NCBI GenBank assembly: GCA_937929805.1
Contig: CALFUT010000001.1
Coordinates: forward strand, 1-64,000
Source of the DNA: an uncultured Pirellulaceae bacterium
GTDB taxonomy: Bacteria; Planctomycetota; Planctomycetia; Pirellulales; Pirellulaceae
Reading direction: 5' to 3'
DNA: 64,000 nucleotides
Shown here: positions 1-64,000 of the stretch, one piece after another
How positions within the stretch are numbered: the first letter of the stretch is position 1
Layout: every line of letters begins with the position of its first letter
Program-made: the position numbers and the translations under genes
The notes under the pieces: generated by a model
What the model was told of the DNA's origin: nothing
The model's database searches: none
Seen by the model: only the letters and a program-made list of their open reading frames with translations

Positions 1-437
1 GCGTTCCGGTCTACAGCAATTTAGCTAGGTTAGTCAACAATGACGACAAACTAACGATTGCTGAGAGCTGGTTGCTTCTTGAATTCGGCGACAAAATCAA
101 TAAAGACAGGTCTTCTGTTAAATTCCCCTCCCGAAGATTAAGTTGCGGTATTTTATTACCTGCGCGCAGTCGAGGATGCGTTGCTGAAAACAATTCCGTT
201 TGCTTTTTCTTGTGGGGGTTGCTGACGCTCGGAGTATCGGGTCTGCATTATGGAAAATCTGGAATTACAATGTTTCCTCAGCCGATTTCAAGTAAGTGAA
301 TTCCGTACATGCTATTGATTTGTTTCAGCGGTAAGTAAGACTTTTTCGTTCGGCTTTAATTGGCGCTCGGATTCAGTTCTAAGGGTAAAGTTCTTTGGCG
401 GATGCCAAGGTTGGTTTGCTTTCGTCGGTGTCGAGCC
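1..437. other. Intergenic, no gene recognised
   Basis: Only short open frames without recognisable domains or convincing ribosome sites are present on either strand. The stretch ends at the left terminus of the IS3-family element. I see no RNA gene, strong hairpin or promoter worth naming here. Confidence 0.6.
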
Positions 438-447
438 TGAGACATCT

Positions 448-1329
448 TCAGTCGTCTGGCGGAGCTGATTTCGTCCGGGTTGCCACGGTACCAGGTTGCT
501 GGAGCTTGATATCCTGCAATCGCTTGTTGTTGTAATGGTCGACGATCGTTTTGATTGTTTCTTCTGAGTCGTATCGACCGACCAGATCGTGTTCTTCAAT
601 CGCTTCCCGGATCGTTCGGTTGCAACGTTCCATCACTCCGTTTTCCTCTGGGCAATGGGGTTTGATTCGGTGGTGGGTCAGGTCGTGATGAGCCAGCAAG
701 CCGCCAAACTCCTTGCTGATGTAGCCGCTTCCGTTGTCGCTGCGAATGATCGGTTGCGTGACGACTTTTCCCTCTTGGTCCATTTGTAAACTCTCAAGTG
801 CTTTCTGGGCTCCAATACTGATTGAATGTCCGTCCATGCTCGTCAATAACTCCCAGTAAACTAGGTAACGCGAGTACTCGTCGATGAAATTCAGCAGGTA
901 GTACTGAATTCCACCAACCTTCAAATACATCAGGTCGGTCGCCCAGATTTCGTCAGGACGACTCGCTTTTTCGGTCTCGTCGCGATACCGTTTCTTGCGG
1001 CCACGACGAAGACACATCAGTTCTTCGCTCAGTAGAATTCGATAAACGGTGCTCATGCTTAGGTAGGCCACGTCGTCATCAATCATTCTCCAAGCAAGCT
1101 CGCGATGGCGGACGCCCGGATGCTCCAGAGCGTACTGCACCACGGCCTGTTTCTCCTCGGGCAATGCTTCGAAAGCCTGAACGGGCTTGACCGGCTCGGC
1201 GCGCTGGCGTTTCCAAGCTTCGTCTTTCTTCCACCGAAAGTAGCTGGCCCGCGATACACCGAGATGCTTCAATACCTCGTTCGTTTTCAAGCAACCGCGA
1301 GACAAAGCACGATCAACTTCCACGACCAC
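448..1329 (-). CDS. IS3-family transposase OrfB (rve/DDE integrase domain)
   Basis: This is the catalytic half of the transposase. An HTH-like segment near the start (LKHLGVSRASYFRWKK) is followed by an rve-type core. Visible catalytic elements are the first Asp in ATDLMYLK, the second in RSDNGSGY and the Glu in PEENGVMERCNRT. The first listed start codon (GTG) is probably not used. Reading back in the same frame reaches the A8 run without a stop, so the natural product is an OrfA-OrfB fusion made by -1 frameshifting. This is established for IS3 elements and inferred here from the sequence. Confidence 0.92.
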   Translation of the reverse strand: MVVEVDRALSRGCLKTNEVLKHLGVSRASYFRWKKDEAWKRQRAEPVKPVQAFEALPEEKQAVVQYALEHPGVRHRELAWRMIDDDVAYLSMSTVYRILLSEELMCLRRGRKKRYRDETEKASRPDEIWATDLMYLKVGGIQYYLLNFIDEYSRYLVYWELLTSMDGHSISIGAQKALESLQMDQEGKVVTQPIIRSDNGSGYISKEFGGLLAHHDLTHHRIKPHCPEENGVMERCNRTIREAIEEHDLVGRYDSEETIKTIVDHYNNKRLQDIKLQQPGTVATRTKSAPPDD

Positions 1330-1373
1330 TTGCTGTTGAAGTTCACCTGGCAGTTGCCCGTAGTCTTCCAGTC

Positions 1374-1673
1374 CTAAGGCGTTTTTTTTAGCTCTAGGTT
1401 CTCAGCAAGAATCTCGGCGATGATCGCGTCTTTCTTGCGAAGCTCTTCCTGCCGCTGTTGTTGCTGGCGGTCTTCGGCTTTCGTGCGTCGTTTGTCACCG
1501 AAAACCGACTCGGCGCTGGAGATCAATTGACTCTTCCAGTTGTAATATTGCGTGGGCTGAATGCCCTCGCGACGACAAAGCTCCGATACCTCAACACCGG
1601 GCTCCAAGCCTGCCAATACGATTCGCATCTTCTCTGATGCCGTCCACTTCTTGCGTCTGCGCTTTTCACTCAT
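1374..1673 (-). CDS. IS3-family transposase OrfA (HTH_Tnp_1)
   Basis: This small basic DNA-binding protein is about 99 aa from the ATG at 1673, which is preceded by AAGAGA; an upstream TTG in frame at 1703 is less likely. A helix-turn-helix (WTASEKMRIVLAG ... VSELCRREGIQPTQYYNW) is followed by a leucine/glutamine-rich helix (QQQQRQEELRKKDA...ENLEL), the usual IS3 OrfA leucine zipper. The frame stops just after an A8 run, the slippery site for making OrfAB. It should bind the terminal repeats and act as an inhibitor when made alone. Confidence 0.9.
   Translation of the reverse strand: MSEKRRRKKWTASEKMRIVLAGLEPGVEVSELCRREGIQPTQYYNWKSQLISSAESVFGDKRRTKAEDRQQQQRQEELRKKDAIIAEILAENLELKKTP
1381..1390 (-). 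promoter_or_regulatory. Programmed -1 frameshift site (A8 run)
   Basis: On the minus strand the end of orfA reads GAG CTA AAA AAA ACG CCT TAG. Slipping back one base inside the eight adenines gives AAC GCC TTA GGA CTG, and this runs without a stop into orfB. A-rich heptamers of this kind (A AAA AAN) are the classic IS3 signal. I did not identify a definite stimulatory hairpin. Confidence 0.8.
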
Positions 1674-1916
1674 CGGTCTCTTCTTTCTAATTGAGACCGC
1701 CAATTCTAACTTCTAAAATGTCTCATTGCCGATGATGCATTACAGTGAAGCTGTTGACGATACAAGTGACAGAGAATCGTAGCGAGCAATAACATATAGC
1801 GGAACTAGCTTGACAAATCCTGCTCGCAGGCCAAGTCAGTACGAAACCGTGTTCAGGGAACCCCCGCGGATTTGTGAACCTTTTAAGGCCGCACGTAATC
1901 AATCAAGCTGGCCGAA

Positions 1917-1943
1917 TCAGTAAACATCCCGCTCGTAGCGATT
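1917..1943 (-). repeat. Displaced copy of the 3' end of the downstream reductase gene
   Basis: These 27 bp match 6619-6645 at 24 positions, in the same orientation. Both encode, on the minus strand, NRYERDVY followed by TGA, the last residues of the flavoprotein ending at 6619. Upstream of this tail the two sites share nothing. The three differences all fall at synonymous third positions, so this copy was once under coding constraint. The pair brackets the hscC operon. Confidence 0.8.
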
Positions 1944-2029
1944 GGTGATAGCTGACCGGCTCCATCGTGGCGACGGCTCTTGGTAGAATACAAAAACCTT
2001 CGGAAAACTTTTTATTCGCGGGAGAATTT

Positions 2030-3760
2030 GTGATTGTTGGAATCGATCTTGGCACAACCAATTCGGCAGTTGCGGCGTTGCTGCCCGACGGCCCGAAACT
2101 GATCCCGAACGCACTGGGAAACGTACTAACACCATCGGTCGTAGCAATCGACCAGTCGGGGCAGATTCTTGTTGGTCAATTGGCGAAAGATCATCAGGTC
2201 CTCAATCCGGAATCTTCCGTCAGTGGCTTTAAGAGACATATGGGTTCGGATTGGACCGTCAAACTTCACAAGCACAAGTTTGATGCAAAAAAACTGTCCA
2301 GCATTTTATTAGCTTCACTGAAGGAAGACGCAGAGTGTTTCTTGAACTCTGAAGTCACTCGAGCGGTCATCACGGTCCCAGCTTACTTTCATGACCAACA
2401 GCGGCAGGCCACGATTGAAGCAGGACGCTTGGCTGGGCTTGCTGTCGATCGAATCATCAACGAGCCAACCGCTGCGTCGATGGCTTATGGCGTACACGAA
2501 AAAGACTCGGACAGAACGGTCGCTGTTTTTGATCTGGGTGGAGGAACATTCGACATTTCAATCGTTGATTTCTTCGAAGGTTGTGTCGAAGTCCGATCTT
2601 CTGCTGGCGAAGCCATCTTAGGTGGAGAAGACTTCACTCGCGCCGTGGCCCGAACCATCCTAGCCGACAAGGGCGATCAGTTCGAAATTGCCGAGCTAAG
2701 AGAGCCAGCCATGGTTTCAAGGCTGATCCAGCAGTGCGAACTTGCGAAACGTGAACTCTCCAACACAAATACTGCCAAGGTCATTGTTCCCGATAAAAAT
2801 GGGAGCCTAGACCCATCCGGTACACACTCCGTAACGATTGATCGAGATTTCCTCAATCGTGCCTGCGAACCATTGTTTGCAAAGATCGAGAGGCCCGTCC
2901 GTCGTGCGCTTGGCGATGCGAATCTGACAACGAAAGATCTTGACGAGGTCATTCTTGTCGGTGGCGCAACAAGGATGCCCGCGATCGCCGAAAGAGTCAA
3001 TTCAATGTTCTGCCGGCAACCAATGGGTTCTCTCAATCCCGATCACGTGGTTGCCATGGGAGCCGCGATTCAGGCGGGCTTAATCGAGGGAAACAAAGCT
3101 CTCGAAGACACCGTCGTTGTGGACGTAGCTCCGTTTACACTGGGTATCGAAATTTCAAAAGAGATGGGACACCAGCTTAAGTCCGGCTATTTCCTTCCTA
3201 TTATTGATCGTAATACCGTTATTCCGACATCTCGCTGCCACACCGTAGGCACGATCGCACCCAATCAGAATCAAATGACCATCAATGTGTTTCAAGGTGA
3301 AAGTCGGCGTGTCGAAGACAACCTTATGCTTGGTACATTTGGAGTAAGCGGGATTCCAAACGGGCCAGCAGGCCAACTAATCGACATTCGCTTCACTTAC
3401 GATAGCAATGGAGTACTAGAAGTCGAAGCAACCATTGTCGCAACCAAGACAGTCGCTCAACTGGTACTAGCCAACGGGCAAGCATCAATGACCGAGGCTG
3501 AAATCAAATCTGCTGTCGCGGCGATGCAAAAACTGAAAACGCATCCGCGTGAGGAAACAGCCAACCGTTTCGCACTCAAGCGAGCTGAGCGAATGTTTCA
3601 GGAACTTTCCATTGATCTGAGGAGACGACTAGGACAACTGCTGGACTACTTTGAGTCGTCGCTTGAAGCTCAAGACCCGTCCCAAATCGAGGCTGCTCGC
3701 CAAGAATTATTAATTTTTCTATCCTTGCACGATCGTGACGATCTTTCCGGGGGTGAATAA
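2030..3760 (+). CDS. hscC: HscC-type Hsp70 chaperone
   Basis: An Hsp70-class ATPase of about 576 aa. The start is the GTG at 2030, six bases after GGAG, giving MIVGIDLGTTNSAV. The ATPase domain shows the phosphate-1 loop DLGTTNS, connect-1 INEPTAASMAYG, phosphate-2 VFDLGGGTFDIS and the adenosine motif ILVGGATRMP; the substrate-binding half follows (VFQGESRRVEDN) with a short lid. Length and wording fit HscC (E. coli YbeW) much better than housekeeping DnaK, which is about 640 aa with a longer lid. The next gene starts two bases downstream, and a J-domain gene follows, so the three likely form one chaperone operon. Its clients are unknown. Confidence 0.92.
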   Translation: MIVGIDLGTTNSAVAALLPDGPKLIPNALGNVLTPSVVAIDQSGQILVGQLAKDHQVLNPESSVSGFKRHMGSDWTVKLHKHKFDAKKLSSILLASLKEDAECFLNSEVTRAVITVPAYFHDQQRQATIEAGRLAGLAVDRIINEPTAASMAYGVHEKDSDRTVAVFDLGGGTFDISIVDFFEGCVEVRSSAGEAILGGEDFTRAVARTILADKGDQFEIAELREPAMVSRLIQQCELAKRELSNTNTAKVIVPDKNGSLDPSGTHSVTIDRDFLNRACEPLFAKIERPVRRALGDANLTTKDLDEVILVGGATRMPAIAERVNSMFCRQPMGSLNPDHVVAMGAAIQAGLIEGNKALEDTVVVDVAPFTLGIEISKEMGHQLKSGYFLPIIDRNTVIPTSRCHTVGTIAPNQNQMTINVFQGESRRVEDNLMLGTFGVSGIPNGPAGQLIDIRFTYDSNGVLEVEATIVATKTVAQLVLANGQASMTEAEIKSAVAAMQKLKTHPREETANRFALKRAERMFQELSIDLRRRLGQLLDYFESSLEAQDPSQIEAARQELLIFLSLHDRDDLSGGE

Positions 3761-3762
3761 AA

Positions 3763-5046
3763 ATGACTTTACCAAAGCATGCGGTACGCTGGGCCGAAGA
3801 TTACATTCGCGAGCGAAGACATGAGTTTTCTGAGAAGGGGGAAACTCCGGTCGACGAATTCTTGGCCAACGAGTTAAAAAGCTACGAAGAGCCTTTTTTC
3901 ATCTCAGAGACTATGATCTGCGCCGTCGAAATATCTAAAGGTGGTGAACCGGTCGATGCCCGCACCGTCACTCATCAATTGAACCAGAAAGCGATTGAAA
4001 CTCTTGATCAAGTTGTCATCCAAGGCGGTCGATTTGACGACGCAAAATCGTTTTGTGGGCTGACTCTTGAACGAGCAAGCAAATTTCAGCATTCAGGCTA
4101 TGCGCCAAAAGTCACTTCCTACGCGAAACGTATTCACGAAACTAATGGCCTCGCAGCGAAGTTTCACAGCATCTGCAATGACGACACTTTAGCCGGTTCA
4201 TTGCTGCGTCTGTTAGCCATTCGTAAGAGCAGGCGACTATGGTTAATTCACAAAGAGCTAGAATCGCACTCAGGCAAAGACTGGGACGTTCGTTCGCTGA
4301 GTCGACTCGATGCCAAAGTTGCCAAACTACTCGGCGAACGCACTTGGCACATCAGGTCTTTTCTTTCCCAGTTGGATGCCGAGGCCAGCTATTCACCACC
4401 CGTCCTACCGCCGCCTGCACCGCCAAGATCACCGCCTGTATCTATATTTGCCGAGCATCCGTGGCTGTTTCTTCTTTTTATCGCTGGCTGTGTTTTTTTT
4501 GGGCTGCTACTTCCAAACAGGGGGTCAGACAACAAATCACGCTCACGCTATCAGCCACCTAATACCGTCAAACCTGACCCGATGGCAGGTTACAGAACCG
4601 TCCAAAAATACGGTGCTAAAGCAGCGTTCGAAGAGTACTTGGATAATCGAGCAACTCTTTCCATGCTATCGATCACAATCCGCGCTTTGAAAGCTGGGAT
4701 CGTATCGGAAGACGAAAAAGCGTTTGTCCAAGGCAAGAAGATTTTGAATTCCGCCTCCGTTAAACAAGAGGCTGTCGACCGTTACTCGGATCTTAGAACC
4801 AGCGCGATGGAAAAACGCCGAAGCAGCCCAAGGTCCGACGTTGAACTTTTGCAAGCGATGCAACCCGAATGGGCGGCGTGGTTTGACAGTCTGCCCACAT
4901 GCGAAGACGCAAACGATCACTCCAAGAAGCTATCCACAACAAAGAAGGTTACGCTGATAGAGCTTGACACATTGAAGAAGTGGAAAAAAGAGCACGGATT
5001 AACGGATGAAGTACTTCAGATCTTAAATGGAAGTAAGCAAAAATGA
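3763..5046 (+). CDS. Membrane-anchored protein of the hscC operon, function unknown
   Basis: A 427-aa protein with no domain I recognise. Its N-terminal 210 residues look soluble and helical. A proline-rich linker follows (PPVLPPPAPPRSPP), then one membrane segment near residues 230-250 (WLFLLFIAGCVFFGLLL) and a charged C-terminal region. With no signal peptide, the N-terminal part probably faces the cytoplasm. It starts 2 bp after the Hsp70 stop and overlaps the J-domain gene by 20 bp, so translation of the three is probably coupled. A role as membrane tether or co-chaperone for the Hsp70 is inferred from position only. Confidence 0.8.
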   Translation: MTLPKHAVRWAEDYIRERRHEFSEKGETPVDEFLANELKSYEEPFFISETMICAVEISKGGEPVDARTVTHQLNQKAIETLDQVVIQGGRFDDAKSFCGLTLERASKFQHSGYAPKVTSYAKRIHETNGLAAKFHSICNDDTLAGSLLRLLAIRKSRRLWLIHKELESHSGKDWDVRSLSRLDAKVAKLLGERTWHIRSFLSQLDAEASYSPPVLPPPAPPRSPPVSIFAEHPWLFLLFIAGCVFFGLLLPNRGSDNKSRSRYQPPNTVKPDPMAGYRTVQKYGAKAAFEEYLDNRATLSMLSITIRALKAGIVSEDEKAFVQGKKILNSASVKQEAVDRYSDLRTSAMEKRRSSPRSDVELLQAMQPEWAAWFDSLPTCEDANDHSKKLSTTKKVTLIELDTLKKWKKEHGLTDEVLQILNGSKQK

Positions 5047-6511
5047 AAACGATTCGAATTTCACCGTGACTGAATTACCTAAAAACCTAAAAGACTGGCC
5101 AACGGACTGTTTTGAGATCTTTGGGCTATCAAGATCTGCCAACCGCAAAGAGCTCCGTAGGGCATATTTCGGTCTAATCAAAAAGTATCGGCCTGATTCA
5201 GAACCGGAAGCGTTTCAGCGTATCCATCAAGCTTATGAATCTGCGCAACTTTTCCTAAAAACGACATCTGCCGATACAGCGACTTCAACTGATTCAACTT
5301 CTGACACTCGAAACGACTCACACCAGAACCAGCAGAAACGTCACGACGCGCAAGAAACCAAAGAAGCGCCCGAAACGACAGACACTCCTAGCCCTTCGTC
5401 ACCGACATGCAAAAACCAAGACCGATCGGACTCAAGACCACTGAGCAGATTTTGGGAATTGGCTTCGAAAGGGCTTTGGGAGGAGACGGCTGCAACCGTT
5501 CCGATGATTCAGCAACCACGGGATCGAAGGCTCGCTGAGTTCTCACAGTATTTCTTGCAGAGGGCAGCTTCGATTCGTCACGAACCCTATCAAAGCGAAA
5601 AACGAATCGAGATTCTGTTAAAACTATTGGATCAGCAGTCCATTCGCGACAACGTCTTGTTCTATCTCGCAAACGAGTTTCGAAGCCGACCTGAACTTGC
5701 GAAAGTTGATGCCGTAAGCAACTTGATCTCAAAATCAGCCGATCGAAAATACACCCATGAATTAGCTCGACTCCGCTGGAAAGCGATTGGTGTCGATAGC
5801 CCTGAACTTGTCATGTCAGACATGGCCTGTTTCCAAGAGCACTTCTCCAAAGACGTTAACCACTCTGCGGCCGAAGCGTTGGAATACACGATCTGGCATC
5901 CGTCGAGCGAATTTGATGAGCACAATGAAAAATGTCTACAGATCGTGGATGATAGCGACTCGTGGCTGGCAGACATCGGGGAATTTCTCTCTCTTGCAGC
6001 GAAAGAATGTTCAGGGAAAACAATAACTTTGTGGGAGGACAACGACGTGGGGCAACTCCTGCCCTACTGTCGTACCGGGTTCCCGTCCGCCATGGAAAGC
6101 AAATGGCAACCCATCGTTTCGGCATTGAACGACAACCGGAGAAAGTCTTTGGAGAAACTGAAAACACTCGAAAAGCGTTTTCCATTATCGACAAGTCTGT
6201 TCTGTTCGGGTCTTCAACGATTTGCCGGTGAAGCAGCCCAAACGCACTTTGTCGATTACCCATCTGAAAAGACGGTTAAGAACGAAGTCGCCGTATTCTT
6301 ACGTGGACTCGATGTACTAGATTTTGAAAACAAGCACCGAGTCACGACGGCGGAATTTTGTATCGAAAATCGAATTTCACCAACTAGATTGGGAATCGTA
6401 TTTGATGCGTTCACATCGCAAAGGCGCGAAAACCTACTCTGGCGAGATGTCTTCCAGAGGGACCTTGCTTTTCATTGCATCTACTACGCGGGAATCGCCG
6501 ACCTACTTTGA
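5027..6511 (+). CDS. J-domain protein with RPD in place of HPD
   Basis: A 494-aa protein. Residues 27-75 form a recognisable J domain (CFEIFGLSRSANRKELRRAY ... AFQRIHQAYESA), but the invariant HPD tripeptide is RPD (R55-P56-D57). A Thr/Ser-rich low-complexity linker (residues 83-140) follows, then about 350 residues of probable helical repeats. There is no zinc finger and no DnaJ C-terminal domain. It overlaps the preceding gene by 20 bp. In characterised J proteins the His is needed to stimulate Hsp70 ATPase. This protein may therefore be a non-stimulating adaptor or be tuned to its own HscC partner; that is inference. Confidence 0.85.
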   Translation: MEVSKNENDSNFTVTELPKNLKDWPTDCFEIFGLSRSANRKELRRAYFGLIKKYRPDSEPEAFQRIHQAYESAQLFLKTTSADTATSTDSTSDTRNDSHQNQQKRHDAQETKEAPETTDTPSPSSPTCKNQDRSDSRPLSRFWELASKGLWEETAATVPMIQQPRDRRLAEFSQYFLQRAASIRHEPYQSEKRIEILLKLLDQQSIRDNVLFYLANEFRSRPELAKVDAVSNLISKSADRKYTHELARLRWKAIGVDSPELVMSDMACFQEHFSKDVNHSAAEALEYTIWHPSSEFDEHNEKCLQIVDDSDSWLADIGEFLSLAAKECSGKTITLWEDNDVGQLLPYCRTGFPSAMESKWQPIVSALNDNRRKSLEKLKTLEKRFPLSTSLFCSGLQRFAGEAAQTHFVDYPSEKTVKNEVAVFLRGLDVLDFENKHRVTTAEFCIENRISPTRLGIVFDAFTSQRRENLLWRDVFQRDLAFHCIYYAGIADLL

Positions 6512-6618
6512 CTACCATCCAGCCACTGCTTGTTGCTCGAAATCACGAGTCATTGGCATCAGCGAGCGAACTGAGAAACGCATCCAAAATTCGCTCGCTC
6601 GGGCTTCGATCGCGAGCA

Positions 6619-6645
6619 TCAATAAACGTCTCGCTCGTAGCGATT
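6619..6645 (-). repeat. Native copy of the 27-bp repeat (reductase 3' end)
   Basis: This is the natural end of the flavoprotein gene on the minus strand (NRYERDVY-stop). It pairs with the displaced copy at 1917-1943, and between them lies only the hscC operon. The arrangement resembles the outcome when an element inserts in the 3' end of a gene and restores the reading frame, although I see no integrase inside. Confidence 0.75.
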
Positions 6646-8202
6646 AGATTTTGCCAAGTTCTTGACGTACTTGGCCGCTTCGTCGGCCGACATGTTGCCG
6701 TGCTGGGCAATGACCTCGTGCAAAGCCGTATCCACGTCTTTGGCCATCCGACTGGCGTCGCCACACACAAAAAAGTAGCCGCCGGCTTCCAACCATTTGA
6801 AAATCTCGGCTCCATTTTCTCGCATGCGATCCTGCACGTAAATCTTGTGATCCTGATCGCGACTGAATGCGGTGTCGAGGCGTTTTAGTTGACCGCCCGA
6901 GACATAACCCTCTAGCATGTCCCGGTACAAGAAATCGGTCTCTGACTTTTGATCGCCAAAAAACAACCAGTTGTCGCCTTTCGCGCCGGTGGCTTCGCGT
7001 TCCTGCAAGAATGAAACGAACGGAGCGATTCCTGTTCCGGGGCCGACCATGATCATCGGTGCGTTAGGATCGGCCGGAACGGTGAACCCGTGCGAGGGCT
7101 GGATGAAAACCTTCAGTTCGCTCCCGGCCTCCACACGCTCGGCCAACATGGTCGAAGCAACACCTTTGCGAACACGGTCGTTCTTTTCGTAAGTCACCTT
7201 GCCAACGGTTAAGTGAACTTGATCGGGGTGCTTCTTCAAGGAACTGGCAATCGAGTACAGGCGTGGGTTGAGCACCGGGATGGCTTGCAGCAAATCGCTG
7301 AACGGGATCTTCAAAGTCTTAAACGACTTCAAAAAGTCCAAAACATCCATCTCGTCCAGCAGATCCTCATCGGCTGCCAAAGCTTCGGCTTTCTTCTTCT
7401 CATTGCCGTCGATTAGGTTTTCAATAAACCACTCGGCCAACTCCTCGGTCGCGGTCGTCAAATCTTTGTCGACCAAGAAGTCAGGTTGGTCGCCGTCTGA
7501 CATCTCGCAAGCGGCAACAATTTCGTCCATCAAGTCAGGACAGTTGCTTGGGTAAACCCCTAGAGAATCTCCGACTCGATAGTCGAGATCGCTGCCGGTC
7601 AAATCGATCTCCACGTGCCGCACGTCTTTGGCGGATCCTTCGCCGGTCAATTTTTCGTTGCTAATGAGTTTGGCTGCGAACGGATTCTTACGAGACCACG
7701 TGCCATCGTCCGCCTTTGGTGCCGTGGCAGTCGCAGTGCCGCCGGCCTCTCCCCCCGATTCCGCGTTCAGCTTGACCAATTTCTTGATCGCGCGAACGGT
7801 TTCTTTGCCGCCGGGCGAGCAAAGAGTTAGATTATCCTCTTCGCCGCTGGCGATCGCTTCGCTGTACGTCTGACACAAATAACCGCAAGAACCACAATCC
7901 AACTGAGCCATCGCGGCCATCAGCTTGCGTTCGTATGGACGGTCGTCGGCCAACTCAAGACGCTCGTCGATGCCAAGGCTGTCGTCGTGCCATGGGAAAT
8001 CTTCTTCCTCTTCAACTTCGTCTGCGATTCCGGCGTCCGTCATCAAACCTGAACCACTACCCCGCCCTGAAACTTCCTCGATCCCGGTCATCCCAGCGAA
8101 AAAACCGTTCAGCCACGCGCGTTGTTCTTCGTCAAAGGGAGCCGATTCTGGAATCAGTGAAACGCCGGCCAGCAGTTTCTTTGTGTCAAGCATTTTGTTC
8201 AT
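6619..8202 (-). CDS. NADPH flavoprotein reductase with N-terminal [4Fe-4S] domain (CysJ-like)
   Basis: A 527-aa electron-transfer protein. The C-terminal 370 residues match the FAD/NADPH module of sulfite reductase flavoprotein: FAD site PRLYSIASS, GVASTML, NADP region VGPGTGIAPFVSFLQER, and the family's terminal YERDVY. The N-terminal FMN flavodoxin domain of CysJ is absent. In its place residues 100-131 carry Cys at 103, 106, 110 and 128 in the pattern C-x2-C-x3-C-x17-C followed by PGG, like the Fe-S domain of RnfB/AcsC. An acidic linker (residues 60-75) precedes it. As last gene of the nitrate operon it probably passes NADPH electrons to the siroheme nitrite reductase, and perhaps also to the sulfite reductase at 26684-28435, which lacks a linked flavoprotein. 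Confidence 0.88.
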   Translation of the reverse strand: MNKMLDTKKLLAGVSLIPESAPFDEEQRAWLNGFFAGMTGIEEVSGRGSGSGLMTDAGIADEVEEEEDFPWHDDSLGIDERLELADDRPYERKLMAAMAQLDCGSCGYLCQTYSEAIASGEEDNLTLCSPGGKETVRAIKKLVKLNAESGGEAGGTATATAPKADDGTWSRKNPFAAKLISNEKLTGEGSAKDVRHVEIDLTGSDLDYRVGDSLGVYPSNCPDLMDEIVAACEMSDGDQPDFLVDKDLTTATEELAEWFIENLIDGNEKKKAEALAADEDLLDEMDVLDFLKSFKTLKIPFSDLLQAIPVLNPRLYSIASSLKKHPDQVHLTVGKVTYEKNDRVRKGVASTMLAERVEAGSELKVFIQPSHGFTVPADPNAPMIMVGPGTGIAPFVSFLQEREATGAKGDNWLFFGDQKSETDFLYRDMLEGYVSGGQLKRLDTAFSRDQDHKIYVQDRMRENGAEIFKWLEAGGYFFVCGDASRMAKDVDTALHEVIAQHGNMSADEAAKYVKNLAKSNRYERDVY

Positions 8203-8317
8203 TGGTGGATCCTCACTCAGAGAGTCTTCGCTTCAATTTTTGTGTCATCATTTTTCTCAAAGGGCATTTCGATCGGTATCCGGCGGCACCCGACCTCATG
8301 CGCCTTATCCATTCGGT

Positions 8318-10156
<1,839 letters not shown>

Positions 10157-10182
10157 CTTAAAATTCGTCGTGGTGGTATGAT

Positions 10183-12432
10183 TCAAACGGTCGCAATTTT
10201 TACTGCACAATCCTTGTAAGACGGCTGTCTGGAATAAGGATCAAAGTGTCCCAGCGTCAGCTGGTTAACATCTTCGTAGTGCATGGGCATAAAAACGCAA
10301 TTGCGTCCAACGGTGGGAGTGATTCGAGCCTTGGCGGTCATTTTTCCGCGAGCTGATTCGACGGTAACAAGTTGTTCGTGAGTTAAACCTAATAACTGAG
10401 CATCGTCGGGATGGATTTCGACAAACGGGTCCACATCGTACAACCGTGAAAGAACGGTCGACTTGCTGGTCCGAGTTTGCGTGTGCCACTGAGCCGCCGA
10501 TCCACGGCCGGTCATCAACACGAACGGGTACGCCTCGCTGGTGGGTTCGGGCATGTCTTCCGGTTCACTAAAAATCAGTTTGGCTTTCTGATCCGAGTGG
10601 TAAAACTTTCCATCCTCAAACAAACGCCGCTGCTGATCATCGTTTGCGCCCGTCGCGGGGTACGGCCACTGGATGCCGCCTCGTTCATCCAACATCTGAT
10701 AGTCCTTGATGCCGGTGATGTCACACGGCTGACCTTCGCTGATCTTCGCGAGAATTTTCAAGACCGATTCGGCATCTGTCCAAGCGGCGAATTGTTCCGC
10801 CACGCCCCAACAGTGCGCCACCAGCTGAAAGATTGAAAAATCGGACAACGCCCGACCGGGAGCTCGCGAGACTTTCTTCAGCAAACCAAAACGACGCTCG
10901 CTGTTGATGAACGTGCCTTCCTTTTCGCCCCACGCGGCAGCCGGCAGATACAAATCGGCCAGCTGGGCGGTTTCGGTGGTCCAGTACATGTCTTGAACGA
11001 CCAAGAAGTCCAGCTTTTTTAATAACTCACGGCCGCGTTCCTGATGGATCCAGGAATGAGCCGGGTTGGTGGCGATCACCCACAGGCCGCGAATGCGACC
11101 TTCATCGATCCCTTCCATGATCTGGTCGTAACTGTCGCTCGCTTCGGTGGGAATATTTTCCGAATCGATTTGCAGAATGTCGGCTACTTTTTGCCGGTGC
11201 TGTTCGTTACCAAAATCGTGCCCACCCAGCAGCGAGGTCGTGTTGCTGAACAAACGAGACCCCATCGCGTTGCATTGACCCGTGATCGAGTTCGCTCCGG
11301 TTCCGGGTCGACCAATATTTCCAGTGATCAGCGCAAGATTGATAATCGCTTGAGCCGTCCGAGTTCCTTGGTAGCTCTGGTTGACGCCCATCGTCCACCA
11401 GAACGAAACTCGCTGGCCTTCATGAATCAGCTGCGCAATTTCTTGCTGCCGGTCAGGCGAGATCCCCGAGTCACGTTCGACTCGGTCAAGCGTAAACGCC
11501 TGCACGAACTGAGCGAACGCATCAAAGTCATTGACGCTTTGATCAATAAAGCCGCGATCAATCCAATCGTTTTTAATCAGAATTCTTGCCAGACCGTACA
11601 ATAGGCTCATGTCCGACTTCGGCGCGATGGGCAGATGATGCGTCGCACTGGCTGCCGTTTCGGTGTGGCGTGGATCGATGACGATGATTTTAGGCAAGTG
11701 CGGATTCTTCATCACTCGCTGCCACATGATCGGATGAGCAATGCACGGATTGGCTCCTACAAAGACCAACACGTCCGATTGCTCAAAATCGTCGTAAGTG
11801 TATGGCGGAGCGTCGAAACCGAACGATTGTTTGTAGGCAACCACGGCCGTGGCCATGCACTGACGCGTGTTTCCATCGCCGTGCTTCATGCCCATGCCGA
11901 ACTTCGCCAACGCGCCAAGGAACGCTAACTCCTCGGTGGGCATTTGACCGGTACCAAGAAACGCAACGGATTCTTTCCCGTGTTCTGCTTGGATAGATTT
12001 CAATCGCTCGCAAAATGTATCCATCGCCGTCGCCCAATCGACCGGCTTGAAGTTGTTTCCCTTGTTTCCCAACAGCGGACTAGTGCCACGGTCCTCGGAG
12101 TAAAGCGGTGTCAGCGCTTCCCAACCTTTCGGGCAAGCCATCCCCGTGTTCACCGGGTAGTCAACCTCGGGAGAAAGATTGATCGCCTGACCGTCTTTCA
12201 AGTGCACGTTCAAGCTACAACCGGTGCTACAAAAACCGCAAACCATGCTGGTCGTCGCATCGGGAGCCAGCCGATCGGGCACCATCCCCAAACCGAACTT
12301 GCCGGGCGAAAGCAGCATCTCCTGAGTCAGCGGCCCATCGAAGACACGCTCCATCGGCATGGGCAGCGGCGGCAGCCCGGACTTTGGCTTGCCCGCTGTT
12401 TCGCTGCCTACTGGTGTCGCTTCAATACTCAT
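10183..12432 (-). CDS. narB: Assimilatory nitrate reductase, molybdopterin catalytic subunit
   Basis: A 749-aa bis-MGD oxidoreductase reducing nitrate to nitrite. One N-terminal [4Fe-4S] site is formed by Cys65, 68, 72 and 100 (CGFCSTGC ... MACPKG). It is followed by the molybdopterin domains ([28 protein letters not shown]) and the C-terminal dinucleotide-binding domain ([16 protein letters not shown]). There is no twin-arginine leader, so it acts in the cytoplasm. The ATG at 12432 lies one base after the stop of the upstream Fe-S/anchor gene, hence tight coupling. Distance from NapA and DMSO reductase and the nirA and nrt neighbours support an assimilatory role. Confidence 0.92.
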
Positions 12433-12433
12433 C

Positions 12434-14077
12434 TTAGTTCGGAGCCCCCGGCATTCGACGTGCATTCGAAATCGCGAAAAACAGATAGCGTTCAATCAAC
12501 TCGCCCGACAAAACACAACCAAACAGGATCGCTGCGGGAACAATCGAGCTTACTGAAAACAAGCCAATGGCCAGCATCGCGGGCAGGACCATTCCTCCCA
12601 CAGCCGCCAACGCCAATCGTGTGTAGCCAAGAGGTCGCTTGGCCGAGATTAAAACTTGGGCCGAAAGTTTTTCGGGCGTCGATTCATCCAAATTCAAATG
12701 TTTCAATAGCCGCAACTCGACAAACAACTTCAGTCCAGTCGCCAAAATCAAGCCACCCGCAACCCAACGCAGCGCCGCGCTGCCAGAGAAACCGGCGGCC
12801 GCAAGCACCAGAACCGACAACGCAAGTCCTGCGACGACGGCACTCAAGAAGAACAAACCGTGTGTTCGCGATGCACTCCACAGCGGGCGACCCGTCACGA
12901 CGTATAACATCACACTGCACTCAACTGCAATGACTCCTGCCAACACGGTTACGATCGCCAGCATGCCAGCCTGAGCTGCGATCCAATCCGGCCAGAAGCT
13001 GAACATGCTTAACGAAAGCAAGCCGGACGCAGCTCCCGCAAAACCGTTGAAGCCAATAATTTCTCGCGACAACCACGATGTTCGAAAACCCGACATGGCT
13101 CGATACGCTTTGTCGGGACGCCCCAAGTGCAAGGTCGCAACGATCAAACCCATCACCAGCGAAACGAATCCGGCGATATTCAAAATCGCGAGGCCTCGCT
13201 CGCTGACCGAACCCGACCATTGAATCAGCAACGCGGTGGCAAAGACGCCCAAAGCCATTTGAGTCAGCGTCAGCATGAACACGAGCGGAAAGTGAGCGTG
13301 CTGAGTTTTGCCCACGTGGAAATCAATCGGCTTTCCGGTGGCGATCACTTTGGGCTTGCCGATGTATCGAGTCGTTGGCAGCGTAAGCCGTGAACTTGGA
13401 GCCCCCGGCAAGAGACCAGAACCGCCTCCCTGCTCTTCCGCAGCAGCGGACCGAAGTGCCTCAACATTGACCTTGCGAATCTTGATCGCCTCGTGCGGAC
13501 ACGCCTGAACACACGCTGGAGCCTGCCCCTCGGACAGCCGGTCGGTACACATGTTGCATTTGCGAACAATCCCCTTTGACTTGCTGTAACTCGGTACGTC
13601 ATAAGGACATGTGAACATGCAGTACTTACAACCGATGCACTGATCGTCCAAATGCGTGACGATTCCGGTAATTGGATCTTTTTCGTAGGCTCGCACGGGG
13701 CAGCCGTGCATACAGGCTGGCTCGACGCAATGATGACAGGCCGATGTGACGTGCTGGACGACTGGATTGAAGTCATCGCCGCCGGTCAGCAACCCTACGT
13801 TCCTCCAGATTTCACCTTCCTCTAGACCGTTCAAACTATGGCATGCCGCAACGCATGCCTTGCAACCTGAACAAGCATCAAGGTCGATCTCAAACGAATA
13901 CTGCTCCTCGTCCGCAAGGCCGTCCAAGGGAATCAGATCACGATACTGCGACTCGTTTGCGGGCGCCGTGACAGACGAATAGCGCTGCGAAAACTTCTCC
14001 ACTGCAGTTAGTTGCTGCTGTGACTCAAGTAGACGATCAACAATATTCTCGGCTGGGCCTTCGGGTTGACGGATCAC
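12434..14077 (-). CDS. Fusion of four-cluster Fe-S protein and DmsC-like membrane anchor
   Basis: A 547-aa protein starting at GTG. Residues 60-200 are a DmsB/NrfC-type ferredoxin with sixteen cysteines in four groups (69/72/75/79, 114/117/122/126, 147/150/153/157, 174/177/189/193), enough for four [4Fe-4S] clusters. From about residue 265 a DmsC-like anchor with about eight membrane segments follows. In DMSO reductase these are separate subunits that carry electrons from menaquinol to the molybdoenzyme. Here the fused chain directly precedes a leaderless nitrate reductase, so I infer quinol-linked nitrate reduction at the cytoplasmic face. First gene of the minus-strand operon. Confidence 0.9.
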
Positions 14078-14089
14078 GGGAAGTCTCGG

Positions 14090-14155
14090 TGGTTTGGGTG
14101 ACCGCTTCGTTCGTCGGAGTTGTGCCGAGTAGCGAGTGTCACCTCGGCCAAACCA
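14090..14155 (-). promoter_or_regulatory. Leader with mutually exclusive stems before the nitrate operon
   Basis: Just upstream of the first nitrate-operon gene, the minus-strand RNA can form a long stem: TGGTTTG with CAAACCA, continued by GGTGAC with GTCACC. It can alternatively form a compact hairpin, GCCGAG with CTCGGC, that uses some of the same bases. Two competing folds next to the start codon (14077) suggest attenuation or antitermination. The ligand or protein is unknown. Confidence 0.45.
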
Positions 14156-14371
14156 AGTAGCAGAAAAGATGCCATCAGTTGATTCGGTAACGATTTACTG
14201 ACCACTCGAATGGGCCACTGCCCGCCCCATGCTTCGTTTCGCAAAGCAATCGACCATTAACAGATTGAAAAGTTGGGATCGGCACCGCAATCCGTTATCG
14301 CAGTTTTTTCTAAGCATGAAATTCGCTGGCCTGACCTGCTGCGAATCGCTGCAATGGGCTCCCGTTTCTTG

Positions 14372-14387
14372 TGCAGGCGATTGCCCA
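14372..14387 (-). promoter_or_regulatory. Weak candidate sigma54 promoter for the nitrate operon
   Basis: On the minus strand TGGGCA-ATCGC-CTGCA keeps the GG and GC dinucleotides at the spacing needed for -24/-12 recognition, but departs from TGGCAC-N5-TTGCA elsewhere. It would give a leader of about 280 nt. Confidence 0.3.
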
Positions 14388-14632
14388 GCTTGACTTTTTC
14401 ACGCATTGCAAGAGCCGTCGCATCCGCAACGTCTCTCACATTCGCTCGGTAATTCGTTATCCAAAACCAGCGAGCATGCCACTGCGTCGTTCATTCGTGA
14501 TTACAACCAACCACTCGAATAGGTGATCCAAAGCTGTGCAACGCTTGCTGTTGCGGGTCTACAAATGAGGTGCTCGCGATAACCGAAAACCACAATCAAG
14601 CGTTTAGTGGCTCCGTGCGTCACTTTGCGTAT

Positions 14633-14648
14633 TGGTACAGCGATTGCT
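14633..14648 (+). promoter_or_regulatory. Sigma54-type promoter of nrtA
   Basis: TGGTAC-AGCGA-TTGCT matches the -24/-12 consensus TGGCAC-N5-TTGCW with one change. Predicted transcription starts near 14659, about 80 bp before the TTG start of nrtA. The site rules out the upstream GTG at 14570 as the real start. Confidence 0.6.
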
Positions 14649-14740
14649 TGTTGGGAGAGTCGCGACGTCTGTTCGTCACACCACCATTGCGACCCAAACC
14701 AATCACCAAAATTTCTATCCCCCAACTGTTGGAGCTTAAG

Positions 14741-16168
14741 TTGCAATCACATTTTTCGAACCAAAGAAGCGTTTTCAAACTACTTCTTCCCTTGCTTTCG
14801 TTCATCACCGCATTGCTTGTAATTGGGCTCTCGAATTCATTTGGAATCATCGCGGATCCTGTTGCCTCCGCCGCGAAACCTGCCACTCAACAATTGGACG
14901 TCGAGAAAGATGAACTCAAATTTGGTTTCATCAAACTGACAGACTGTGCACCAATTGTCGTCGCGAAGGAAAAAGGCTTCTTTGAAGACGAAGGTCTTCA
15001 GGTCGAAGTGATTGCTCAACCTAACTGGAAACAGTTGCTGGACAATGTCATCAACGGCGAACTAGACGGAGCCCACATGCTGTCGGGTCAACCGATTGCT
15101 GCAACCATCGGCTTTGGCACCAAGGCTCACATTGTTACCGCCTACACGCTGGACTTGAACGGTAACGGCATCACCGTTTCCAACGACATTTGGGCCAAAA
15201 TGGTGGAGAACGATCCAGAGCTTGACACTCCAACCCCCAAGCATCCGATTTCCGCCAAGGCTCTGAAGCCCGTCGTTCAGGAAATGCTGGACGAGGGAAA
15301 GAAGCTGCAGATGGGAATGGTTTTCCCGGTTTCGACTCACAACTACGAGATTCGCTACTGGTTGGCCTCGTCTGGAATTCACCCGGGCATGTATACCTCA
15401 GAGGACATCAAAGGTTTTGCCGATGCGGAGGTCGAATTATCAGTGACTCCTCCGCCACAAATGCCAGCGACCATGGAAGCAGGAACGATTTCCAGCTATT
15501 GCGTTGGCGAACCTTGGAATCAGCAGGCGGTCAGCAAGGCCATCGGCGTTCCGGTAACAACCAACTATGACATTTGGAAGAACAACCCCGAGAAAGTTTT
15601 CGGTGTCACCAAAGCATGGGCAGACGAAAACCCAACGACTCACGTTGCCGTCGTCAAAGCGTTAATGCGAGCCGGAAAATGGTTAGATGAAACGGATGAA
15701 TCCGGCAAACTAGTCAACCGCGAGGAAGCCTGCCGATTGCTGGCCAAGCCCAACTACGTGGGGGCAGATTTTGACGTCATCAAAAATTCAATGACTGGCT
15801 TTTTCTACTTCCAGAAAAGCGACAAGCGTGAGATGCCCGACTTCAACGTCTTCTTTAAGTATCAGGCTTCTTACCCTTGGTACAGCGACGGCGTCTGGTT
15901 CCTGACCCAGATGCGTCGATGGGGTCAGATCACCGAACCCAAGCCAGCTGAATGGTACGACCAGACAGCCAAAAGCGTCTACATGCCAAGCGTCTACAAG
16001 GCTGCCGCCAAGATGCTGCTTGATGAAGGACATATCACCGAAGCGGATGTTCCATGGGACACTGACGGCTACCGTCCTGCCACAACTGACTTCATTGATG
16101 GCATCGAGTATGACGGCAAGAAACCACTCGAGTATTTGACAAAGCACACGATTGGAAACAAGGACTGA
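14741..16168 (+). CDS. nrtA: Nitrate ABC transporter substrate-binding protein
   Basis: A 475-aa periplasmic binding protein of the NrtA/CmpA family. I chose the TTG at 14741, with GGAG six bases before it, because it yields a clean Sec signal peptide: basic start, hydrophobic run [19 protein letters not shown], cleavage near ASAA. The mature part begins with [21 protein letters not shown] and contains family motifs [15 protein letters not shown] and SSGIHPGMY. There is no lipobox. It is first in the nrtABCD unit and is followed by a strong terminator hairpin, which should give excess binding protein over the permease. Bicarbonate (CmpA) is a possible alternative substrate, but the divergent nitrate reductase operon favours nitrate. 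Confidence 0.9.
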
Positions 16169-16186
16169 TTGAGGTTCTCTCCCGAT

Positions 16187-16222
16187 CCGGCGTTTGAGTT
16201 TCGACTCAAGCGCCGGTTTTTT
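16187..16222 (+). terminator. Intrinsic terminator between nrtA and nrtB
   Basis: CCGGCG-T-TTGAGT pairs with ACTCAA-G-CGCCGG around a TTCG tetraloop, followed by TTTTTT. It lies 19 bp after nrtA and 33 bp before nrtB. Partial read-through is expected, since nrtBCD otherwise lack an obvious promoter. Confidence 0.85.
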
Positions 16223-16254
16223 GCGTTCAACATCATCACCACCAAAGCACCACC

Positions 16255-17886
16255 ATGCCCGAACAAACTCGCATCGAGAAAATCAAATACGGCTTGCTAA
16301 AGACGATCGACGTATCCGGTTTTAAGGTATTCGATCCAGTCGTCAGACTATTTTTTGGAGAAGAGCCGCAGAAACAAGTGAAAGACATCACTCGTTACAT
16401 GCTGATGCCAATCCTGTTTGTCTGCTGCTGTCTGGTCATCTGGAATTTCGTTGCGCCTCGCCATAAGACGAAATCAGGCGAGGTTCCAACACCCGAACAG
16501 GTTTGGAGCGCGTTGAAGGTCAACGACACGCTGCACAACCGAGAAAACGAAAAGGAATCCGATTTCACACTTTCTGACAAAGAACGCGACGAGCGCATTA
16601 AAGAAGTCGAAATCCTGATCGCGAAAAAAGAAGAAGAATCGAAAAAGCTGAAAGAGGACTTGACGACCATTGATGCTGAAGTGACCAAGAAAAAAGATGA
16701 ATCGTTGGCTCCACTGAAGGCAAAATACACCGAACTGAAAGCGGCTCACAAGGAAGCTCGCGCGGAGCGGGCAGCAGAGGCTCAGAAAATGGCCGATGCC
16801 GTCGCTGAGAAAAAATCCGGGACCGAAGACTTGCTGACTTTGCTGCGACAATCAAACAAAACCAAAGAGCTTGAGAAGGAAAAAGAACAGGTCGTCAAAG
16901 ACCAGATTGCGAAAATCAACGACGACAAGCCGAAAGTTCTGCAAAACGCAAAAATGGCGTCCGACAGCGTCGCCACAGAAGTTCAACATTTAAAAAAGCG
17001 GCTTGATTACCTGACCAGCGGAAACCGCAGCATGAAGGTGGGCAAAGCCAAAGAGTCTGCGACGACCGCGTTGACTAAACTTGAGTCGGCCCAATCGTCG
17101 GCAGAAATCTTGGCTGCCGCAAAAACCGTGGTGAAGAGCGAAGAGCGAGCCGACAAGATCGCCAAACAAGAGTACCCGCGTGCTTCGACGATCTGGTTTC
17201 AAATGTGGCGAAGCCTTTTCACGGTATTCATCGGGTTCATGATGGCAGCCGTCGTCGCGATTCCAGTGGGGATCATGTGCGGTCTCAACCGAGTTGCCAT
17301 GGCGTGCCTGACGCCAATCATTTCGATCTTCAAACCTGTTTCTCCGGTTGTTTGGCTACTGATTTTTCAAATCGTGGTGGGAGCATTTTTCCCGAACCCA
17401 GAAACGCATCCGTTCTTTCTGTTCCTGAACAGTTTACCAATTGTTGGGCGACTAAACTCGAATCCCGCGTTGATCTTTTCGGCCTGCACGGTCGCCATGT
17501 GTGCTCTGTGGCCCGCTTTGGTCAACACCGCGTTGGGGGTTTCCTCGGTTGAAAACGATCATATCAACGTCGCAAAAGTCTTAAGGCTTGGGCTTTGGTC
17601 TCGACTGACGAAAATAATCATTCCATCCTCGCTACCCTTGGTATTTGCAGGTTTGCGAATTTCTCTTGGAGTTGGCTGGATGGTTTTGATCGCCGCCGAA
17701 GCGTTATCGTCATCCGAAGGCCTAGGCAAATACGTTTGGGATCAATACCAGAACGGGTCGAGCCTGACGTTTGCAAACATTCTGTTGGCTTGTTTCGTGA
17801 TCGGAATCATCGGGTTCATCCTAGACCGAATCATGATCGTGCTGCAGCGAGCGGTCTCCTTTGATGACGGAGCTGCCACCGTTTAG
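16255..17886 (+). CDS. nrtB: Nitrate ABC transporter permease with long periplasmic coiled coil
   Basis: A 543-aa permease, about twice the usual NrtB length. One membrane segment at residues 46-64 (MLMPILFVCCCLVIWNF) is followed by about 240 very charged, Lys/Glu-rich residues with heptad character (residues 70-310). Then comes a standard binding-protein-dependent permease core of five or so segments, including the EAA-type loop around NTALGVSSVENDHINVAKVL. With the N terminus inside, the coiled coil lies in the periplasm, where it could contact NrtA or the envelope. The family assignment of the core is secure; the role of the insert is unknown. Confidence 0.9.
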   Translation: MPEQTRIEKIKYGLLKTIDVSGFKVFDPVVRLFFGEEPQKQVKDITRYMLMPILFVCCCLVIWNFVAPRHKTKSGEVPTPEQVWSALKVNDTLHNRENEKESDFTLSDKERDERIKEVEILIAKKEEESKKLKEDLTTIDAEVTKKKDESLAPLKAKYTELKAAHKEARAERAAEAQKMADAVAEKKSGTEDLLTLLRQSNKTKELEKEKEQVVKDQIAKINDDKPKVLQNAKMASDSVATEVQHLKKRLDYLTSGNRSMKVGKAKESATTALTKLESAQSSAEILAAAKTVVKSEERADKIAKQEYPRASTIWFQMWRSLFTVFIGFMMAAVVAIPVGIMCGLNRVAMACLTPIISIFKPVSPVVWLLIFQIVVGAFFPNPETHPFFLFLNSLPIVGRLNSNPALIFSACTVAMCALWPALVNTALGVSSVENDHINVAKVLRLGLWSRLTKIIIPSSLPLVFAGLRISLGVGWMVLIAAEALSSSEGLGKYVWDQYQNGSSLTFANILLACFVIGIIGFILDRIMIVLQRAVSFDDGAATV

Positions 17887-17973
17887 CAACCTTTGCGGTC
17901 CGTTGGCATTCCCGCCAAAGAGTTTGCCAGCGACGCAACCATCACCTTTCCACCACTCATTGAGAATTTCAGT

Positions 17974-18927
17974 ATGACAACTCCAGCCATGGAAATCGAC
18001 GCGGTCGATGTCGGCTTTGGACCGCCCGGTCAACGGACCGAAGTGCTTTCTAATATCAACCTGAGCGTCAACAAAAACGAGTTCGTTGCAATTATCGGGT
18101 TCTCTGGAAGCGGCAAATCTACCTTGATGAATCTGTTGGCCGGTATCCAACCGCCTTCGACAGGTGCGGTTCGAATGAACGGAGAACCGGTTCTGCGACC
18201 GGGCCCGGAACGCGGGATTCTGTTCCAAAACTACTCGTTGCTGCCTTGGCTGAGCGTTTACGGCAACATCGATTTGGCGGTCAAGCAGGTGTTCCCAGCC
18301 AAATCGACCTCCGAAAGGAAAGAGTACATCCAGCGGTACATCGATATGGTTTCGCTGTCGGGATCGGAGTGGAAAAAACCGGCCGAGCTATCCGGTGGCA
18401 TGCGGCAGCGTTTGTCGTTGGCTAGAACTTTGGCGATGCAACCGGAAGTGCTTTTGCTGGACGAACCGCTCAGTGCGTTAGACGCGTTAACGCGAGCCAA
18501 TCTTCAGGACGAAATCATTCGCATCTGGGAAGAAGACCGACGCACCGTGATCATGATCACCAACGATGTCGATGAAGCCGTTTTGATGGCCGACCGAATC
18601 GTGGCTTTAACGCCTGGCCCAGAGGCGACGCTTGGCAAGTCGTTCCCGGTGACGCTCGATCGTCCACGTGATCGCACGACGCTTAACTTCAACCCTGAAT
18701 TCATCAAACTCAGGAACGAAGTGACCAAGTACATGGTTGGCATCAACCATGAAGCCAAGAAGCTGCGTGTTTCGGCCGATCTTCCGCTGCCAGATCTGAT
18801 GCCGATCGATTTCAATTCCTACGACCGGAAGCCTCGATTGGCCGAGGATCTTTCGGTAACAACTTCCGAATCAACAAGTGTTGCCAAAACCGAGAATCAC
18901 GAATTGGTAGGAGCTGCCGATGAGTAA
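17974..18927 (+). CDS. nrtC: Nitrate ABC transporter ATPase (first)
   Basis: A 317-aa ATP-binding subunit from the ATG at 17974. Walker [11 protein letters not shown]-loop FQNYSLLPW, signature [13 protein letters not shown], Walker B VLLLDEP and D-loop SALDA are intact. The H-loop position reads MITNDVDEA, with Asn where the switch His usually stands, whereas its partner at 18920 has ITHDVDEA. Cyanobacterial NrtC carries a C-terminal NrtA-like domain; this protein does not, having only a short tail of about 80 residues. It overlaps the next ATPase gene by 8 bp, so the two probably form a heterodimer. Confidence 0.9.
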
Positions 18928-19786
18928 AAGCACTTCCAACCGTTATGTCGAGATTGTCAATCTGACCAAGGCTTACCCAAACCCATTCGGTCGTGATATT
19001 GAAGTCGTCAAAGACTTCAACATGATTTTGAAGAAGGGCGAGATCGTTTCGGTGATTGGCCATTCGGGGTGCGGAAAATCAACCGTGCTAACCATGGTTG
19101 CTGGGCTCAACCCGATTTCTGCGGGCGAATTGGCGGTCGAAGGCAAGCAAGTCTCTGGGCCCGGCCCTGATCGATCCGTCGTGTTTCAATCTCCCTGTCT
19201 GTTGCCTTGGATGACCTCGCTTGAAAACGTCATGTTGGGCGTGAAGCAGTGCTATCCGCACGGTTCCCGGAAACAGCGACGTCAGATCTGCGAACATTAT
19301 TTGAATTTGGTTGGCTTGGCCGATTCAATGCACAAGTATCCACGTGAAATGTCTGGTGGAATGCAGCAACGCGTCGGCATCGCACGTGCCATCGCGCTCA
19401 AACCTCAAGTGCTGCTGCTGGACGAGCCGTTTGGTCGCTTGGATTCGCTGACTCGGATGGATTTGCAGGACACGATTCTGGAAATTCTTGATCGCGAGAA
19501 AATCACCACCATGGTCATCACTCACGACGTGGATGAAGCCATCTACATGTCCGATCGAATCTGCATGATGACCAACGGTCCCGAAGCCACGGTTGGCCAA
19601 ATGCTGGAAGTGCCTTTTGCACGGCCACGCGTTCGTGCAGAAATCCTCGATCACCCCCGCTACTACGATTTCCGATTCGCGCTAATCGCTTTCCTTGAAA
19701 AACAGGAGCACGCGAAGGACGCTCACGTTAAATCTGTGCACGAGAAATTACGGGAAAGCCAAAACGAACTCGTGGCCGCTGGCTAA
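18920..19786 (+). CDS. nrtD: Nitrate ABC transporter ATPase (second)
   Basis: A 288-aa ATPase with Walker [11 protein letters not shown]-loop FQSPCLLPW, signature [13 protein letters not shown], Walker B VLLLDEP and H-loop [12 protein letters not shown] six bases before the ATG sits inside the end of the previous gene. With the other ATPase it should energise NrtB. Because it retains the switch histidine missing in its partner, the pair may have one fully competent and one degenerate ATP site. Confidence 0.9.
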
Positions 19787-19887
19787 GCACTTTGGAAACG
19801 AAATTCAGCAGCTGAGTTGAACAACACCGACAGCCAGCACCGACAGGATCTGACTTCTAGTCGTTGCTTGCCGCGAGAAACCCGACT

Positions 19888-20844
19888 ATGACCACCATGA
19901 CCATTAAACCATCGACTATGACCTCGGAATCTGTGACCCTGATCAATTACGTTGAAGTCTGGACTTTACCGGAGAACGACGATGGCAGTTCCGCGGAGTC
20001 GCTACAGCTTGACCACGCTTTTGTCGTCGATCGCGATCAATCTCGTCGCATTGATTCGAATCAAAAAAACAGCCCCGGACAGGGGATCGCGGGCAGTGCT
20101 TGGAAACAACAGGGCCCCGTCATCTTGCAAGGTGAAAACAGCACGGTTCTGGCAAACGTTCGCTCTCACGCAGGGATTCCGATCGATGCTTTGCTGGCAA
20201 TTCCCATTTTCCGCGACTACGACCTCGTCAACGTGGTCGTGTTTGGTGTGACCAATGGAAATGGTGGAATCGAAATCTGGACGCGAGACGAACGAGACGA
20301 ACTGGCGATCAGTGGATCTTGGTATGAGGGACTGGCTTCGTTCGAATTCATCAGTCAGTACGTTCGATTTCCGAAAGGAGCCGGTGTTCCCGGCGCATGC
20401 TGGAAAGACGGTCGTCCCAGAATTGTTCCTCGCCCGGCCGAGGCCCCCGGCTTCATTCGCTCGTTCGACAAAGACCCAGCGCATCTGGCCGACTGTATCG
20501 GACTGCCGATCGGTCGCGACTACGGTTTCGCCGGATCGATCATTCTGCTGCTATCAGATGAAAGCAAACCGTTTGCCCGTAACTTCAGCCTTTGGCAGTG
20601 CGAGTCTTCGGCTCCGTCGGAATCAGATCCCGATCCCACAATTAAGTTTTCGGGCTCCAGCTCAAACGCATCCGACTTCTCTCCTGCGTGGTGTCAGCAG
20701 ATTTGTGACGAAGTCGCAAAGGAACGCGGCACGGTTATCCTGCATGCTGAATCAGGAAATTTGCCCGAAGGTTTCCAGTTTGGCGTCGTGATTCCTTTCT
20801 TTGCCAAAGAATCCATTAACGATTTGGCTGTGCTGCTGTACTAA
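19888..20844 (+). CDS. Tandem GAF-like sensory protein of the nitrate transport operon
   Basis: A soluble protein of about 318 aa with two clearly related halves. GQGIAGSAWKQQGPVIL in the first corresponds to GAGVPGACWKDGRPRIV in the second, and LLAIPIFRDYDLVNVVVFGV to CIGLPIGRDYGFAGSIILLL. The pattern (G-x-G-ICG-type helix start, then a central strand after a hydrophobic-P-hydrophobic turn) is that of GAF domains. A third, shorter region follows. There is no output domain, signal peptide or membrane segment. It ends the nrt operon, so a role in sensing nitrogen or redox state and modulating transport is inferred. Confidence 0.75.
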   Translation: MTTMTIKPSTMTSESVTLINYVEVWTLPENDDGSSAESLQLDHAFVVDRDQSRRIDSNQKNSPGQGIAGSAWKQQGPVILQGENSTVLANVRSHAGIPIDALLAIPIFRDYDLVNVVVFGVTNGNGGIEIWTRDERDELAISGSWYEGLASFEFISQYVRFPKGAGVPGACWKDGRPRIVPRPAEAPGFIRSFDKDPAHLADCIGLPIGRDYGFAGSIILLLSDESKPFARNFSLWQCESSAPSESDPDPTIKFSGSSSNASDFSPAWCQQICDEVAKERGTVILHAESGNLPEGFQFGVVIPFFAKESINDLAVLLY

Positions 20845-21752
20845 GTAGCTGCCCGACAGGTCTTGGCGGATAAACACCCGCCTCCGTCAAACGCTACTGG
20901 ACCGACTCAAAATCGCTGGACCTGAACCTAGTGCATGTTGCACTTAACGATAGCGTCTGTGGCGTTGTGAAAACCGAGTCCAAAGCAGCGAAAAACAGTT
21001 AGACTTAAACGGACTGCGCTCTAATTTGGGCTTCAAATCGGCGCGAGTTAGGTTGTGTCGCAGCAATCAATTCTGGCTCAAGCGAGCAAAAGCCAGCATC
21101 TAAGTGGCTGGTGGGTCTTTCGAAACCCTCGACAACTTTGAATCGGCCAAAACAAGGCTTGCCGCATCGCCGCCGAAATCGCTTGAGGCGCCTTGCCACC
21201 GCTGCTCAATCGAGGGGTTTGGTACATTTGCCCGAATGCTATCTCGTCGTTCGCAATATTGATCTGCATTTAGATCCGCATAAAGGTTAAATTCGGAAAC
21301 CGTTTGTGACCTCGACCAATCGATAGCTTTGTAAAAATCGCGATTGACACTGGAAAGCGATGATTTTTGTGGCCTTGGATCGGTTTCGGATTCGCTACGG
21401 ACACCATTGGTGGGTTAAAATTGGCGTTGGCTTTTGCATTTAAATGTAATAATTGCCAAAGATGCTTTGACCGGCGTTTTCTCCGTTGAATAGAAAGCCT
21501 GTGGAGTAGCTTTCCCCAAAAGTAGGCCCAAACTGAAAACACAATCCAGATTTCCAAAACAACCCTGAAGGTTTACCAAGAAGCCGTAGTACTCAGAATG
21601 CTCAAGCAGTACGCAATTGAGAACAATATTCGGAGTCACTTCGTCTACAGTTTCTGCGAGTCAACATACACAAGGTAAACTTCCGTCAGATCGCTCAAGA
21701 TCACCCAATATCTGACTGACCCAAACGAAAAATCGTCCCATCGAGCTTTACA
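20845..21752. other. 900-bp intergenic region without recognised gene
   Basis: Short minus-strand frames of 60-95 codons occur (for example at 21005-21199 and 21270-21557), but none has a domain, a convincing ribosome site or coding-like composition. A weak hairpin (GGCGG/CCGCC near 20860) follows the GAF gene without a T-run. A small palindrome CTAGTGCATGTTGCAC lies near 20928. Confidence 0.5.
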
Positions 21753-23342
21753 ATGAGTGCGGCACCTCAACAATTGTCTGAAACAACTTCTCAAATGTTT
21801 GCGTCTATGGACCATGCACGATCTCAAACTGCCACCACCCCAACGACGGGAAGCAGTGTCTCCACACTTGTTGCTTACACGATTGCGATTCCGTCGACCG
21901 TCGCGTTGGTGATCTCGGGTTACTTGGCCTACGCGACATTCACAATGTCGGACGTCGCAGGCTGTGGTGGAGGAAGTATCTTCGACTGTGGTCACGTCTT
22001 GCACAGCAAATGGTCCAAGGCTGCCGGGATCCCGGTGAGTGTATTCGCGTTCTTCACGCATGCGGCTCTAATTGGCAGTCTGTTCGCAACGATTTCGCAG
22101 GGGGTAGGCAACCTGACTCGGACGCTGGCAACTTACGTCGTGCTAGTCGCCGCCATCGCCGCATCACTGGCGGCCCTTTATTTTATCAGCCTGCAGGTTT
22201 TCGTCTTGAAGCATTTGTGTAGTTACTGCATGGCGGCTCACGCTTGCGGCTTGATTGTTGGTGCCATGGCCGTTTGGAAACTACCTGTGTCGATAGGTAG
22301 GAAGAAGGCGTTAGCCGCCGTATCACTCGCCGGCATCGCTGTGTTGGCTTCGATTCAAATATCGTCAGCCGAGCCACCAAAATTCAAAATTGACACGTTC
22401 ATTCCGGTTGAAACCGAACAATCAGAAGACGACGGGGGCACGTTCGAAAGCCCCGGCGAAGCCTCGGACGATCTGTTCTCTGCTCCCAGCGAATCCGATG
22501 AAGCCGACATCTTTGCCGCGCCATTGCCAGACGGAGCATCGACCGGACCCAAGCGAAACCATTCGGTCAAATTTCCCGGCCAAGGGCTGGCCCTACTAAG
22601 CATGATGTCCGGACAGAGCTTTGCTTTTCCTAGTAACGCCCTGCTTGTGCCTGCAACAGCTAACGCCGCTCAAGATCAACAATCTGCCAACGGCTCGTCA
22701 ACCACCTCAGGTTCCAGCAGCAAACCGAAGCAAAAGCCGCCGGCCACTTCGAAAAATGCTCGGTTGGTGCCGATGAATGGCGGCTCCATCAAGCTAAAAT
22801 CCACTGATTGGCCACTGATCGGATCCCCCGATGCCAAACATATCTTTATCGAAATGTTTGACTACACGTGCGAACATTGCCGCGCGACGAATGCCGCGAT
22901 TGAAGTGGCAAAGCAAAAACTGGGCAAGGACCTAGCTGTGGTAGCGCTGCCTGTTCCTATGAACGTGGCATGCAATCCACTAATCAAGACAAGCATGCCT
23001 GCACATGCCGAGTCGTGTGAGCTTTCGCGGTTGGCCATTGCGGTCTGGCGACTAGCTCCGGAAAAATTCGGCGACTTCCACCAGTGGATGTTCCAAGGCG
23101 AAACCGCGCCCTCCTACGATCAGGCCCTTGCAAAAGCGGGCGAGTTGGTTGGCTCTGATGACCTCAATCAAGAACTGGCCAAGACCGTTTGCAGCCAGTA
23201 TGTCGAACGAAACGTCGAACTTTACAAGCGTGCGGGAGGCGGTCCCATCCCAAAAATGGTGTTCAAACAGACCACCATTGTTGGCGAGTTCACCTCAGGT
23301 GACTCGCTAATCGACTTGATTAAACAGTACACGACCGAGTAG
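21753..23342 (+). CDS. VKOR-DsbA fusion, disulfide bond formation
   Basis: A 529-aa protein joining both halves of an oxidative folding system. Residues 35-175 form a vitamin K epoxide reductase-like membrane domain with four segments, the loop pair C71/C79 and the quinone-proximal CSYC (156-159). After another membrane segment and a low-complexity Ser/Pro/Asp linker (about 215-340), the C-terminal domain is thioredoxin-like with the DsbA-type motif CEHC (373-376), expected in the periplasm. The VKOR half should reoxidise the DsbA half using quinone. Such fusions are known in bacteria lacking DsbB. It appears to be a single-gene unit, starting at ATG with GAG upstream. Confidence 0.9.
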   Translation: MSAAPQQLSETTSQMFASMDHARSQTATTPTTGSSVSTLVAYTIAIPSTVALVISGYLAYATFTMSDVAGCGGGSIFDCGHVLHSKWSKAAGIPVSVFAFFTHAALIGSLFATISQGVGNLTRTLATYVVLVAAIAASLAALYFISLQVFVLKHLCSYCMAAHACGLIVGAMAVWKLPVSIGRKKALAAVSLAGIAVLASIQISSAEPPKFKIDTFIPVETEQSEDDGGTFESPGEASDDLFSAPSESDEADIFAAPLPDGASTGPKRNHSVKFPGQGLALLSMMSGQSFAFPSNALLVPATANAAQDQQSANGSSTTSGSSSKPKQKPPATSKNARLVPMNGGSIKLKSTDWPLIGSPDAKHIFIEMFDYTCEHCRATNAAIEVAKQKLGKDLAVVALPVPMNVACNPLIKTSMPAHAESCELSRLAIAVWRLAPEKFGDFHQWMFQGETAPSYDQALAKAGELVGSDDLNQELAKTVCSQYVERNVELYKRAGGGPIPKMVFKQTTIVGEFTSGDSLIDLIKQYTTE

Positions 23343-23394
23343 TCGCTGTGGGAGCATGTCCTCGCCTTTTTCGTTGGCTCGAAGCCCCGGACAC

Positions 23395-24027
23395 TTAAGC
23401 GCCTTCGGACTCTGCGGCTTCTTCGTACGTTTCAGCAGTCGTCGTTGAAGTCTCTTCGTGAACGACCTTCGCTGGAGGCGTGCCACGTCCCAATTGGTAG
23501 GCAATCAGAACGCCCAATCCAGAGAAAATATACGGCAGGAAGTCCTTCAGCGTTTTTGGTCGCTTTTTTGGTGGAAGAGGAGCGACTGAGCTAAGCCCGG
23601 ATCGTGCCGCAGCTTCCTCTGCTTGTGCTCGAGCCATGTCCGGATCCATTTCTTGATCGGATGCCGCGTCACCACCCTCTTCTGCGTCATCTGCACCAGC
23701 CGAGCCGGCGTCCAACTTTACAGCGGCTTCTTTTTGTACCGCTCGATCAAGAGGTTGGCTAACGTCTGTACTACTCATTTTCACCAAATGAACCACTTCG
23801 TCGCCCATAAGAATCGCAACCATCGATACCAAAGCGGCAACAATGCCCGTCAACAGACTACGTCCCGACCTTCCAGCCAGCAATCGAGTCCCCAAGCCAG
23901 TCAACAATCCCGTCACCAGAGGAAACCATTCGTAGCCACGCAAGCTTCCGTCACGCAGAGTCATCAATACCACGGTGGCAATGACAGCGCCTACCAAACC
24001 GCCAATTAACGCCTTCAAAATACTCAT
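23395..24027 (-). CDS. Small membrane protein, function unknown
   Basis: A protein of about 210 aa starting at the ATG at 24027. Three hydrophobic segments occupy the first 85 residues (SILKALIGGLVGAVIATVVL; FPLVTGLLTGLGTRLL; LLTGIVAALVSMVAILMG). An acidic, Ala-rich soluble region (residues 100-150, GADDAEEGGDAASDQEMD) follows, then a basic PPKKRPKT stretch and a last segment (IFSGLGVLIAYQLG). I do not recognise a family. It is convergent with the VKOR-DsbA gene, so not co-transcribed. Confidence 0.7.
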   Translation of the reverse strand: MSILKALIGGLVGAVIATVVLMTLRDGSLRGYEWFPLVTGLLTGLGTRLLAGRSGRSLLTGIVAALVSMVAILMGDEVVHLVKMSSTDVSQPLDRAVQKEAAVKLDAGSAGADDAEEGGDAASDQEMDPDMARAQAEEAAARSGLSSVAPLPPKKRPKTLKDFLPYIFSGLGVLIAYQLGRGTPPAKVVHEETSTTTAETYEEAAESEGA

Positions 24028-24362
24028 AACATCCGGTTCCAAAATTTTCTTCGTGACAGAAAGCTTGACGCCCGCTGGTGCGAGCCGTTGCAAAGTAATG
24101 CGTCGAATCTAACACAGGCCTCACCATTGGTCAAATTCTTCACATAGCACTAACCTAACGGCAACCTCCTGCATTTAGGCGAGGATACTGGGCGAAATGA
24201 TCGTTTTTCTCTAAGAAACGTAGTTTTCCGATAACAAAATCAACCAACATCAAAATCAACCAACAGGCAATTTTTGCCCTTGGTATTCAACTGGGAAACA
24301 AGAAGCACTTCATTATCCCAGCCACTTTAGGGACGGGCGGTCTACCTCGACTCCTCGAACGA
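24028..24362. other. Intergenic, AT-rich, short tandem repeat
   Basis: No gene seen. Near 24235-24266 the 16-bp unit AAAATCAACCAACATC occurs nearly twice in tandem. The stretch separates two minus-strand units and may hold the promoter of the membrane protein gene. Confidence 0.5.
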
Positions 24363-24941
24363 TCACGAACCTGATCGGCCGTTGTAAACCGGTTGGTCAC
24401 TGGCCGCGAACTGACGAAATACTTCGCAGGCTTCGTCGGCAAGCACGTCTTCCGTTACTTCAATGCCACGCGATTCCAATTCATCCCGCCAAGCCGGATG
24501 GATTGGTCCTTCGTCAAAACCAGTGAGCGATTCGATCTGCTCTCCCGACGCTGCGATCACAACGCTTCGCACACCCGACCACGGAATCGAGCCAAAACAC
24601 ATCGCACAAGGTCGCCCGTTAACGACCAACTGATGGTCCGGCATACCCTCACCGCCCAGATCAAACGTCTGCAGTTTCTGCTGCGCCAAAGAAAGTGCAA
24701 CGATTTCAGCATGAGCCGAAGAAACACTCGCCGGAACGACTCGATTGACTCCGATCGAGATGACTTTGCCGGATTCCCTTTCGAACACTCCCGCTGCAAA
24801 CGGGCCGCCGGTCTGATGCTGAACATTCAAACTCGAAAACCGAATCACCGTTCGCATTCGTTCTTCGAGATCGGGAATACAATCCGGCAGTTGTTCAGTT
24901 TCGACGATCGCCCAGTCGGGAAGCGTGACTTTAAATTCCAT
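24363..24941 (-). CDS. Nucleoside/base deaminase, zinc-dependent
   Basis: A 192-aa member of the cytidine/deoxycytidylate deaminase superfamily. The zinc ligands and catalytic Glu are visible as HAE (in SSAHAEIVAL) and PCAMCFGSIPW. Arrangement and length resemble guanine deaminase or tRNA-type deaminases, so the substrate is uncertain. The ATG at 24941 was chosen; a TTG directly next to the cobA stop is also in frame. It is the last gene of the siroheme/sulfur cluster by position, but its link to that pathway is not evident. Confidence 0.8.
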   Translation of the reverse strand: MEFKVTLPDWAIVETEQLPDCIPDLEERMRTVIRFSSLNVQHQTGGPFAAGVFERESGKVISIGVNRVVPASVSSAHAEIVALSLAQQKLQTFDLGGEGMPDHQLVVNGRPCAMCFGSIPWSGVRSVVIAASGEQIESLTGFDEGPIHPAWRDELESRGIEVTEDVLADEACEVFRQFAASDQPVYNGRSGS

Positions 24942-24953
24942 GGAATCGACCAA

Positions 24954-25754
24954 TCACTCGCCAAACTCGTACGCGTAGAAATGGACCAGTTCGTCAATGC
25001 TTTCCGGCAGCTGAACCAAATCTGGATTCACCATCGCCGCAACGTCACCGATCACGCTGATCATCGGGCTTGCGAAAGAAAGCTTATCCACTTGGTCAGC
25101 GATCTCGGCCAACGATGCGGCCGTCACCCGCTGATACGGAAGCGTCGCGTTTTCAATGCAGGCGACGGGCGTGTGCGGATCACGACCGTGCTTGATCAAC
25201 GACTTGGCGACATGACGCAGATTTTTCCGCCCCATCAGAACGACAACGGTATCCACCTTAACAAGTGCAGCGAAATCCAACTGGTTATCAACCAGCCTTG
25301 GATCGGTCTGAGCGGTAATCATGGCGACCGATCGAGCGATGCCTCGCGAAGTAATTGGAACCCCGGCAGCCGCTGGACCTGCAATCGCGCTGGAGATCCC
25401 CGGCACGACGACGACAGGCACGCCAACACTTTGGCATGCATTGACTTCCTCTTGGCCGCGACCAAACACGAACGGATCGCCGCCTTTAAGTCGCACGACG
25501 GTCTCGCCTTGTTGGGCATGTTCTACCAACAAGCGATTGATCTCGGTCTGCGAGATTCGATGATGGTCCGGGTACTTACCGACGTCAATTTTGGTGGCCG
25601 AACTTCGAGCCCACGACAACACTTCGATCGGAATCAGACGATCATGGATAATCGTATCGGCTTCGCGAATCAGTCGCTGACCGCGCAGGGTCATCAGCTC
25701 CGGATCACCCGGACCAGCCCCTACCAAGTACACGATTCCACGTCGCACGATCAT
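24954..25754 (-). CDS. cobA: Uroporphyrinogen-III C-methyltransferase
   Basis: A 266-aa SUMT enzyme that methylates uroporphyrinogen III twice to precorrin-2, the branch point to siroheme. Family motifs are VYLVGAGPGDPELMTLRG at the start, HDRL, VVRLKGGDPFVFGRGQEE and VVPGISSAIAGPAAAGVPITSRG. It lacks the CysG dehydrogenase/chelatase domain, a role covered in part by the cbiX gene upstream, whose stop overlaps its start by one base (TAATG). Siroheme is needed by both the nitrite reductase and the sulfite reductase in this window. Confidence 0.93.
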   Translation of the reverse strand: MIVRRGIVYLVGAGPGDPELMTLRGQRLIREADTIIHDRLIPIEVLSWARSSATKIDVGKYPDHHRISQTEINRLLVEHAQQGETVVRLKGGDPFVFGRGQEEVNACQSVGVPVVVVPGISSAIAGPAAAGVPITSRGIARSVAMITAQTDPRLVDNQLDFAALVKVDTVVVLMGRKNLRHVAKSLIKHGRDPHTPVACIENATLPYQRVTAASLAEIADQVDKLSFASPMISVIGDVAAMVNPDLVQLPESIDELVHFYAYEFGE

Positions 25755-26647
25755 TAATTTTCCTTTGCGATGTCGGCCACAGCCACCAGTTTTTCGTCGT
25801 CCGGATTCGGCACCAATTCTGAAAGATCAACCGGCTTGCCCGACATCATCTGATCAGTTGCTAACTCTAATACCAATTCGCTCATGCCAGCGTACATGCC
25901 AACGGGCGTATCGCAAATGCACAATCGCTCGGCCTGCGAACCTTCGTCGATGAAGGTTTCCACTAAAGGGTATTTAATGGTGGGACCGCTAGGCAAACCA
26001 AACGCTTCGGGCACGTCGACGGTTGTGTGAGGCCCTCGACTGACCAGATACGGAACCACCAACGTGTGAGCCGTCTTCACCCGCGCCGCGGCAACCGAGG
26101 CCGTTGGAGGCTGATCCAGAAACGCCACACGAATCACCGGACGTTGTTCAGTGTCCGGCGACAACCTGCCCTGCACCGCCGCCGCCAAGTCCATCGTCGC
26201 GCGACCGCTCTTCTTGTTGCGCGTCGTCCCGTGGCCGATGAACACGACCGTGAAGTCATTTGGCTCAGCCGGTAACAACCCTAGCATTTTTTCAATTCGG
26301 TCCGCCACCATGTCGGGAACCTTTGGATGCATCCCCAAAGCGGTCGAAATGAACAAGCGGTGCTGATCGAGCGACTTATTCTCCGCCAACTTTTTCGGAA
26401 ACACTCGCTGCGAGTAATAGCCCTCGCTGGTCATCACCGGCACCACCACAACGTCTCCGCCGGATGGCAATCGATCCAAGACGTCACTGATCTGAGGATC
26501 GCCATACAAAAAGGCTGGCGTGACGTTCGAGAAAATGCCAGAAGCTTCAGCTCGTGACGCCAAGTCGTACAGCGGCTGATTGGCACACGGTGTCGTTACC
26601 GAACCATGTGCAGCCAGCACCAATGAACAACTTGGATTTCCTGCCAT
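25754..26647 (-). CDS. cbiX: Sirohydrochlorin chelatase, two-domain CbiX type
   Basis: A 297-aa protein with two CbiX-like halves. The first begins LVLAAHGS, with His in the metal-binding position, and contains VVVVPVMTSEGYYSQ. The second begins VVFIGHGTTRN, with LVVPYLVSRGPHT as counterpart. It is expected to insert iron into sirohydrochlorin (or cobalt, if used for cobalamin). Its position between cysI and cobA supports ferrochelation for siroheme. It sits 36 bp after the cysI stop and overlaps cobA by one base. Confidence 0.87.
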   Translation of the reverse strand: MAGNPSCSLVLAAHGSVTTPCANQPLYDLASRAEASGIFSNVTPAFLYGDPQISDVLDRLPSGGDVVVVPVMTSEGYYSQRVFPKKLAENKSLDQHRLFISTALGMHPKVPDMVADRIEKMLGLLPAEPNDFTVVFIGHGTTRNKKSGRATMDLAAAVQGRLSPDTEQRPVIRVAFLDQPPTASVAAARVKTAHTLVVPYLVSRGPHTTVDVPEAFGLPSGPTIKYPLVETFIDEGSQAERLCICDTPVGMYAGMSELVLELATDQMMSGKPVDLSELVPNPDDEKLVAVADIAKEN

Positions 26648-26683
26648 ACCAACTTAACCACTAAAACACTTTGCCCGAGAGTC

Positions 26684-28435
26684 TCAGGCTCCCAGCTGAA
26701 CCAATTTCGGCTCGACCGATTCAATCGTTGCCTCTTCTTTACCGGTCACGCGACGCCGGGTTTCATCTTCTCCAATGACACGACGATAAAAATCGCCAAG
26801 ACACTCGCCATTGCTTCGATGCTGAGAGTACTTCGTCAGCAGTGGGGTCAAAACATCGATCGCCTCTTCGACTTTCACATCGCCGGCGTACAAATCGGCC
26901 ATCCGATCGCCCGCCAACCGGCCACCAACAAACAAGTGGTAGACGCCAGGGCGACGACCCACGAATGCAATGTCCGCGGTGTATGGTCGCGCACATCCGT
27001 TGGGACATCCCGTCATGCGAACCGTCAACTGAGCATCGTTCAAACCCAATTCGTCGAACTTATTCTCCAGCTCCGTCAGGACACCCGGAGCCGCTCGCTC
27101 GGATTCGGCGACTGCCAAACCACAGGTCGGCATCGCGGGGCAAGCCATCGAGTATCGTCTCACGTTGGAAATCTCTTCCACCAACGCAATACCGTGATCT
27201 TTGAGAATCGCTTCCAACTGAGGAATCTGTGATTCATCAAGCCCGTCAAAGATCAGACTTTGCTGCGCAGTTAGCACGACATCGCAATTCAACTCATTGA
27301 CGATCTTCAAAAACGCTGTTCGCATTTTCATCTTGTCGTTGTCGACAATCCGACCGTTCTCCACGAACACGCCGTAGAAAAATTTCCCGTCGCCGCGCGG
27401 ATGAGCCCCCATCCAGTCGTCGTTGGAGACCTTTGGGATTTCTCGCCATGGTTGGACATCGAAATCGGCCCGAGACTTGAACTCTTCGACAAATTTGTCG
27501 ACTCCCATTTTGTCGATCAAATACTTCAGCCTCGCTTGCTTGCGATCCGAGCGATTGCCAAAGTCACGGTAGATCGAAGCAATGACTCGCACGGCTGCAA
27601 CGCCGTCCTTGATCGCCACGAACCCAATCTTGTCGGCAATTTGAGCAAACGTGTTGGCTCGTCCGTGGCTCATGCCTAGCCCGCCGCCAGCCAGCACGTT
27701 CCAACCAGCCAGCTTGCTTGGATCGTCCGCATCGAGGACGCCGATCAGGCCAGCGTCGTACGAGTAAACATCGATCTGGTTGTCGCCCTGCAACGTGACG
27801 CCAACTTTGTACTTGCGCGGCAGGTAAGTCTCTCCGTAGAAAGGCTCGTCTTCTCGAGTCGAAACCTTTCGCTCGCCGTCGACCCATAACTCGTAGTAAG
27901 CCTTCGTCGCCGGTCGGAGATCGACCGCAATGTCGTTGGCCGTCTGTCGAATCGTTTTGTGGACTTCGTCTTGGATTGGAGCCGCCGTCGCCATCACGTT
28001 ACGGCAAACATCACCGCAGGCCGCCAACGTGGTCATCATCGCGGCATTGATCTGCCGCATCGTTTCACGAAGTTCGCCCTTCAGGATTCCGTGGTACTGA
28101 ATCGCTTGCCGAGTCGTGATGCGGATACTACCGTTGGCAAAGTCATCTGCCATCCGGTCAAGATCTCGATACTGCGCGGGAGTGACCATTCCACCGGGCA
28201 ACGCGATACGAATCATGTAACTGTACGCCTTGCCCAATCCTTCCTTGCGTCGCTCGGCACGCAAGTCGCGATCATCCTGCTCGTAGGTTCCGTGGAACTT
28301 CAGCAGCTGCATGTCGTCGTGTTCAAAGTGATCGATCGAGGGATCTTTGAGCACTTCGTCGATGGTGCCTCGCAGCAAGTTACTCTTTTCCTTGGCAACT
28401 TCTACTTTCGATGGGCCTGTTTTATCTTTTGCCAT
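26684..28435 (-). CDS. cysI: Assimilatory sulfite reductase hemoprotein
   Basis: A 583-aa enzyme reducing sulfite to sulfide. Two nitrite/sulfite reductase half-domains are present. The siroheme-[4Fe-4S] ligands appear as SMACPAMPTCGLA and TGCPNGCARPY, where the C-x5-C and C-x3-C spacing and PNGCARP wording are characteristic of sulfite reductase. The N-terminal RITTRQAIQYHG segment also fits. It starts at ATG 28435. No cysJ flavoprotein lies next to it; the Fe-S flavoprotein at 6619-8202 or ferredoxin could be the donor. Downstream are cbiX and cobA, giving a siroheme-sulfite operon. Confidence 0.93.
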   Translation of the reverse strand: MAKDKTGPSKVEVAKEKSNLLRGTIDEVLKDPSIDHFEHDDMQLLKFHGTYEQDDRDLRAERRKEGLGKAYSYMIRIALPGGMVTPAQYRDLDRMADDFANGSIRITTRQAIQYHGILKGELRETMRQINAAMMTTLAACGDVCRNVMATAAPIQDEVHKTIRQTANDIAVDLRPATKAYYELWVDGERKVSTREDEPFYGETYLPRKYKVGVTLQGDNQIDVYSYDAGLIGVLDADDPSKLAGWNVLAGGGLGMSHGRANTFAQIADKIGFVAIKDGVAAVRVIASIYRDFGNRSDRKQARLKYLIDKMGVDKFVEEFKSRADFDVQPWREIPKVSNDDWMGAHPRGDGKFFYGVFVENGRIVDNDKMKMRTAFLKIVNELNCDVVLTAQQSLIFDGLDESQIPQLEAILKDHGIALVEEISNVRRYSMACPAMPTCGLAVAESERAAPGVLTELENKFDELGLNDAQLTVRMTGCPNGCARPYTADIAFVGRRPGVYHLFVGGRLAGDRMADLYAGDVKVEEAIDVLTPLLTKYSQHRSNGECLGDFYRRVIGEDETRRRVTGKEEATIESVEPKLVQLGA

Positions 28436-28541
28436 TTTCTGTTCTTCGTCCAGTTCTTGGATCGTTTTCCTGTTTGTTGGAGCTTCTGATTTTTAGGTTG
28501 TCAAACGGCAGCCACGGTCACTAACCCCGTGACTACATCCG

Positions 28542-29279
28542 CTAAATTTCGTAGTGCAATCCGCATTCGGTTTTCTCGTTGCCTTCCCATCGACCATCGC
28601 GTTTGTCCTGATCAGGAGTCGCACCGGGAACCACCTTCGTGCAATGAGTACAGCCAATGCTGGGATAGTTTTGCAAATGCAATTGGTTGAACGGAACTTC
28701 GTGCTCCTGAACGTACGTCCACACATCGGCACGAGTCCACGTTACAAGTGGACAAAACTTGGTGACTTGGTATCTCCAATCCCACGACACAACCGGCGTC
28801 TGAGAACGATGTTCAGTCTGTGTTCTCCGCAGACCAGTCATCCAAACTTTATAAGGCCTAATATTTTCGACCATCGGCTGCACCTTACGAATGTTGCAGC
28901 ACAGGTCTTTGTTTGATTTCCACAGCTCCGCACCGTACTGCTGTTCTTGCTGTTCGGGCGTCACGCTGGTCTTCCAGATGACAAAATTCAAATTGGTGTA
29001 CTTTGCGATCAACTGGTCTCGCAGCGTCAGAGTCTCCTCGAAGAAGAAATCCGTATCGATGCAGGCGATCGTCAACGGCTCCAGCGATGCCGCTTCGATC
29101 GCCTTGGAGCACATGTCGATTAGGGCACAACCTTCCATGCCGAACGCGGAAGTCAGAACCATCGGAACGTCTGAAAAATACTCCAAGCCCCACTCCACCA
29201 ACTGGAGGGGCGAGCTTTCATCGCTCAAAGCAGTTTGCTTCACGGCGGAAGGTTTCGAATTGGCAGGTTTGGAGTTCAT
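28542..29279 (-). CDS. cysH: Adenylyl-sulfate (APS/PAPS) reductase
   Basis: A 245-aa reductase making sulfite from activated sulfate with thioredoxin. The Cys pair CCNIRKV and the later GCTHCTKVV supply the four ligands of the [4Fe-4S] cluster found in APS-type reductases. The catalytic cysteine is in KTECGLHYE at the C terminus, and the substrate loop SAFGMEGCALIDM is near the start. ATG 29279 was chosen; a GTG 51 bp upstream is also in frame. It lies 106 bp upstream of cysI on the same strand, so the sulfur genes may be one transcription unit. Confidence 0.9.
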   Translation of the reverse strand: MNSKPANSKPSAVKQTALSDESSPLQLVEWGLEYFSDVPMVLTSAFGMEGCALIDMCSKAIEAASLEPLTIACIDTDFFFEETLTLRDQLIAKYTNLNFVIWKTSVTPEQQEQQYGAELWKSNKDLCCNIRKVQPMVENIRPYKVWMTGLRRTQTEHRSQTPVVSWDWRYQVTKFCPLVTWTRADVWTYVQEHEVPFNQLHLQNYPSIGCTHCTKVVPGATPDQDKRDGRWEGNEKTECGLHYEI

Positions 29280-29501
29280 AAAATCAACAAAATGTCCGGT
29301 TCCAGCCTCGTCGCTCAGCCCAAGAAACACTTATTGTAGATAGGCTTCACTTCCCGATCGTCAAGTTTCCCAGTGATTCACCATAGTTTAGCAGCAGTAA
29401 GCCAACCGGCACTACCGACACGTGCAGATTCGTGTGGGTTCGGCGTTTTGACGCAGCCATCTGACACTGTCTGCTGGGGCGTACGATTCCGCAAACACGA
29501 T

Positions 29502-29702
29502 TTAGTGATCCATTGACTGGTCATTATCTGGCTGGGCAACAAAAAGAGGGCCTTGGCAGCCACTCGTGCAGCAGAACATCCTCAACCTCGACTCTTTGAC
29601 TATTGGATATTCGTCTGGAATCGGTTCGCAATCGTTTCCATTCGAGTCGGCCTCCTCATTTGAAGAGCATTTTTGGTGTTTGCACACCAATAAACGGCTC
29701 AT
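29502..29702 (-). CDS. Possible small cysteine-rich protein
   Basis: A 66-codon frame with six cysteines (LVCKHQKC ... NDCE ... MFCCTSGCQGPLFVAQPDN). The last part resembles the second half of thioredoxin-like [2Fe-2S] ferredoxins, which read GCLGPC-type in that position, but the protein is shorter than that family and has no clear ribosome site. A perfect 14-bp palindrome lies just before the start codon. It may be a real small protein or a chance frame. Confidence 0.35.
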   Translation of the reverse strand: MSRLLVCKHQKCSSNEEADSNGNDCEPIPDEYPIVKESRLRMFCCTSGCQGPLFVAQPDNDQSMDH

Positions 29703-29705
29703 TAT

Positions 29706-29719
29706 GAGACACGTGTCTC
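29706..29719. promoter_or_regulatory. Perfect 14-bp palindrome (possible operator)
   Basis: GAGACACGTGTCTC is perfectly self-complementary with a CACGTG core. It lies four bases upstream of the small Cys-rich frame starting at 29702 and 60 bp before the sigma54-like site on the other strand. A dimeric repressor site is possible. No regulator can be assigned. Confidence 0.35.
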
Positions 29720-29781
29720 GATGAGCGACCGCAGAACGATCATTTCATCAAAAAAGCCCTAAAAGCGGCTCAATTTTTCAT

Positions 29782-29797
29782 TGGCACGGCATCTGCG
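29782..29797 (+). promoter_or_regulatory. Sigma54-type promoter facing a non-coding structured region
   Basis: TGGCAC-GGCAT-CTGCG has the invariant GG and GC at the required 10-bp spacing and differs from TGGCAC-N5-TTGCW only in the -12 element's outer bases. The predicted start near 29807 lies five bases before the first stem of the candidate RNA. Confidence 0.5.
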
Positions 29798-29806
29798 TTA
29801 TTGATT

Positions 29807-29971
29807 GGATATTGGAACGAGCGACGCTCTAATCTCTTCTCTCCTTAGAGCACTCTCCCTTCAAGATTGTTCGTTCCAAGTGCCTCATTGCTGGCGTCAA
29901 AACCAGCACGAAAAAGCCAACACCAAACCGCCTCACGGTTTCTCTCGCCCCACGGGATGTTGGCTTTTTTT
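29807..29971 (+). ncRNA. Candidate sigma54-dependent structured small RNA
   Basis: About 165 nt between a -24/-12 site and a terminator, with nested perfect stems. TTGGAACGA (29812) pairs with TCGTTCCAA (29871), enclosing GCTCTAA (29826) with TTAGAGC (29845). Next is GCTGG/CCAGC (29890/29903). Last is the terminator stem GCCAACA/TGTTGGC containing AAACCG/CGGTTT and followed by T7. No coding frame is convincing: the 91-codon frame at 29805 has no ribosome site and lacks protein-like composition. It matches no RNA family I can name; 4.5S, tmRNA and RNase P signatures are absent. A 6S-like role cannot be excluded. Confidence 0.5.
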
Positions 29972-29976
29972 CGTGC
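29907..29976 (+). terminator. Bidirectional intrinsic terminator with internal hairpin
   Basis: CACGAAAAAGCCAACA pairs with TGTTGGCTTTTTTTCGTG, apart from two extra T. Inside is AAACCG-CCTCA-CGGTTT. It ends the candidate RNA on the plus strand with T7; the minus strand has T5. Confidence 0.75.
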
Positions 29977-30112
29977 GCACTCACTACGCACGGGCGAAAC
30001 CAACATCTTCGCGCAGTTGGTTGCAACGGATCGGCACCGCCGCCAATCGATTCTATTGGAAATTTTGGTTGGTTAGTTAGCAGCACTCAGCAGCACACTG
30101 AACACTGATCAC

Positions 30113-30152
30113 TGAACAAACAAAAGCCCTGAGAGTTTCCTCTCAAGGCTTT
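30113..30152 (-). terminator. Intrinsic terminator after the selenolipoprotein gene
   Basis: On the minus strand AAAGCC-TT-GAGAG, loop GAAA, CTCTC-AG-GGCTTT is followed by a T-rich tract (TTTTGTTTG). It lies about 60 bp after the stop codon at 30210. Confidence 0.75.
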
Positions 30153-30209
30153 CGTTCTAAAAATCTGTACTGCCGTCTGAAGTCTGAAGCTTGAAGCCTC
30201 ACACCTGAG

Positions 30210-30734
30210 TCACTCGGCTGGCGCTTCCAGCGAAACATCGAAGTCACCGCCAGCAGGCGCTGAAGCTTCACCGGCACCTGCCCCGTCGGCTTCACCAAAA
30301 GTTGGTGCTCCCGGTGGCAGCGGCGGAGCGAAATCGTTCGACGTATCGCTTGTTTGACTGGTTTCTTCAGCAACCGTATCTACGCTGCTGGATTCCACTG
30401 TTAACGTGAATCGTGATTCGCCAGAAGCCTTCGCGTCCGCAAACGCGCTGACTAATTGACTTGGATCCGTTTTGGCTGGATCGTAAAAGGCCGTCGCAGT
30501 TTGATCGGCCATACTCGTTGAGACTTTCGCTACACCCGGCAGCGATGAAAGCTGTCTTTCGACAGCCCCCGTTCAGGACGCGCCTCAGACCATCCCCGAA
30601 ACAGAGAACACGACCGACTCCATTCCATCCGGGACATCCATCGAGGCAGAACCTCCTGACTCAGAGCTGCAGCCAAAGGCAATGATCAGCATCATCGCCA
30701 ACAGGCCGCTACTGAGCGTTAACAATTGTTTCAT
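30210..30734 (-). CDS. Candidate selenoprotein: HMA-domain lipoprotein with two in-frame TGA codons
   Basis: From the ATG at 30734 one frame runs 174 codons to a stop at 30212-30210, interrupted only by TGA at codons 50 and 54 (30587-30585 and 30575-30573). Residues 1-22 are a lipoprotein signal (MKQLL...LIIAFGC, Cys22). Residues 40-105 are a heavy-metal-associated domain: SVSGMV-U-GAS-U-TGAVERQLSSLPGVAKV, where GM-x-C and C-x3-VE of the normal metal loop fall exactly on the two TGA codons. A Pro/Gly/Ala-rich tail ends the protein. A hairpin with a GAAA loop follows the second TGA. I read both TGA as selenocysteine. Frame and domain are seen directly; selenocysteine insertion is inference. 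Confidence 0.7.
30547..30570 (-). promoter_or_regulatory. Candidate bacterial SECIS hairpin
   Basis: On the minus strand GGGGGCTGTC, loop GAAA, GACAGCTTTC: ten pairs including three G-U, starting two bases after the second TGA. The loop begins with G and lies 12-15 nt after the second TGA and about 25 nt after the first, within or close to the range reported for bacterial SECIS elements. It is in the coding frame (residues 56-63), as bacterial SECIS elements are. Confidence 0.55.
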
Positions 30735-31052
30735 CGGTATTCCCAATCCTTATTCGCGTTGTACGTTTGTGAGTCGGGCAGAATTTCGACGTGAAAAACA
30801 ACGATATTTCTCACCGAGCTACCAAAGCATTGTCGTCGTGTTGACTCGTGCCACGCCTGTTAAATCCTAGCCAACCGCACTCAAAAGGCAAAGACTAGCC
30901 AGCGAAATCGAGTCTTTTCGCACGACCCACAGTTTTTGACACAAGATTTGAGCGCCAGCATCGACTAGACCACCCATGCACCTCCTCAATCGGAAGGGAA
31001 CGAGCGAGGTGTTTTGCGCGTTCAGCTAAAAATGGGTTAGACTGGGCAGAGC
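30735..31052. other. Intergenic between divergent genes, nothing recognised
   Basis: This stretch must hold the promoters of the selenolipoprotein gene (minus) and of the ABC operon (plus), but I see no convincing -35/-10 or -24/-12 element and no strong hairpin. Confidence 0.4.
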
Positions 31053-31406
31053 GTGGAAAAGAATGGTCCAAGACAGCCGTGCGAACGGTGTCGTTCAAGA
31101 AAACGATCAGGAATTCAATCCTTGAAGTATTCCATCAAACAATTGTTGTTGGTCACCATCCCGATCGGAATATACTTCGCATGTGTCGCAAGTGCTTTCC
31201 GTGGCAGCTCGGTTGGGAAGGGACTGGCGTTTGCAGTTCCCGCGATCGCGATCTGGTTCTTGGCGATGGCCGCGGTCTACTGGTTTGCACTGGCTGCTTC
31301 AAAAATTGGCGGGCGATTCACGGGACGTGGTTCAGCTGCTTCCAAACCAGACATCGGGAAGAGTTCAAAGAGCCCGGGCGCGTCTTCGGTTGAGGTATCG
31401 CCGTGA
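31053..31406 (+). CDS. Small two-segment membrane protein, first gene of ABC operon
   Basis: 117 aa from GTG 31053. A TTG at 31122, with AGGA upstream, would give a 94-aa protein beginning MKYSIKQ and looks equally natural. Two membrane segments (LLLVTIPIGIYFACVASAF; GLAFAVPAIAIWFLAMAAVYWFALAA) are followed by a basic Ser/Lys-rich tail. Its stop overlaps the next gene in GTGA. It is probably an accessory membrane subunit of the exporter encoded downstream. No family was recognised. Confidence 0.65.
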   Translation: MEKNGPRQPCERCRSRKRSGIQSLKYSIKQLLLVTIPIGIYFACVASAFRGSSVGKGLAFAVPAIAIWFLAMAAVYWFALAASKIGGRFTGRGSAASKPDIGKSSKSPGASSVEVSP

Positions 31407-33706
31407 AACAAGGCTCATGCTTCCGCACACTGCTAACCATTTGCTGCTTGACGTTCATCGCGTGGTCCGGACTTGAGCAACCCCGCGAAGCGATCGCGCA
31501 AGCTGTTGCAGCCAACAAAAAAATGGTGTCGAAGTTCCCCGCAGTTGTTCCGACGCTACCAGCGGTCATCCCGCCCGGCAAATCTGGCTACAGCGTTTTC
31601 ATCCAAGCCGACGGCTGTGACTCCAACCGAGGAGGCTATTACGCCTGCCGCTTCACTATCGAAACCAACCCGTGCGTCACCGTTGGCTCCGACCATCGTT
31701 TTATCATCACCGCCGACAGCGGTTACGGTGGTGCTGGTTCTATTGTCAGTGCGCCGGTCCAAATCAACGCCGGACAGTCTTCAGGAACGGTTGACTTGCT
31801 GCTGCCTGACAGAGCCGAGGCGTACGGCTGGTCCCATATAAAAATTAAATCTGAACATGAGGGCGTTATCACAGCGTCGTACATGACGATAAACGCTCAA
31901 TCGCATCAACATCGCGAGTACACCAATCTGATGCCGGGGACGCTGCTGGTCAGTTCAAGGCTGAAGCAACCAGCCATTCAAGCCCAAGCCATCGTGAACA
32001 AGCGATCTTGGGATCAATCGAATCGACCACTGCAAAAAAAGAAGGGCGAGACCGGTTTGCCGTCGATCCATATCGCACAAAAAGCGTTCCACCACGATTC
32101 TTTCCAAGTACCCGAATACGACAACGCGTTCTCCGCAGCGACTTCGTGGTCTCACGTTTTCGCCTGCCGCCCGGTCGACTTGCCGACCAACTGGACAGCC
32201 TTGTCGAGCACCGACCATACGTTTATTTCCCTGACTGACTTGAAGGTTGTCAGCAAGCAGCCTGCTCTGCGTGATGCGTTGCGACACTGGGTCGCCGCAG
32301 GAGGAACATTGATCGTTCTGGACAAAAATGCAAAGCACAAAAACCGCGACACGGTGTTTCCACTATTGATCGGCATCGAACGTGCCACGCTTCTTGACGT
32401 TCCGTTCGATCGTTGGGTGGTTCCATCACAACGGCTAGAGACGCTTGAGGAGACCATTGTTGATAGCTCCTTGGTCCCAGAACGCTGGAGTCGACAGACC
32501 TTTGCCGCCAGTCCAGATTTTGCCGAGTTCGACGACTACCACAGCAAATCTGAGTGGCAAAGCGAACGCATGAAAGATTGGAGTGCGACCGAGCTACCTC
32601 CTTTCGTCATGCAGCAGTTCACCAATGGCTTGGTCGTGTTGGTAGACGACGCCACTGACACGTGGAAGGAACAAGATTGGCGGTTCTTCTACAACTCGGT
32701 TCTGCTTGAGAACGCCCCGTTAACGGAGCATCTTGGCTCAGGCAACCTCAAGTTTTATGAACCAAGATTTTGGGTTCCGGACGTTGGCGATCCACCCGTA
32801 AGAGCGTTTCAAGTCTTAATCGCTTTGTTCATGTTGGTTGCGGGCCCTGTCATGTTAATCGTCTTGAAACGAACGCGACGCATGCAACTGTTGTTCACGA
32901 TCATTCCACTGTTGTCGTTACTGACGTGTGGCAGCTTGTTCGCCTACGCGATACTTTCCGACGGACTGGTAACGCTTGGCCGTGCTCGAACATTCACTCA
33001 TATCGACTCTCGCACCGGCGACGCCGTCACTCACGCCCGCGCGGCCTACTACAATGGCTGGCAACCGGCACCTTATACGTTCGACGCGGCAACCGTCGCG
33101 TTGCAGAACACTCAGTCGCGCGGCAACGCAAAAATCCGTCGCGATCAACAAGGCGACTCGTTTCGTTACTCTGGAGGAAGAATCAGAGCCCGCTCACCTC
33201 ACCAAATTGTCACCATGCGAGCCTACGAAACTCGCTGTGGTCTGCGAAAGGATTTCTCCACCAAGACGACTCGCGCCTCATCTAAAAAGGAAATTCGCTT
33301 TCGAAATCAGTTGACCTGCGATGCGATGCTGGTGGTCTTTCGCACTGACGACGGCTACTTCATCAAAGACACGGTCGACGCAGGCAAGTCGCAAACCGCC
33401 GTTTTGTCGGACGTGGAATCCGCTGGCAGCTTAGCCCAAAAAATATTCAACGCTCACTCACCCAATGTCCAGAACTACATGCGACGCGAGGCGATCAAGC
33501 AACAACAGTACGGAAACACCCCACCTAAATACCTTGGTGACGAGCATCGCGTCAGCAAGCTGCTGGCTGCCGGAAAGATCGACAAAGTAATGCCTATCAA
33601 TTCATGGCTGGCTCTGACCACATCATTCGAACCGGCCGAACGAGAACTGGGAGACGTTGAACTACGAAACGTACTACACATCATTACTGGAGACTGGGAA
33701 CCGTGA
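31403..33706 (+). CDS. Large membrane-anchored extracytoplasmic protein of ABC operon
   Basis: A 767-aa protein with an N-terminal signal or anchor (FRTLLTICCLTFIAWSGL). An extracytoplasmic part follows, with a beta-rich region (residues 50-180) and a segment like the ThuA/GldG-type glutamine-amidotransferase-like fold (DALRHWVAAGGTLIVLDKNAK). Two membrane segments lie near 470-530 (FQVLIALFMLVAGPVMLIVL; FTIIPLLSLLTCGSLFAYAI), then a second soluble domain. The GTG start overlaps the previous stop, and the stop overlaps the ATPase start. The order accessory protein, ATPase, permease recalls gliding-type ABC-2 exporters (GldG/GldA/GldF). That comparison is inference; the cargo is unknown. Confidence 0.75.
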   Translation: MKQGSCFRTLLTICCLTFIAWSGLEQPREAIAQAVAANKKMVSKFPAVVPTLPAVIPPGKSGYSVFIQADGCDSNRGGYYACRFTIETNPCVTVGSDHRFIITADSGYGGAGSIVSAPVQINAGQSSGTVDLLLPDRAEAYGWSHIKIKSEHEGVITASYMTINAQSHQHREYTNLMPGTLLVSSRLKQPAIQAQAIVNKRSWDQSNRPLQKKKGETGLPSIHIAQKAFHHDSFQVPEYDNAFSAATSWSHVFACRPVDLPTNWTALSSTDHTFISLTDLKVVSKQPALRDALRHWVAAGGTLIVLDKNAKHKNRDTVFPLLIGIERATLLDVPFDRWVVPSQRLETLEETIVDSSLVPERWSRQTFAASPDFAEFDDYHSKSEWQSERMKDWSATELPPFVMQQFTNGLVVLVDDATDTWKEQDWRFFYNSVLLENAPLTEHLGSGNLKFYEPRFWVPDVGDPPVRAFQVLIALFMLVAGPVMLIVLKRTRRMQLLFTIIPLLSLLTCGSLFAYAILSDGLVTLGRARTFTHIDSRTGDAVTHARAAYYNGWQPAPYTFDAATVALQNTQSRGNAKIRRDQQGDSFRYSGGRIRARSPHQIVTMRAYETRCGLRKDFSTKTTRASSKKEIRFRNQLTCDAMLVVFRTDDGYFIKDTVDAGKSQTAVLSDVESAGSLAQKIFNAHSPNVQNYMRREAIKQQQYGNTPPKYLGDEHRVSKLLAAGKIDKVMPINSWLALTTSFEPAERELGDVELRNVLHIITGDWEP

Positions 33707-34689
33707 TCCAGCCCGTCACCAATTCAAAAGTCATGATCCAAATGGATCAAGTCACCCGTGTTTTTGGGGACACGCGGGCGGTCGACTGCGTATCGCTTCA
33801 AGTCCACGCCGGCGAAGTGCTGGGATTCATTGGCCCGAATGGTGCGGGCAAAACGACCAGCATGCGAATCCTGTCGACGCTCGACCTGCCGACTTCTGGC
33901 GACGCTTGGATCGACGGATTCTCTGTTACCAATGACCCGGACCGAGTCCGGCGGCGAATCGGCTGGATGCCTGATGGCTTTGGAACGTATCCGGATGTCA
34001 GCTGCGAAGAATATCTAGACTTCTTCGCTCGGTCTTACGGGATTCACGGCGCAGAAAGACGATCGACTTTGCGAAACGTCATGGGGTTCACTCAGTTGGA
34101 TGAACTGGCGTTCAAGCCCATCGCAGGGCTGTCCAAAGGCATGAAGCAACGGCTTTGCCTCGGGCGAGCGTTGATTCACAACCCCGGCGTGCTGATCTTG
34201 GACGAACCCGCAGCAGGGCTCGACCCACGTGCCCGTATCGAACTGAGAGAAATGATTCGCGCGTTGGCGGATGAGGGGAAAGCGATCCTTGTCAGCAGCC
34301 ACATCCTGACCGAATTGGCGGAAATGTGTGATCGAGTCGCGATCATTGAGCAGGGGCAATTGCTGGCCGTTGGCACCGTCGATGAAATTCTGGCTCGTCA
34401 AACCGGTGAAGGTTTAACCGGATCGGTCGACGATGAAAAAACAGAGCTGGAAATCCAAGTGCTGTCGGATCCAGCCGTTGCGATCAAGTGGCTTGAAGCG
34501 CAACCAAATGTTGGCCCAATCCGTACCGAGATGTCACTGATCAAGTTCCCTTACCCGAACGATTCCGATGCCCAAGCCAGTTTGCTGGCGAGCATGATTC
34601 ACGCCGATGTTCGCGTCGCTCGATTCAACAGTCATCAACGATCCCTCGAAGACGTGTTTCTGCAAGTCACACAAGGACGTATCCAGTGA
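33703..34689 (+). CDS. ABC-2 type transporter ATPase
   Basis: A 328-aa ATPase with Walker A GPNGAGKTT, Q-loop MPDGFGTYPD (the Gln position is not typical), signature GLSKGMKQRLCLG, Walker B VLILDEPAAGLDP and H-loop VSSHILTE. The C-terminal 90 residues form the regulatory extension common in drug/polysaccharide/gliding-type ATPases. The start is GTG within GTGA, shared with the previous stop. It powers the permease encoded immediately downstream. Confidence 0.9.
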   Translation: MIQPVTNSKVMIQMDQVTRVFGDTRAVDCVSLQVHAGEVLGFIGPNGAGKTTSMRILSTLDLPTSGDAWIDGFSVTNDPDRVRRRIGWMPDGFGTYPDVSCEEYLDFFARSYGIHGAERRSTLRNVMGFTQLDELAFKPIAGLSKGMKQRLCLGRALIHNPGVLILDEPAAGLDPRARIELREMIRALADEGKAILVSSHILTELAEMCDRVAIIEQGQLLAVGTVDEILARQTGEGLTGSVDDEKTELEIQVLSDPAVAIKWLEAQPNVGPIRTEMSLIKFPYPNDSDAQASLLASMIHADVRVARFNSHQRSLEDVFLQVTQGRIQ

Positions 34690-36437
34690 GTCACCCTACA
34701 CCGAATTCGACGGCCGCAGATCCGGCACCGCTGAGTGTGGATTCGCAACCAAGCGCAACCGACGTAGCGGGTTTGCTTTCGGCTTCACGTATCGTCCAAG
34801 CCCCCGACACTCGGCTTTCGCGGATCGTGGACTTTGGCAGCCGCCTTTGTAGCTCAATCTTGATCAAAGAAACTCGCCAAGCGATTAAAAGCCGACAGTT
34901 TTTGTGGACCTATCTTGCACTGCTGGTGGTGTGTGCGATTTGGGCGATCGCCGGATTGACGTTTAATATTCAACTAAGCGAAACCGGGCCCGAAATGCTG
35001 TTGGGCTACTTCTGCATTATGGGCGTACCGCTGGGCGTCATCGTACCGTTCTCGGCGTACCGATCTCTTACCCGCGAGTTCGAAGACGGCACGATCCAAT
35101 TGGTTTCGATCACGACAATGCGACCGTGGCAAATCATCGCTGGCAAGCTTGGCAGCGCGTTGTTGCAAATGCTGGTCTATCTTTCGGTACTTGCCCCCTG
35201 CATCGCGTTCACCTACCTGCTGCGAGGCATCGGAATCAACCAGATTCTGATCGGCACTGCCATCTGCGTGGCCGGATCGATCTGCCTGACCATCGTCGGC
35301 CTGTTCTTGGCCGGCACCACTCGATCCGGAGCGCTGAATGTTGGCATGTCAGTTGTATTCGTGGTCGCGCTGGCTGGAGTCTACCTCATGTGGTGTGGAA
35401 TCATCTCAGAGCTAACTACAGGAAACTCGTTTGGGAATAGCGAATGGGGAGACATCGAGTCCGTCATCCTATTCGGTTTCGTCGCATTCTTTGGCTCAAC
35501 CGCTCTTCTGCTTTTCCTTTCAGCTGCGGCTCAAATCTCGTTTCCTTCCGAAAATCGAGCGACAGCGACTCGCTGGGTGATGCTACTCCAGCAAGTACTT
35601 TTCTTCGCTTGGTTTATTGCAATCCTTCTGGCTGAGTCGACGGGCGGTTATGACGATGGAATACCCATTGTGATCGGCTTTTGCTATGGCCACTATTGGT
35701 TGCTGATGGGGTTCCTGATGTCGGGCGAATCCCTTCCATTGTCACAACGGGTGCGACGAGATCTACCGACGACGCTGCTCGGAAAATCTTTTGGGGCTCT
35801 GATGATGCCGGGCCCTGGTCGCGGATTGTTGTTTTGCATCGCGAACTTGGTGGCCTGCACAATTGCCAGCTGCCTGATTTTGATCGCCTTTTTTGGAAAC
35901 AAGCTGGCGCTGGTTTCGATTTTTACAAACAACAATCTGGCCGTATTCAACTACGACATTTATGAAGGCTGCCTTACGCTGACAAGCACTTGCATCTACG
36001 TTGCGTGGTTTCTGTCAGTCGTCTATTTGTTGATGACATTCCGTCGTCGCTGGCCAAGCGTCAGGGCCGGCCAATACAACTCACTTGTTGGTTTACTGCT
36101 GGGCGTTGTCTTGGTGATCGTTTCCTGCCTGGCCGGTTACGCCCTGCAAACCAGTTGGCTTTGGCACGACGACTACACTTTGCTTCAGCTGTTCAACTGG
36201 TATTGGACGACCGTTGAAATGTCCGATGAATCTTTACCTGAAGCATTTGCCGCAGCTGCCTTTTTCGCGATGATTGCCATACCGTTGATACTGTTCGCAG
36301 TCGTGGTGGCAGCCCGCGAGCTATTGGTCGAACCGTCAACGACCCCAGAACGTGTGATCCAAGACCTCGCACCGGCCGTGCCGCAGCTACCGCCAGGTGA
36401 ATCAATTGACGAGATCTTTGCACCTCAAAGCGACTAG
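34686..36437 (+). CDS. ABC-2 type transporter permease
   Basis: A 583-aa permease with about twelve predicted membrane segments. The first cluster contains FLWTYLALLVVCAIWAIAGL and the ABC-2 signature region RSLTREFEDGTIQLVSITTMRPWQIIAGKL. Two further blocks include LWHDDYTLLQLFNWYW and the late segment FFAMIAIPLILFAVVVA. The N-terminal 45 residues are soluble. It starts with GTG overlapping the ATPase stop (GTGA), a junction used three times in this operon, suggesting reinitiation-based coupling. Substrate unknown. Confidence 0.88.
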   Translation: MSHPTPNSTAADPAPLSVDSQPSATDVAGLLSASRIVQAPDTRLSRIVDFGSRLCSSILIKETRQAIKSRQFLWTYLALLVVCAIWAIAGLTFNIQLSETGPEMLLGYFCIMGVPLGVIVPFSAYRSLTREFEDGTIQLVSITTMRPWQIIAGKLGSALLQMLVYLSVLAPCIAFTYLLRGIGINQILIGTAICVAGSICLTIVGLFLAGTTRSGALNVGMSVVFVVALAGVYLMWCGIISELTTGNSFGNSEWGDIESVILFGFVAFFGSTALLLFLSAAAQISFPSENRATATRWVMLLQQVLFFAWFIAILLAESTGGYDDGIPIVIGFCYGHYWLLMGFLMSGESLPLSQRVRRDLPTTLLGKSFGALMMPGPGRGLLFCIANLVACTIASCLILIAFFGNKLALVSIFTNNNLAVFNYDIYEGCLTLTSTCIYVAWFLSVVYLLMTFRRRWPSVRAGQYNSLVGLLLGVVLVIVSCLAGYALQTSWLWHDDYTLLQLFNWYWTTVEMSDESLPEAFAAAAFFAMIAIPLILFAVVVAARELLVEPSTTPERVIQDLAPAVPQLPPGESIDEIFAPQSD

Positions 36438-36500
36438 CAACTGATCCGACGAGTCATCAACGCGGCTGGGAACCGCGAAGGACACGCGATGAGCAAACGC

Positions 36501-37643
36501 TCAACCCAAATCCAACATGCGTTGGAGAGCTACATCAGACCAGCGAGCCGTCTCCTCATCGACCCGGACCACGTTCACGGGCGTGCCTGCCGCCAGGTTT
36601 TCCAGCGTCCAGCACAAATGAGCCAGATCAATCCGATACATCGTCGCACACATGCACATCACCGGCGAGAGAAAATGGATCTCCTGATCGGGGTGCTCTT
36701 GTTTCAAGCGGTTGACCAGATGCAGCTCCGTCCCGATCGCCCACTTCGTTCCAGCTGGAGCCTCCTGAACCGTTTTCAAAATCTTCCCGGTCGATCCGGA
36801 GATATCCGCGATGTCGTTCACTTCGCGAGGACATTCAGGATGAACCAGAATCTTGATGTCGGGATACTTTTCTCGGAAGCCGTGCACGTGTTCGGGCTTG
36901 AACATTTGATGCACGCTGCAATGACCTTTCCACAAGATCACCCGGCTGTCTTCCATCTGCTGCGCCGAGTTTCCTCCAAGGTCTTCGTCATACGGATTCC
37001 AGACAGGCATCGCATCGTCTTCGATCCCCATCGCTAACGCGGTGTTGCGACCAAGATGCTGGTCTGGGAAAAACAAGACACGCTTGGTTCGCTCGAACGC
37101 CCACTTCAAAACGCGATCGGCATTGCTGGACGTGCAGACGATCCCGTTGTGCCGACCACAGAACGCCTTCAAGCTGGCGGCCGAATTAATGTAAGTCACA
37201 GGCGTGATGTCGTTGGTGTCGATCACTTCGCCGATATCGTCCCAAGCGTCTTGCACCTGATTGATCGCCGCCATGTCCGCCATCGAGCAACCGGCAGCCA
37301 TATCAGGCAACATCACAGTGACCCGCCGCCCCTCCCGCGAGTCCAACTTCGCAGGCGCGTTGGAAACGATGTCGGCCGTTTCAGCCATGAAGTGAACGCC
37401 ACAGAACACGATCGCATCACAATCACGCTCGCCCGCCAGTTGACTCAACTGCAAGCTGTCGCCGCGCAGATCCGCATGAGCAATCACGCCATCCTGCTGA
37501 TAGTGATGGCCAAGAATGACCAAGCGATCGCCCATGTTCTGCTTGACGGCTTTGATCCGCAGGTTCAGAACTTTGTCTTCTAGACCCCGGTACTCTTTGA
37601 AGTCAAACGAAGGCGCGTCGGAAAGTTGTGTCAGTTGGCTCAT
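36501..37643 (-). CDS. nadA: Quinolinate synthase A
   Basis: A 380-aa [4Fe-4S] enzyme condensing iminoaspartate with dihydroxyacetone phosphate to quinolinate for NAD synthesis. Characteristic parts are VILGHHYQQDGVIAHADLRG, the first cluster ligand in VFCGVHFMAETADI, the second in NGIVCTSSNA, HPECPREVNDIAD and the late ligand near MCMCATMYRI. ATG start at 37643. It is convergent with the ABC operon and stands alone; nadB and nadC are not in the window. Confidence 0.95.
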   Translation of the reverse strand: MSQLTQLSDAPSFDFKEYRGLEDKVLNLRIKAVKQNMGDRLVILGHHYQQDGVIAHADLRGDSLQLSQLAGERDCDAIVFCGVHFMAETADIVSNAPAKLDSREGRRVTVMLPDMAAGCSMADMAAINQVQDAWDDIGEVIDTNDITPVTYINSAASLKAFCGRHNGIVCTSSNADRVLKWAFERTKRVLFFPDQHLGRNTALAMGIEDDAMPVWNPYDEDLGGNSAQQMEDSRVILWKGHCSVHQMFKPEHVHGFREKYPDIKILVHPECPREVNDIADISGSTGKILKTVQEAPAGTKWAIGTELHLVNRLKQEHPDQEIHFLSPVMCMCATMYRIDLAHLCWTLENLAAGTPVNVVRVDEETARWSDVALQRMLDLG

Positions 37644-37685
37644 GAAAAGATCGAAAAACGGGGCTGGAAGAAACTTGGCTACATT

Positions 37686-37794
37686 CTAGTGCTTCATCCA
37701 GATTTAATTTTAGGGTTGCCGATACGTTACGTTAGGGGTTTGCCGAGTTGAAACGAATTACCAACCCTAAAATCTAAGTTAGACCAAGCACTAG
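37686..37794. repeat. 109-bp palindromic, MITE-like element
   Basis: The ends are the perfect inverted 9-mers CTAGTGCTT and AAGCACTAG. Inside, ATTTTAGGGTTG (37707) is perfectly inverted at 37762, so an RNA from either strand folds into one long hairpin around a 43-nt loop. It lies upstream of nadA. I see no second copy in the window, and no target duplication beyond the arms is obvious. Confidence 0.6.
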
Positions 37795-38039
37795 GCCGAC
37801 TGGAATTCATCGACTACTTGCAACCGAAATTGTACACAGACCCTTCGAAAATGCCGGTTTTTTAACCCAATAAGACGCGAAGGACACGATGGTTTCTCGC
37901 CCCGTAAGCCCGCGCTACCTCGCGGTATGCAGCACTCCGGGCGTGAACACGCTCCCCCGAAACGTGAACTCCCAAGGGATGGCAGACCATGCTCGCGTAG
38001 GCGGCAACCGCATCTGCAACGAAAAACTGAAATCGCCGC
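37795..38039. other. Intergenic, no gene seen
   Basis: Between the palindromic element and the end of the secreted-protein gene; only overlapping short frames without domains are visible. Confidence 0.5.
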
Positions 38040-38978
38040 CTACTCGCCCAGCGCGCCGCGCACCGATTCAGGCAGAAACGTTTTGGCAGCGCTAGCCCAC
38101 TTGCTTTTAGCGGCCTCCGAAATGGAAAGTCGCAACGACTTCTTCTCCTCCAGCAGTTTCTTGTTGATTTTTTCGACCAGCTTTTGCTCTTTCTGAGCGA
38201 TTTTCTCGTCCAGTGATCCCCGGACACCTTTGCTTACCTGCTGAGCGAACTCGCCGCCAGCTTTGCTGATCCGGTCGATCCGCAATTCTTGGATGTCGAT
38301 ATTGGCGGCCGTCGCTATGGGCTCAAAAATCAAATCGGGTGGAAACTTGGTAATGTCCAAATGCGTTTTCAATTGCATCGACACCGAAAGATTCAACCGA
38401 GCGTGACCGTCCGCGCTCAGACTATACATCTGAACGCCTTTGACCCACTTCGACTGCCGACCGTGCAATTTCACATGAGCTGAACACTCAACGTCAAACG
38501 CCATCGAAGCGTCCGGTCGTTGTCGCATGTTGGTCACGCGAACGGCAAACTCTTCGTCCGGGTTCATCAATGACACCGTGTACCGCTTCCACGTGCCGTG
38601 ATTCACCTTCTTCCAACGACGATGCGTTCGGATTTTTCCGTCCTTGAACTGAACGTCGACTCCGTCCCATCGCTCGGATTGCCGACCCCATTTTTTGTCG
38701 TCAACGTAGTCGTGAGGTAAATTCTCTAAAACCAGATTCGTCAACAACTGATCAAGCCGGACGCTACCATCAACCGGGGTCACTCCATCGGAACGCTGTG
38801 CCCCATCCTGAGCCGTGGCGACAGCCGGAGTCACTTGCATCGCGACAGGAATCGAGATCACCCAGCCAGGAATTGCAAGCAAGCCCTGCACAACCACCAA
38901 CGCGACGGCCCAGTGAATCTGCGCCAAACCAGAGACCCGATCACCGGCCACCCACAAAATGTTCCAACGGAAACCCAA
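38040..38978 (-). CDS. Exported protein of unknown function
   Basis: Up to 312 aa. The only in-frame start is TTG (38978) or later GTG codons, so the N terminus is uncertain. A hydrophobic segment (AVALVVVQGLLAIPGWVISIPVAM) ending near TPAVATAQD is probably a signal peptide or anchor. The rest is soluble: a probable beta-rich region (residues 80-240), then a Lys/Glu-rich helix (EKIAQKEQKLVEKINKKLLEEKK) and a short C-terminal basic end. I recognise no catalytic motif and assign no function. Confidence 0.7.
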   Translation of the reverse strand: MGFRWNILWVAGDRVSGLAQIHWAVALVVVQGLLAIPGWVISIPVAMQVTPAVATAQDGAQRSDGVTPVDGSVRLDQLLTNLVLENLPHDYVDDKKWGRQSERWDGVDVQFKDGKIRTHRRWKKVNHGTWKRYTVSLMNPDEEFAVRVTNMRQRPDASMAFDVECSAHVKLHGRQSKWVKGVQMYSLSADGHARLNLSVSMQLKTHLDITKFPPDLIFEPIATAANIDIQELRIDRISKAGGEFAQQVSKGVRGSLDEKIAQKEQKLVEKINKKLLEEKKSLRLSISEAAKSKWASAAKTFLPESVRGALGE

Positions 38979-39202
38979 CCGTATTCCCTAATATCAAGAA
39001 GTCGAAGAGAAAAATGTGGCTGCATAAAACCAACGCCAAGTTATGCTCTTGAACCCGAGAACCGTTTCCCGGCAGAATGCAGCTGCACAAACGTAGTATC
39101 GTCCGTTTATTCAATCCAGAGCCAAATGAAGTTGCCAAATCGATCAAGCACTCGCGAAATAGCAACTTACAAAATTGGCAGCCAACATTGATAGGAAAAC
39201 GC

Positions 39203-39805
39203 ATGAGTTTTGGTAACTCAAATTCGTCGTTATTTCTTTGGTCGATGCCGCGGTGCAGTGCTGGCATGCTGGCACTGTGCCTGAGCACCGCAAGTTTGTC
39301 GGTTTTCATCGGTTGCGAAAGCGATGTGGTCGACCGCGACAAATCACTGCCGGCACCGCTGCCAGAAAAGCTTCCCTACGAATTTTACGGCAAGGTGTTT
39401 CGAGTCTGGGGTGGTGACTATTTCGATTTGCGCGTCGATCAATCGATTCACTACGTCTGCTTGGAAGGTATTGATTCTCCCAAGCACGGACAACCATTCG
39501 CTGACAAAGCGCGGGAAGAGTTACAACGCATTGCCGGTGACTGCGAATTGCGAATCGTCGTGAAATGGCTAGACAAATCGAAAACGGCATTCGTTCGTGC
39601 GTGGGTTCCAGCGAAGTCCGACGAAGAACCAGAAATTGATATCGGTCTAGAACTAATCAAACGAGGATTCGGGTGGTATGACGGAAGCACTTTTGATGGT
39701 GATGCGGAGTATCAATCGGCCGAAGCGAAAGCGCGGCAGGCGAAACTGGGTCTCTGGAGCAGGCCCAATCCGATTCCTCCTTGGGACTACGACGCGGCGA
39801 AGTAA
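39203..39805 (+). CDS. Staphylococcal nuclease-like (SNase) lipoprotein
   Basis: A 200-aa protein from ATG 39203 (AGGA upstream). A signal sequence ends in a lipobox (LSVFIGC). The SNase/TNase fold follows: FYGKVFRVWGGDYFDLRV, then CLEGIDSPKHGQPFADKAREELQRI, matching the family's RL-x-GID-xPE region, then FVRAWV, LIKRGFGWYD and ARQAKLGLW at the end. The usual catalytic Arg of R-x-x-G-ID is not conserved (VCLEGID), so nuclease activity is uncertain. The protein is probably on the outside of the inner membrane or on the outer membrane. Confidence 0.87.
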   Translation: MSFGNSNSSLFLWSMPRCSAGMLALCLSTASLSVFIGCESDVVDRDKSLPAPLPEKLPYEFYGKVFRVWGGDYFDLRVDQSIHYVCLEGIDSPKHGQPFADKAREELQRIAGDCELRIVVKWLDKSKTAFVRAWVPAKSDEEPEIDIGLELIKRGFGWYDGSTFDGDAEYQSAEAKARQAKLGLWSRPNPIPPWDYDAAK

Positions 39806-39943
39806 TTCGTTTTGTTTGCTGCGGTCTGCCGAGCACGGACCGGCTTGCATCTTCGTTTCAGTCCAATTTGCTTCCGACGGTCACCCGCGAAGCTTCCACA
39901 AATGATCGCAAGACTTCGCAACCACGACTCTCTATCCGCGCAC

Positions 39944-39982
39944 AAAAAAACCGTCTGAGATTTCGCTGAAAAATCAAACGGT
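39944..39982 (-). terminator. Intrinsic terminator downstream of the cold-shock gene
   Basis: On the minus strand ACCGT-TT-GATTT pairs with AAATC-TC-AGACGGT around TTCAGCG and is followed by seven T. It lies 66 bp after the cold-shock stop codon, just beyond the 18-bp repeat array. Confidence 0.75.
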
Positions 39983-40011
39983 AACGCTGAACGTGTGTTC
40001 GGCGGAAAAAC

Positions 40012-40065
40012 GTAGTCCAACAAGTGGACGTAGTCCGGCAAGCGGACTTAGTCCAACAAGCGGAC
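40012..40065 (-). repeat. Three tandem 18-bp hairpin repeats at the end of the cold-shock gene
   Basis: On the minus strand the unit GTCC-RCTTGYYG-GACTAM occurs three times without gaps. Each can form a small stem (AGTCC/GGACT). The first unit includes the last codons and the stop (TAA) of the cold-shock gene; the others lie in the 3' untranslated region before the terminator. Confidence 0.8.
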
Positions 40066-40245
40066 TGCTTCGGCGCGAGGTCCTTTTGGACCCTGACCTT
40101 CCGAATACTCGACCTTTTGGCCTTCGCGAAGACTGTCGTAAGTAGCTCCTTCCAAAGATGAGTGATGGAAGAAAATATCTCCACGCTCACCTTGAATGAA
40201 ACCGAAACCTTTGTCAGTCAACTTCTTAATCGTACCCTGCGGCAT
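40048..40245 (-). CDS. Cold-shock domain protein
   Basis: A 65-aa single-stranded nucleic-acid binding protein. The OB-fold motifs RNP1 (KGFGFI) and RNP2 (DIFFHHS) are intact. ATG 40245 is preceded by GGAG at good spacing. The C terminus (GPRAEAVRLLD) ends inside the 18-bp repeat array. It probably acts as an RNA chaperone. Transcription unit of one gene, ending at the terminator at 39944-39982. Confidence 0.92.
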   Translation of the reverse strand: MPQGTIKKLTDKGFGFIQGERGDIFFHHSSLEGATYDSLREGQKVEYSEGQGPKGPRAEAVRLLD

Positions 40246-40527
40246 CAAGCCACTCCTCAAAACAAAAACGTAATTTATCTCAGGCCAAGTCTAACAGTTT
40301 TCAATCGTCCTTCCGCTGAACAAATCTCGACACAGCACACTTGAACTCACTGGCGAAAATTGTAAACCAGCGTCAAGGGAAAAGCAAATTACGCTAATTG
40401 CATGCCAAGGGAACGCATTTTACTCAGTTTACTGAAAACGGTCTGCTTGAGCCCGCAACCCTTGTATCGTCGCGGGCTGGGGATCAAACTCAACCGCCCT
40501 TCAACCTTCTTAGAATGCAAAACTTTT

Positions 40528-41136
40528 ATGCCTGAAACCGTGACCAGCGCCCAAATTCGTGGGCTTATCTTCGACTGCGATGGCACCTTGGCCGATACCA
40601 TGCCCCTGCATTTTGTTGCTTGGCGAGCGACCTTGAGCCAATATAACGTCCCGTTGGACGAGGACCGGTTTTATTCGCTGGCGGGTCAACCGACCGTTCA
40701 TATCGTCCAGCTTTTGCTGAATGAACTGGGTATTGAAGAGGACGCAAAACGCATTTCAATCGAAAAAGAACAGGCGTTTTTGGACGTGCTGGACGAAGTA
40801 CAACCAATCGAACCCGTCGTTGAGATCGCTCGAAAGCATCACGGCAAATTGCCCATTGGCGTCGGATCAGGCTCGCGCCGGGATGTTGTCCAACGAATCC
40901 TCAAACGGATCAAGCTGGATGATGTGTTCGATTGCGTCGTCGGAGCCGAAGATACCGAAAAACACAAACCTGAACCCGATGTGTTTCTGGAGGTTGCGCG
41001 GCAGTTGAATGTGCCGCCAGAACATTGTCGCGTCTACGAGGATGCCGACCTAGGAGTCGAAGCGGCCCGCCGAGCCAACATGGCATGCTTTGACGTCCGG
41101 GATGTCCACACGCCGCGGCGGATTACGCCCGCTTGA
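40528..41136 (+). CDS. HAD-superfamily phosphatase/phosphoglucomutase-like
   Basis: A 202-aa protein starting at ATG 40528. HAD motif I is FDCDGTLADTMP (nucleophile and acid Asp), motif II GVGSGSRRD, motif III Lys in EKHKPEPDVFL, and motif IV VYEDADLGVEAA. The helical cap (HFVAWRATL) follows motif I, as in beta-phosphoglucomutase and related sugar phosphatases. The substrate is not determinable from sequence. Confidence 0.9.
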   Translation: MPETVTSAQIRGLIFDCDGTLADTMPLHFVAWRATLSQYNVPLDEDRFYSLAGQPTVHIVQLLLNELGIEEDAKRISIEKEQAFLDVLDEVQPIEPVVEIARKHHGKLPIGVGSGSRRDVVQRILKRIKLDDVFDCVVGAEDTEKHKPEPDVFLEVARQLNVPPEHCRVYEDADLGVEAARRANMACFDVRDVHTPRRITPA

Positions 41137-41257
41137 ATGTTGCCGCAAAGCACCGCGCTTTCAGATCCGGAGCGGTGCTGACAAATTCACGTTCTTCGGC
41201 CACAATGCTTGATCAATCTCGCAGTGCGCGGCTCACTAAAATCCGCTCAATATCTGA

Positions 41258-43504
<2,247 letters not shown>

Positions 43505-43542
43505 AACTTGTCCCTCGTTGAATCTCATGACGAAGTTTTAGA

Positions 43543-43570
43543 AGCCAAACGACGTTCGATTTGGCTTTTT
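43543..43570 (+). terminator. Intrinsic terminator after icd
   Basis: AGCCAAA ... TTTGGCT followed by TTTT, with an additional CGA/TCG pairing inside the loop. It lies 39 bp after the icd stop. Confidence 0.75.
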
Positions 43571-43700
43571 CAACGCCACAAGCGCCTCGGTCAATCGTGA
43601 CATGCGTTGGTCATTGCTTTGCGACAATGGTCTAGTTGTTCTGTGCCAAGCAAAACAGTCACTGCGACAGAAATTAAGGCCGTAGAGAAAAACAGGTTCG

Positions 43701-45605
43701 TCATTCGTCAGTGAAGCGAAACAACCGAATCTGCTCAAAGTGGCCGCTACCGGATCCTTCCACCTGCAATTGGATGACGGGAACTCCTCCATCGGCGAGC
43801 GCCGATTTATCAACCAGCCCAAGCAATTGAGAGTTCACCATGACACGCCAATGATCGGGTTGAGATTCGATTTGGAACAAGTGGTATCCAAAACTGTCCT
43901 CACTGAATTTCTCAAGTTCCAGCTTTGCAATTTCTGATTCATGGACGACCAGTTTCGATTCGTCGGGCGTGATCACAGCGCGAAAAGCTTCGTTCTGGTT
44001 CGTGTCCAACCAGCGAAAATCGATGCGGTTCGATTCATGATGCCGAAATCCGCAACTGAACCGGAACCACTTCAGCGGAGTATCATTCTCGTCAACACAC
44101 GCAAAATCTCGTGTGCCATTCTTGCCCGCGAGGACTCGTTCACCTTCGCCACCTTGAGCAGGCTCCCAGAGGCCCGAAAATTTCTGTCGCGGATCAACTT
44201 CTGTTCCATTGAATAAAAAGATGGGCGGACCGGCAAACGAATCCAGCCTGGTCCGGATCTCCGGACGATTCGCTGTTTTAGCCGTCGTCGGTTCTTGATC
44301 CAAAAAATGGCCCAACAACGCCCAAACACCAGCGACAACCACAGCTGCTCCGACAGCCCAGATCGTCCACCGCTTCGTCGCGGGAGCATTCGAAACTGCT
44401 GCGGCTTGGTCGTCAGCACTACCTTGGTTCATCACATCTAAATCGCCAAGGAAGGCAGTGTTGGCGTCACCAGTCGCATCATATCCCGACAAGCTGTCGA
44501 AGAAAGTCACGCTTGGCGAAGCCGAAAACTGTTGATGATTTTCCTCCGTTCCATCTACTTGGCACGTCTGAAAATTGGAAACCACCGCTTCGATCTCGGA
44601 TATCAATTGGCGGTAGCTGCTAATCCTGTCTTCACGGCGATGGCGAGACATTTTCTTCAACAATTCAAATCCGGCCGGAGACATATTCACCGGCGGCGGA
44701 TCAAGCCACTCGTCGCCGATTTTTAGTTTACTGGTCATCACCGCCATTGGTGCGTCCCCTGAAAAGGGAACCTGCCCCGTGATCAAATGCCAGAGAGTGA
44801 TCCCCATCGCGTAAATATCGCTCAAGTGATCAGCTTGAGAGGACGTGATTTGCTCAGGCGGCATGTAATAAGGAGTACCACTGATCGAACCTTCGACCGT
44901 GATGGCGGGGCTCGCGTGGTTTTCGCCAAAACGAGCCAACCCAAAGTCCGCGATTTTGACAAAAGGAACGCTCGGCGGGAGATTCGTTCCAATTGGCGGT
45001 GCCGTGAGAACTAAATTCGCTGGCTTGATATCACGATGAGTGATTCCGTTTTGGTTCGAGTAATCCAGCGCGTGAGCCATTTGAAGCCCAATGTGCCATG
45101 CATGATCTTCAGGAAGTTTGCCGTTCCGATCGAGATATTCCCCGGCATCAATTCCGTCAATGTATTCCATGACCAAGTACAGCTGCCCTGCATGCACTCC
45201 AAAGTCAAACGCAGAAACTATGTTCGGGTGTCGCAGTTGCCCAACAATTTGCGCCTCACGTTCAAAACGTTTCGATGTCGTTTCGTTTCTTAGAGAAGCT
45301 TGTTTGACTGTCTTAATCGCGACCGGACGATCTAGCCGGACTTGCGTTGCTTTGTACACAACGCCAGCACCCCCCTGACCGATTAAGCCGTCGATTCGAT
45401 AGCCCGGAACCACATCTAACGGACAAGCGAAGACGTCCAAAATATCCAATTGTTGGCGATTGAGAAAACCTCGTTGGATCGCGATGTTCGTCCAAGGGGC
45501 GCGCGATTTCGCCTGCTCTTTCTCGATATTCTCCAACTGCGCCGGTGTCAAAAACCCAAGTTCGACAGCCGCTTGTATCGTGTTCTGAGCCTTATTGGTG
45601 GACAT
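43701..45605 (-). CDS. PknB-type serine/threonine protein kinase, membrane-anchored
   Basis: A 634-aa protein. A short helical region (residues 1-60, LGFLTPAQLENIEKEQ) precedes the kinase domain (70-335): glycine loop IGQGGAGVVYKA, lysine VAIKTVK, catalytic loop HRDIKPANL, DFGLARFG, and YYMPPEQ. A Ser/Asp-rich linker follows, then one membrane segment (IWAVGAAVVVAGVWALLGHFL, about 430) and a 180-residue extracytoplasmic beta-rich domain that looks lectin/jelly-roll-like. It starts directly at the peroxiredoxin stop (TGAATG) in the same direction, so the two are probably co-transcribed; a redox-sensing link is speculative. Confidence 0.9.
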   Translation of the reverse strand: MSTNKAQNTIQAAVELGFLTPAQLENIEKEQAKSRAPWTNIAIQRGFLNRQQLDILDVFACPLDVVPGYRIDGLIGQGGAGVVYKATQVRLDRPVAIKTVKQASLRNETTSKRFEREAQIVGQLRHPNIVSAFDFGVHAGQLYLVMEYIDGIDAGEYLDRNGKLPEDHAWHIGLQMAHALDYSNQNGITHRDIKPANLVLTAPPIGTNLPPSVPFVKIADFGLARFGENHASPAITVEGSISGTPYYMPPEQITSSQADHLSDIYAMGITLWHLITGQVPFSGDAPMAVMTSKLKIGDEWLDPPPVNMSPAGFELLKKMSRHRREDRISSYRQLISEIEAVVSNFQTCQVDGTEENHQQFSASPSVTFFDSLSGYDATGDANTAFLGDLDVMNQGSADDQAAAVSNAPATKRWTIWAVGAAVVVAGVWALLGHFLDQEPTTAKTANRPEIRTRLDSFAGPPIFLFNGTEVDPRQKFSGLWEPAQGGEGERVLAGKNGTRDFACVDENDTPLKWFRFSCGFRHHESNRIDFRWLDTNQNEAFRAVITPDESKLVVHESEIAKLELEKFSEDSFGYHLFQIESQPDHWRVMVNSQLLGLVDKSALADGGVPVIQLQVEGSGSGHFEQIRLFRFTDE

Positions 45606-46286
45606 TCATTTGCCTTGCAGCCGTTTCTCGATCTCATCAAGCTTTTCAAGTAGCGCTTTGATGGACGGTCGGTCAGCGGTGTTGTCGGCTCCAACGTACG
45701 CCAATTGCACTCCACCATTCCTGTCAATTAGATAGGTGGAAGGATGAGCGTGCGTGCTGTGGATGTTGAAATAATCCGTCGCTTTGAAGTCTCGATCCAG
45801 AACAATCGGAAACGGCACACTGTCCACCTGCTCTTTCTCGGTTTTCAGCGCCGCCTTGACGAAGTCGTCTACATGATCGTCCGGCCCTGGGTAAACCACG
45901 ATCACTTCACAGTTTCTTTGAACGAATTTTTCATAGTTCGCCACAAGGCGCGAAGTCTGGGTTGTGCAAAAAGGGCAAATCATTCCATTAAAGCCTTGCG
46001 TGAACACAAGCGCCACATTTTTCTTCCCCAAGTAGTCCGCCAACTTAATGGCTTGTCCGTTTTTGTTGGTGAACTGGAGATCCTTGACACTTTTTGGTGC
46101 CACGGTGTTGGATTTGACATCGTCTTTGAACTTGGCGTCGTCTGGAACTGGACGGCTTGACCCGCCCGTGTCGCCAGAAGATTCCTGCCTGTCTGAGTTA
46201 CCCTCGGCAACCTGAGCTTCCATGCTGGCGACATTGAGACCAACGGCAAGAAAAAAGCCGGCGATAGATAACAGAATCGATTTCAT
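45606..46286 (-). CDS. Exported peroxiredoxin/thioredoxin-fold protein (AhpC/TSA type)
   Basis: A 226-aa protein from ATG 46286 (GAG upstream) with a signal peptide (MKSILLSIAGFFLAVGL ... SMEA). The thioredoxin fold carries TQGFNGMICPFCTTQTSRL, where CPFC gives both a peroxidatic Cys position and a CxxC. The later HAHPSTYLIDRNGGVQLAYVG is typical of AhpC/TSA and TlpA-like proteins. The usual catalytic Thr-x-x-C context is replaced by N-G-M-I-C. It likely reduces peroxides or disulfides in the periplasm. Its stop abuts the kinase gene. Confidence 0.87.
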   Translation of the reverse strand: MKSILLSIAGFFLAVGLNVASMEAQVAEGNSDRQESSGDTGGSSRPVPDDAKFKDDVKSNTVAPKSVKDLQFTNKNGQAIKLADYLGKKNVALVFTQGFNGMICPFCTTQTSRLVANYEKFVQRNCEVIVVYPGPDDHVDDFVKAALKTEKEQVDSVPFPIVLDRDFKATDYFNIHSTHAHPSTYLIDRNGGVQLAYVGADNTADRPSIKALLEKLDEIEKRLQGK

Positions 46287-46437
46287 GGGAAACTCTGACA
46301 AAACGATAAGTCCGCTGGAAAATGCTGAATCGGCATCCACTGTTAGTATAGCGGAATTCCATTTTTCGCGTACAAGTCGAAATGGCACGTTAAAATTGAG
46401 CTCGGATCGTCGACCGACCGTTCATTCGCGCAATAAA

Positions 46438-46974
46438 TTACGTCAGAGATTCGTTGATTGGGCTTTCCGGTTCATGCGCGGACGGTGCAATGCGAGTGAT
46501 ATCTGGCTGGCTCCAACCGCTCCGCAGCCAACCTACCGAGGAAGCGATTAACAACTGAACCAAGGGCAGATCCGAAGATGCCACCAAGCGGAAGGCTAGC
46601 ATTTTCATAATGCCTTCAAAATTTCGTTCGCTAGGCCCTAAGGATGGTAGCCCGATTGCCAGCCAAACGATCGTCAACAAGCAAACAGCAATCGCGCTCA
46701 ATGACCAAATCGATCTTTGCTTGAGAATGGGCCAGATCCATTGGCTTAAGACCACTGCCGGAACAAATAGTGCCAGCCAGAACAGATGCACTGAAACCAG
46801 CGCATTGGTTGGAGGCAGTCAGCCCCCGCTACCACACAGTGAATGGATCGTGGGCATGGGAACGTGTAACAGCTTCAGGGCTCCGAACAGCAACGCTGCC
46901 CACGCAAACACAAACGCCAGCAGACGCAGAGCGAAAATTCGAGTCGGGCACAAACCGAAGCATTCGCGATTCAT
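46438..46974 (-). CDS. Candidate selenoprotein: membrane protein with in-frame TGA at codon 52
   Basis: From the ATG at 46974 one frame gives 178 residues, broken only by TGA at codon 52 (46821-46819). Before it lies a hydrophobic N-terminal segment (FALRLLAFVFAWAALLFGAL) and HSLCGSGG; after it LPPTNALVSVHLFWLALFVPAVVL and two further membrane segments. CG-x-x-G-[TGA]-x-PP suggests a cysteine at the TGA position in relatives, and Cys47 would pair with it (C-x4-U). A small hairpin lies 8 nt downstream. A gene caller would report only the part from GTG 46791 and lose the first segment. Selenocysteine here is inference. Function unknown; nothing resembles known selenoenzymes. Confidence 0.55.
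46795..46810 (-). promoter_or_regulatory. Candidate SECIS hairpin of the second selenoprotein gene
   Basis: On the minus strand AACCA, loop ATGCGC, TGGTT begins 8 nt after the TGA; outside it ACTG and CAGT can extend pairing across an internal loop. Loop guanines lie about 16 nt after TGA. Weaker than the first SECIS candidate. Confidence 0.35.
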
Positions 46975-47200
46975 AAGAGGCGGTCTGACGCAATGAAGGC
47001 TCAGACATTAGACTGGGAGTTCGCGATTGGACGCGATTGCAAGACAGAATCTTACCTAACGAATTCGCCTGCTTACAATCCACCAGCCAATTTTCACTTG
47101 GGTTTTGTCAAACGATTAACCAACCCTTCGTTTTCAACCGATTTTGCGTTTGCCGATCGCGCCGCCTGACGCGAGTCGATTTTTTTACCCCAGCCCTCAG

Positions 47201-49222
47201 ATGATTCGGATGGATTCAAACGAAATACTGGGGGACGGTGGCTCGATATCGCGGCGGCTGAAGAACTACGAACAGCGGCCTGAGCAATTGCAGATGGCGG
47301 CAGCTGTTGCGGAAGCAATCGAAAACAATCATCACTTGGTTGTGGAAGCCGGAACGGGCGTCGGCAAGAGTTTTGGCTACCTAGTTCCCGCGATCCTGAG
47401 TCTTGCCGCCAGCCAATCTGACAAACCGGACACCGAGGGTGAAGCGACTCCACCCAAACGACGCATCATCGTGTCGACTCATACGATCAGCCTGCAGGAA
47501 CAGATCATCACCAAGGATATCCCGCTGCTTAACAGCGTGATTCCACTCGAGTTTTCAGCCGTGCTGGCCAAAGGGCGTAGCAACTACGTCAGCTTGCGGC
47601 GACTCGATCAAGCGGTTGCTCGATCGTCTTCCATGTTTGAATCAGAGGCAGAACTTCAACAGGTCGAAACGCTTCGTCGCTGGGGCAAAACGACCACCGA
47701 TGGCTCACGGGCCGATCTCAATGTCAACATCATGCCGCAAGTTTGGGATGAAGTTCGTTCGGACAGCAGCAACTGCATGGGGCGCAATTGTCCTCGTCAT
47801 AAAGAGTGTCACTACTACGCCGCGCGGAAACGATTGCAAAACGCGGATGTGCTAATTGTGAACCATGCTTTGTTCTTTAGCGACCTTTCGCTGCGCCGGC
47901 TTGGTGTGAACATCCTGCCTGACTATCACACCGTCATTCTGGATGAGGCTCATACCGTCCAAGACGTGGCGAGCGACCACATGGGAATTGGCGTCACGGC
48001 TCGTCAGGTCGAATACACGCTATCAAAGCTCTACAGCGAACGATCCAACAAAGGCCTGCTGGTGCACCACAACATGGGGCAGCAACAGCACAAAGTTGTA
48101 CGGCTTCGAATTTTGGCGGACGAGTTTTTTAACGACATCATGGTCTGGGTCGATCAAAACGCTTCGTCCAAAGGCCGTTCGATGACCGCGCGAGTCCGAA
48201 AGCCGGGCATCGTGGCCAACCAATTATCTGATCCAATGAAAGAGCTGTCCAAAGAGATCGTCGAGTTCGCCGAATCGGTCGACAAACAAGCGGATAAACA
48301 AGATCTGCTGTCGGCCGCCGATCGTTTGGTTGGGTTGTCGGGACAGATCGAAAGTTGGCGATTGCAGGATATGGACGGTGGCGTTTACTGGGTCGAGTCC
48401 AGCGTTAATCGCTATGGAAAGCAAAACGTCAGCCTGATGGCGGCGCCGATTGACGTCGGGCCCGTCCTGCGCGAGCACTTGTTCAACAAGACAGAATCTT
48501 GCGTGCTGACCAGTGCAACGTTGGCCGTCGGTTCACAATCGTTTGACTTTTTCCGCAACCGGCTTGGCCTGACCAAAGCAGAAAGTCTTAAGCTGGGCAG
48601 CCCTTTCGATTACCAGCAGCAGTCGAAGCTGATTTTGGTCACCAACATGACTAGCCCGGCCGAGCACCGCGACACCCACGAAAGGCAATGCATCGATGCC
48701 ATCCGCCACTACGTCGAACGAACCGACGGACGCGCTTTTGTGCTGTTCACCAGCTACGAGTTCATGAACCGTGCCGTCCGCGATTTGACGCCGTGGCTGA
48801 CCGAGCACAATCACAGTCTACACGTTCAAGGTGGCGGAACGTCGCGGACCCAATTGCTAGAACAGTTCAAAACCAGCGAACGAGCCGTGCTTTTTGGAAC
48901 CGACAGTTTCTGGCAAGGCGTCGACGTACAGGGAGATGCACTTCAGAACGTGATCATCACCAAGCTGCCCTTCAGCGTGCCCGACCAGCCGTTGCTGCAA
49001 GCCCGCTTGGAAGCGATCCGAGCAGCAGGAGGCAACCCGTTCAACGATTACCAACTGCCTGAGGCCATCATCAAGTTCAAGCAAGGATTTGGAAGACTCA
49101 TTCGCAGTAAGTCCGACACCGGGATCGTGGTCGTTCTCGATCCCCGAATCAAAACGAAAGCGTACGGCCGAATTTTTCTGGACTCGCTGCCCGAAACTCA
49201 AATCGTTCAAGAAACCATTTGA
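47201..49222 (+). CDS. dinG: DinG/XPD-family ATP-dependent helicase
   Basis: A 673-aa superfamily 2 helicase from ATG 47201. Motifs: Q-type start [15 protein letters not shown], Walker [12 protein letters not shown], motif Ia [15 protein letters not shown] (VILDEAHTV), motif III LTSATLA, motif [16 protein letters not shown] and motif [14 protein letters not shown]. The Fe-S region has [12 protein letters not shown] (three cysteines), but the upstream partner position in [11 protein letters not shown] is Ser, where relatives often have Cys. The cluster may therefore be absent or differently liganded. It probably unwinds forked or damage-related DNA structures. Confidence 0.9.
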
Positions 49223-49238
49223 GCTTGCGTTTTCGCTC

Positions 49239-50396
49239 TTAGCTGTCGAGCTTTAGTTCGCCCACCGCCTCGTCCTTCAATCCCGATCCATCGGAGGATT
49301 CGGAATCGTCTGATTCAATCGGGGTGTCACCATCTTCAAGCGAAGACTCTTCGCCGGCATCTCCCGCGTTGGTCAACTGCTTCAACGCAGGGATCGCGGA
49401 TTCGATCACGGTATTTAGTTCTTTGTAGTGAGCCTTTCCATAGGTTAGCTCGCCGCCCAAGTGACCGACCCACCCAATGACGCCCGCCAAAATGATCGTT
49501 CCCAGCTTCCACATCATGCCGTCATCCGGATCACGAGCACGTGTGCCCATGGCCATCATCGCCAAGAACAACGCGGCCACCGAGCTGCCAATCGCCCAAG
49601 TTCGGTGCAAGAAAACATCCTGCGTCGTGTCCCAAAGATCGGCCAGCACGAGCACGTCGCCTTGGTGTTCCATCGGGCTGTAAAACCAACCCGTCACACA
49701 AGCCGCGATCGAACCGAGTGCTCCGACCCACAAACAGTAGTACGCACAATCGCTCATGACAAAATTGCCACGCAGACTCAAGAACGCAAACAATCCGGAC
49801 GCCAGCAGCAAACCGATCGGTAGATGAATGGCGGCCGGATGAAGTGAACCCGTGGCGTTTTTCAACAGCTCGGGCGTGATCTCAGTTTTAGCTTCTGTGC
49901 CGTCGGCGTCTTTTGAATCATCATCTAAGTCGTCAGCAACAAGTCCGGCATCTGTGTCTAGGTCGCCGCTGGCATCAAGTCCGTCAGACGAATCACTCAG
50001 CTGCAACGCCGCATCTTCAATCTTGACATCTTCGGGCCATTTGGCGCCTTCGTCGATCCAAGACCTGACCAAGGTGATCTGTTGCTGACTGAGCGGGTTC
50101 TCGGCGTCTGGCGGCGGCATCAACTCGTCTTCGTCTTCACTAACCAAGTACTTGAAGAAATCGCTCTCTTCCGCGTTCCCGGCGATGATGTAATCGAGTG
50201 CCGTCTCGCGATCGATTAGAAAGCCACCTTCTTCGTTTTCTTCGTCGTGACAGGAAAGGCAATACTCTGCAAAGATGGGTTTGATTTGGCTTTCAAAGTC
50301 AACCTCGACCGCTCGCACCGACGCTCCGGACAGCAACAGAAAAGCGATGGCGACAACCAGTTGTTTGAATCGGAAGAAGTTACAAAGCAGAGGCAT
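49239..50396 (-). CDS. Planctomycete-type cytochrome c fused to DUF2231 membrane domain
   Basis: A 385-aa protein with signal peptide (LVVAIAFLLLSGASVRA). The first domain is a planctomycete cytochrome c (PSCyt1-like): IKPIFAEYCLSCHDE with the heme motif CLSCH, ELMPPPD with the probable axial Met, and LVRSWIDEGAKWPED. A long acidic linker (about 120-180) leads to a four-segment membrane domain beginning HPAAIHLPIGLLLASGL, the DUF2231 family, whose conserved histidines may hold heme b. The C terminus is acidic. It is probably a membrane redox protein; partners unknown. Confidence 0.88.
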   Translation of the reverse strand: MPLLCNFFRFKQLVVAIAFLLLSGASVRAVEVDFESQIKPIFAEYCLSCHDEENEEGGFLIDRETALDYIIAGNAEESDFFKYLVSEDEDELMPPPDAENPLSQQQITLVRSWIDEGAKWPEDVKIEDAALQLSDSSDGLDASGDLDTDAGLVADDLDDDSKDADGTEAKTEITPELLKNATGSLHPAAIHLPIGLLLASGLFAFLSLRGNFVMSDCAYYCLWVGALGSIAACVTGWFYSPMEHQGDVLVLADLWDTTQDVFLHRTWAIGSSVAALFLAMMAMGTRARDPDDGMMWKLGTIILAGVIGWVGHLGGELTYGKAHYKELNTVIESAIPALKQLTNAGDAGEESSLEDGDTPIESDDSESSDGSGLKDEAVGELKLDS

Positions 50397-50730
50397 GATG
50401 GGCAGTCCAGTCTCGTTTCAGGAAGAGTTGAGGTATCGCTTCGGTAGATATTGCTTTTCGTTTACTGTCGGCTGGTTCGGATCGGCACTTGAACGCCAAA
50501 CGGGCGACCGCCTGCCATTCCTTGTCACTGACCGCGACGACAATCTGGGTAAGCGATCAATTATAACTACCACAGCCAACAATCACACGTGACCGTTTTT
50601 TCAATTTGCCAGCAAGCATCTTCGAGTGGGGTTTTTGCTGGTTTTTCCAAGGCGGATTGCCCCGAAAGCATCGCCGTGGAGCGGCCGAAAACCTCAGCGT
50701 CACGCCACTGAAAAGGCTTTGTTCCTGCGT
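50397..50730. other. Intergenic, nothing recognised
   Basis: Short frames only; no hairpin with T-run is evident. It contains the upstream region of the cytochrome gene (minus) and the downstream end of the PII gene (minus). Confidence 0.45.
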
Positions 50731-51027
50731 TCAACCGACCACGGGCAGAATCATGATTTTTCCGTCACCCAGCCGACCGGTCCGGCAAACCGCAATCACT
50801 CGATCGGTTACGGCCTGAGACTGTTCATCGTCGACCCACACCGAAACTTCGACTTTTGGCACGAACGCCAGCGAGTACTCGTTCTCGCCATAGCGTTCCA
50901 AGTAATCCTTCTGACGACCGTAACCCTTGACCTCGCGGATACTAATTTCCTCCACCGGCAAGTCAGCCAACGCTTGGATCAGCTTGTCGGCCAAATACGG
51001 TTTAACAACGGCGATGATCTGCTTCAT
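50731..51027 (-). CDS. PII-like nitrogen regulatory protein
   Basis: A 98-aa member of the PII superfamily. Beta-alpha-beta repeats are clear: KQIIAVVKPYLADKLIQAL, VEEISIREVKGYGRQKDY, the T-loop region YGENEYSLAFVPKVEVSVWVDD and the B-loop TGRLGDGKIMILPV. The tyrosine before SLAF is at the position uridylylated in GlnB by visual alignment. The protein ends right after the B-loop, about 14 residues short of GlnB, so the C-loop is missing. It overlaps the permease gene by ATGA and is expected to bind and regulate that permease, as GlnK does with AmtB. Confidence 0.87.
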   Translation of the reverse strand: MKQIIAVVKPYLADKLIQALADLPVEEISIREVKGYGRQKDYLERYGENEYSLAFVPKVEVSVWVDDEQSQAVTDRVIAVCRTGRLGDGKIMILPVVG

Positions 51028-52670
51028 GAGCCATCCGCGCCGTGGGTCGGCTGATCGTCGCCAATCGTAGCCGCGTCATCGCGCGGAGCAAATTTCCACA
51101 ATCCAAACATGATCGCAGCCATCACAAAATAGGCCGTCGCAAAATCACGAACCGCTGCGATCTTAGCTTCGTCAAAAACGTCCGGGTTCCACAAAGAAGT
51201 CACCGAGAACATTCGATCACCGGCCAACGGAGAATGCATGACTCCGAACAATGTAAACAAACCGCCCAGCAACAAGTACACGCCTGCGGTGGCATACTTC
51301 CGGTCGATGATGTTGGCCGTCGCCGACGCCCAAATCACACTGGTGAAAATGAAACCGCCCGCCAGCACGTTGGCATACAACCATGACTTGGCCAGTTGTG
51401 GATCTTCAAACTGAAAACCCAGCGCGATGACAAACGGTGTGATGTTGATGACCACCAGCTTGGCAATCGCTGGTAAACACGCCATCGCGATGGCGGCGTA
51501 GTGCTTCTTGGGAGTTACTTGAAAACTGGACGCCGTGATCTCGATACCGATGAAGATCAGAATCGGAAAGATCGCGGCTTTGGGAATCCACGCGAACATG
51601 ATCGAAAAGTAACCGATCAAACCGGCGGCTCCGATGAATAGAGCCGTTGCCAGCGTGTAGGCGGCTCGCCCTCCCATCGCTTTATAAGCCGGGTGGCCAA
51701 TGTATGGCGTGGTCTGAATGACTCCGCCGCAGAACGCTGCCAGCAAAGTCGCAAACGCTTCGACACCGATCACCGTCGGCGTGTGGAACTCATCACCCAC
51801 CGACGCCGCGCTCTCGGTGCAGTCGATTCCACCGATCACCGTCCCGACAGCGAATGGAATAATGAAGCCTAGATAAGGCACCGTGTCGCTCATTTTGCTA
51901 AGCCACTCAAACCGAAACGCCTCCAGCCATTGCATGGGAAACCAGATTGGATCCAGTCCCGCGATGGGTTCAACCAACTCCGTCTCGGTCAAATTCCCGA
52001 TCCCGGTCAGCCCGTAGTAGATTGCCGTTCCCACCAGAACGGCAGCCAGTGCGCCCGGCACACCGCCCGGCAAACGTTGGTGGCCGATCAAGGTCACCAA
52101 CACAATCGCCAGCGAGGCAAATCCAACGATCGGAGCCGTCAGCGCGATCTCGGTCAGCGGTCCGTAAGTAATTAACACCAATGCAATCGCCGCGAGCGAT
52201 CCCAACAGACCCGCGCGTGGAACGACTCGGTGGATCCAACCAGAGAAGAAACTCAATACCGCTTTGATGACACCCGTGATCAAAATCGCGCACATGCCGA
52301 TATGCCAAGTGTGCATTGCGGCGTCGTTGGCATTCATGCCGTCTTTGGTTGCCAGCAAAAACGCGGGGCCCAAAACGAATAACGCCATCCCGAACGTGCT
52401 GGGCGTATCCAACCCCAACGGCATCGCGGTGACATTGTTCTTGCCGGTTTTCTTTGCGTACCAAAACGCCAAAAAGAAGAACAGCAAGTCGCCGACCAGC
52501 ACACCGATCGCCGTTCCAGGCACCATGTAAGCGATTGCAAAATCTACAGGAAACCCAAAACCTGCCAGCAAGCTGACTAGTAGCACCAAGCCTGCAATGT
52601 TGTCCAACATCAAGCCAAAGAAGGCATTTACGTCGCCAGGCGTGGCCCATTTGTATCGGTTATTACTCAA
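51024..52670 (-). CDS. NCS2-like (xanthine/uracil-type) permease linked to PII
   Basis: A 548-aa integral membrane protein with 12-14 segments. Family-like motifs include GLMLDNIAGLVLL near the start, AMPLGLDTPSTFGMAL, DCTESAASVGDEFHTP, GGVIQTTPYIGHPAYKAMGGRAAYT and PILIFIGIEITASSF, similar to the NCS2/AzgA purine permease fold. The substrate is not determinable. The four-base overlap with a PII gene downstream suggests nitrogen or carbon control of transport at protein level, so a nitrogenous substrate is plausible. Confidence 0.83.
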   Translation of the reverse strand: MSNNRYKWATPGDVNAFFGLMLDNIAGLVLLVSLLAGFGFPVDFAIAYMVPGTAIGVLVGDLLFFFLAFWYAKKTGKNNVTAMPLGLDTPSTFGMALFVLGPAFLLATKDGMNANDAAMHTWHIGMCAILITGVIKAVLSFFSGWIHRVVPRAGLLGSLAAIALVLITYGPLTEIALTAPIVGFASLAIVLVTLIGHQRLPGGVPGALAAVLVGTAIYYGLTGIGNLTETELVEPIAGLDPIWFPMQWLEAFRFEWLSKMSDTVPYLGFIIPFAVGTVIGGIDCTESAASVGDEFHTPTVIGVEAFATLLAAFCGGVIQTTPYIGHPAYKAMGGRAAYTLATALFIGAAGLIGYFSIMFAWIPKAAIFPILIFIGIEITASSFQVTPKKHYAAIAMACLPAIAKLVVINITPFVIALGFQFEDPQLAKSWLYANVLAGGFIFTSVIWASATANIIDRKYATAGVYLLLGGLFTLFGVMHSPLAGDRMFSVTSLWNPDVFDEAKIAAVRDFATAYFVMAAIMFGLWKFAPRDDAATIGDDQPTHGADGS

Positions 52671-52691
52671 AACGGGCCTTTATCAGTTTTA

Positions 52692-52707
52692 TGGCACGTG
52701 GCTTGCG
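52692..52707 (+). promoter_or_regulatory. Sigma54-type promoter upstream of the ECF sigma gene
   Basis: TGGCAC-GTGGC-TTGCG matches the -24/-12 consensus almost perfectly and points toward the ECF gene at 53008, leaving a leader of about 290 nt. It is adjacent to, but directed away from, the PII-linked permease gene. Confidence 0.55.
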
Positions 52708-52881
52708 TCTGGGCTTGCAGTACGGGTTGTTCAGAGTGAAACCCAGCAGCCACGTTGTCAGCAGTTGAGTTTAAATCTTCGAAAATTTGCTGTCAAACGA
52801 GAATTCGGCGTCACGTCGACCTCATGAGTCACGCTGCCCATCGATACGAGTTGTGCAGCGGGGCGTTGGCTCCGAATTAAC

Positions 52882-52899
52882 GCGAAGCACGTGCTTCGC
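52882..52899. repeat. Perfect 18-bp palindrome
   Basis: GCGAAGCAC followed by its exact complement GTGCTTCGC, again with a CACGTG core. It lies about 110 bp upstream of the ECF gene and downstream of the sigma54-like site, so an RNA would carry a nine-pair stem. Operator or dispersed repeat cannot be distinguished. Confidence 0.45.
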
Positions 52900-53007
52900 A
52901 CCAAGGATTAGGAAAGTTTTTCACAAGGAGACGCATCAAAAGAACTCGGGCAGCAGGAATTTTTAAATTCCCTTGCGAACCGACTTCGTTAAGATGCGTA
53001 TTAGAAC

Positions 53008-53664
53008 ATGCAAGCCACGTCTCACGATTTGCACTTCAACGATTGTCACGTCAACCGTCAATTAAAGGCAAAGTCCAACCCTGTGACTGACGAACAACTT
53101 CTCCTTGAGTACCGCCAAACTGGCGACCGCGAACTGTACGCGCAGTTGGTCTACCGGTACGAGCGTGAGTTGTTCCGATACCTGCGTCGCTATCTTGGCA
53201 ACGCGGAAATGGCAGAGGACGTCTTTCAGGCGACATTTTTGTCAGTCCATTTGAAGTGCGACACGTTTGCCGAAGGTCGGAGGTTCCGACCGTGGCTGTA
53301 CACCATCGCCACCAACGCCGCGATTGACGCCAAGCGCCGCAACAAGCGACACGTTGCCGTCAGTTTGGATACGCCTCGCGAGAGCGAGCATGAGGATGTT
53401 GGTCGGTTGGTGAACCTGCTTGAAAGCGATGACGCCAATCCGGCTGACGCTGCTGAGCAGGCCGAACGAAGTCGACTTGTTCGGGAAACCTTGGACAGTC
53501 TACCAGAATCAATGTCTACATTGATTCACTTGGTTTACTATCAGGGGATGAAGTACCGTGAAGCTGCCGAAATTCTGGAAGTCCCGGTGGGCACGGTCAA
53601 AAGTCGTTTACACTCCGCCATATCGACGCTGACTAACGCATGGAATGCCAGTCGAGTCGATTGA
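53008..53664 (+). CDS. ECF-family RNA polymerase sigma factor
   Basis: A 218-aa sigma-70 family protein. Region 2: LLLEYRQTGDRELYAQLVYRY ... MAEDVFQATFLSVHLKC ... FRPWLYTIATNAAIDAKRR. An acidic linker (SEHEDVG, ESDDANPADAAEQ) follows, then region 4: LDSLPESMSTLIHLVYYQGMKYREAAEILEVPVGTVKSRLHSA. The first 25 residues precede the conserved part, and a later start is possible. It is followed 45 bp later by a likely anti-sigma gene. Confidence 0.92.
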   Translation: MQATSHDLHFNDCHVNRQLKAKSNPVTDEQLLLEYRQTGDRELYAQLVYRYERELFRYLRRYLGNAEMAEDVFQATFLSVHLKCDTFAEGRRFRPWLYTIATNAAIDAKRRNKRHVAVSLDTPRESEHEDVGRLVNLLESDDANPADAAEQAERSRLVRETLDSLPESMSTLIHLVYYQGMKYREAAEILEVPVGTVKSRLHSAISTLTNAWNASRVD

Positions 53665-53709
53665 TCGGGCGTCTTGCCCGAAGATCAGATTAACAATCGA
53701 GACCATAAC

Positions 53710-54816
53710 GTGAAAAAACCCTCGCAAGAAGATTTGCTTGGTTACGTGTTGGGAGCAATGGACGCTCAAGAACAACGTAACATCGATGAAGTACTCGATC
53801 AGAATCCGCAACTGGAAGACGATCTACTGGAAGTCAAGAACAGGCTGCTGCCACTGGATCATTTGGACAGCGGTGGACCTCGTCCCGGTTTGGCTCGCCG
53901 CACGTGCGAGTTCGTCGCCACTTTGCAACGAGACGGAGAGATCCCCACGATCGGCTCCGGCTCTGATCAAAATTCAACATTGGACCCCGCCGCGCCAACC
54001 GCCACTGCGACGGTGCTCGCTTCGGTTCAAAATCCGAACGAAGAAGATACTCTCTGCCTAGGCCGCGATCGGGACCTTGGAGCAGACAGCTGGACATCGA
54101 AGTGGTCGTTACCCAATATGCTGGTTACCGCTGCGGCGTTGGCAGTTTTTGCGGGCCTCGTCTTCCCTGCCCTTTCCTACTCGCGCTATCAAGCTCGCCT
54201 GGCAAGCTGCCAGAACAACCTGCAAAAAATCGGTCACGCGTTTTTGAAGTTCAGTGACATGCATGAAGGAAACTTCGTTCCGATTCCTACCGAGGGAAAA
54301 CTAGCCGCCAGTGGTTGCTATGGCCCCATCCTGAAACAACACGGACTACTGGAAGAAGACTCCTTGCTGTCCTGTGCCGGTGTCGCCGACGACAGCCCGA
54401 CTCACATTCCCACCATTGCTCAACTGCAAGCCGCCGACGGCGTTCAATTGATCAGCTTGAAAAAATCGATGGGTGGTGACTTTGGTTACTCGATGGGTTA
54501 CCAAGAAAACGGCACTTATCGATCGCCACAGAATGTCGGGCGTACCAATGTCGTGTTGTTGGCCGACGCACCATCGAACACGCTTCCCGGTCGCCGCAGC
54601 TCCAACCATGGCCGAAGTGGGCAAAATTGTCTTTTTGAAGACGGCCGAGTTCAATTCATCTCTGGCCACAGCGTGGGTCGCGACGCGATTTACGAAAACG
54701 ATTACGGAATCGTGGCTCCCGGTTCGCATCCGGACGACAGCGTGATCGCGCCCAGCCATCTTTCGCCTCTTGGGGCAGTCAATCCGAAAATCCAGTTCCT
54801 GTCACTGCCGAGGTGA
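53710..54816 (+). CDS. Hybrid anti-sigma-like / pseudopilin-like (DUF1559, H-X9-DG) protein
   Basis: About 368 aa from GTG 53710. The N terminus (EDLLGYVLGAMDAQEQRNIDE) looks like the anti-sigma domain commonly found next to ECF factors. A membrane segment at about 137-160 (MLVTAAALAVFAGLVFPALS) leads into QARLASCQNNLQKIGHAFLKFSD, which matches DUF1559-type prepilin-like proteins. NCLFEDGRVQFI is the DG motif of the planctomycete H-X9-DG family. The protein would sense a signal outside the membrane and hold the ECF sigma factor inside. Domain parallels are by eye. Confidence 0.78.
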   Translation: MKKPSQEDLLGYVLGAMDAQEQRNIDEVLDQNPQLEDDLLEVKNRLLPLDHLDSGGPRPGLARRTCEFVATLQRDGEIPTIGSGSDQNSTLDPAAPTATATVLASVQNPNEEDTLCLGRDRDLGADSWTSKWSLPNMLVTAAALAVFAGLVFPALSYSRYQARLASCQNNLQKIGHAFLKFSDMHEGNFVPIPTEGKLAASGCYGPILKQHGLLEEDSLLSCAGVADDSPTHIPTIAQLQAADGVQLISLKKSMGGDFGYSMGYQENGTYRSPQNVGRTNVVLLADAPSNTLPGRRSSNHGRSGQNCLFEDGRVQFISGHSVGRDAIYENDYGIVAPGSHPDDSVIAPSHLSPLGAVNPKIQFLSLPR

Positions 54817-54843
54817 TTCTCGCTTGACGGGATTGCCTCGTTG

Positions 54844-55464
54844 CTACGAAAGCAACTTTGACATTGCGATTAGGTCGTCGGCGATGTCAACCAATTTTCG
54901 CTTGCGATCCATGGCAAGCTTGCGAAGGGTTTTGTGAGCCTGTTCTTCGCTAAGCCCCTTCTGCTGAATCAAAATGCATTTGGCTCGATCGATTCGTTTC
55001 TGTTGGCTCAGCTTTCTACGGGCTTCAGATAGCTGATCCCGAAGTGCTTTGAAAGATGCAAACGTCGCCATGGCAACCTCGATCGCGGGCTTGACTCGAT
55101 CCGTGCTGACATCTCCCACAGAGTAGGCACAAACGCCAGACGCAACGGCTTCTTGAATCGTTTGGGCTTGAGGATCTTGGGCGACCATCAGCACGGGAGT
55201 CGGTGCATGGTCACGGATCAGTTTCAGTTGCTCCAACGTATCCCTTGAGGGCGACTCGACCTCGATCAAAACCACGTCGGGCCGAGTTTCGCGGACGACT
55301 TGATGAAGTTCGGTTGAGTTCTGAAGCGGGTAAAGGCGATCGTACCCAGCCGCTCTGAGCGCGGCAATAAGAAGCTCAAGCCGCGGTGCGGACTCATCTA
55401 CGACCAAGATGCTGATCGGATGCGGGCTGCTTTCAGCAGAATGAGGAGTCGCTTCTACTCGCAT
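54844..55464 (-). CDS. nasT: NasT-like ANTAR-domain antiterminator
   Basis: A 206-aa protein with a receiver-like domain (residues 16-135) and a C-terminal ANTAR RNA-binding domain (150-206: KRIDRAKCILIQQKGLSEEQAHKTLRKLAMDR). The segment DVVLIEVESPSRDTLEQL matches NasT, but Glu68 stands at the phosphoacceptor Asp position. In nitrate systems NasT binds a two-hairpin leader to allow read-through when nitrate releases it from NasS; no nasS is seen here. It is divergent from the cyanate operon, whose long leader may be one target. Confidence 0.87.
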   Translation of the reverse strand: MRVEATPHSAESSPHPISILVVDESAPRLELLIAALRAAGYDRLYPLQNSTELHQVVRETRPDVVLIEVESPSRDTLEQLKLIRDHAPTPVLMVAQDPQAQTIQEAVASGVCAYSVGDVSTDRVKPAIEVAMATFASFKALRDQLSEARRKLSQQKRIDRAKCILIQQKGLSEEQAHKTLRKLAMDRKRKLVDIADDLIAMSKLLS

Positions 55465-55933
55465 TTTTCAATTTCTGGTGAATGAAACGGATTATTGGGA
55501 CAACCAGCTAACGGATATCCGTTCCATCAAGCTCAAGACATAGAATGAAGCAAGCGACATACCAGACGAACTAGATTTCGTTTGCCCATCGACACACGGT
55601 AATCGCTTAAAGGAACCGATCGATACCGTTTCAACCATGTTGAGGCCGCGACAAGGCTCTAGCCATCCATTTTCTGTCGAGTGCCTTTTTCTACCGTGGT
55701 AATCCAGCGACTAAGTTTGTTACCTAATCCGATGTTTCCGCACGCCGAATGCGCGTTTAAGTTGCAATCACTGACTCGTTCTTTGGCAGGCATCAATTCA
55801 CATCGTTGTCTTATGAGAACAACAATCACGATCACAGAAATTTGATGCTGGTAAATTGACCTCGTGTTTCCATTGACGCAACGGCTACCACCCCCACGTA
55901 TGGGCAGTGCCGCGTTTGAGAACGTCGATCCAA

Positions 55934-55949
55934 TGGCACGCGGGTTGCC
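55934..55949 (+). promoter_or_regulatory. Sigma54-type promoter of the cyanate operon
   Basis: TGGCAC-GCGGG-TTGCC agrees with the -24/-12 consensus, with GG and GC in register. The start is predicted near 55960, giving a leader of about 270 nt before cynA. Confidence 0.65.
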
Positions 55950-56015
55950 ATCAGTTCGGTAGTCAGCGGTCGAGAAGTCTAACTTTGATCGGCCACCTTC
56001 TTGCTTGAAACATCC

Positions 56016-56170
56016 GTGCAACGACGCATGAGATTCTTCGACGTTTGTGTTTCATCCCATTGTGCGCGAAGCAATTTGCGCACCGATTGAGAAATCGCAA
56101 ATTATTTTCCATCAGTGTTGCCTCTGCGCAATTTCGGTTGGCCCAGCTTTGTGCTTGCCACCGAGATTTC
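56016..56170 (+). promoter_or_regulatory. Candidate ANTAR-type leader of the cyanate operon
   Basis: Three hairpins are visible. At 56016, GTGC-AACGAC-GCAT has a six-base loop with A first and G fourth, the pattern bound by ANTAR proteins. At 56062, GTGCGCGA-AGCAAT-TTGCGCAC has a six-base loop starting with A but without G at position four. At 56131-56170 a long terminator-like stem (AATTTCGGT/ACCGAGATT type) has no clear T-run. A NasT gene lies next door. Confidence 0.4.
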
Positions 56171-56230
56171 GAAGAGCCACCGCTGTCGTTCGCTCCATCC
56201 GTCAGTTTTTTTGATTAGAAAGTGAAAGCA

Positions 56231-57679
56231 ATGAGCCTTCATAGTCCTTACGACGCAGAAAAATCCCTTGTTCATCAAGGTTGCAATTGTGGTTCCGGCC
56301 ACGACGACTTAGCTAAGCACTCGACATCTTGTTCCCGGCGTGAGTCCGAGTCCTCGGCTTCGACCGCGACGTTGGAACGTAGAACGAACGATGATCTTGA
56401 AACAACTGAGCCGGACGACATCGAGTCGATGACCGATCGCATTGTGGAAACCTCGATCGTGAAAGCGATTTTTGGTGGAAACGATGTTGCCCGACGTCGC
56501 TTTCTGAAAACGGTTGGCGCAGCGGCTGCCATCGAGATGATTCGGGACTTCTTCCCGGTCGACACGGCCAAAGCGATGGCTCAGGAGTCAGCCAAAAACC
56601 TCGAAAAAACTGACCTTTCGATTGGCTTCATTCCGATCACTTGTGCGACGCCGATCATCATGGGCGAGCCAATGGGTTTTTACAAAAAGAACGGACTGAA
56701 TGCCAAAGTTCGTCGTGCTTCAGGCTGGGCGATGGTTCGCGATTGGGCGATCACCAAAGAAGTCGATGCGGCTCACATGCTTTCGCCGATGCCGCTTTCG
56801 ATCAGCCTTGGAGCTGGATCGCCAAAAGTTCCGTTCTTGATGCCGGCGGTTGAAAACATCAACGGTCAGGCGATCACGCTGGCCAATAAGCACAAAGGCG
56901 TTAAAGAAGCTAAGGACATGAAAGGCTTTCGGTTCTGCGTGCCTTTCGAGTATTCGATGCACAACTACCTGCTGCGGTACTACTTGGCCGAGGGCGGAGT
57001 TCATCCCGATAAAGACGTAGAAATCCGAGTTGTTCCGCCACCAGAGATGGTTGCTAACTTGAAAGCCGGAAACGTTGATGGCTACCTCGCTCCCGATCCG
57101 TTCAACCAGCGAGCGGTCTACGAGAAGTGTGGATTCTTGTTCAAGTTGTCCAAGGAAATCTGGGAAGGCCACCCATGTTGTGCGTTCGCAGCATCGGCCG
57201 AGTTCGCTCAGACTTACCCCAACACGTTCTTGGCTCTGTTCAAGACCATCGTTGAGGCGACTCATTACGCGTCCAACCCTGACAACCGGGACGAGATCGC
57301 GAAAGCGATTGCTCCTAAGAACTACTTGAATCAACCGGAAATCGTGTTGAAGCAGGTGTTGACCGGGAAATACGCCGACGGCCTCGGTGCAATCAAGAAC
57401 GATCCAAAGCGAATCGACTTCGATCCGTATCCATGGCACTCGATGGCCGTTTGGATCCTCACCCAGATGAAACGCTGGAAGCATGTCGAAGGTGACTTTG
57501 ATTACAAGAAAGTCGCCGAAGAAGTGTACTTGGCGGGTCAGTGTGGTGAACTCACCAAGGAACTTGGCTTCGATTCTTACGAAACGACGTACAAGAAGCA
57601 CACGATTATGGGCAAGGAATTCGACGCCGATAAAGCGGACGAGTACCTCAAGAGTTTCCCAATCAACAATCTTGATTAG
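56231..57679 (+). CDS. cynA: Cyanate (nitrate-type) ABC transporter substrate-binding protein, Tat-exported
   Basis: A 482-aa NrtA/CmpA/CynA-family binding protein from ATG 56231 (a GTG nine bases upstream is also possible). It has an unusual 85-residue N-terminal extension with a Cys/His cluster (GCNCGSGHDDLAKHSTSC), followed by a twin-arginine signal (DVARRRFLKTVGAAAA). The binding domain begins DLSIGFIPITCATPIIMG and contains HMLSPMPLSISLGAG and LAPDPFNQRAVYEKCGF. Linkage to cyanase indicates cyanate as substrate. Start alternatives after the extension (56429) are possible, but coding composition is continuous. Confidence 0.87.
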   Translation: MSLHSPYDAEKSLVHQGCNCGSGHDDLAKHSTSCSRRESESSASTATLERRTNDDLETTEPDDIESMTDRIVETSIVKAIFGGNDVARRRFLKTVGAAAAIEMIRDFFPVDTAKAMAQESAKNLEKTDLSIGFIPITCATPIIMGEPMGFYKKNGLNAKVRRASGWAMVRDWAITKEVDAAHMLSPMPLSISLGAGSPKVPFLMPAVENINGQAITLANKHKGVKEAKDMKGFRFCVPFEYSMHNYLLRYYLAEGGVHPDKDVEIRVVPPPEMVANLKAGNVDGYLAPDPFNQRAVYEKCGFLFKLSKEIWEGHPCCAFAASAEFAQTYPNTFLALFKTIVEATHYASNPDNRDEIAKAIAPKNYLNQPEIVLKQVLTGKYADGLGAIKNDPKRIDFDPYPWHSMAVWILTQMKRWKHVEGDFDYKKVAEEVYLAGQCGELTKELGFDSYETTYKKHTIMGKEFDADKADEYLKSFPINNLD

Positions 57680-57715
57680 AAGATTGCTTCGCAGAAGCGA
57701 ATGCCATGATTGATA

Positions 57716-57740
57716 AGGCACGGAGATTGACTCCGTGCCT
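57716..57740 (+). promoter_or_regulatory. Intercistronic hairpin between cynA and cynB
   Basis: AGGCACGGAG, loop ATTGA, CTCCGTGCCT: ten perfect pairs and no T-run. It lies 36 bp after cynA and 33 bp before cynB. It probably protects the cynA part of the message from 3' decay and so raises binding protein over permease. Confidence 0.6.
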
Positions 57741-57773
57741 CGACCGCCACCTGTGTTCTCGAGTACTCGTTTA

Positions 57774-58670
57774 ATGAAGGCACTTTTTTACAAATACAAG
57801 CTAGGGACCAAGCTAATGTCGTTTGGCTTGCTTGCTCTGCTTCTATTCGTCTGGCATCTGTCGACCACGGCGGGCGCGTTCAGTGCGGATGGAAAAACGG
57901 ACGACGAAATCATGTTGATGGAAATGAACGGGGAGATCATCCCCGATCCAGACAACAAAGGTCAGTACATCAACAACCCAGACAAAGTTGCGACTTTTCC
58001 GGGTCCAATGAGGGTCGTCGAAAAGATCTACGCTGAATTTTCAAATCCCTTCCATCGGAAAGGAACCAACGATCACGGCATCGGCTGGTTGATCTTGTAC
58101 ACGTTGGGCGTTTTCGCGATCGGCTATATCGCTGCCTCGCTATGTGGAATCCTATTGGGAGTCTTGATCGGTCTTTCCCGAACGCTGTTCGAAGTGCTTA
58201 ACCCCTTCCTGCAGGTCCTGAAACCAATTTCTCCTGTCGCTTGGATGCCACTGCTGCTGTACACCGTCCAAGACGGAAAATGGGTGGCGATTCTGGTCGT
58301 ATTTTTGGCATCGCTCTGGCCAACCGTCGCCAACACGGCGTTCGGAGTCAGCAACATCCGCGAGGACTATCTGCGTGTTGCCAGTCTGCTGCAGTTCAGC
58401 TGGTTTCGTCGGTTTTTCACGGTCATCCTCCCCGGCGCCGCGCCGGCGATCGTGTCCGGTCTGAGAATTTCGTTCGTGAGTGCTCTCGTGGCAATCGTTC
58501 CAGCGGAGATGCTGCTGGGAGAGCTTGGCGTTGGTTATAACATTTGGATGGAGTGGAATAATCTCGACATCGCCGGCGTGATTTTCGCCGTGCTGGTATT
58601 CGGAGCGATGGGGTTCATCCTCGATTCATTGCTGGACCGATTTGCTAAAGGAGTCAGTTTTGTCGAGTAA
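57774..58670 (+). CDS. cynB: Cyanate ABC transporter permease
   Basis: A 298-aa permease from ATG 57774. A first membrane segment (MSFGLLALLLFVWHLSTT) is followed by an external loop of about 65 residues rich in Asp and Asn, then five segments of the NrtB/SsuC/TauC type, with the EAA-like loop NTAFGVSNIREDYLRVASLL. Unlike the NrtB of this window it has no coiled-coil insertion. It overlaps the start of the ATPase gene. Confidence 0.9.
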   Translation: MKALFYKYKLGTKLMSFGLLALLLFVWHLSTTAGAFSADGKTDDEIMLMEMNGEIIPDPDNKGQYINNPDKVATFPGPMRVVEKIYAEFSNPFHRKGTNDHGIGWLILYTLGVFAIGYIAASLCGILLGVLIGLSRTLFEVLNPFLQVLKPISPVAWMPLLLYTVQDGKWVAILVVFLASLWPTVANTAFGVSNIREDYLRVASLLQFSWFRRFFTVILPGAAPAIVSGLRISFVSALVAIVPAEMLLGELGVGYNIWMEWNNLDIAGVIFAVLVFGAMGFILDSLLDRFAKGVSFVE

Positions 58671-59595
58671 CTCAGATATATCAGAGACGATGACGGACTC
58701 GTCAAATCGCAAGCTGGCGATGCGAGTCGATCATGTTTCCAAAAACTTCCCCGTCCTGTCGGGCAGCGGCAATAGCACGGGAGACACGTTCTGCGTGTTC
58801 CAAAACGTCAACTTCGATGTTCATGAAGGTGAGTTCATTAGCATGGTCGGTCACTCCGGCTGTGGAAAAAGCACTCTTTTGAACATCATGGCGGGCTTCG
58901 ATAGGCCGTCATCCGGTGGCATCATCGTTGACGGAAAAGAGGTCACCGAGCCCGGGCTCGACCGCATGGTTGTCTTCCAAAGCTTCGCGTTGATGCCGTG
59001 GCTGACTTGTTTTGACAACGTTCGTGTTGCCGTCCGATCGGCTCACCCCGATTGGTCCAGCCCCGAGATCGATGAACACACTCAGAAATACATTGACGTG
59101 ATGGGCCTGACGGGATCTGAGAAAAAACGCCCCGCCATGCTGTCTGGCGGCATGCGTCAACGAGTCGGTATCGCCCGCGCGTTTTGCGTAAACCCAAAAG
59201 TTTTGTTGCTGGACGAACCGTTCGCTCAAATTGATGCACTCACCCGAGGCGTGATTCAGGACGAGCTGATGACGATGTGGCAAAAAACAAACGCCACGGT
59301 CTTCATGGTCACTCACGACGTGGACGAAGCCATTTTGCTTTCCGATCGCATCGCACTGATGTCCAACGGCCCTGAGGCTGAACTGGCCAAAATCATCGAC
59401 GTTAACATCCCGCGTCCGAGGACTCGGCAACAGATGATCGAGTCCCCCGAGTACACGCGCGTTCGAAATCACATCCTCAAGTTCCTGATCAGTCATCAGA
59501 AGAACGGCACGGCTCCACCCGAACAAAACAATTCAGCTTCAACAAATTCCACTTCTTCTGCTGCCGGTGACTCGCCACAGAAGGTAAGCGTTTGA
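58660..59595 (+). CDS. cynD: Cyanate ABC transporter ATPase
   Basis: An ATPase of about 311 aa. TTG 58660 lies six bases after GGAG inside the end of cynB; ATG 58690 is the main alternative. Walker [11 protein letters not shown]-loop FQSFALMPW, signature [13 protein letters not shown], Walker B VLLLDEP, H-loop VTHDVDEA are complete. The C-terminal 40 residues are a Ser/Asn-rich tail. It forms the transporter with the preceding two genes. Confidence 0.88.
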   Translation: MSSNSDISETMTDSSNRKLAMRVDHVSKNFPVLSGSGNSTGDTFCVFQNVNFDVHEGEFISMVGHSGCGKSTLLNIMAGFDRPSSGGIIVDGKEVTEPGLDRMVVFQSFALMPWLTCFDNVRVAVRSAHPDWSSPEIDEHTQKYIDVMGLTGSEKKRPAMLSGGMRQRVGIARAFCVNPKVLLLDEPFAQIDALTRGVIQDELMTMWQKTNATVFMVTHDVDEAILLSDRIALMSNGPEAELAKIIDVNIPRPRTRQQMIESPEYTRVRNHILKFLISHQKNGTAPPEQNNSASTNSTSSAAGDSPQKVSV

Positions 59596-59727
59596 GCACT
59601 CGCAAAACAATACCAGCGACTGGCGAGTGCTTAGCAAGTTGTTCTCGTTTGAATTTTCGTCGACAGCCTGATCGTGACGCAATCAAGTTGTCGCACATTT
59701 CTACTGTATCTGAAAAAGGAAATTAAA

Positions 59728-60198
59728 ATGTCTACCGTTACTGAGGTTCCAACGACAACTCGTGCAGATGTGACCGCGAAAATCTGCGCAATCAAAATTG
59801 CCAATGACTGGACATGGGAGCAGCTAGCGCCGCTGACCGGTCAAAACCCGGTCTGGACCGCCGCCGCACTCACGGGCCAATGCCAACTGAACCCAGATCA
59901 GGCCGCCGCAGTTGGAGACAAGTTCGGCCTAGACGATTTCGAAGTCAAATTGCTGAAGCAGTGCCCGTTCCGTGGCTGCATGGACATGTCGGTCCCGACA
60001 GATCCTTTTGTGTACCGTTTCTACGAAATCATGCACAGCTACGGCATGGCCATGAAAGACGTTGCTCAAGAAGAATTCGGTGACGGAATCATGAGTGCGA
60101 TTGATTTCTCGATCGACGTTGATCGCGAGCCTGATCCAAAAGGCGACCGTGTCAAAATCACTTTCTGTGGCAAGTTCCTGCCTTACAAACAGTTTTGA
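59728..60198 (+). CDS. cynS: Cyanate hydratase (cyanase)
   Basis: A 156-aa enzyme that converts cyanate and bicarbonate to ammonia and carbon dioxide. The N-terminal part is a lambda-repressor-like helical domain (DWTWEQLAPLTGQNPVWTAAALTGQ). The C-terminal swapped dimer domain holds the catalytic Arg, Glu and Ser in VYRFYEIMHSYG ... GIMSAIDFSID. AAGGA precedes the ATG at 59728. It provides nitrogen from imported cyanate, using the upstream transporter. Confidence 0.95.
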   Translation: MSTVTEVPTTTRADVTAKICAIKIANDWTWEQLAPLTGQNPVWTAAALTGQCQLNPDQAAAVGDKFGLDDFEVKLLKQCPFRGCMDMSVPTDPFVYRFYEIMHSYGMAMKDVAQEEFGDGIMSAIDFSIDVDREPDPKGDRVKITFCGKFLPYKQF

Positions 60199-60224
60199 TT
60201 TAGATCGATAATCGAGCTTGAACG

Positions 60225-60264
60225 ATAGCCATGGAAAGATCCACAACGATCTTTCTCTGGCTAT
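60225..60264 (+). promoter_or_regulatory. Long hairpin after cynS
   Basis: ATAGCCA-TG-GAAAGATC, loop CACAAC, GATCTTTC-TC-TGGCTAT: fifteen pairs around one symmetric internal mismatch, followed only by TCTCGC. It resembles a terminator without a T-run; it may end or stabilise the cyn message before the DUF1348 gene. Confidence 0.55.
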
Positions 60265-60346
60265 TCTCGCATGGTGATACCGCCCTCTGGCAAACGAATA
60301 GTTAAGCGGCCGCTTCCAGATTTATTCACTATCGGAAACTATTTCT

Positions 60347-60811
60347 ATGAGCACTCCGTTGGTCCCCCCTTTCACACTCGAAACAGCAACTGCCAAAGTC
60401 CGCGCGGCGGAGGACGCATGGAACTCGCGTGACCCTCAACGCGTTAGCATGGCCTATTCAGAAGATTCCGAATGGCGAAACCGCGGCACATTTTTAAAAG
60501 GCCGTGAAGAGATCCAAACATTTTTGACTGGGAAGTGGGATACCGAACTCGACTATCGACTCAACAAAGCGATTTGGGCATTCAGTGATGATCAAATTGC
60601 GGTCCGTTTTCAGTACGAGTACCACAATGCCGATGGCCAATGGTTTCGCGCCTATGGAAACGAGTTATGGCAATTTGATGAAGCGGGCTTGATGAAACGC
60701 CGCGAAGCCAGCATCAACGATGTCGCGATCGACGAATCGCAACGCAAATTTCACTGGCCGTCTGATTCGCCGCGACCTGCAGATCACAAAGGCATTCCCG
60801 ATGTGAAGTGA
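60347..60811 (+). CDS. DUF1348/SnoaL-like (NTF2-fold) protein
   Basis: A 154-aa protein matching the DUF1348 nuclear-transport-factor-2-like family: [76 protein letters not shown] and the end [24 protein letters not shown]2 folds bind small molecules or catalyse simple steps, but no reaction is established for this family to my knowledge. It lies 148 bp after cynS behind a hairpin, so it may or may not belong to the cyanate unit. Confidence 0.85.
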
Positions 60812-60880
60812 TCGATTGATAAAGAGAGAATCGATACCGGCTTCCAACTTCTGGCTTAACATGTGATCTGCCGACTGGCT

Positions 60881-63571
60881 TTACTTTGAGATCCATTCTT
60901 CGAACGGATCTGCTTCCAGCGGCGGGCTAATCAGGTACCCCTGAGCCATATCGCAGCCCATCTCACTCAGAAATTCCATTTGAGCTCTAGATTCCACCCC
61001 TTCTGCAACCACTTTTAGGTTTAATCCGTGGGCAAGCGAAAGTACTGTCTTGGCCACTGCTACAGCGTCTTGTTCATCTGGCAAACCATCAACAAACAAG
61101 TTGTCCAGCTTCAAACACTGGACCGGGAAGTTTTTGATGTACGCCAACGACGAGTACCCCGTTCCAAAGTCGTCAATCGCGAGCCGAATTCCGCATTTGC
61201 GAATACGGCTCATTAGTTTAGTTGCGTGCTCGACATCGCTCATGATTGCGTTTTCGGTGATTTCCAGCTCCAGCCACTCTGGTTGAAGCTGATGCCGTTT
61301 GATCAATCGAAGCAGGTTGTCCAGCAGTTGAGGTTCTCGCAGTTGCCGCTGAGTAAGATTCACCGCAACAGGACCGCGCAAAATTCCCATTTCATTCCAA
61401 CGCCGAACCTGCTGACAAACGGTGTCAAACATCTGATCGCCCAATCGGGTGATCAGGCCTGACTCTTCCGCCAACGGAATAAACTCTTGAGGCGAAACAC
61501 ACGTTCCATCCGGCTTACTCCAACGCAACAACGACTCGCATCCAACAACTTTCCCGGTCGCCAGTTCGAGCTTGGGTTGGTAGACCACTTTTAGCTCATT
61601 CCGGTCGATGGCTTGCTTTAGTTCGGTTAGTAACCGCTGCCGTTTCTCGATGACCTCCACCAGATCGGGCGAGAACGGTCGCACTTTGTTTTTTCCTTCT
61701 TCCTTGGCTCGATACATCGCGACATCGGCCTGACGCATCAGAGACTCGACATCCGTGGCATCGACAGGATAAAGAGTCGTCCCGACACTGACACCTACCT
61801 TCACTTCATGCTCACCCAACGGAAACGGTTCGCTTAGCGCTTCAACCACCATGGAAGAGTATTCTTCGACACGTGATTGGCCTCCGATCGTTTCAGGCAT
61901 CAGTAACGCAAATTCATCACCTCCAAACCGAGCCATGAAACACTCGGAGCCGAGCTGTTTTTGAATTCTGCGACTTACCTCAACCAGCAAGCGATCCCCT
62001 GCGTCGTGCCCCAACGAGTCGTTGACAATCTTGAAATCATCCAGATCAAGAAACGAAACGCCAAATCTCAACGTCTTGTTTGTGTCCGACTCAATTAGCT
62101 CGCGTATTCGCTGGCGAAAGTACCTTCGGTTGGGAAGACTGGTCAGGTTATCGTGCAACGCTTGCCGATGGAGTTCGCTGCGCGTCGATTCAATCTGCGT
62201 GATATCAGAGAACATGGCAATCAAGTTTGTGACTTCGCCAAGGTGATTGCGCGACGGACTGAGGCTTAGCCAGCTGGAAACAAAATCGCCGTCCGGTTTC
62301 AAAAGTTTGACATGGCCAAACCAAGGCGTCCCCGCCGTCACCAAATTGACAATGTCGTCAAAGTCAGCATCTCCCCAATCGACAAATGGCTTCAAGCTGC
62401 AACCGATTAACTGTTTTCGGTTCGATCCCACGGTGCCAATGAATTCTGGATTGGCCTCAAAAATACCACCGTCTTTTCCAAGAATCGCGACGCTCTCGTG
62501 CGCACTTTCGAAAACACTGGCCAGCAATCGCAAACGCCGTCGAGTCGACAGTTCTACCGTCACGTCACGAGAGGCGGTCACGACAAATGCGGCCCCTGAG
62601 ACCGGATCATAAAATCTTGAACGGTAGGTCGAAAGTGTTGTTACGGATCCGTCCGATCTTCTAAGCCATTCCGTATCGATCGATGCCTTCCCTGTCTCCA
62701 GAACCTGCTCATCTAGCTTTTTGGAGTACGACGCATCCGTCCCCACTAGATCGCAGAAGACTTGGCCTTGAATCCGGTCAAACGGAAGATCAACTAGGCT
62801 ACAGAATGCTTCGTTGGCCAGCACATACTTCAAATCGGCCGACTTGACTGACAGCGGTTGCTGCACACTGTTGATCGTGTGATGCAAAAAGTCATGACTG
62901 CGAACCAGTTCGTTCTGAAATCTCTTCAGCCTTGAAACGTCATGCCCTGTGACCAAGACGGAAGCTTCGCCTTCGCTATCGAGCACGCGAAAGCGTAATT
63001 CGATCCACAGCTCACCGGCAGAAGTTTCGCGACAGAGTTCACACACTACGCTCCGCTCTTGTGCAAGTTGTTGCAGCAGCGAGTCAGACCACTCAAGGTT
63101 CGGTATGTTAAATGTCTCTCGGAGCAAGTGGTAGAAATTACAGCTTTTCAGTTTGTCGGCCGAGCATCCAAGCAGTCGCGTGGATGCTTGATTGACAGCC
63201 ACGCATCGCTGTTGGTTCAGCAGCAGAAACGCATCGTTAGACTGCTGGAAAATGGCTTTCGCAAGTTGTCGATTTTCGTTGCCTGCAAATTCAAGCCACT
63301 CGCCGATCCCTAGCTCTGCATGGGCAACCGGCTCGGTAAGTTCGGGAAATGTTGCCCCAACCTGATCGATCTCTGGTTGATGTTGCTCGCTTAACGCGTG
63401 CGGTATTTCTTGAGCCAATCCTTCTACGGAAGAGTTCATATCGACCGCGTCGTTGACCAGCAGCTCCAGCTGCGAAATATCGGGAGGGCCAGCATCGGAT
63501 GGATTAGCCTGTGTGAAACCTACGGAGGTGTCGACAGGCTGGATGTCAGAATGCGATGGTGTCGGGGTCAT
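60881..63571 (-). CDS. PAS-GGDEF-EAL cyclic di-GMP protein
   Basis: An 896-aa soluble protein. Three PAS-like domains come first: about 95-210 (IFQQSNDAFLLLNQQRCVAVN), 225-340 (SVQQPLSVKSADLKYVLANEAF) and 350-460 (VFESAHESVAILGKDGGIFEANPEF). A GGDEF domain (about 470-630) has an intact ARFGGDEFAL site. An EAL domain (640-890) shows ELEITENAI and DDFGTGYSSLAYI, but the signature reads ESLLRW instead of EALLRW, and LKLDNLFV replaces the usual K-I-D. The first 90 residues are low in motifs. It could make and degrade cyclic di-GMP. Single gene. Confidence 0.92.
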   Translation of the reverse strand: MTPTPSHSDIQPVDTSVGFTQANPSDAGPPDISQLELLVNDAVDMNSSVEGLAQEIPHALSEQHQPEIDQVGATFPELTEPVAHAELGIGEWLEFAGNENRQLAKAIFQQSNDAFLLLNQQRCVAVNQASTRLLGCSADKLKSCNFYHLLRETFNIPNLEWSDSLLQQLAQERSVVCELCRETSAGELWIELRFRVLDSEGEASVLVTGHDVSRLKRFQNELVRSHDFLHHTINSVQQPLSVKSADLKYVLANEAFCSLVDLPFDRIQGQVFCDLVGTDASYSKKLDEQVLETGKASIDTEWLRRSDGSVTTLSTYRSRFYDPVSGAAFVVTASRDVTVELSTRRRLRLLASVFESAHESVAILGKDGGIFEANPEFIGTVGSNRKQLIGCSLKPFVDWGDADFDDIVNLVTAGTPWFGHVKLLKPDGDFVSSWLSLSPSRNHLGEVTNLIAMFSDITQIESTRSELHRQALHDNLTSLPNRRYFRQRIRELIESDTNKTLRFGVSFLDLDDFKIVNDSLGHDAGDRLLVEVSRRIQKQLGSECFMARFGGDEFALLMPETIGGQSRVEEYSSMVVEALSEPFPLGEHEVKVGVSVGTTLYPVDATDVESLMRQADVAMYRAKEEGKNKVRPFSPDLVEVIEKRQRLLTELKQAIDRNELKVVYQPKLELATGKVVGCESLLRWSKPDGTCVSPQEFIPLAEESGLITRLGDQMFDTVCQQVRRWNEMGILRGPVAVNLTQRQLREPQLLDNLLRLIKRHQLQPEWLELEITENAIMSDVEHATKLMSRIRKCGIRLAIDDFGTGYSSLAYIKNFPVQCLKLDNLFVDGLPDEQDAVAVAKTVLSLAHGLNLKVVAEGVESRAQMEFLSEMGCDMAQGYLISPPLEADPFEEWISK

Positions 63572-64000
63572 CGGAAAAGCCAGATCGCAGGTCGCGTGTT
63601 GAAAAGGGCCGAATGGCTTTGAAAAACATAGGTCATTTCGCTCAACGAAGTCGGCATTGGTGTTGAAATCGCAATGCCTTTGATTCGAATCGATCGTGCC
63701 GTTCCAGTCACGACGGTCGTAGGGATCGTATCAACGGAGTCGCGAAAACGAAGCTGGTTTCACGCTTGAGAGAAGCCATCGCGACTCACGCGTTACTCAA
63801 AACTCGATGGGCCACGGTATCCATTCGTGAAGCCAATTCAATTTTGGCGACCCAACGAAACAGCCCAGTCTTACCCGTTTCCCAACTGCTGCGAGGCTGT
63901 GTTTTGCGAGCCATCTAACGTTCAAAAACGCAAGCGTTTCTAAATTACATTTCTCGTGCCGCTGTGTATGCCAGAGCACAACGACCTAGGAACGACATCT
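63572..64000. other. Intergenic, no gene recognised
   Basis: Short frames only on both strands. The region includes the upstream sequence of the GGDEF-EAL gene; no promoter element stands out. Confidence 0.5.

Follow-up and report, generated by a model that had tools for sequence, protein, structure and literature searches.

The window, that is, the whole stretch of 64,000 nucleotides of Pirellulaceae DNA analysed here, contains a gene of 174 codons that is almost certainly intact despite two in-frame stops, as judged by its sequence and that of its relatives, and whose two internal UGA codons apparently specify selenocysteine (Sec). The product is most likely an envelope-anchored, soft-metal-binding double selenoprotein, as its predicted signal and domain suggest. 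The joint reading, comprising a working gene, UGA codons read by SelB, a hairpin termed HP2 as the main SECIS element and an exported, lipid-anchored soft-metal binder as the product, is given a probability of roughly 0.9. Our results thereby support, in its essentials, a preliminary description of the locus that was made from the DNA letters.

Translation of positions 30734-30210 with TGA read as U yields MKQLLTLSSGLLAMMLIIAFGC...SGMVUGASUTGAVERQLSSLPGV..., a protein of 174 residues with two internal TGA codons (Table 1). The preliminary description had given the coordinates of this frame correctly, leaving the strand unstated, and had read it as a lipoprotein signal joined to a heavy-metal-associated (HMA) domain, which is in line with our analysis. 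The N-terminus, MKQLLTLSSGLLAMMLIIAFGC, is by eye a putative lipoprotein-type signal, and the signals of the relatives compared by sequence are similar, with ...GC or ...AC endings. The C-terminal tail is rich in Ala, Gly and Pro. The structure predicted from an alignment of 15 sequences displays the order strand-helix-strand-strand-helix-strand (E-H-E-E-H-E) in residues 39-116; mean pLDDT lies between 74 and 89 in the blocks that span residues 31-110 and is 64.3 for the whole model, with a pTM of 0.45. Foldseek returned ATP7B as the top PDB match of this model, followed by MerP (1afi) as second-best. The assignment to the HMA family is based on both the PF00403 score, which exceeds the gathering cut-off, and the ferredoxin-like fold of the model.

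As proposed before, the TGA codons 50 and 54, embedded in GMV-U-GAS-U-TGAVERQLSSLPGV, coincide with the HMA ligand-cysteine positions, which are occupied by Cys in more distant relatives. Two residues usually lie between the ligand cysteines of HMA domains (C-x2-C). Three residues separate U50 and U54, and the window protein thus departs from this spacing by the one residue that had been noted. The earlier argument that two nonsense mutations would hardly coincide with the ligand codons likewise holds: the chance that two random stops among 174 codons hit exactly codons 50 and 54 is 1/15,051 (~7e-5), a value that serves as a yardstick only, because the conservation in 16 of 28 congeners says far more. 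A long hairpin and a T-rich tail downstream of the gene fit the proposed terminator, whereas a strict pattern scan of positions 30000-31100 returned 0 terminators. The ordinary list of open reading frames contains just a 100-aa fragment of this frame, located after UGA2, which illustrates how double-UGA genes slip past annotation.

Table 1. Positions of the gene and of its sequence and RNA features in the window.
Feature	Position	Strand	Remarks
Putative double-selenocysteine HMA lipoprotein gene	30210..30734	minus	174 codons plus TGA stop; translated with TGA=U
Putative signal peptide and lipobox ending in Cys22 (IAFGC)	30669..30734	minus	read by eye
HMA domain, residues 42-101	30432..30611	minus	PF00403, 41.3 bits vs cut-off 24.8
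UGA1, codon 50, first ligand position	30585..30587	minus	kept in 16/16 full-length genus orthologs
UGA2, codon 54, second ligand position (U-x3-U)	30573..30575	minus	kept in 16/16 full-length genus orthologs
HP1, 10-bp hairpin, loop GAAA	30547..30570	minus	loop 24 nt after UGA1
HP2, 7-bp hairpin, proposed SECIS, loop CGGGU at 30534-30538	30527..30545	minus	over Leu-Pro-Gly-Val codons
TGA as true stop	30210..30212	minus	15 relatives end TAA/TAG; the corresponding stop of L020 is TAG
Terminator-like hairpin with T-rich tail	30118..30157	minus	65-nt stretch folds at -30.7 kcal/mol

In an initial search, 99 related genomes yielded one full-length ortholog, L020, with 66% identity over 174 residues and the same two TGA codons, besides shorter relatives. 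Employing a 15-sequence profile, full-length orthologs were found in 16 of the 28 genomes of the genus (74.6 to 171.4 bits). All 16 contain two TGA codons, and a Cys form was not found among them; the spacing is U-x3-U in 11 and U-x2-U (GMTUPGU) in the remaining 5. The wide spacing is common to the 11 genus orthologs and to Cys-containing relatives and is therefore a heritable feature rather than an error. In a sample of 199 genomes of the family the profile matched 22 at E<=1e-12. The 10 matches within the genus of the window all have two TGA codons, and the 12 outside it comprise 3 with two, 6 with one and 3 with none.

At the level of the phylum, 213 of 392 genomes gave a match at E<=1e-6, and the matches listed are mostly low-scoring, many of them lying inside long proteins without stops. 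We inspected 29 loci from this search (L127-L155) and 19 further stretches. By reading, 13 of the 29 loci have a UGA at a ligand position. C-x3-C is present in L130, L142, L146 and L149, U-x3-C in relatives including L127, L131, L136, L139 and L144, and U-x2-C in L129 and L137, so that the ligand states seen overall are C-x3-C, U-x3-C, U-x2-C, U-x2-U and U-x3-U. Cysteine in homologs, by which selenoprotein genes are recognised, is thus found in the CxxxC, UxxxC and UxxC relatives. The C-x3-C protein L130 and the U-x3-C proteins L136 and L139 are closely similar exported HMA proteins from three genomes of one genus, which suggests a recent exchange of Cys and Sec at the first ligand. A search of viral contigs with a 50-aa stretch of the relative L021 revealed no relative.

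Several further proteins came to light in these searches. The genome of the window encodes a second candidate HMA selenoprotein, L081 (G000:C4, ~80062-80313, plus strand), with the motif GMTUPGGC (U-x3-C) and one Sec. Four other proteins of the genus (L157, L161, L163 and L164) contain GMTUGGC or NMTUGGC (U-x2-C), those of L163 and L164 within open frames 271 and 261 aa long, and in most of the four the predicted fold includes a hairpin shortly after the UGA. Moreover, twelve loci (L054, L084 and L166-L175) from eight other families of the phylum encode HMA proteins of the U-x3-U or U-x2-U type, with quite different sequences and the motifs UAVGU, UGVTU, UPMGU, UGTGU, UPDGU, UPVGU, UAGU and ULGU.

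Two hairpins follow the UGA codons. The hairpin with the GAAA loop that had been described before (HP1) is real, with 10 pairs and -15.0 kcal/mol. It was first taken as the SECIS element but is probably not the main one, as a second hairpin, HP2 (-8.4 kcal/mol), is better conserved across relatives; the distance to the loop of HP2 is 34 nt from UGA2 and 46 nt from UGA1. In the aligned DNA of the window gene and 14 double-UGA relatives from the first search (15 genes), 99.0% of the HP2 cells are paired and 4 of 7 pairs show double changes, compared with 84.8% of the cells and changes on both sides in 3 of 7 pairs for HP1. Together the hairpins are paired in 91.9% of the cells, in slid registers in at most 52.4%. 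Against 500 shuffles, four of five covariation measures were above all or nearly all; the fifth, further pair types, was unremarkable, as 83 of the 500 shuffles were as high. Since the structure was discovered in the same sequences, the comparison with slid registers is biased in its favour.

The covariation is apparent from HP2 of the window (TCGCTGC-CGGGT-GTAGCGA), L031 (CCGTAC-CGGGT-GTACGG), L040 (CGTTAC-CGGGT-GTAACG) and the paralog L081 of the same genome (GTCTAC-CGGGT-GTAGAC). In 17 of 24 hand-picked and hand-aligned HP2 segments at least 6 of the 7 pairs can form, and in the other 7 no more than 4. In contrast, the loop of HP1 varies among relatives (GAAA, GTAC, AGAAAC, AAAAG, CAGG) and its register floats. 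Protein-preserving shuffles, with codon usage taken from three window ORFs, were performed for 9 representatives: p was below 0.05 for HP2 in 8 and for HP1 in 7 of them (0.0135 and 0.002, respectively, in the window, by synonymous shuffles), and for the whole two-hairpin stretch in only 4. We also searched the genome of the window with ACCGGGTGTA for other genes with the same SECIS loop and obtained two places, whereas the reversed pattern, used as a control, gave 5; the copy in the window itself is GCCGGGTGTA, which does not match the pattern. One of the two places is the paralog L081; the other is a gene that by eye looks rhomboid-like and was rejected as a selenoprotein, since the match lies in an open frame with no sign of a selenoprotein and is thus a chance match.

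According to the accessible text of a 2026 review, bacterial SECIS elements have a loop of 3-9 nt, a stem of 4-16 bp, a G in the first two loop positions, a distance of 16-37 nt from the UGA and an energy of at most -7.5 kcal/mol (PMC13188914). Applying these limits with our own scan rather than with bSECISearch, we found that in the window HP1 conforms for UGA1 and HP2 for UGA2. Conforming hairpins are present for UGA1 in 5 of 14 UxxxU sequences, and for UGA2 likewise in 5 of 14. In the genus relatives both the loop and the spacing of HP2 are suitable, and the limit that it fails is therefore presumably that of energy; in L022 and L026 it folds at -7.0 kcal/mol.

Taken together, these data make HP2 a better SECIS candidate than the variable HP1, as far as sequence comparison goes. 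SelB with Sec-tRNA(UCA) would read both UGA1 and UGA2, and HP2 with its loop CGGGU would be the main element bound by SelB. This reading is based on the near-invariance of the HP2 loop, on the covariation of the stem and on the single-UGA relatives L081, L158 and L162, which keep HP2 46-49 nt from their UGA (46 nt in L081), whereas our scan detected no rule-conforming hairpin for that UGA. HP2 probably serves UGA1 as well, although at 46 nt it lies outside the usual range, because a folded HP1 (24 nt) would cut the path by ~20 nt. With UGA2 in the A site, HP1 would start 2 nt beyond (5 nt if only its inner 7 pairs are considered) and would be unwound by the ribosome. That HP2 decodes both UGA codons, with HP1 as a collapsible, length-adjusting spacer, in the U-x3-U and U-x2-U metal-binding lipoproteins across Planctomycetota is a tentative proposal to which we assign somewhat less than even odds.

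Alternatively, HP1 may be a separate SECIS element for UGA1 and HP2 that for UGA2, one element per codon. The distances and energies of both hairpins in the window lie within the published limits, as this arrangement would require. Moreover, the UGA of the single-Sec relative L136 is followed at a distance of 25 nt by a hairpin with a GGTCT loop, roughly where HP1 lies. The loop of the E. coli fdhF SECIS element is GGUCU. The hairpin of L136 thus favours SECIS elements at the HP1 place in some relatives. However, the loops of HP1 are not conserved and its register floats, and L081, L158 and L162 retain the distant HP2. We therefore regard two tandem elements as possible, yet rather doubtful. 

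Under the preferred reading, the two metal ligands would be the selenocysteines U50 and U54 of an exported, lipid-anchored HMA protein. The affinity of selenolates for Hg(II), Ag(I) and Cu(I) exceeds that of thiolates. The product would most likely bind one of these soft, thiophilic metals on the outer side of the cell membrane, and might act as a metal scavenger or relay. The available part of the 2026 review states that Sec is perhaps a metal ligand in some predicted selenoproteins, whose precise roles need investigation (PMC13188914). A thiol/selenol redox protein with a diselenide switch must be weighed against a metal binder: the U-x3-U pair could form a diselenide, and antioxidant defence is the role of nearly every selenoprotein whose function is known, according to the accessible sections of another review (PMC9312934). 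Domain, motif and fold are, however, those of metal-transfer domains, and we consider a redox function unlikely.

The scanned neighbour genes give no hint to the function. Among the part of the neighbours that was scanned (nine proteins with Pfam, four with NCBIfam), no mer or copper genes were recognised; the nine comprise NadA, SNase, HAD, IDH, a peptidase, an oxidoreductase and three without a match. A protein of 312 aa (38043-38978, minus strand), to which neither Pfam nor NCBIfam gave a match, is encoded nearby and conserved as a neighbour. In 5 of the 8 neighbourhoods fetched (L120, L121, L122, L125 and L126) its relative is encoded directly upstream on the same strand; the gene lies further upstream in L119 and in the window, and no relative was found around L123 and L124. 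In addition, two genes adjoining the selenoprotein gene (26684-29330, minus strand) were read by eye as a putative sulfite reductase and a PAPS reductase, relatives of which are also present at L119/L156.

Among known systems, the best NCBIfam match of the window protein is NF041115 (UxxU_metal_bind), which has two Sec at the ligand positions of a metal-binding domain (PMC13188914, accessible text), as proposed for the window protein, but the score of 45.3 bits stays below the cut-off of 95. NF041115 has U-x2-U, as do five genus relatives, whereas the window protein has U-x3-U, and in 0 of 294 genomes of the phylum was this model matched over its cut-off. The window protein resembles MerP (TIGR02052; PDB 1afi) as a small exported HMA protein, with a score of 31.2 bits versus a cut-off of 92.55. 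MerP differs from it in being soluble with Cys-x2-Cys. Mer genes were not recognised among the scanned neighbours. NF045683 (MerT/CopZ fusion-like heavy metal transport selenoprotein) is a named selenoprotein with an HMA-like end, but it is a 235-position model of a fusion protein, unlike the stand-alone lipoprotein, and the score is 29.5 bits versus 375. The copper chaperone CopZ and the HMA domains of copper ATPases are related in fold and sequence; they differ in that they are cytosolic and have Cys ligands two residues apart.

The claim of a new selenoprotein stands as far as the selenoprotein reading is concerned, but the protein is not wholly new, since double-Sec HMA proteins are already catalogued as NF041115, the UxxU metal-binding selenoprotein. 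The accessible text of the 2026 review lists NF041115 as UxxU with two Sec (PMC13188914); a word search of that text gave 0 occurrences of UxxxU and 0 of HMA. In the available portions of other papers, a putative mercuric reductase with UxxU is listed (PMC9312934), ocean selenoproteins include MerP and a putative mercuric transport protein (PMC2398784), and Sec machinery together with selenoprotein candidates is reported for two planctomycetes (PMC4807772). In the titles and abstract openings covered, mainly of openly accessible papers, we found no description of a U-x3-U HMA lipoprotein, nor of the three-residue spacing, the lipoprotein form, the spread in Pirellulaceae/Planctomycetota or a two-hairpin arrangement for UGA codons 12 nt apart.

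Two in-frame stops would also be expected of a pseudogene, a former Cys-containing HMA lipoprotein gene that two nonsense mutations had inactivated. To compare the window gene with L020, Nei-Gojobori counts were obtained with our own script; the values refer to this single gene pair and are without error bars. After UGA2, pN is 0.239 and pS 0.556, which corresponds to a pN/pS of 0.43 over all codons of this part. By region, pN/pS is 0.22 before UGA1, 0.30 in codons 55-110 and 0.52 in the tail. pS drops to 0.456 in codons 55-110, compared with 0.680 ahead of this part and 0.641 behind it, a pattern that additional constraint on the RNA there would be expected to produce. The two genes differ by no frameshift and by one in-frame gap of 2 codons. 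The sequence beyond the UGA codons is thus under purifying selection, and the gene displays what marks a selenoprotein gene, an in-frame UGA flanked on either side by conserved coding sequence. Orthologs with random residues at the TGA positions or a degraded downstream part had been named as evidence against Sec; instead, both UGA codons are kept in all 16 full-length orthologs and Cys occupies these positions in distant relatives. A pseudogene is therefore very improbable, and a sequencing error was rejected because 16 genomes contain both UGA codons.

The presence of the sel genes had been suggested as a further check. The genome of the window (4.2 Mb in 74 contigs, 95.6% complete) encodes tRNA-Sec (70.1 bits, cut-off 47; reported by ARAGORN as tRNA-SeC with anticodon tca), selB (357 bits, cut-off 242), selA (574, cut-off 268) and selD (267, cut-off 125). 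Hence selA, selB, selC (tRNA-Sec) and selD, by which a selenoprotein-encoding genome is recognised, each exceed the cut-off. Because as many as 14 of 14 control genomes gave matches below the cut-off to these models, only matches over the cut-off were counted; these were obtained for tRNA-Sec, selB, selA and selD, in this order of listing, in 5, 2, 1 and 2 of the 14 controls. Within the genus, tRNA-Sec scores over the cut-off in 24 of 28 genomes, among them all 16 with a full-length ortholog, and with so many congeners positive the co-occurrence of gene and tRNA-Sec discriminates little. The genome of L102, which has a low-scoring double-UGA gene, is 71% complete and without tRNA-Sec over the cut-off. 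The commonest bacterial selenoprotein is formate dehydrogenase. As none of the three matches to molybdopterin oxidoreductases in the window genome has an internal TGA, it is not apparent as a selenoprotein there.

TGA is the terminal stop of 19 of 39 largely non-overlapping ORFs of at least 200 aa in the window; it is not reassigned in this organism and is otherwise an ordinary stop. Although internal TGA codons exist, their reading as Trp, Gly or another residue through reassignment or a near-cognate tRNA can be dismissed as exceedingly improbable in view of this stop usage, the complete Sec machinery and the Cys found at the TGA positions in relatives.

With two UGA codons 12 nt apart and two hairpins, the gene offers a compact natural system for the handling of closely spaced Sec by SelB. 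Moreover, the domain family provides natural C-x3-C, U-x3-C and U-x3-U versions, so that the effect of selenium on the affinity for soft metals is directly measurable.
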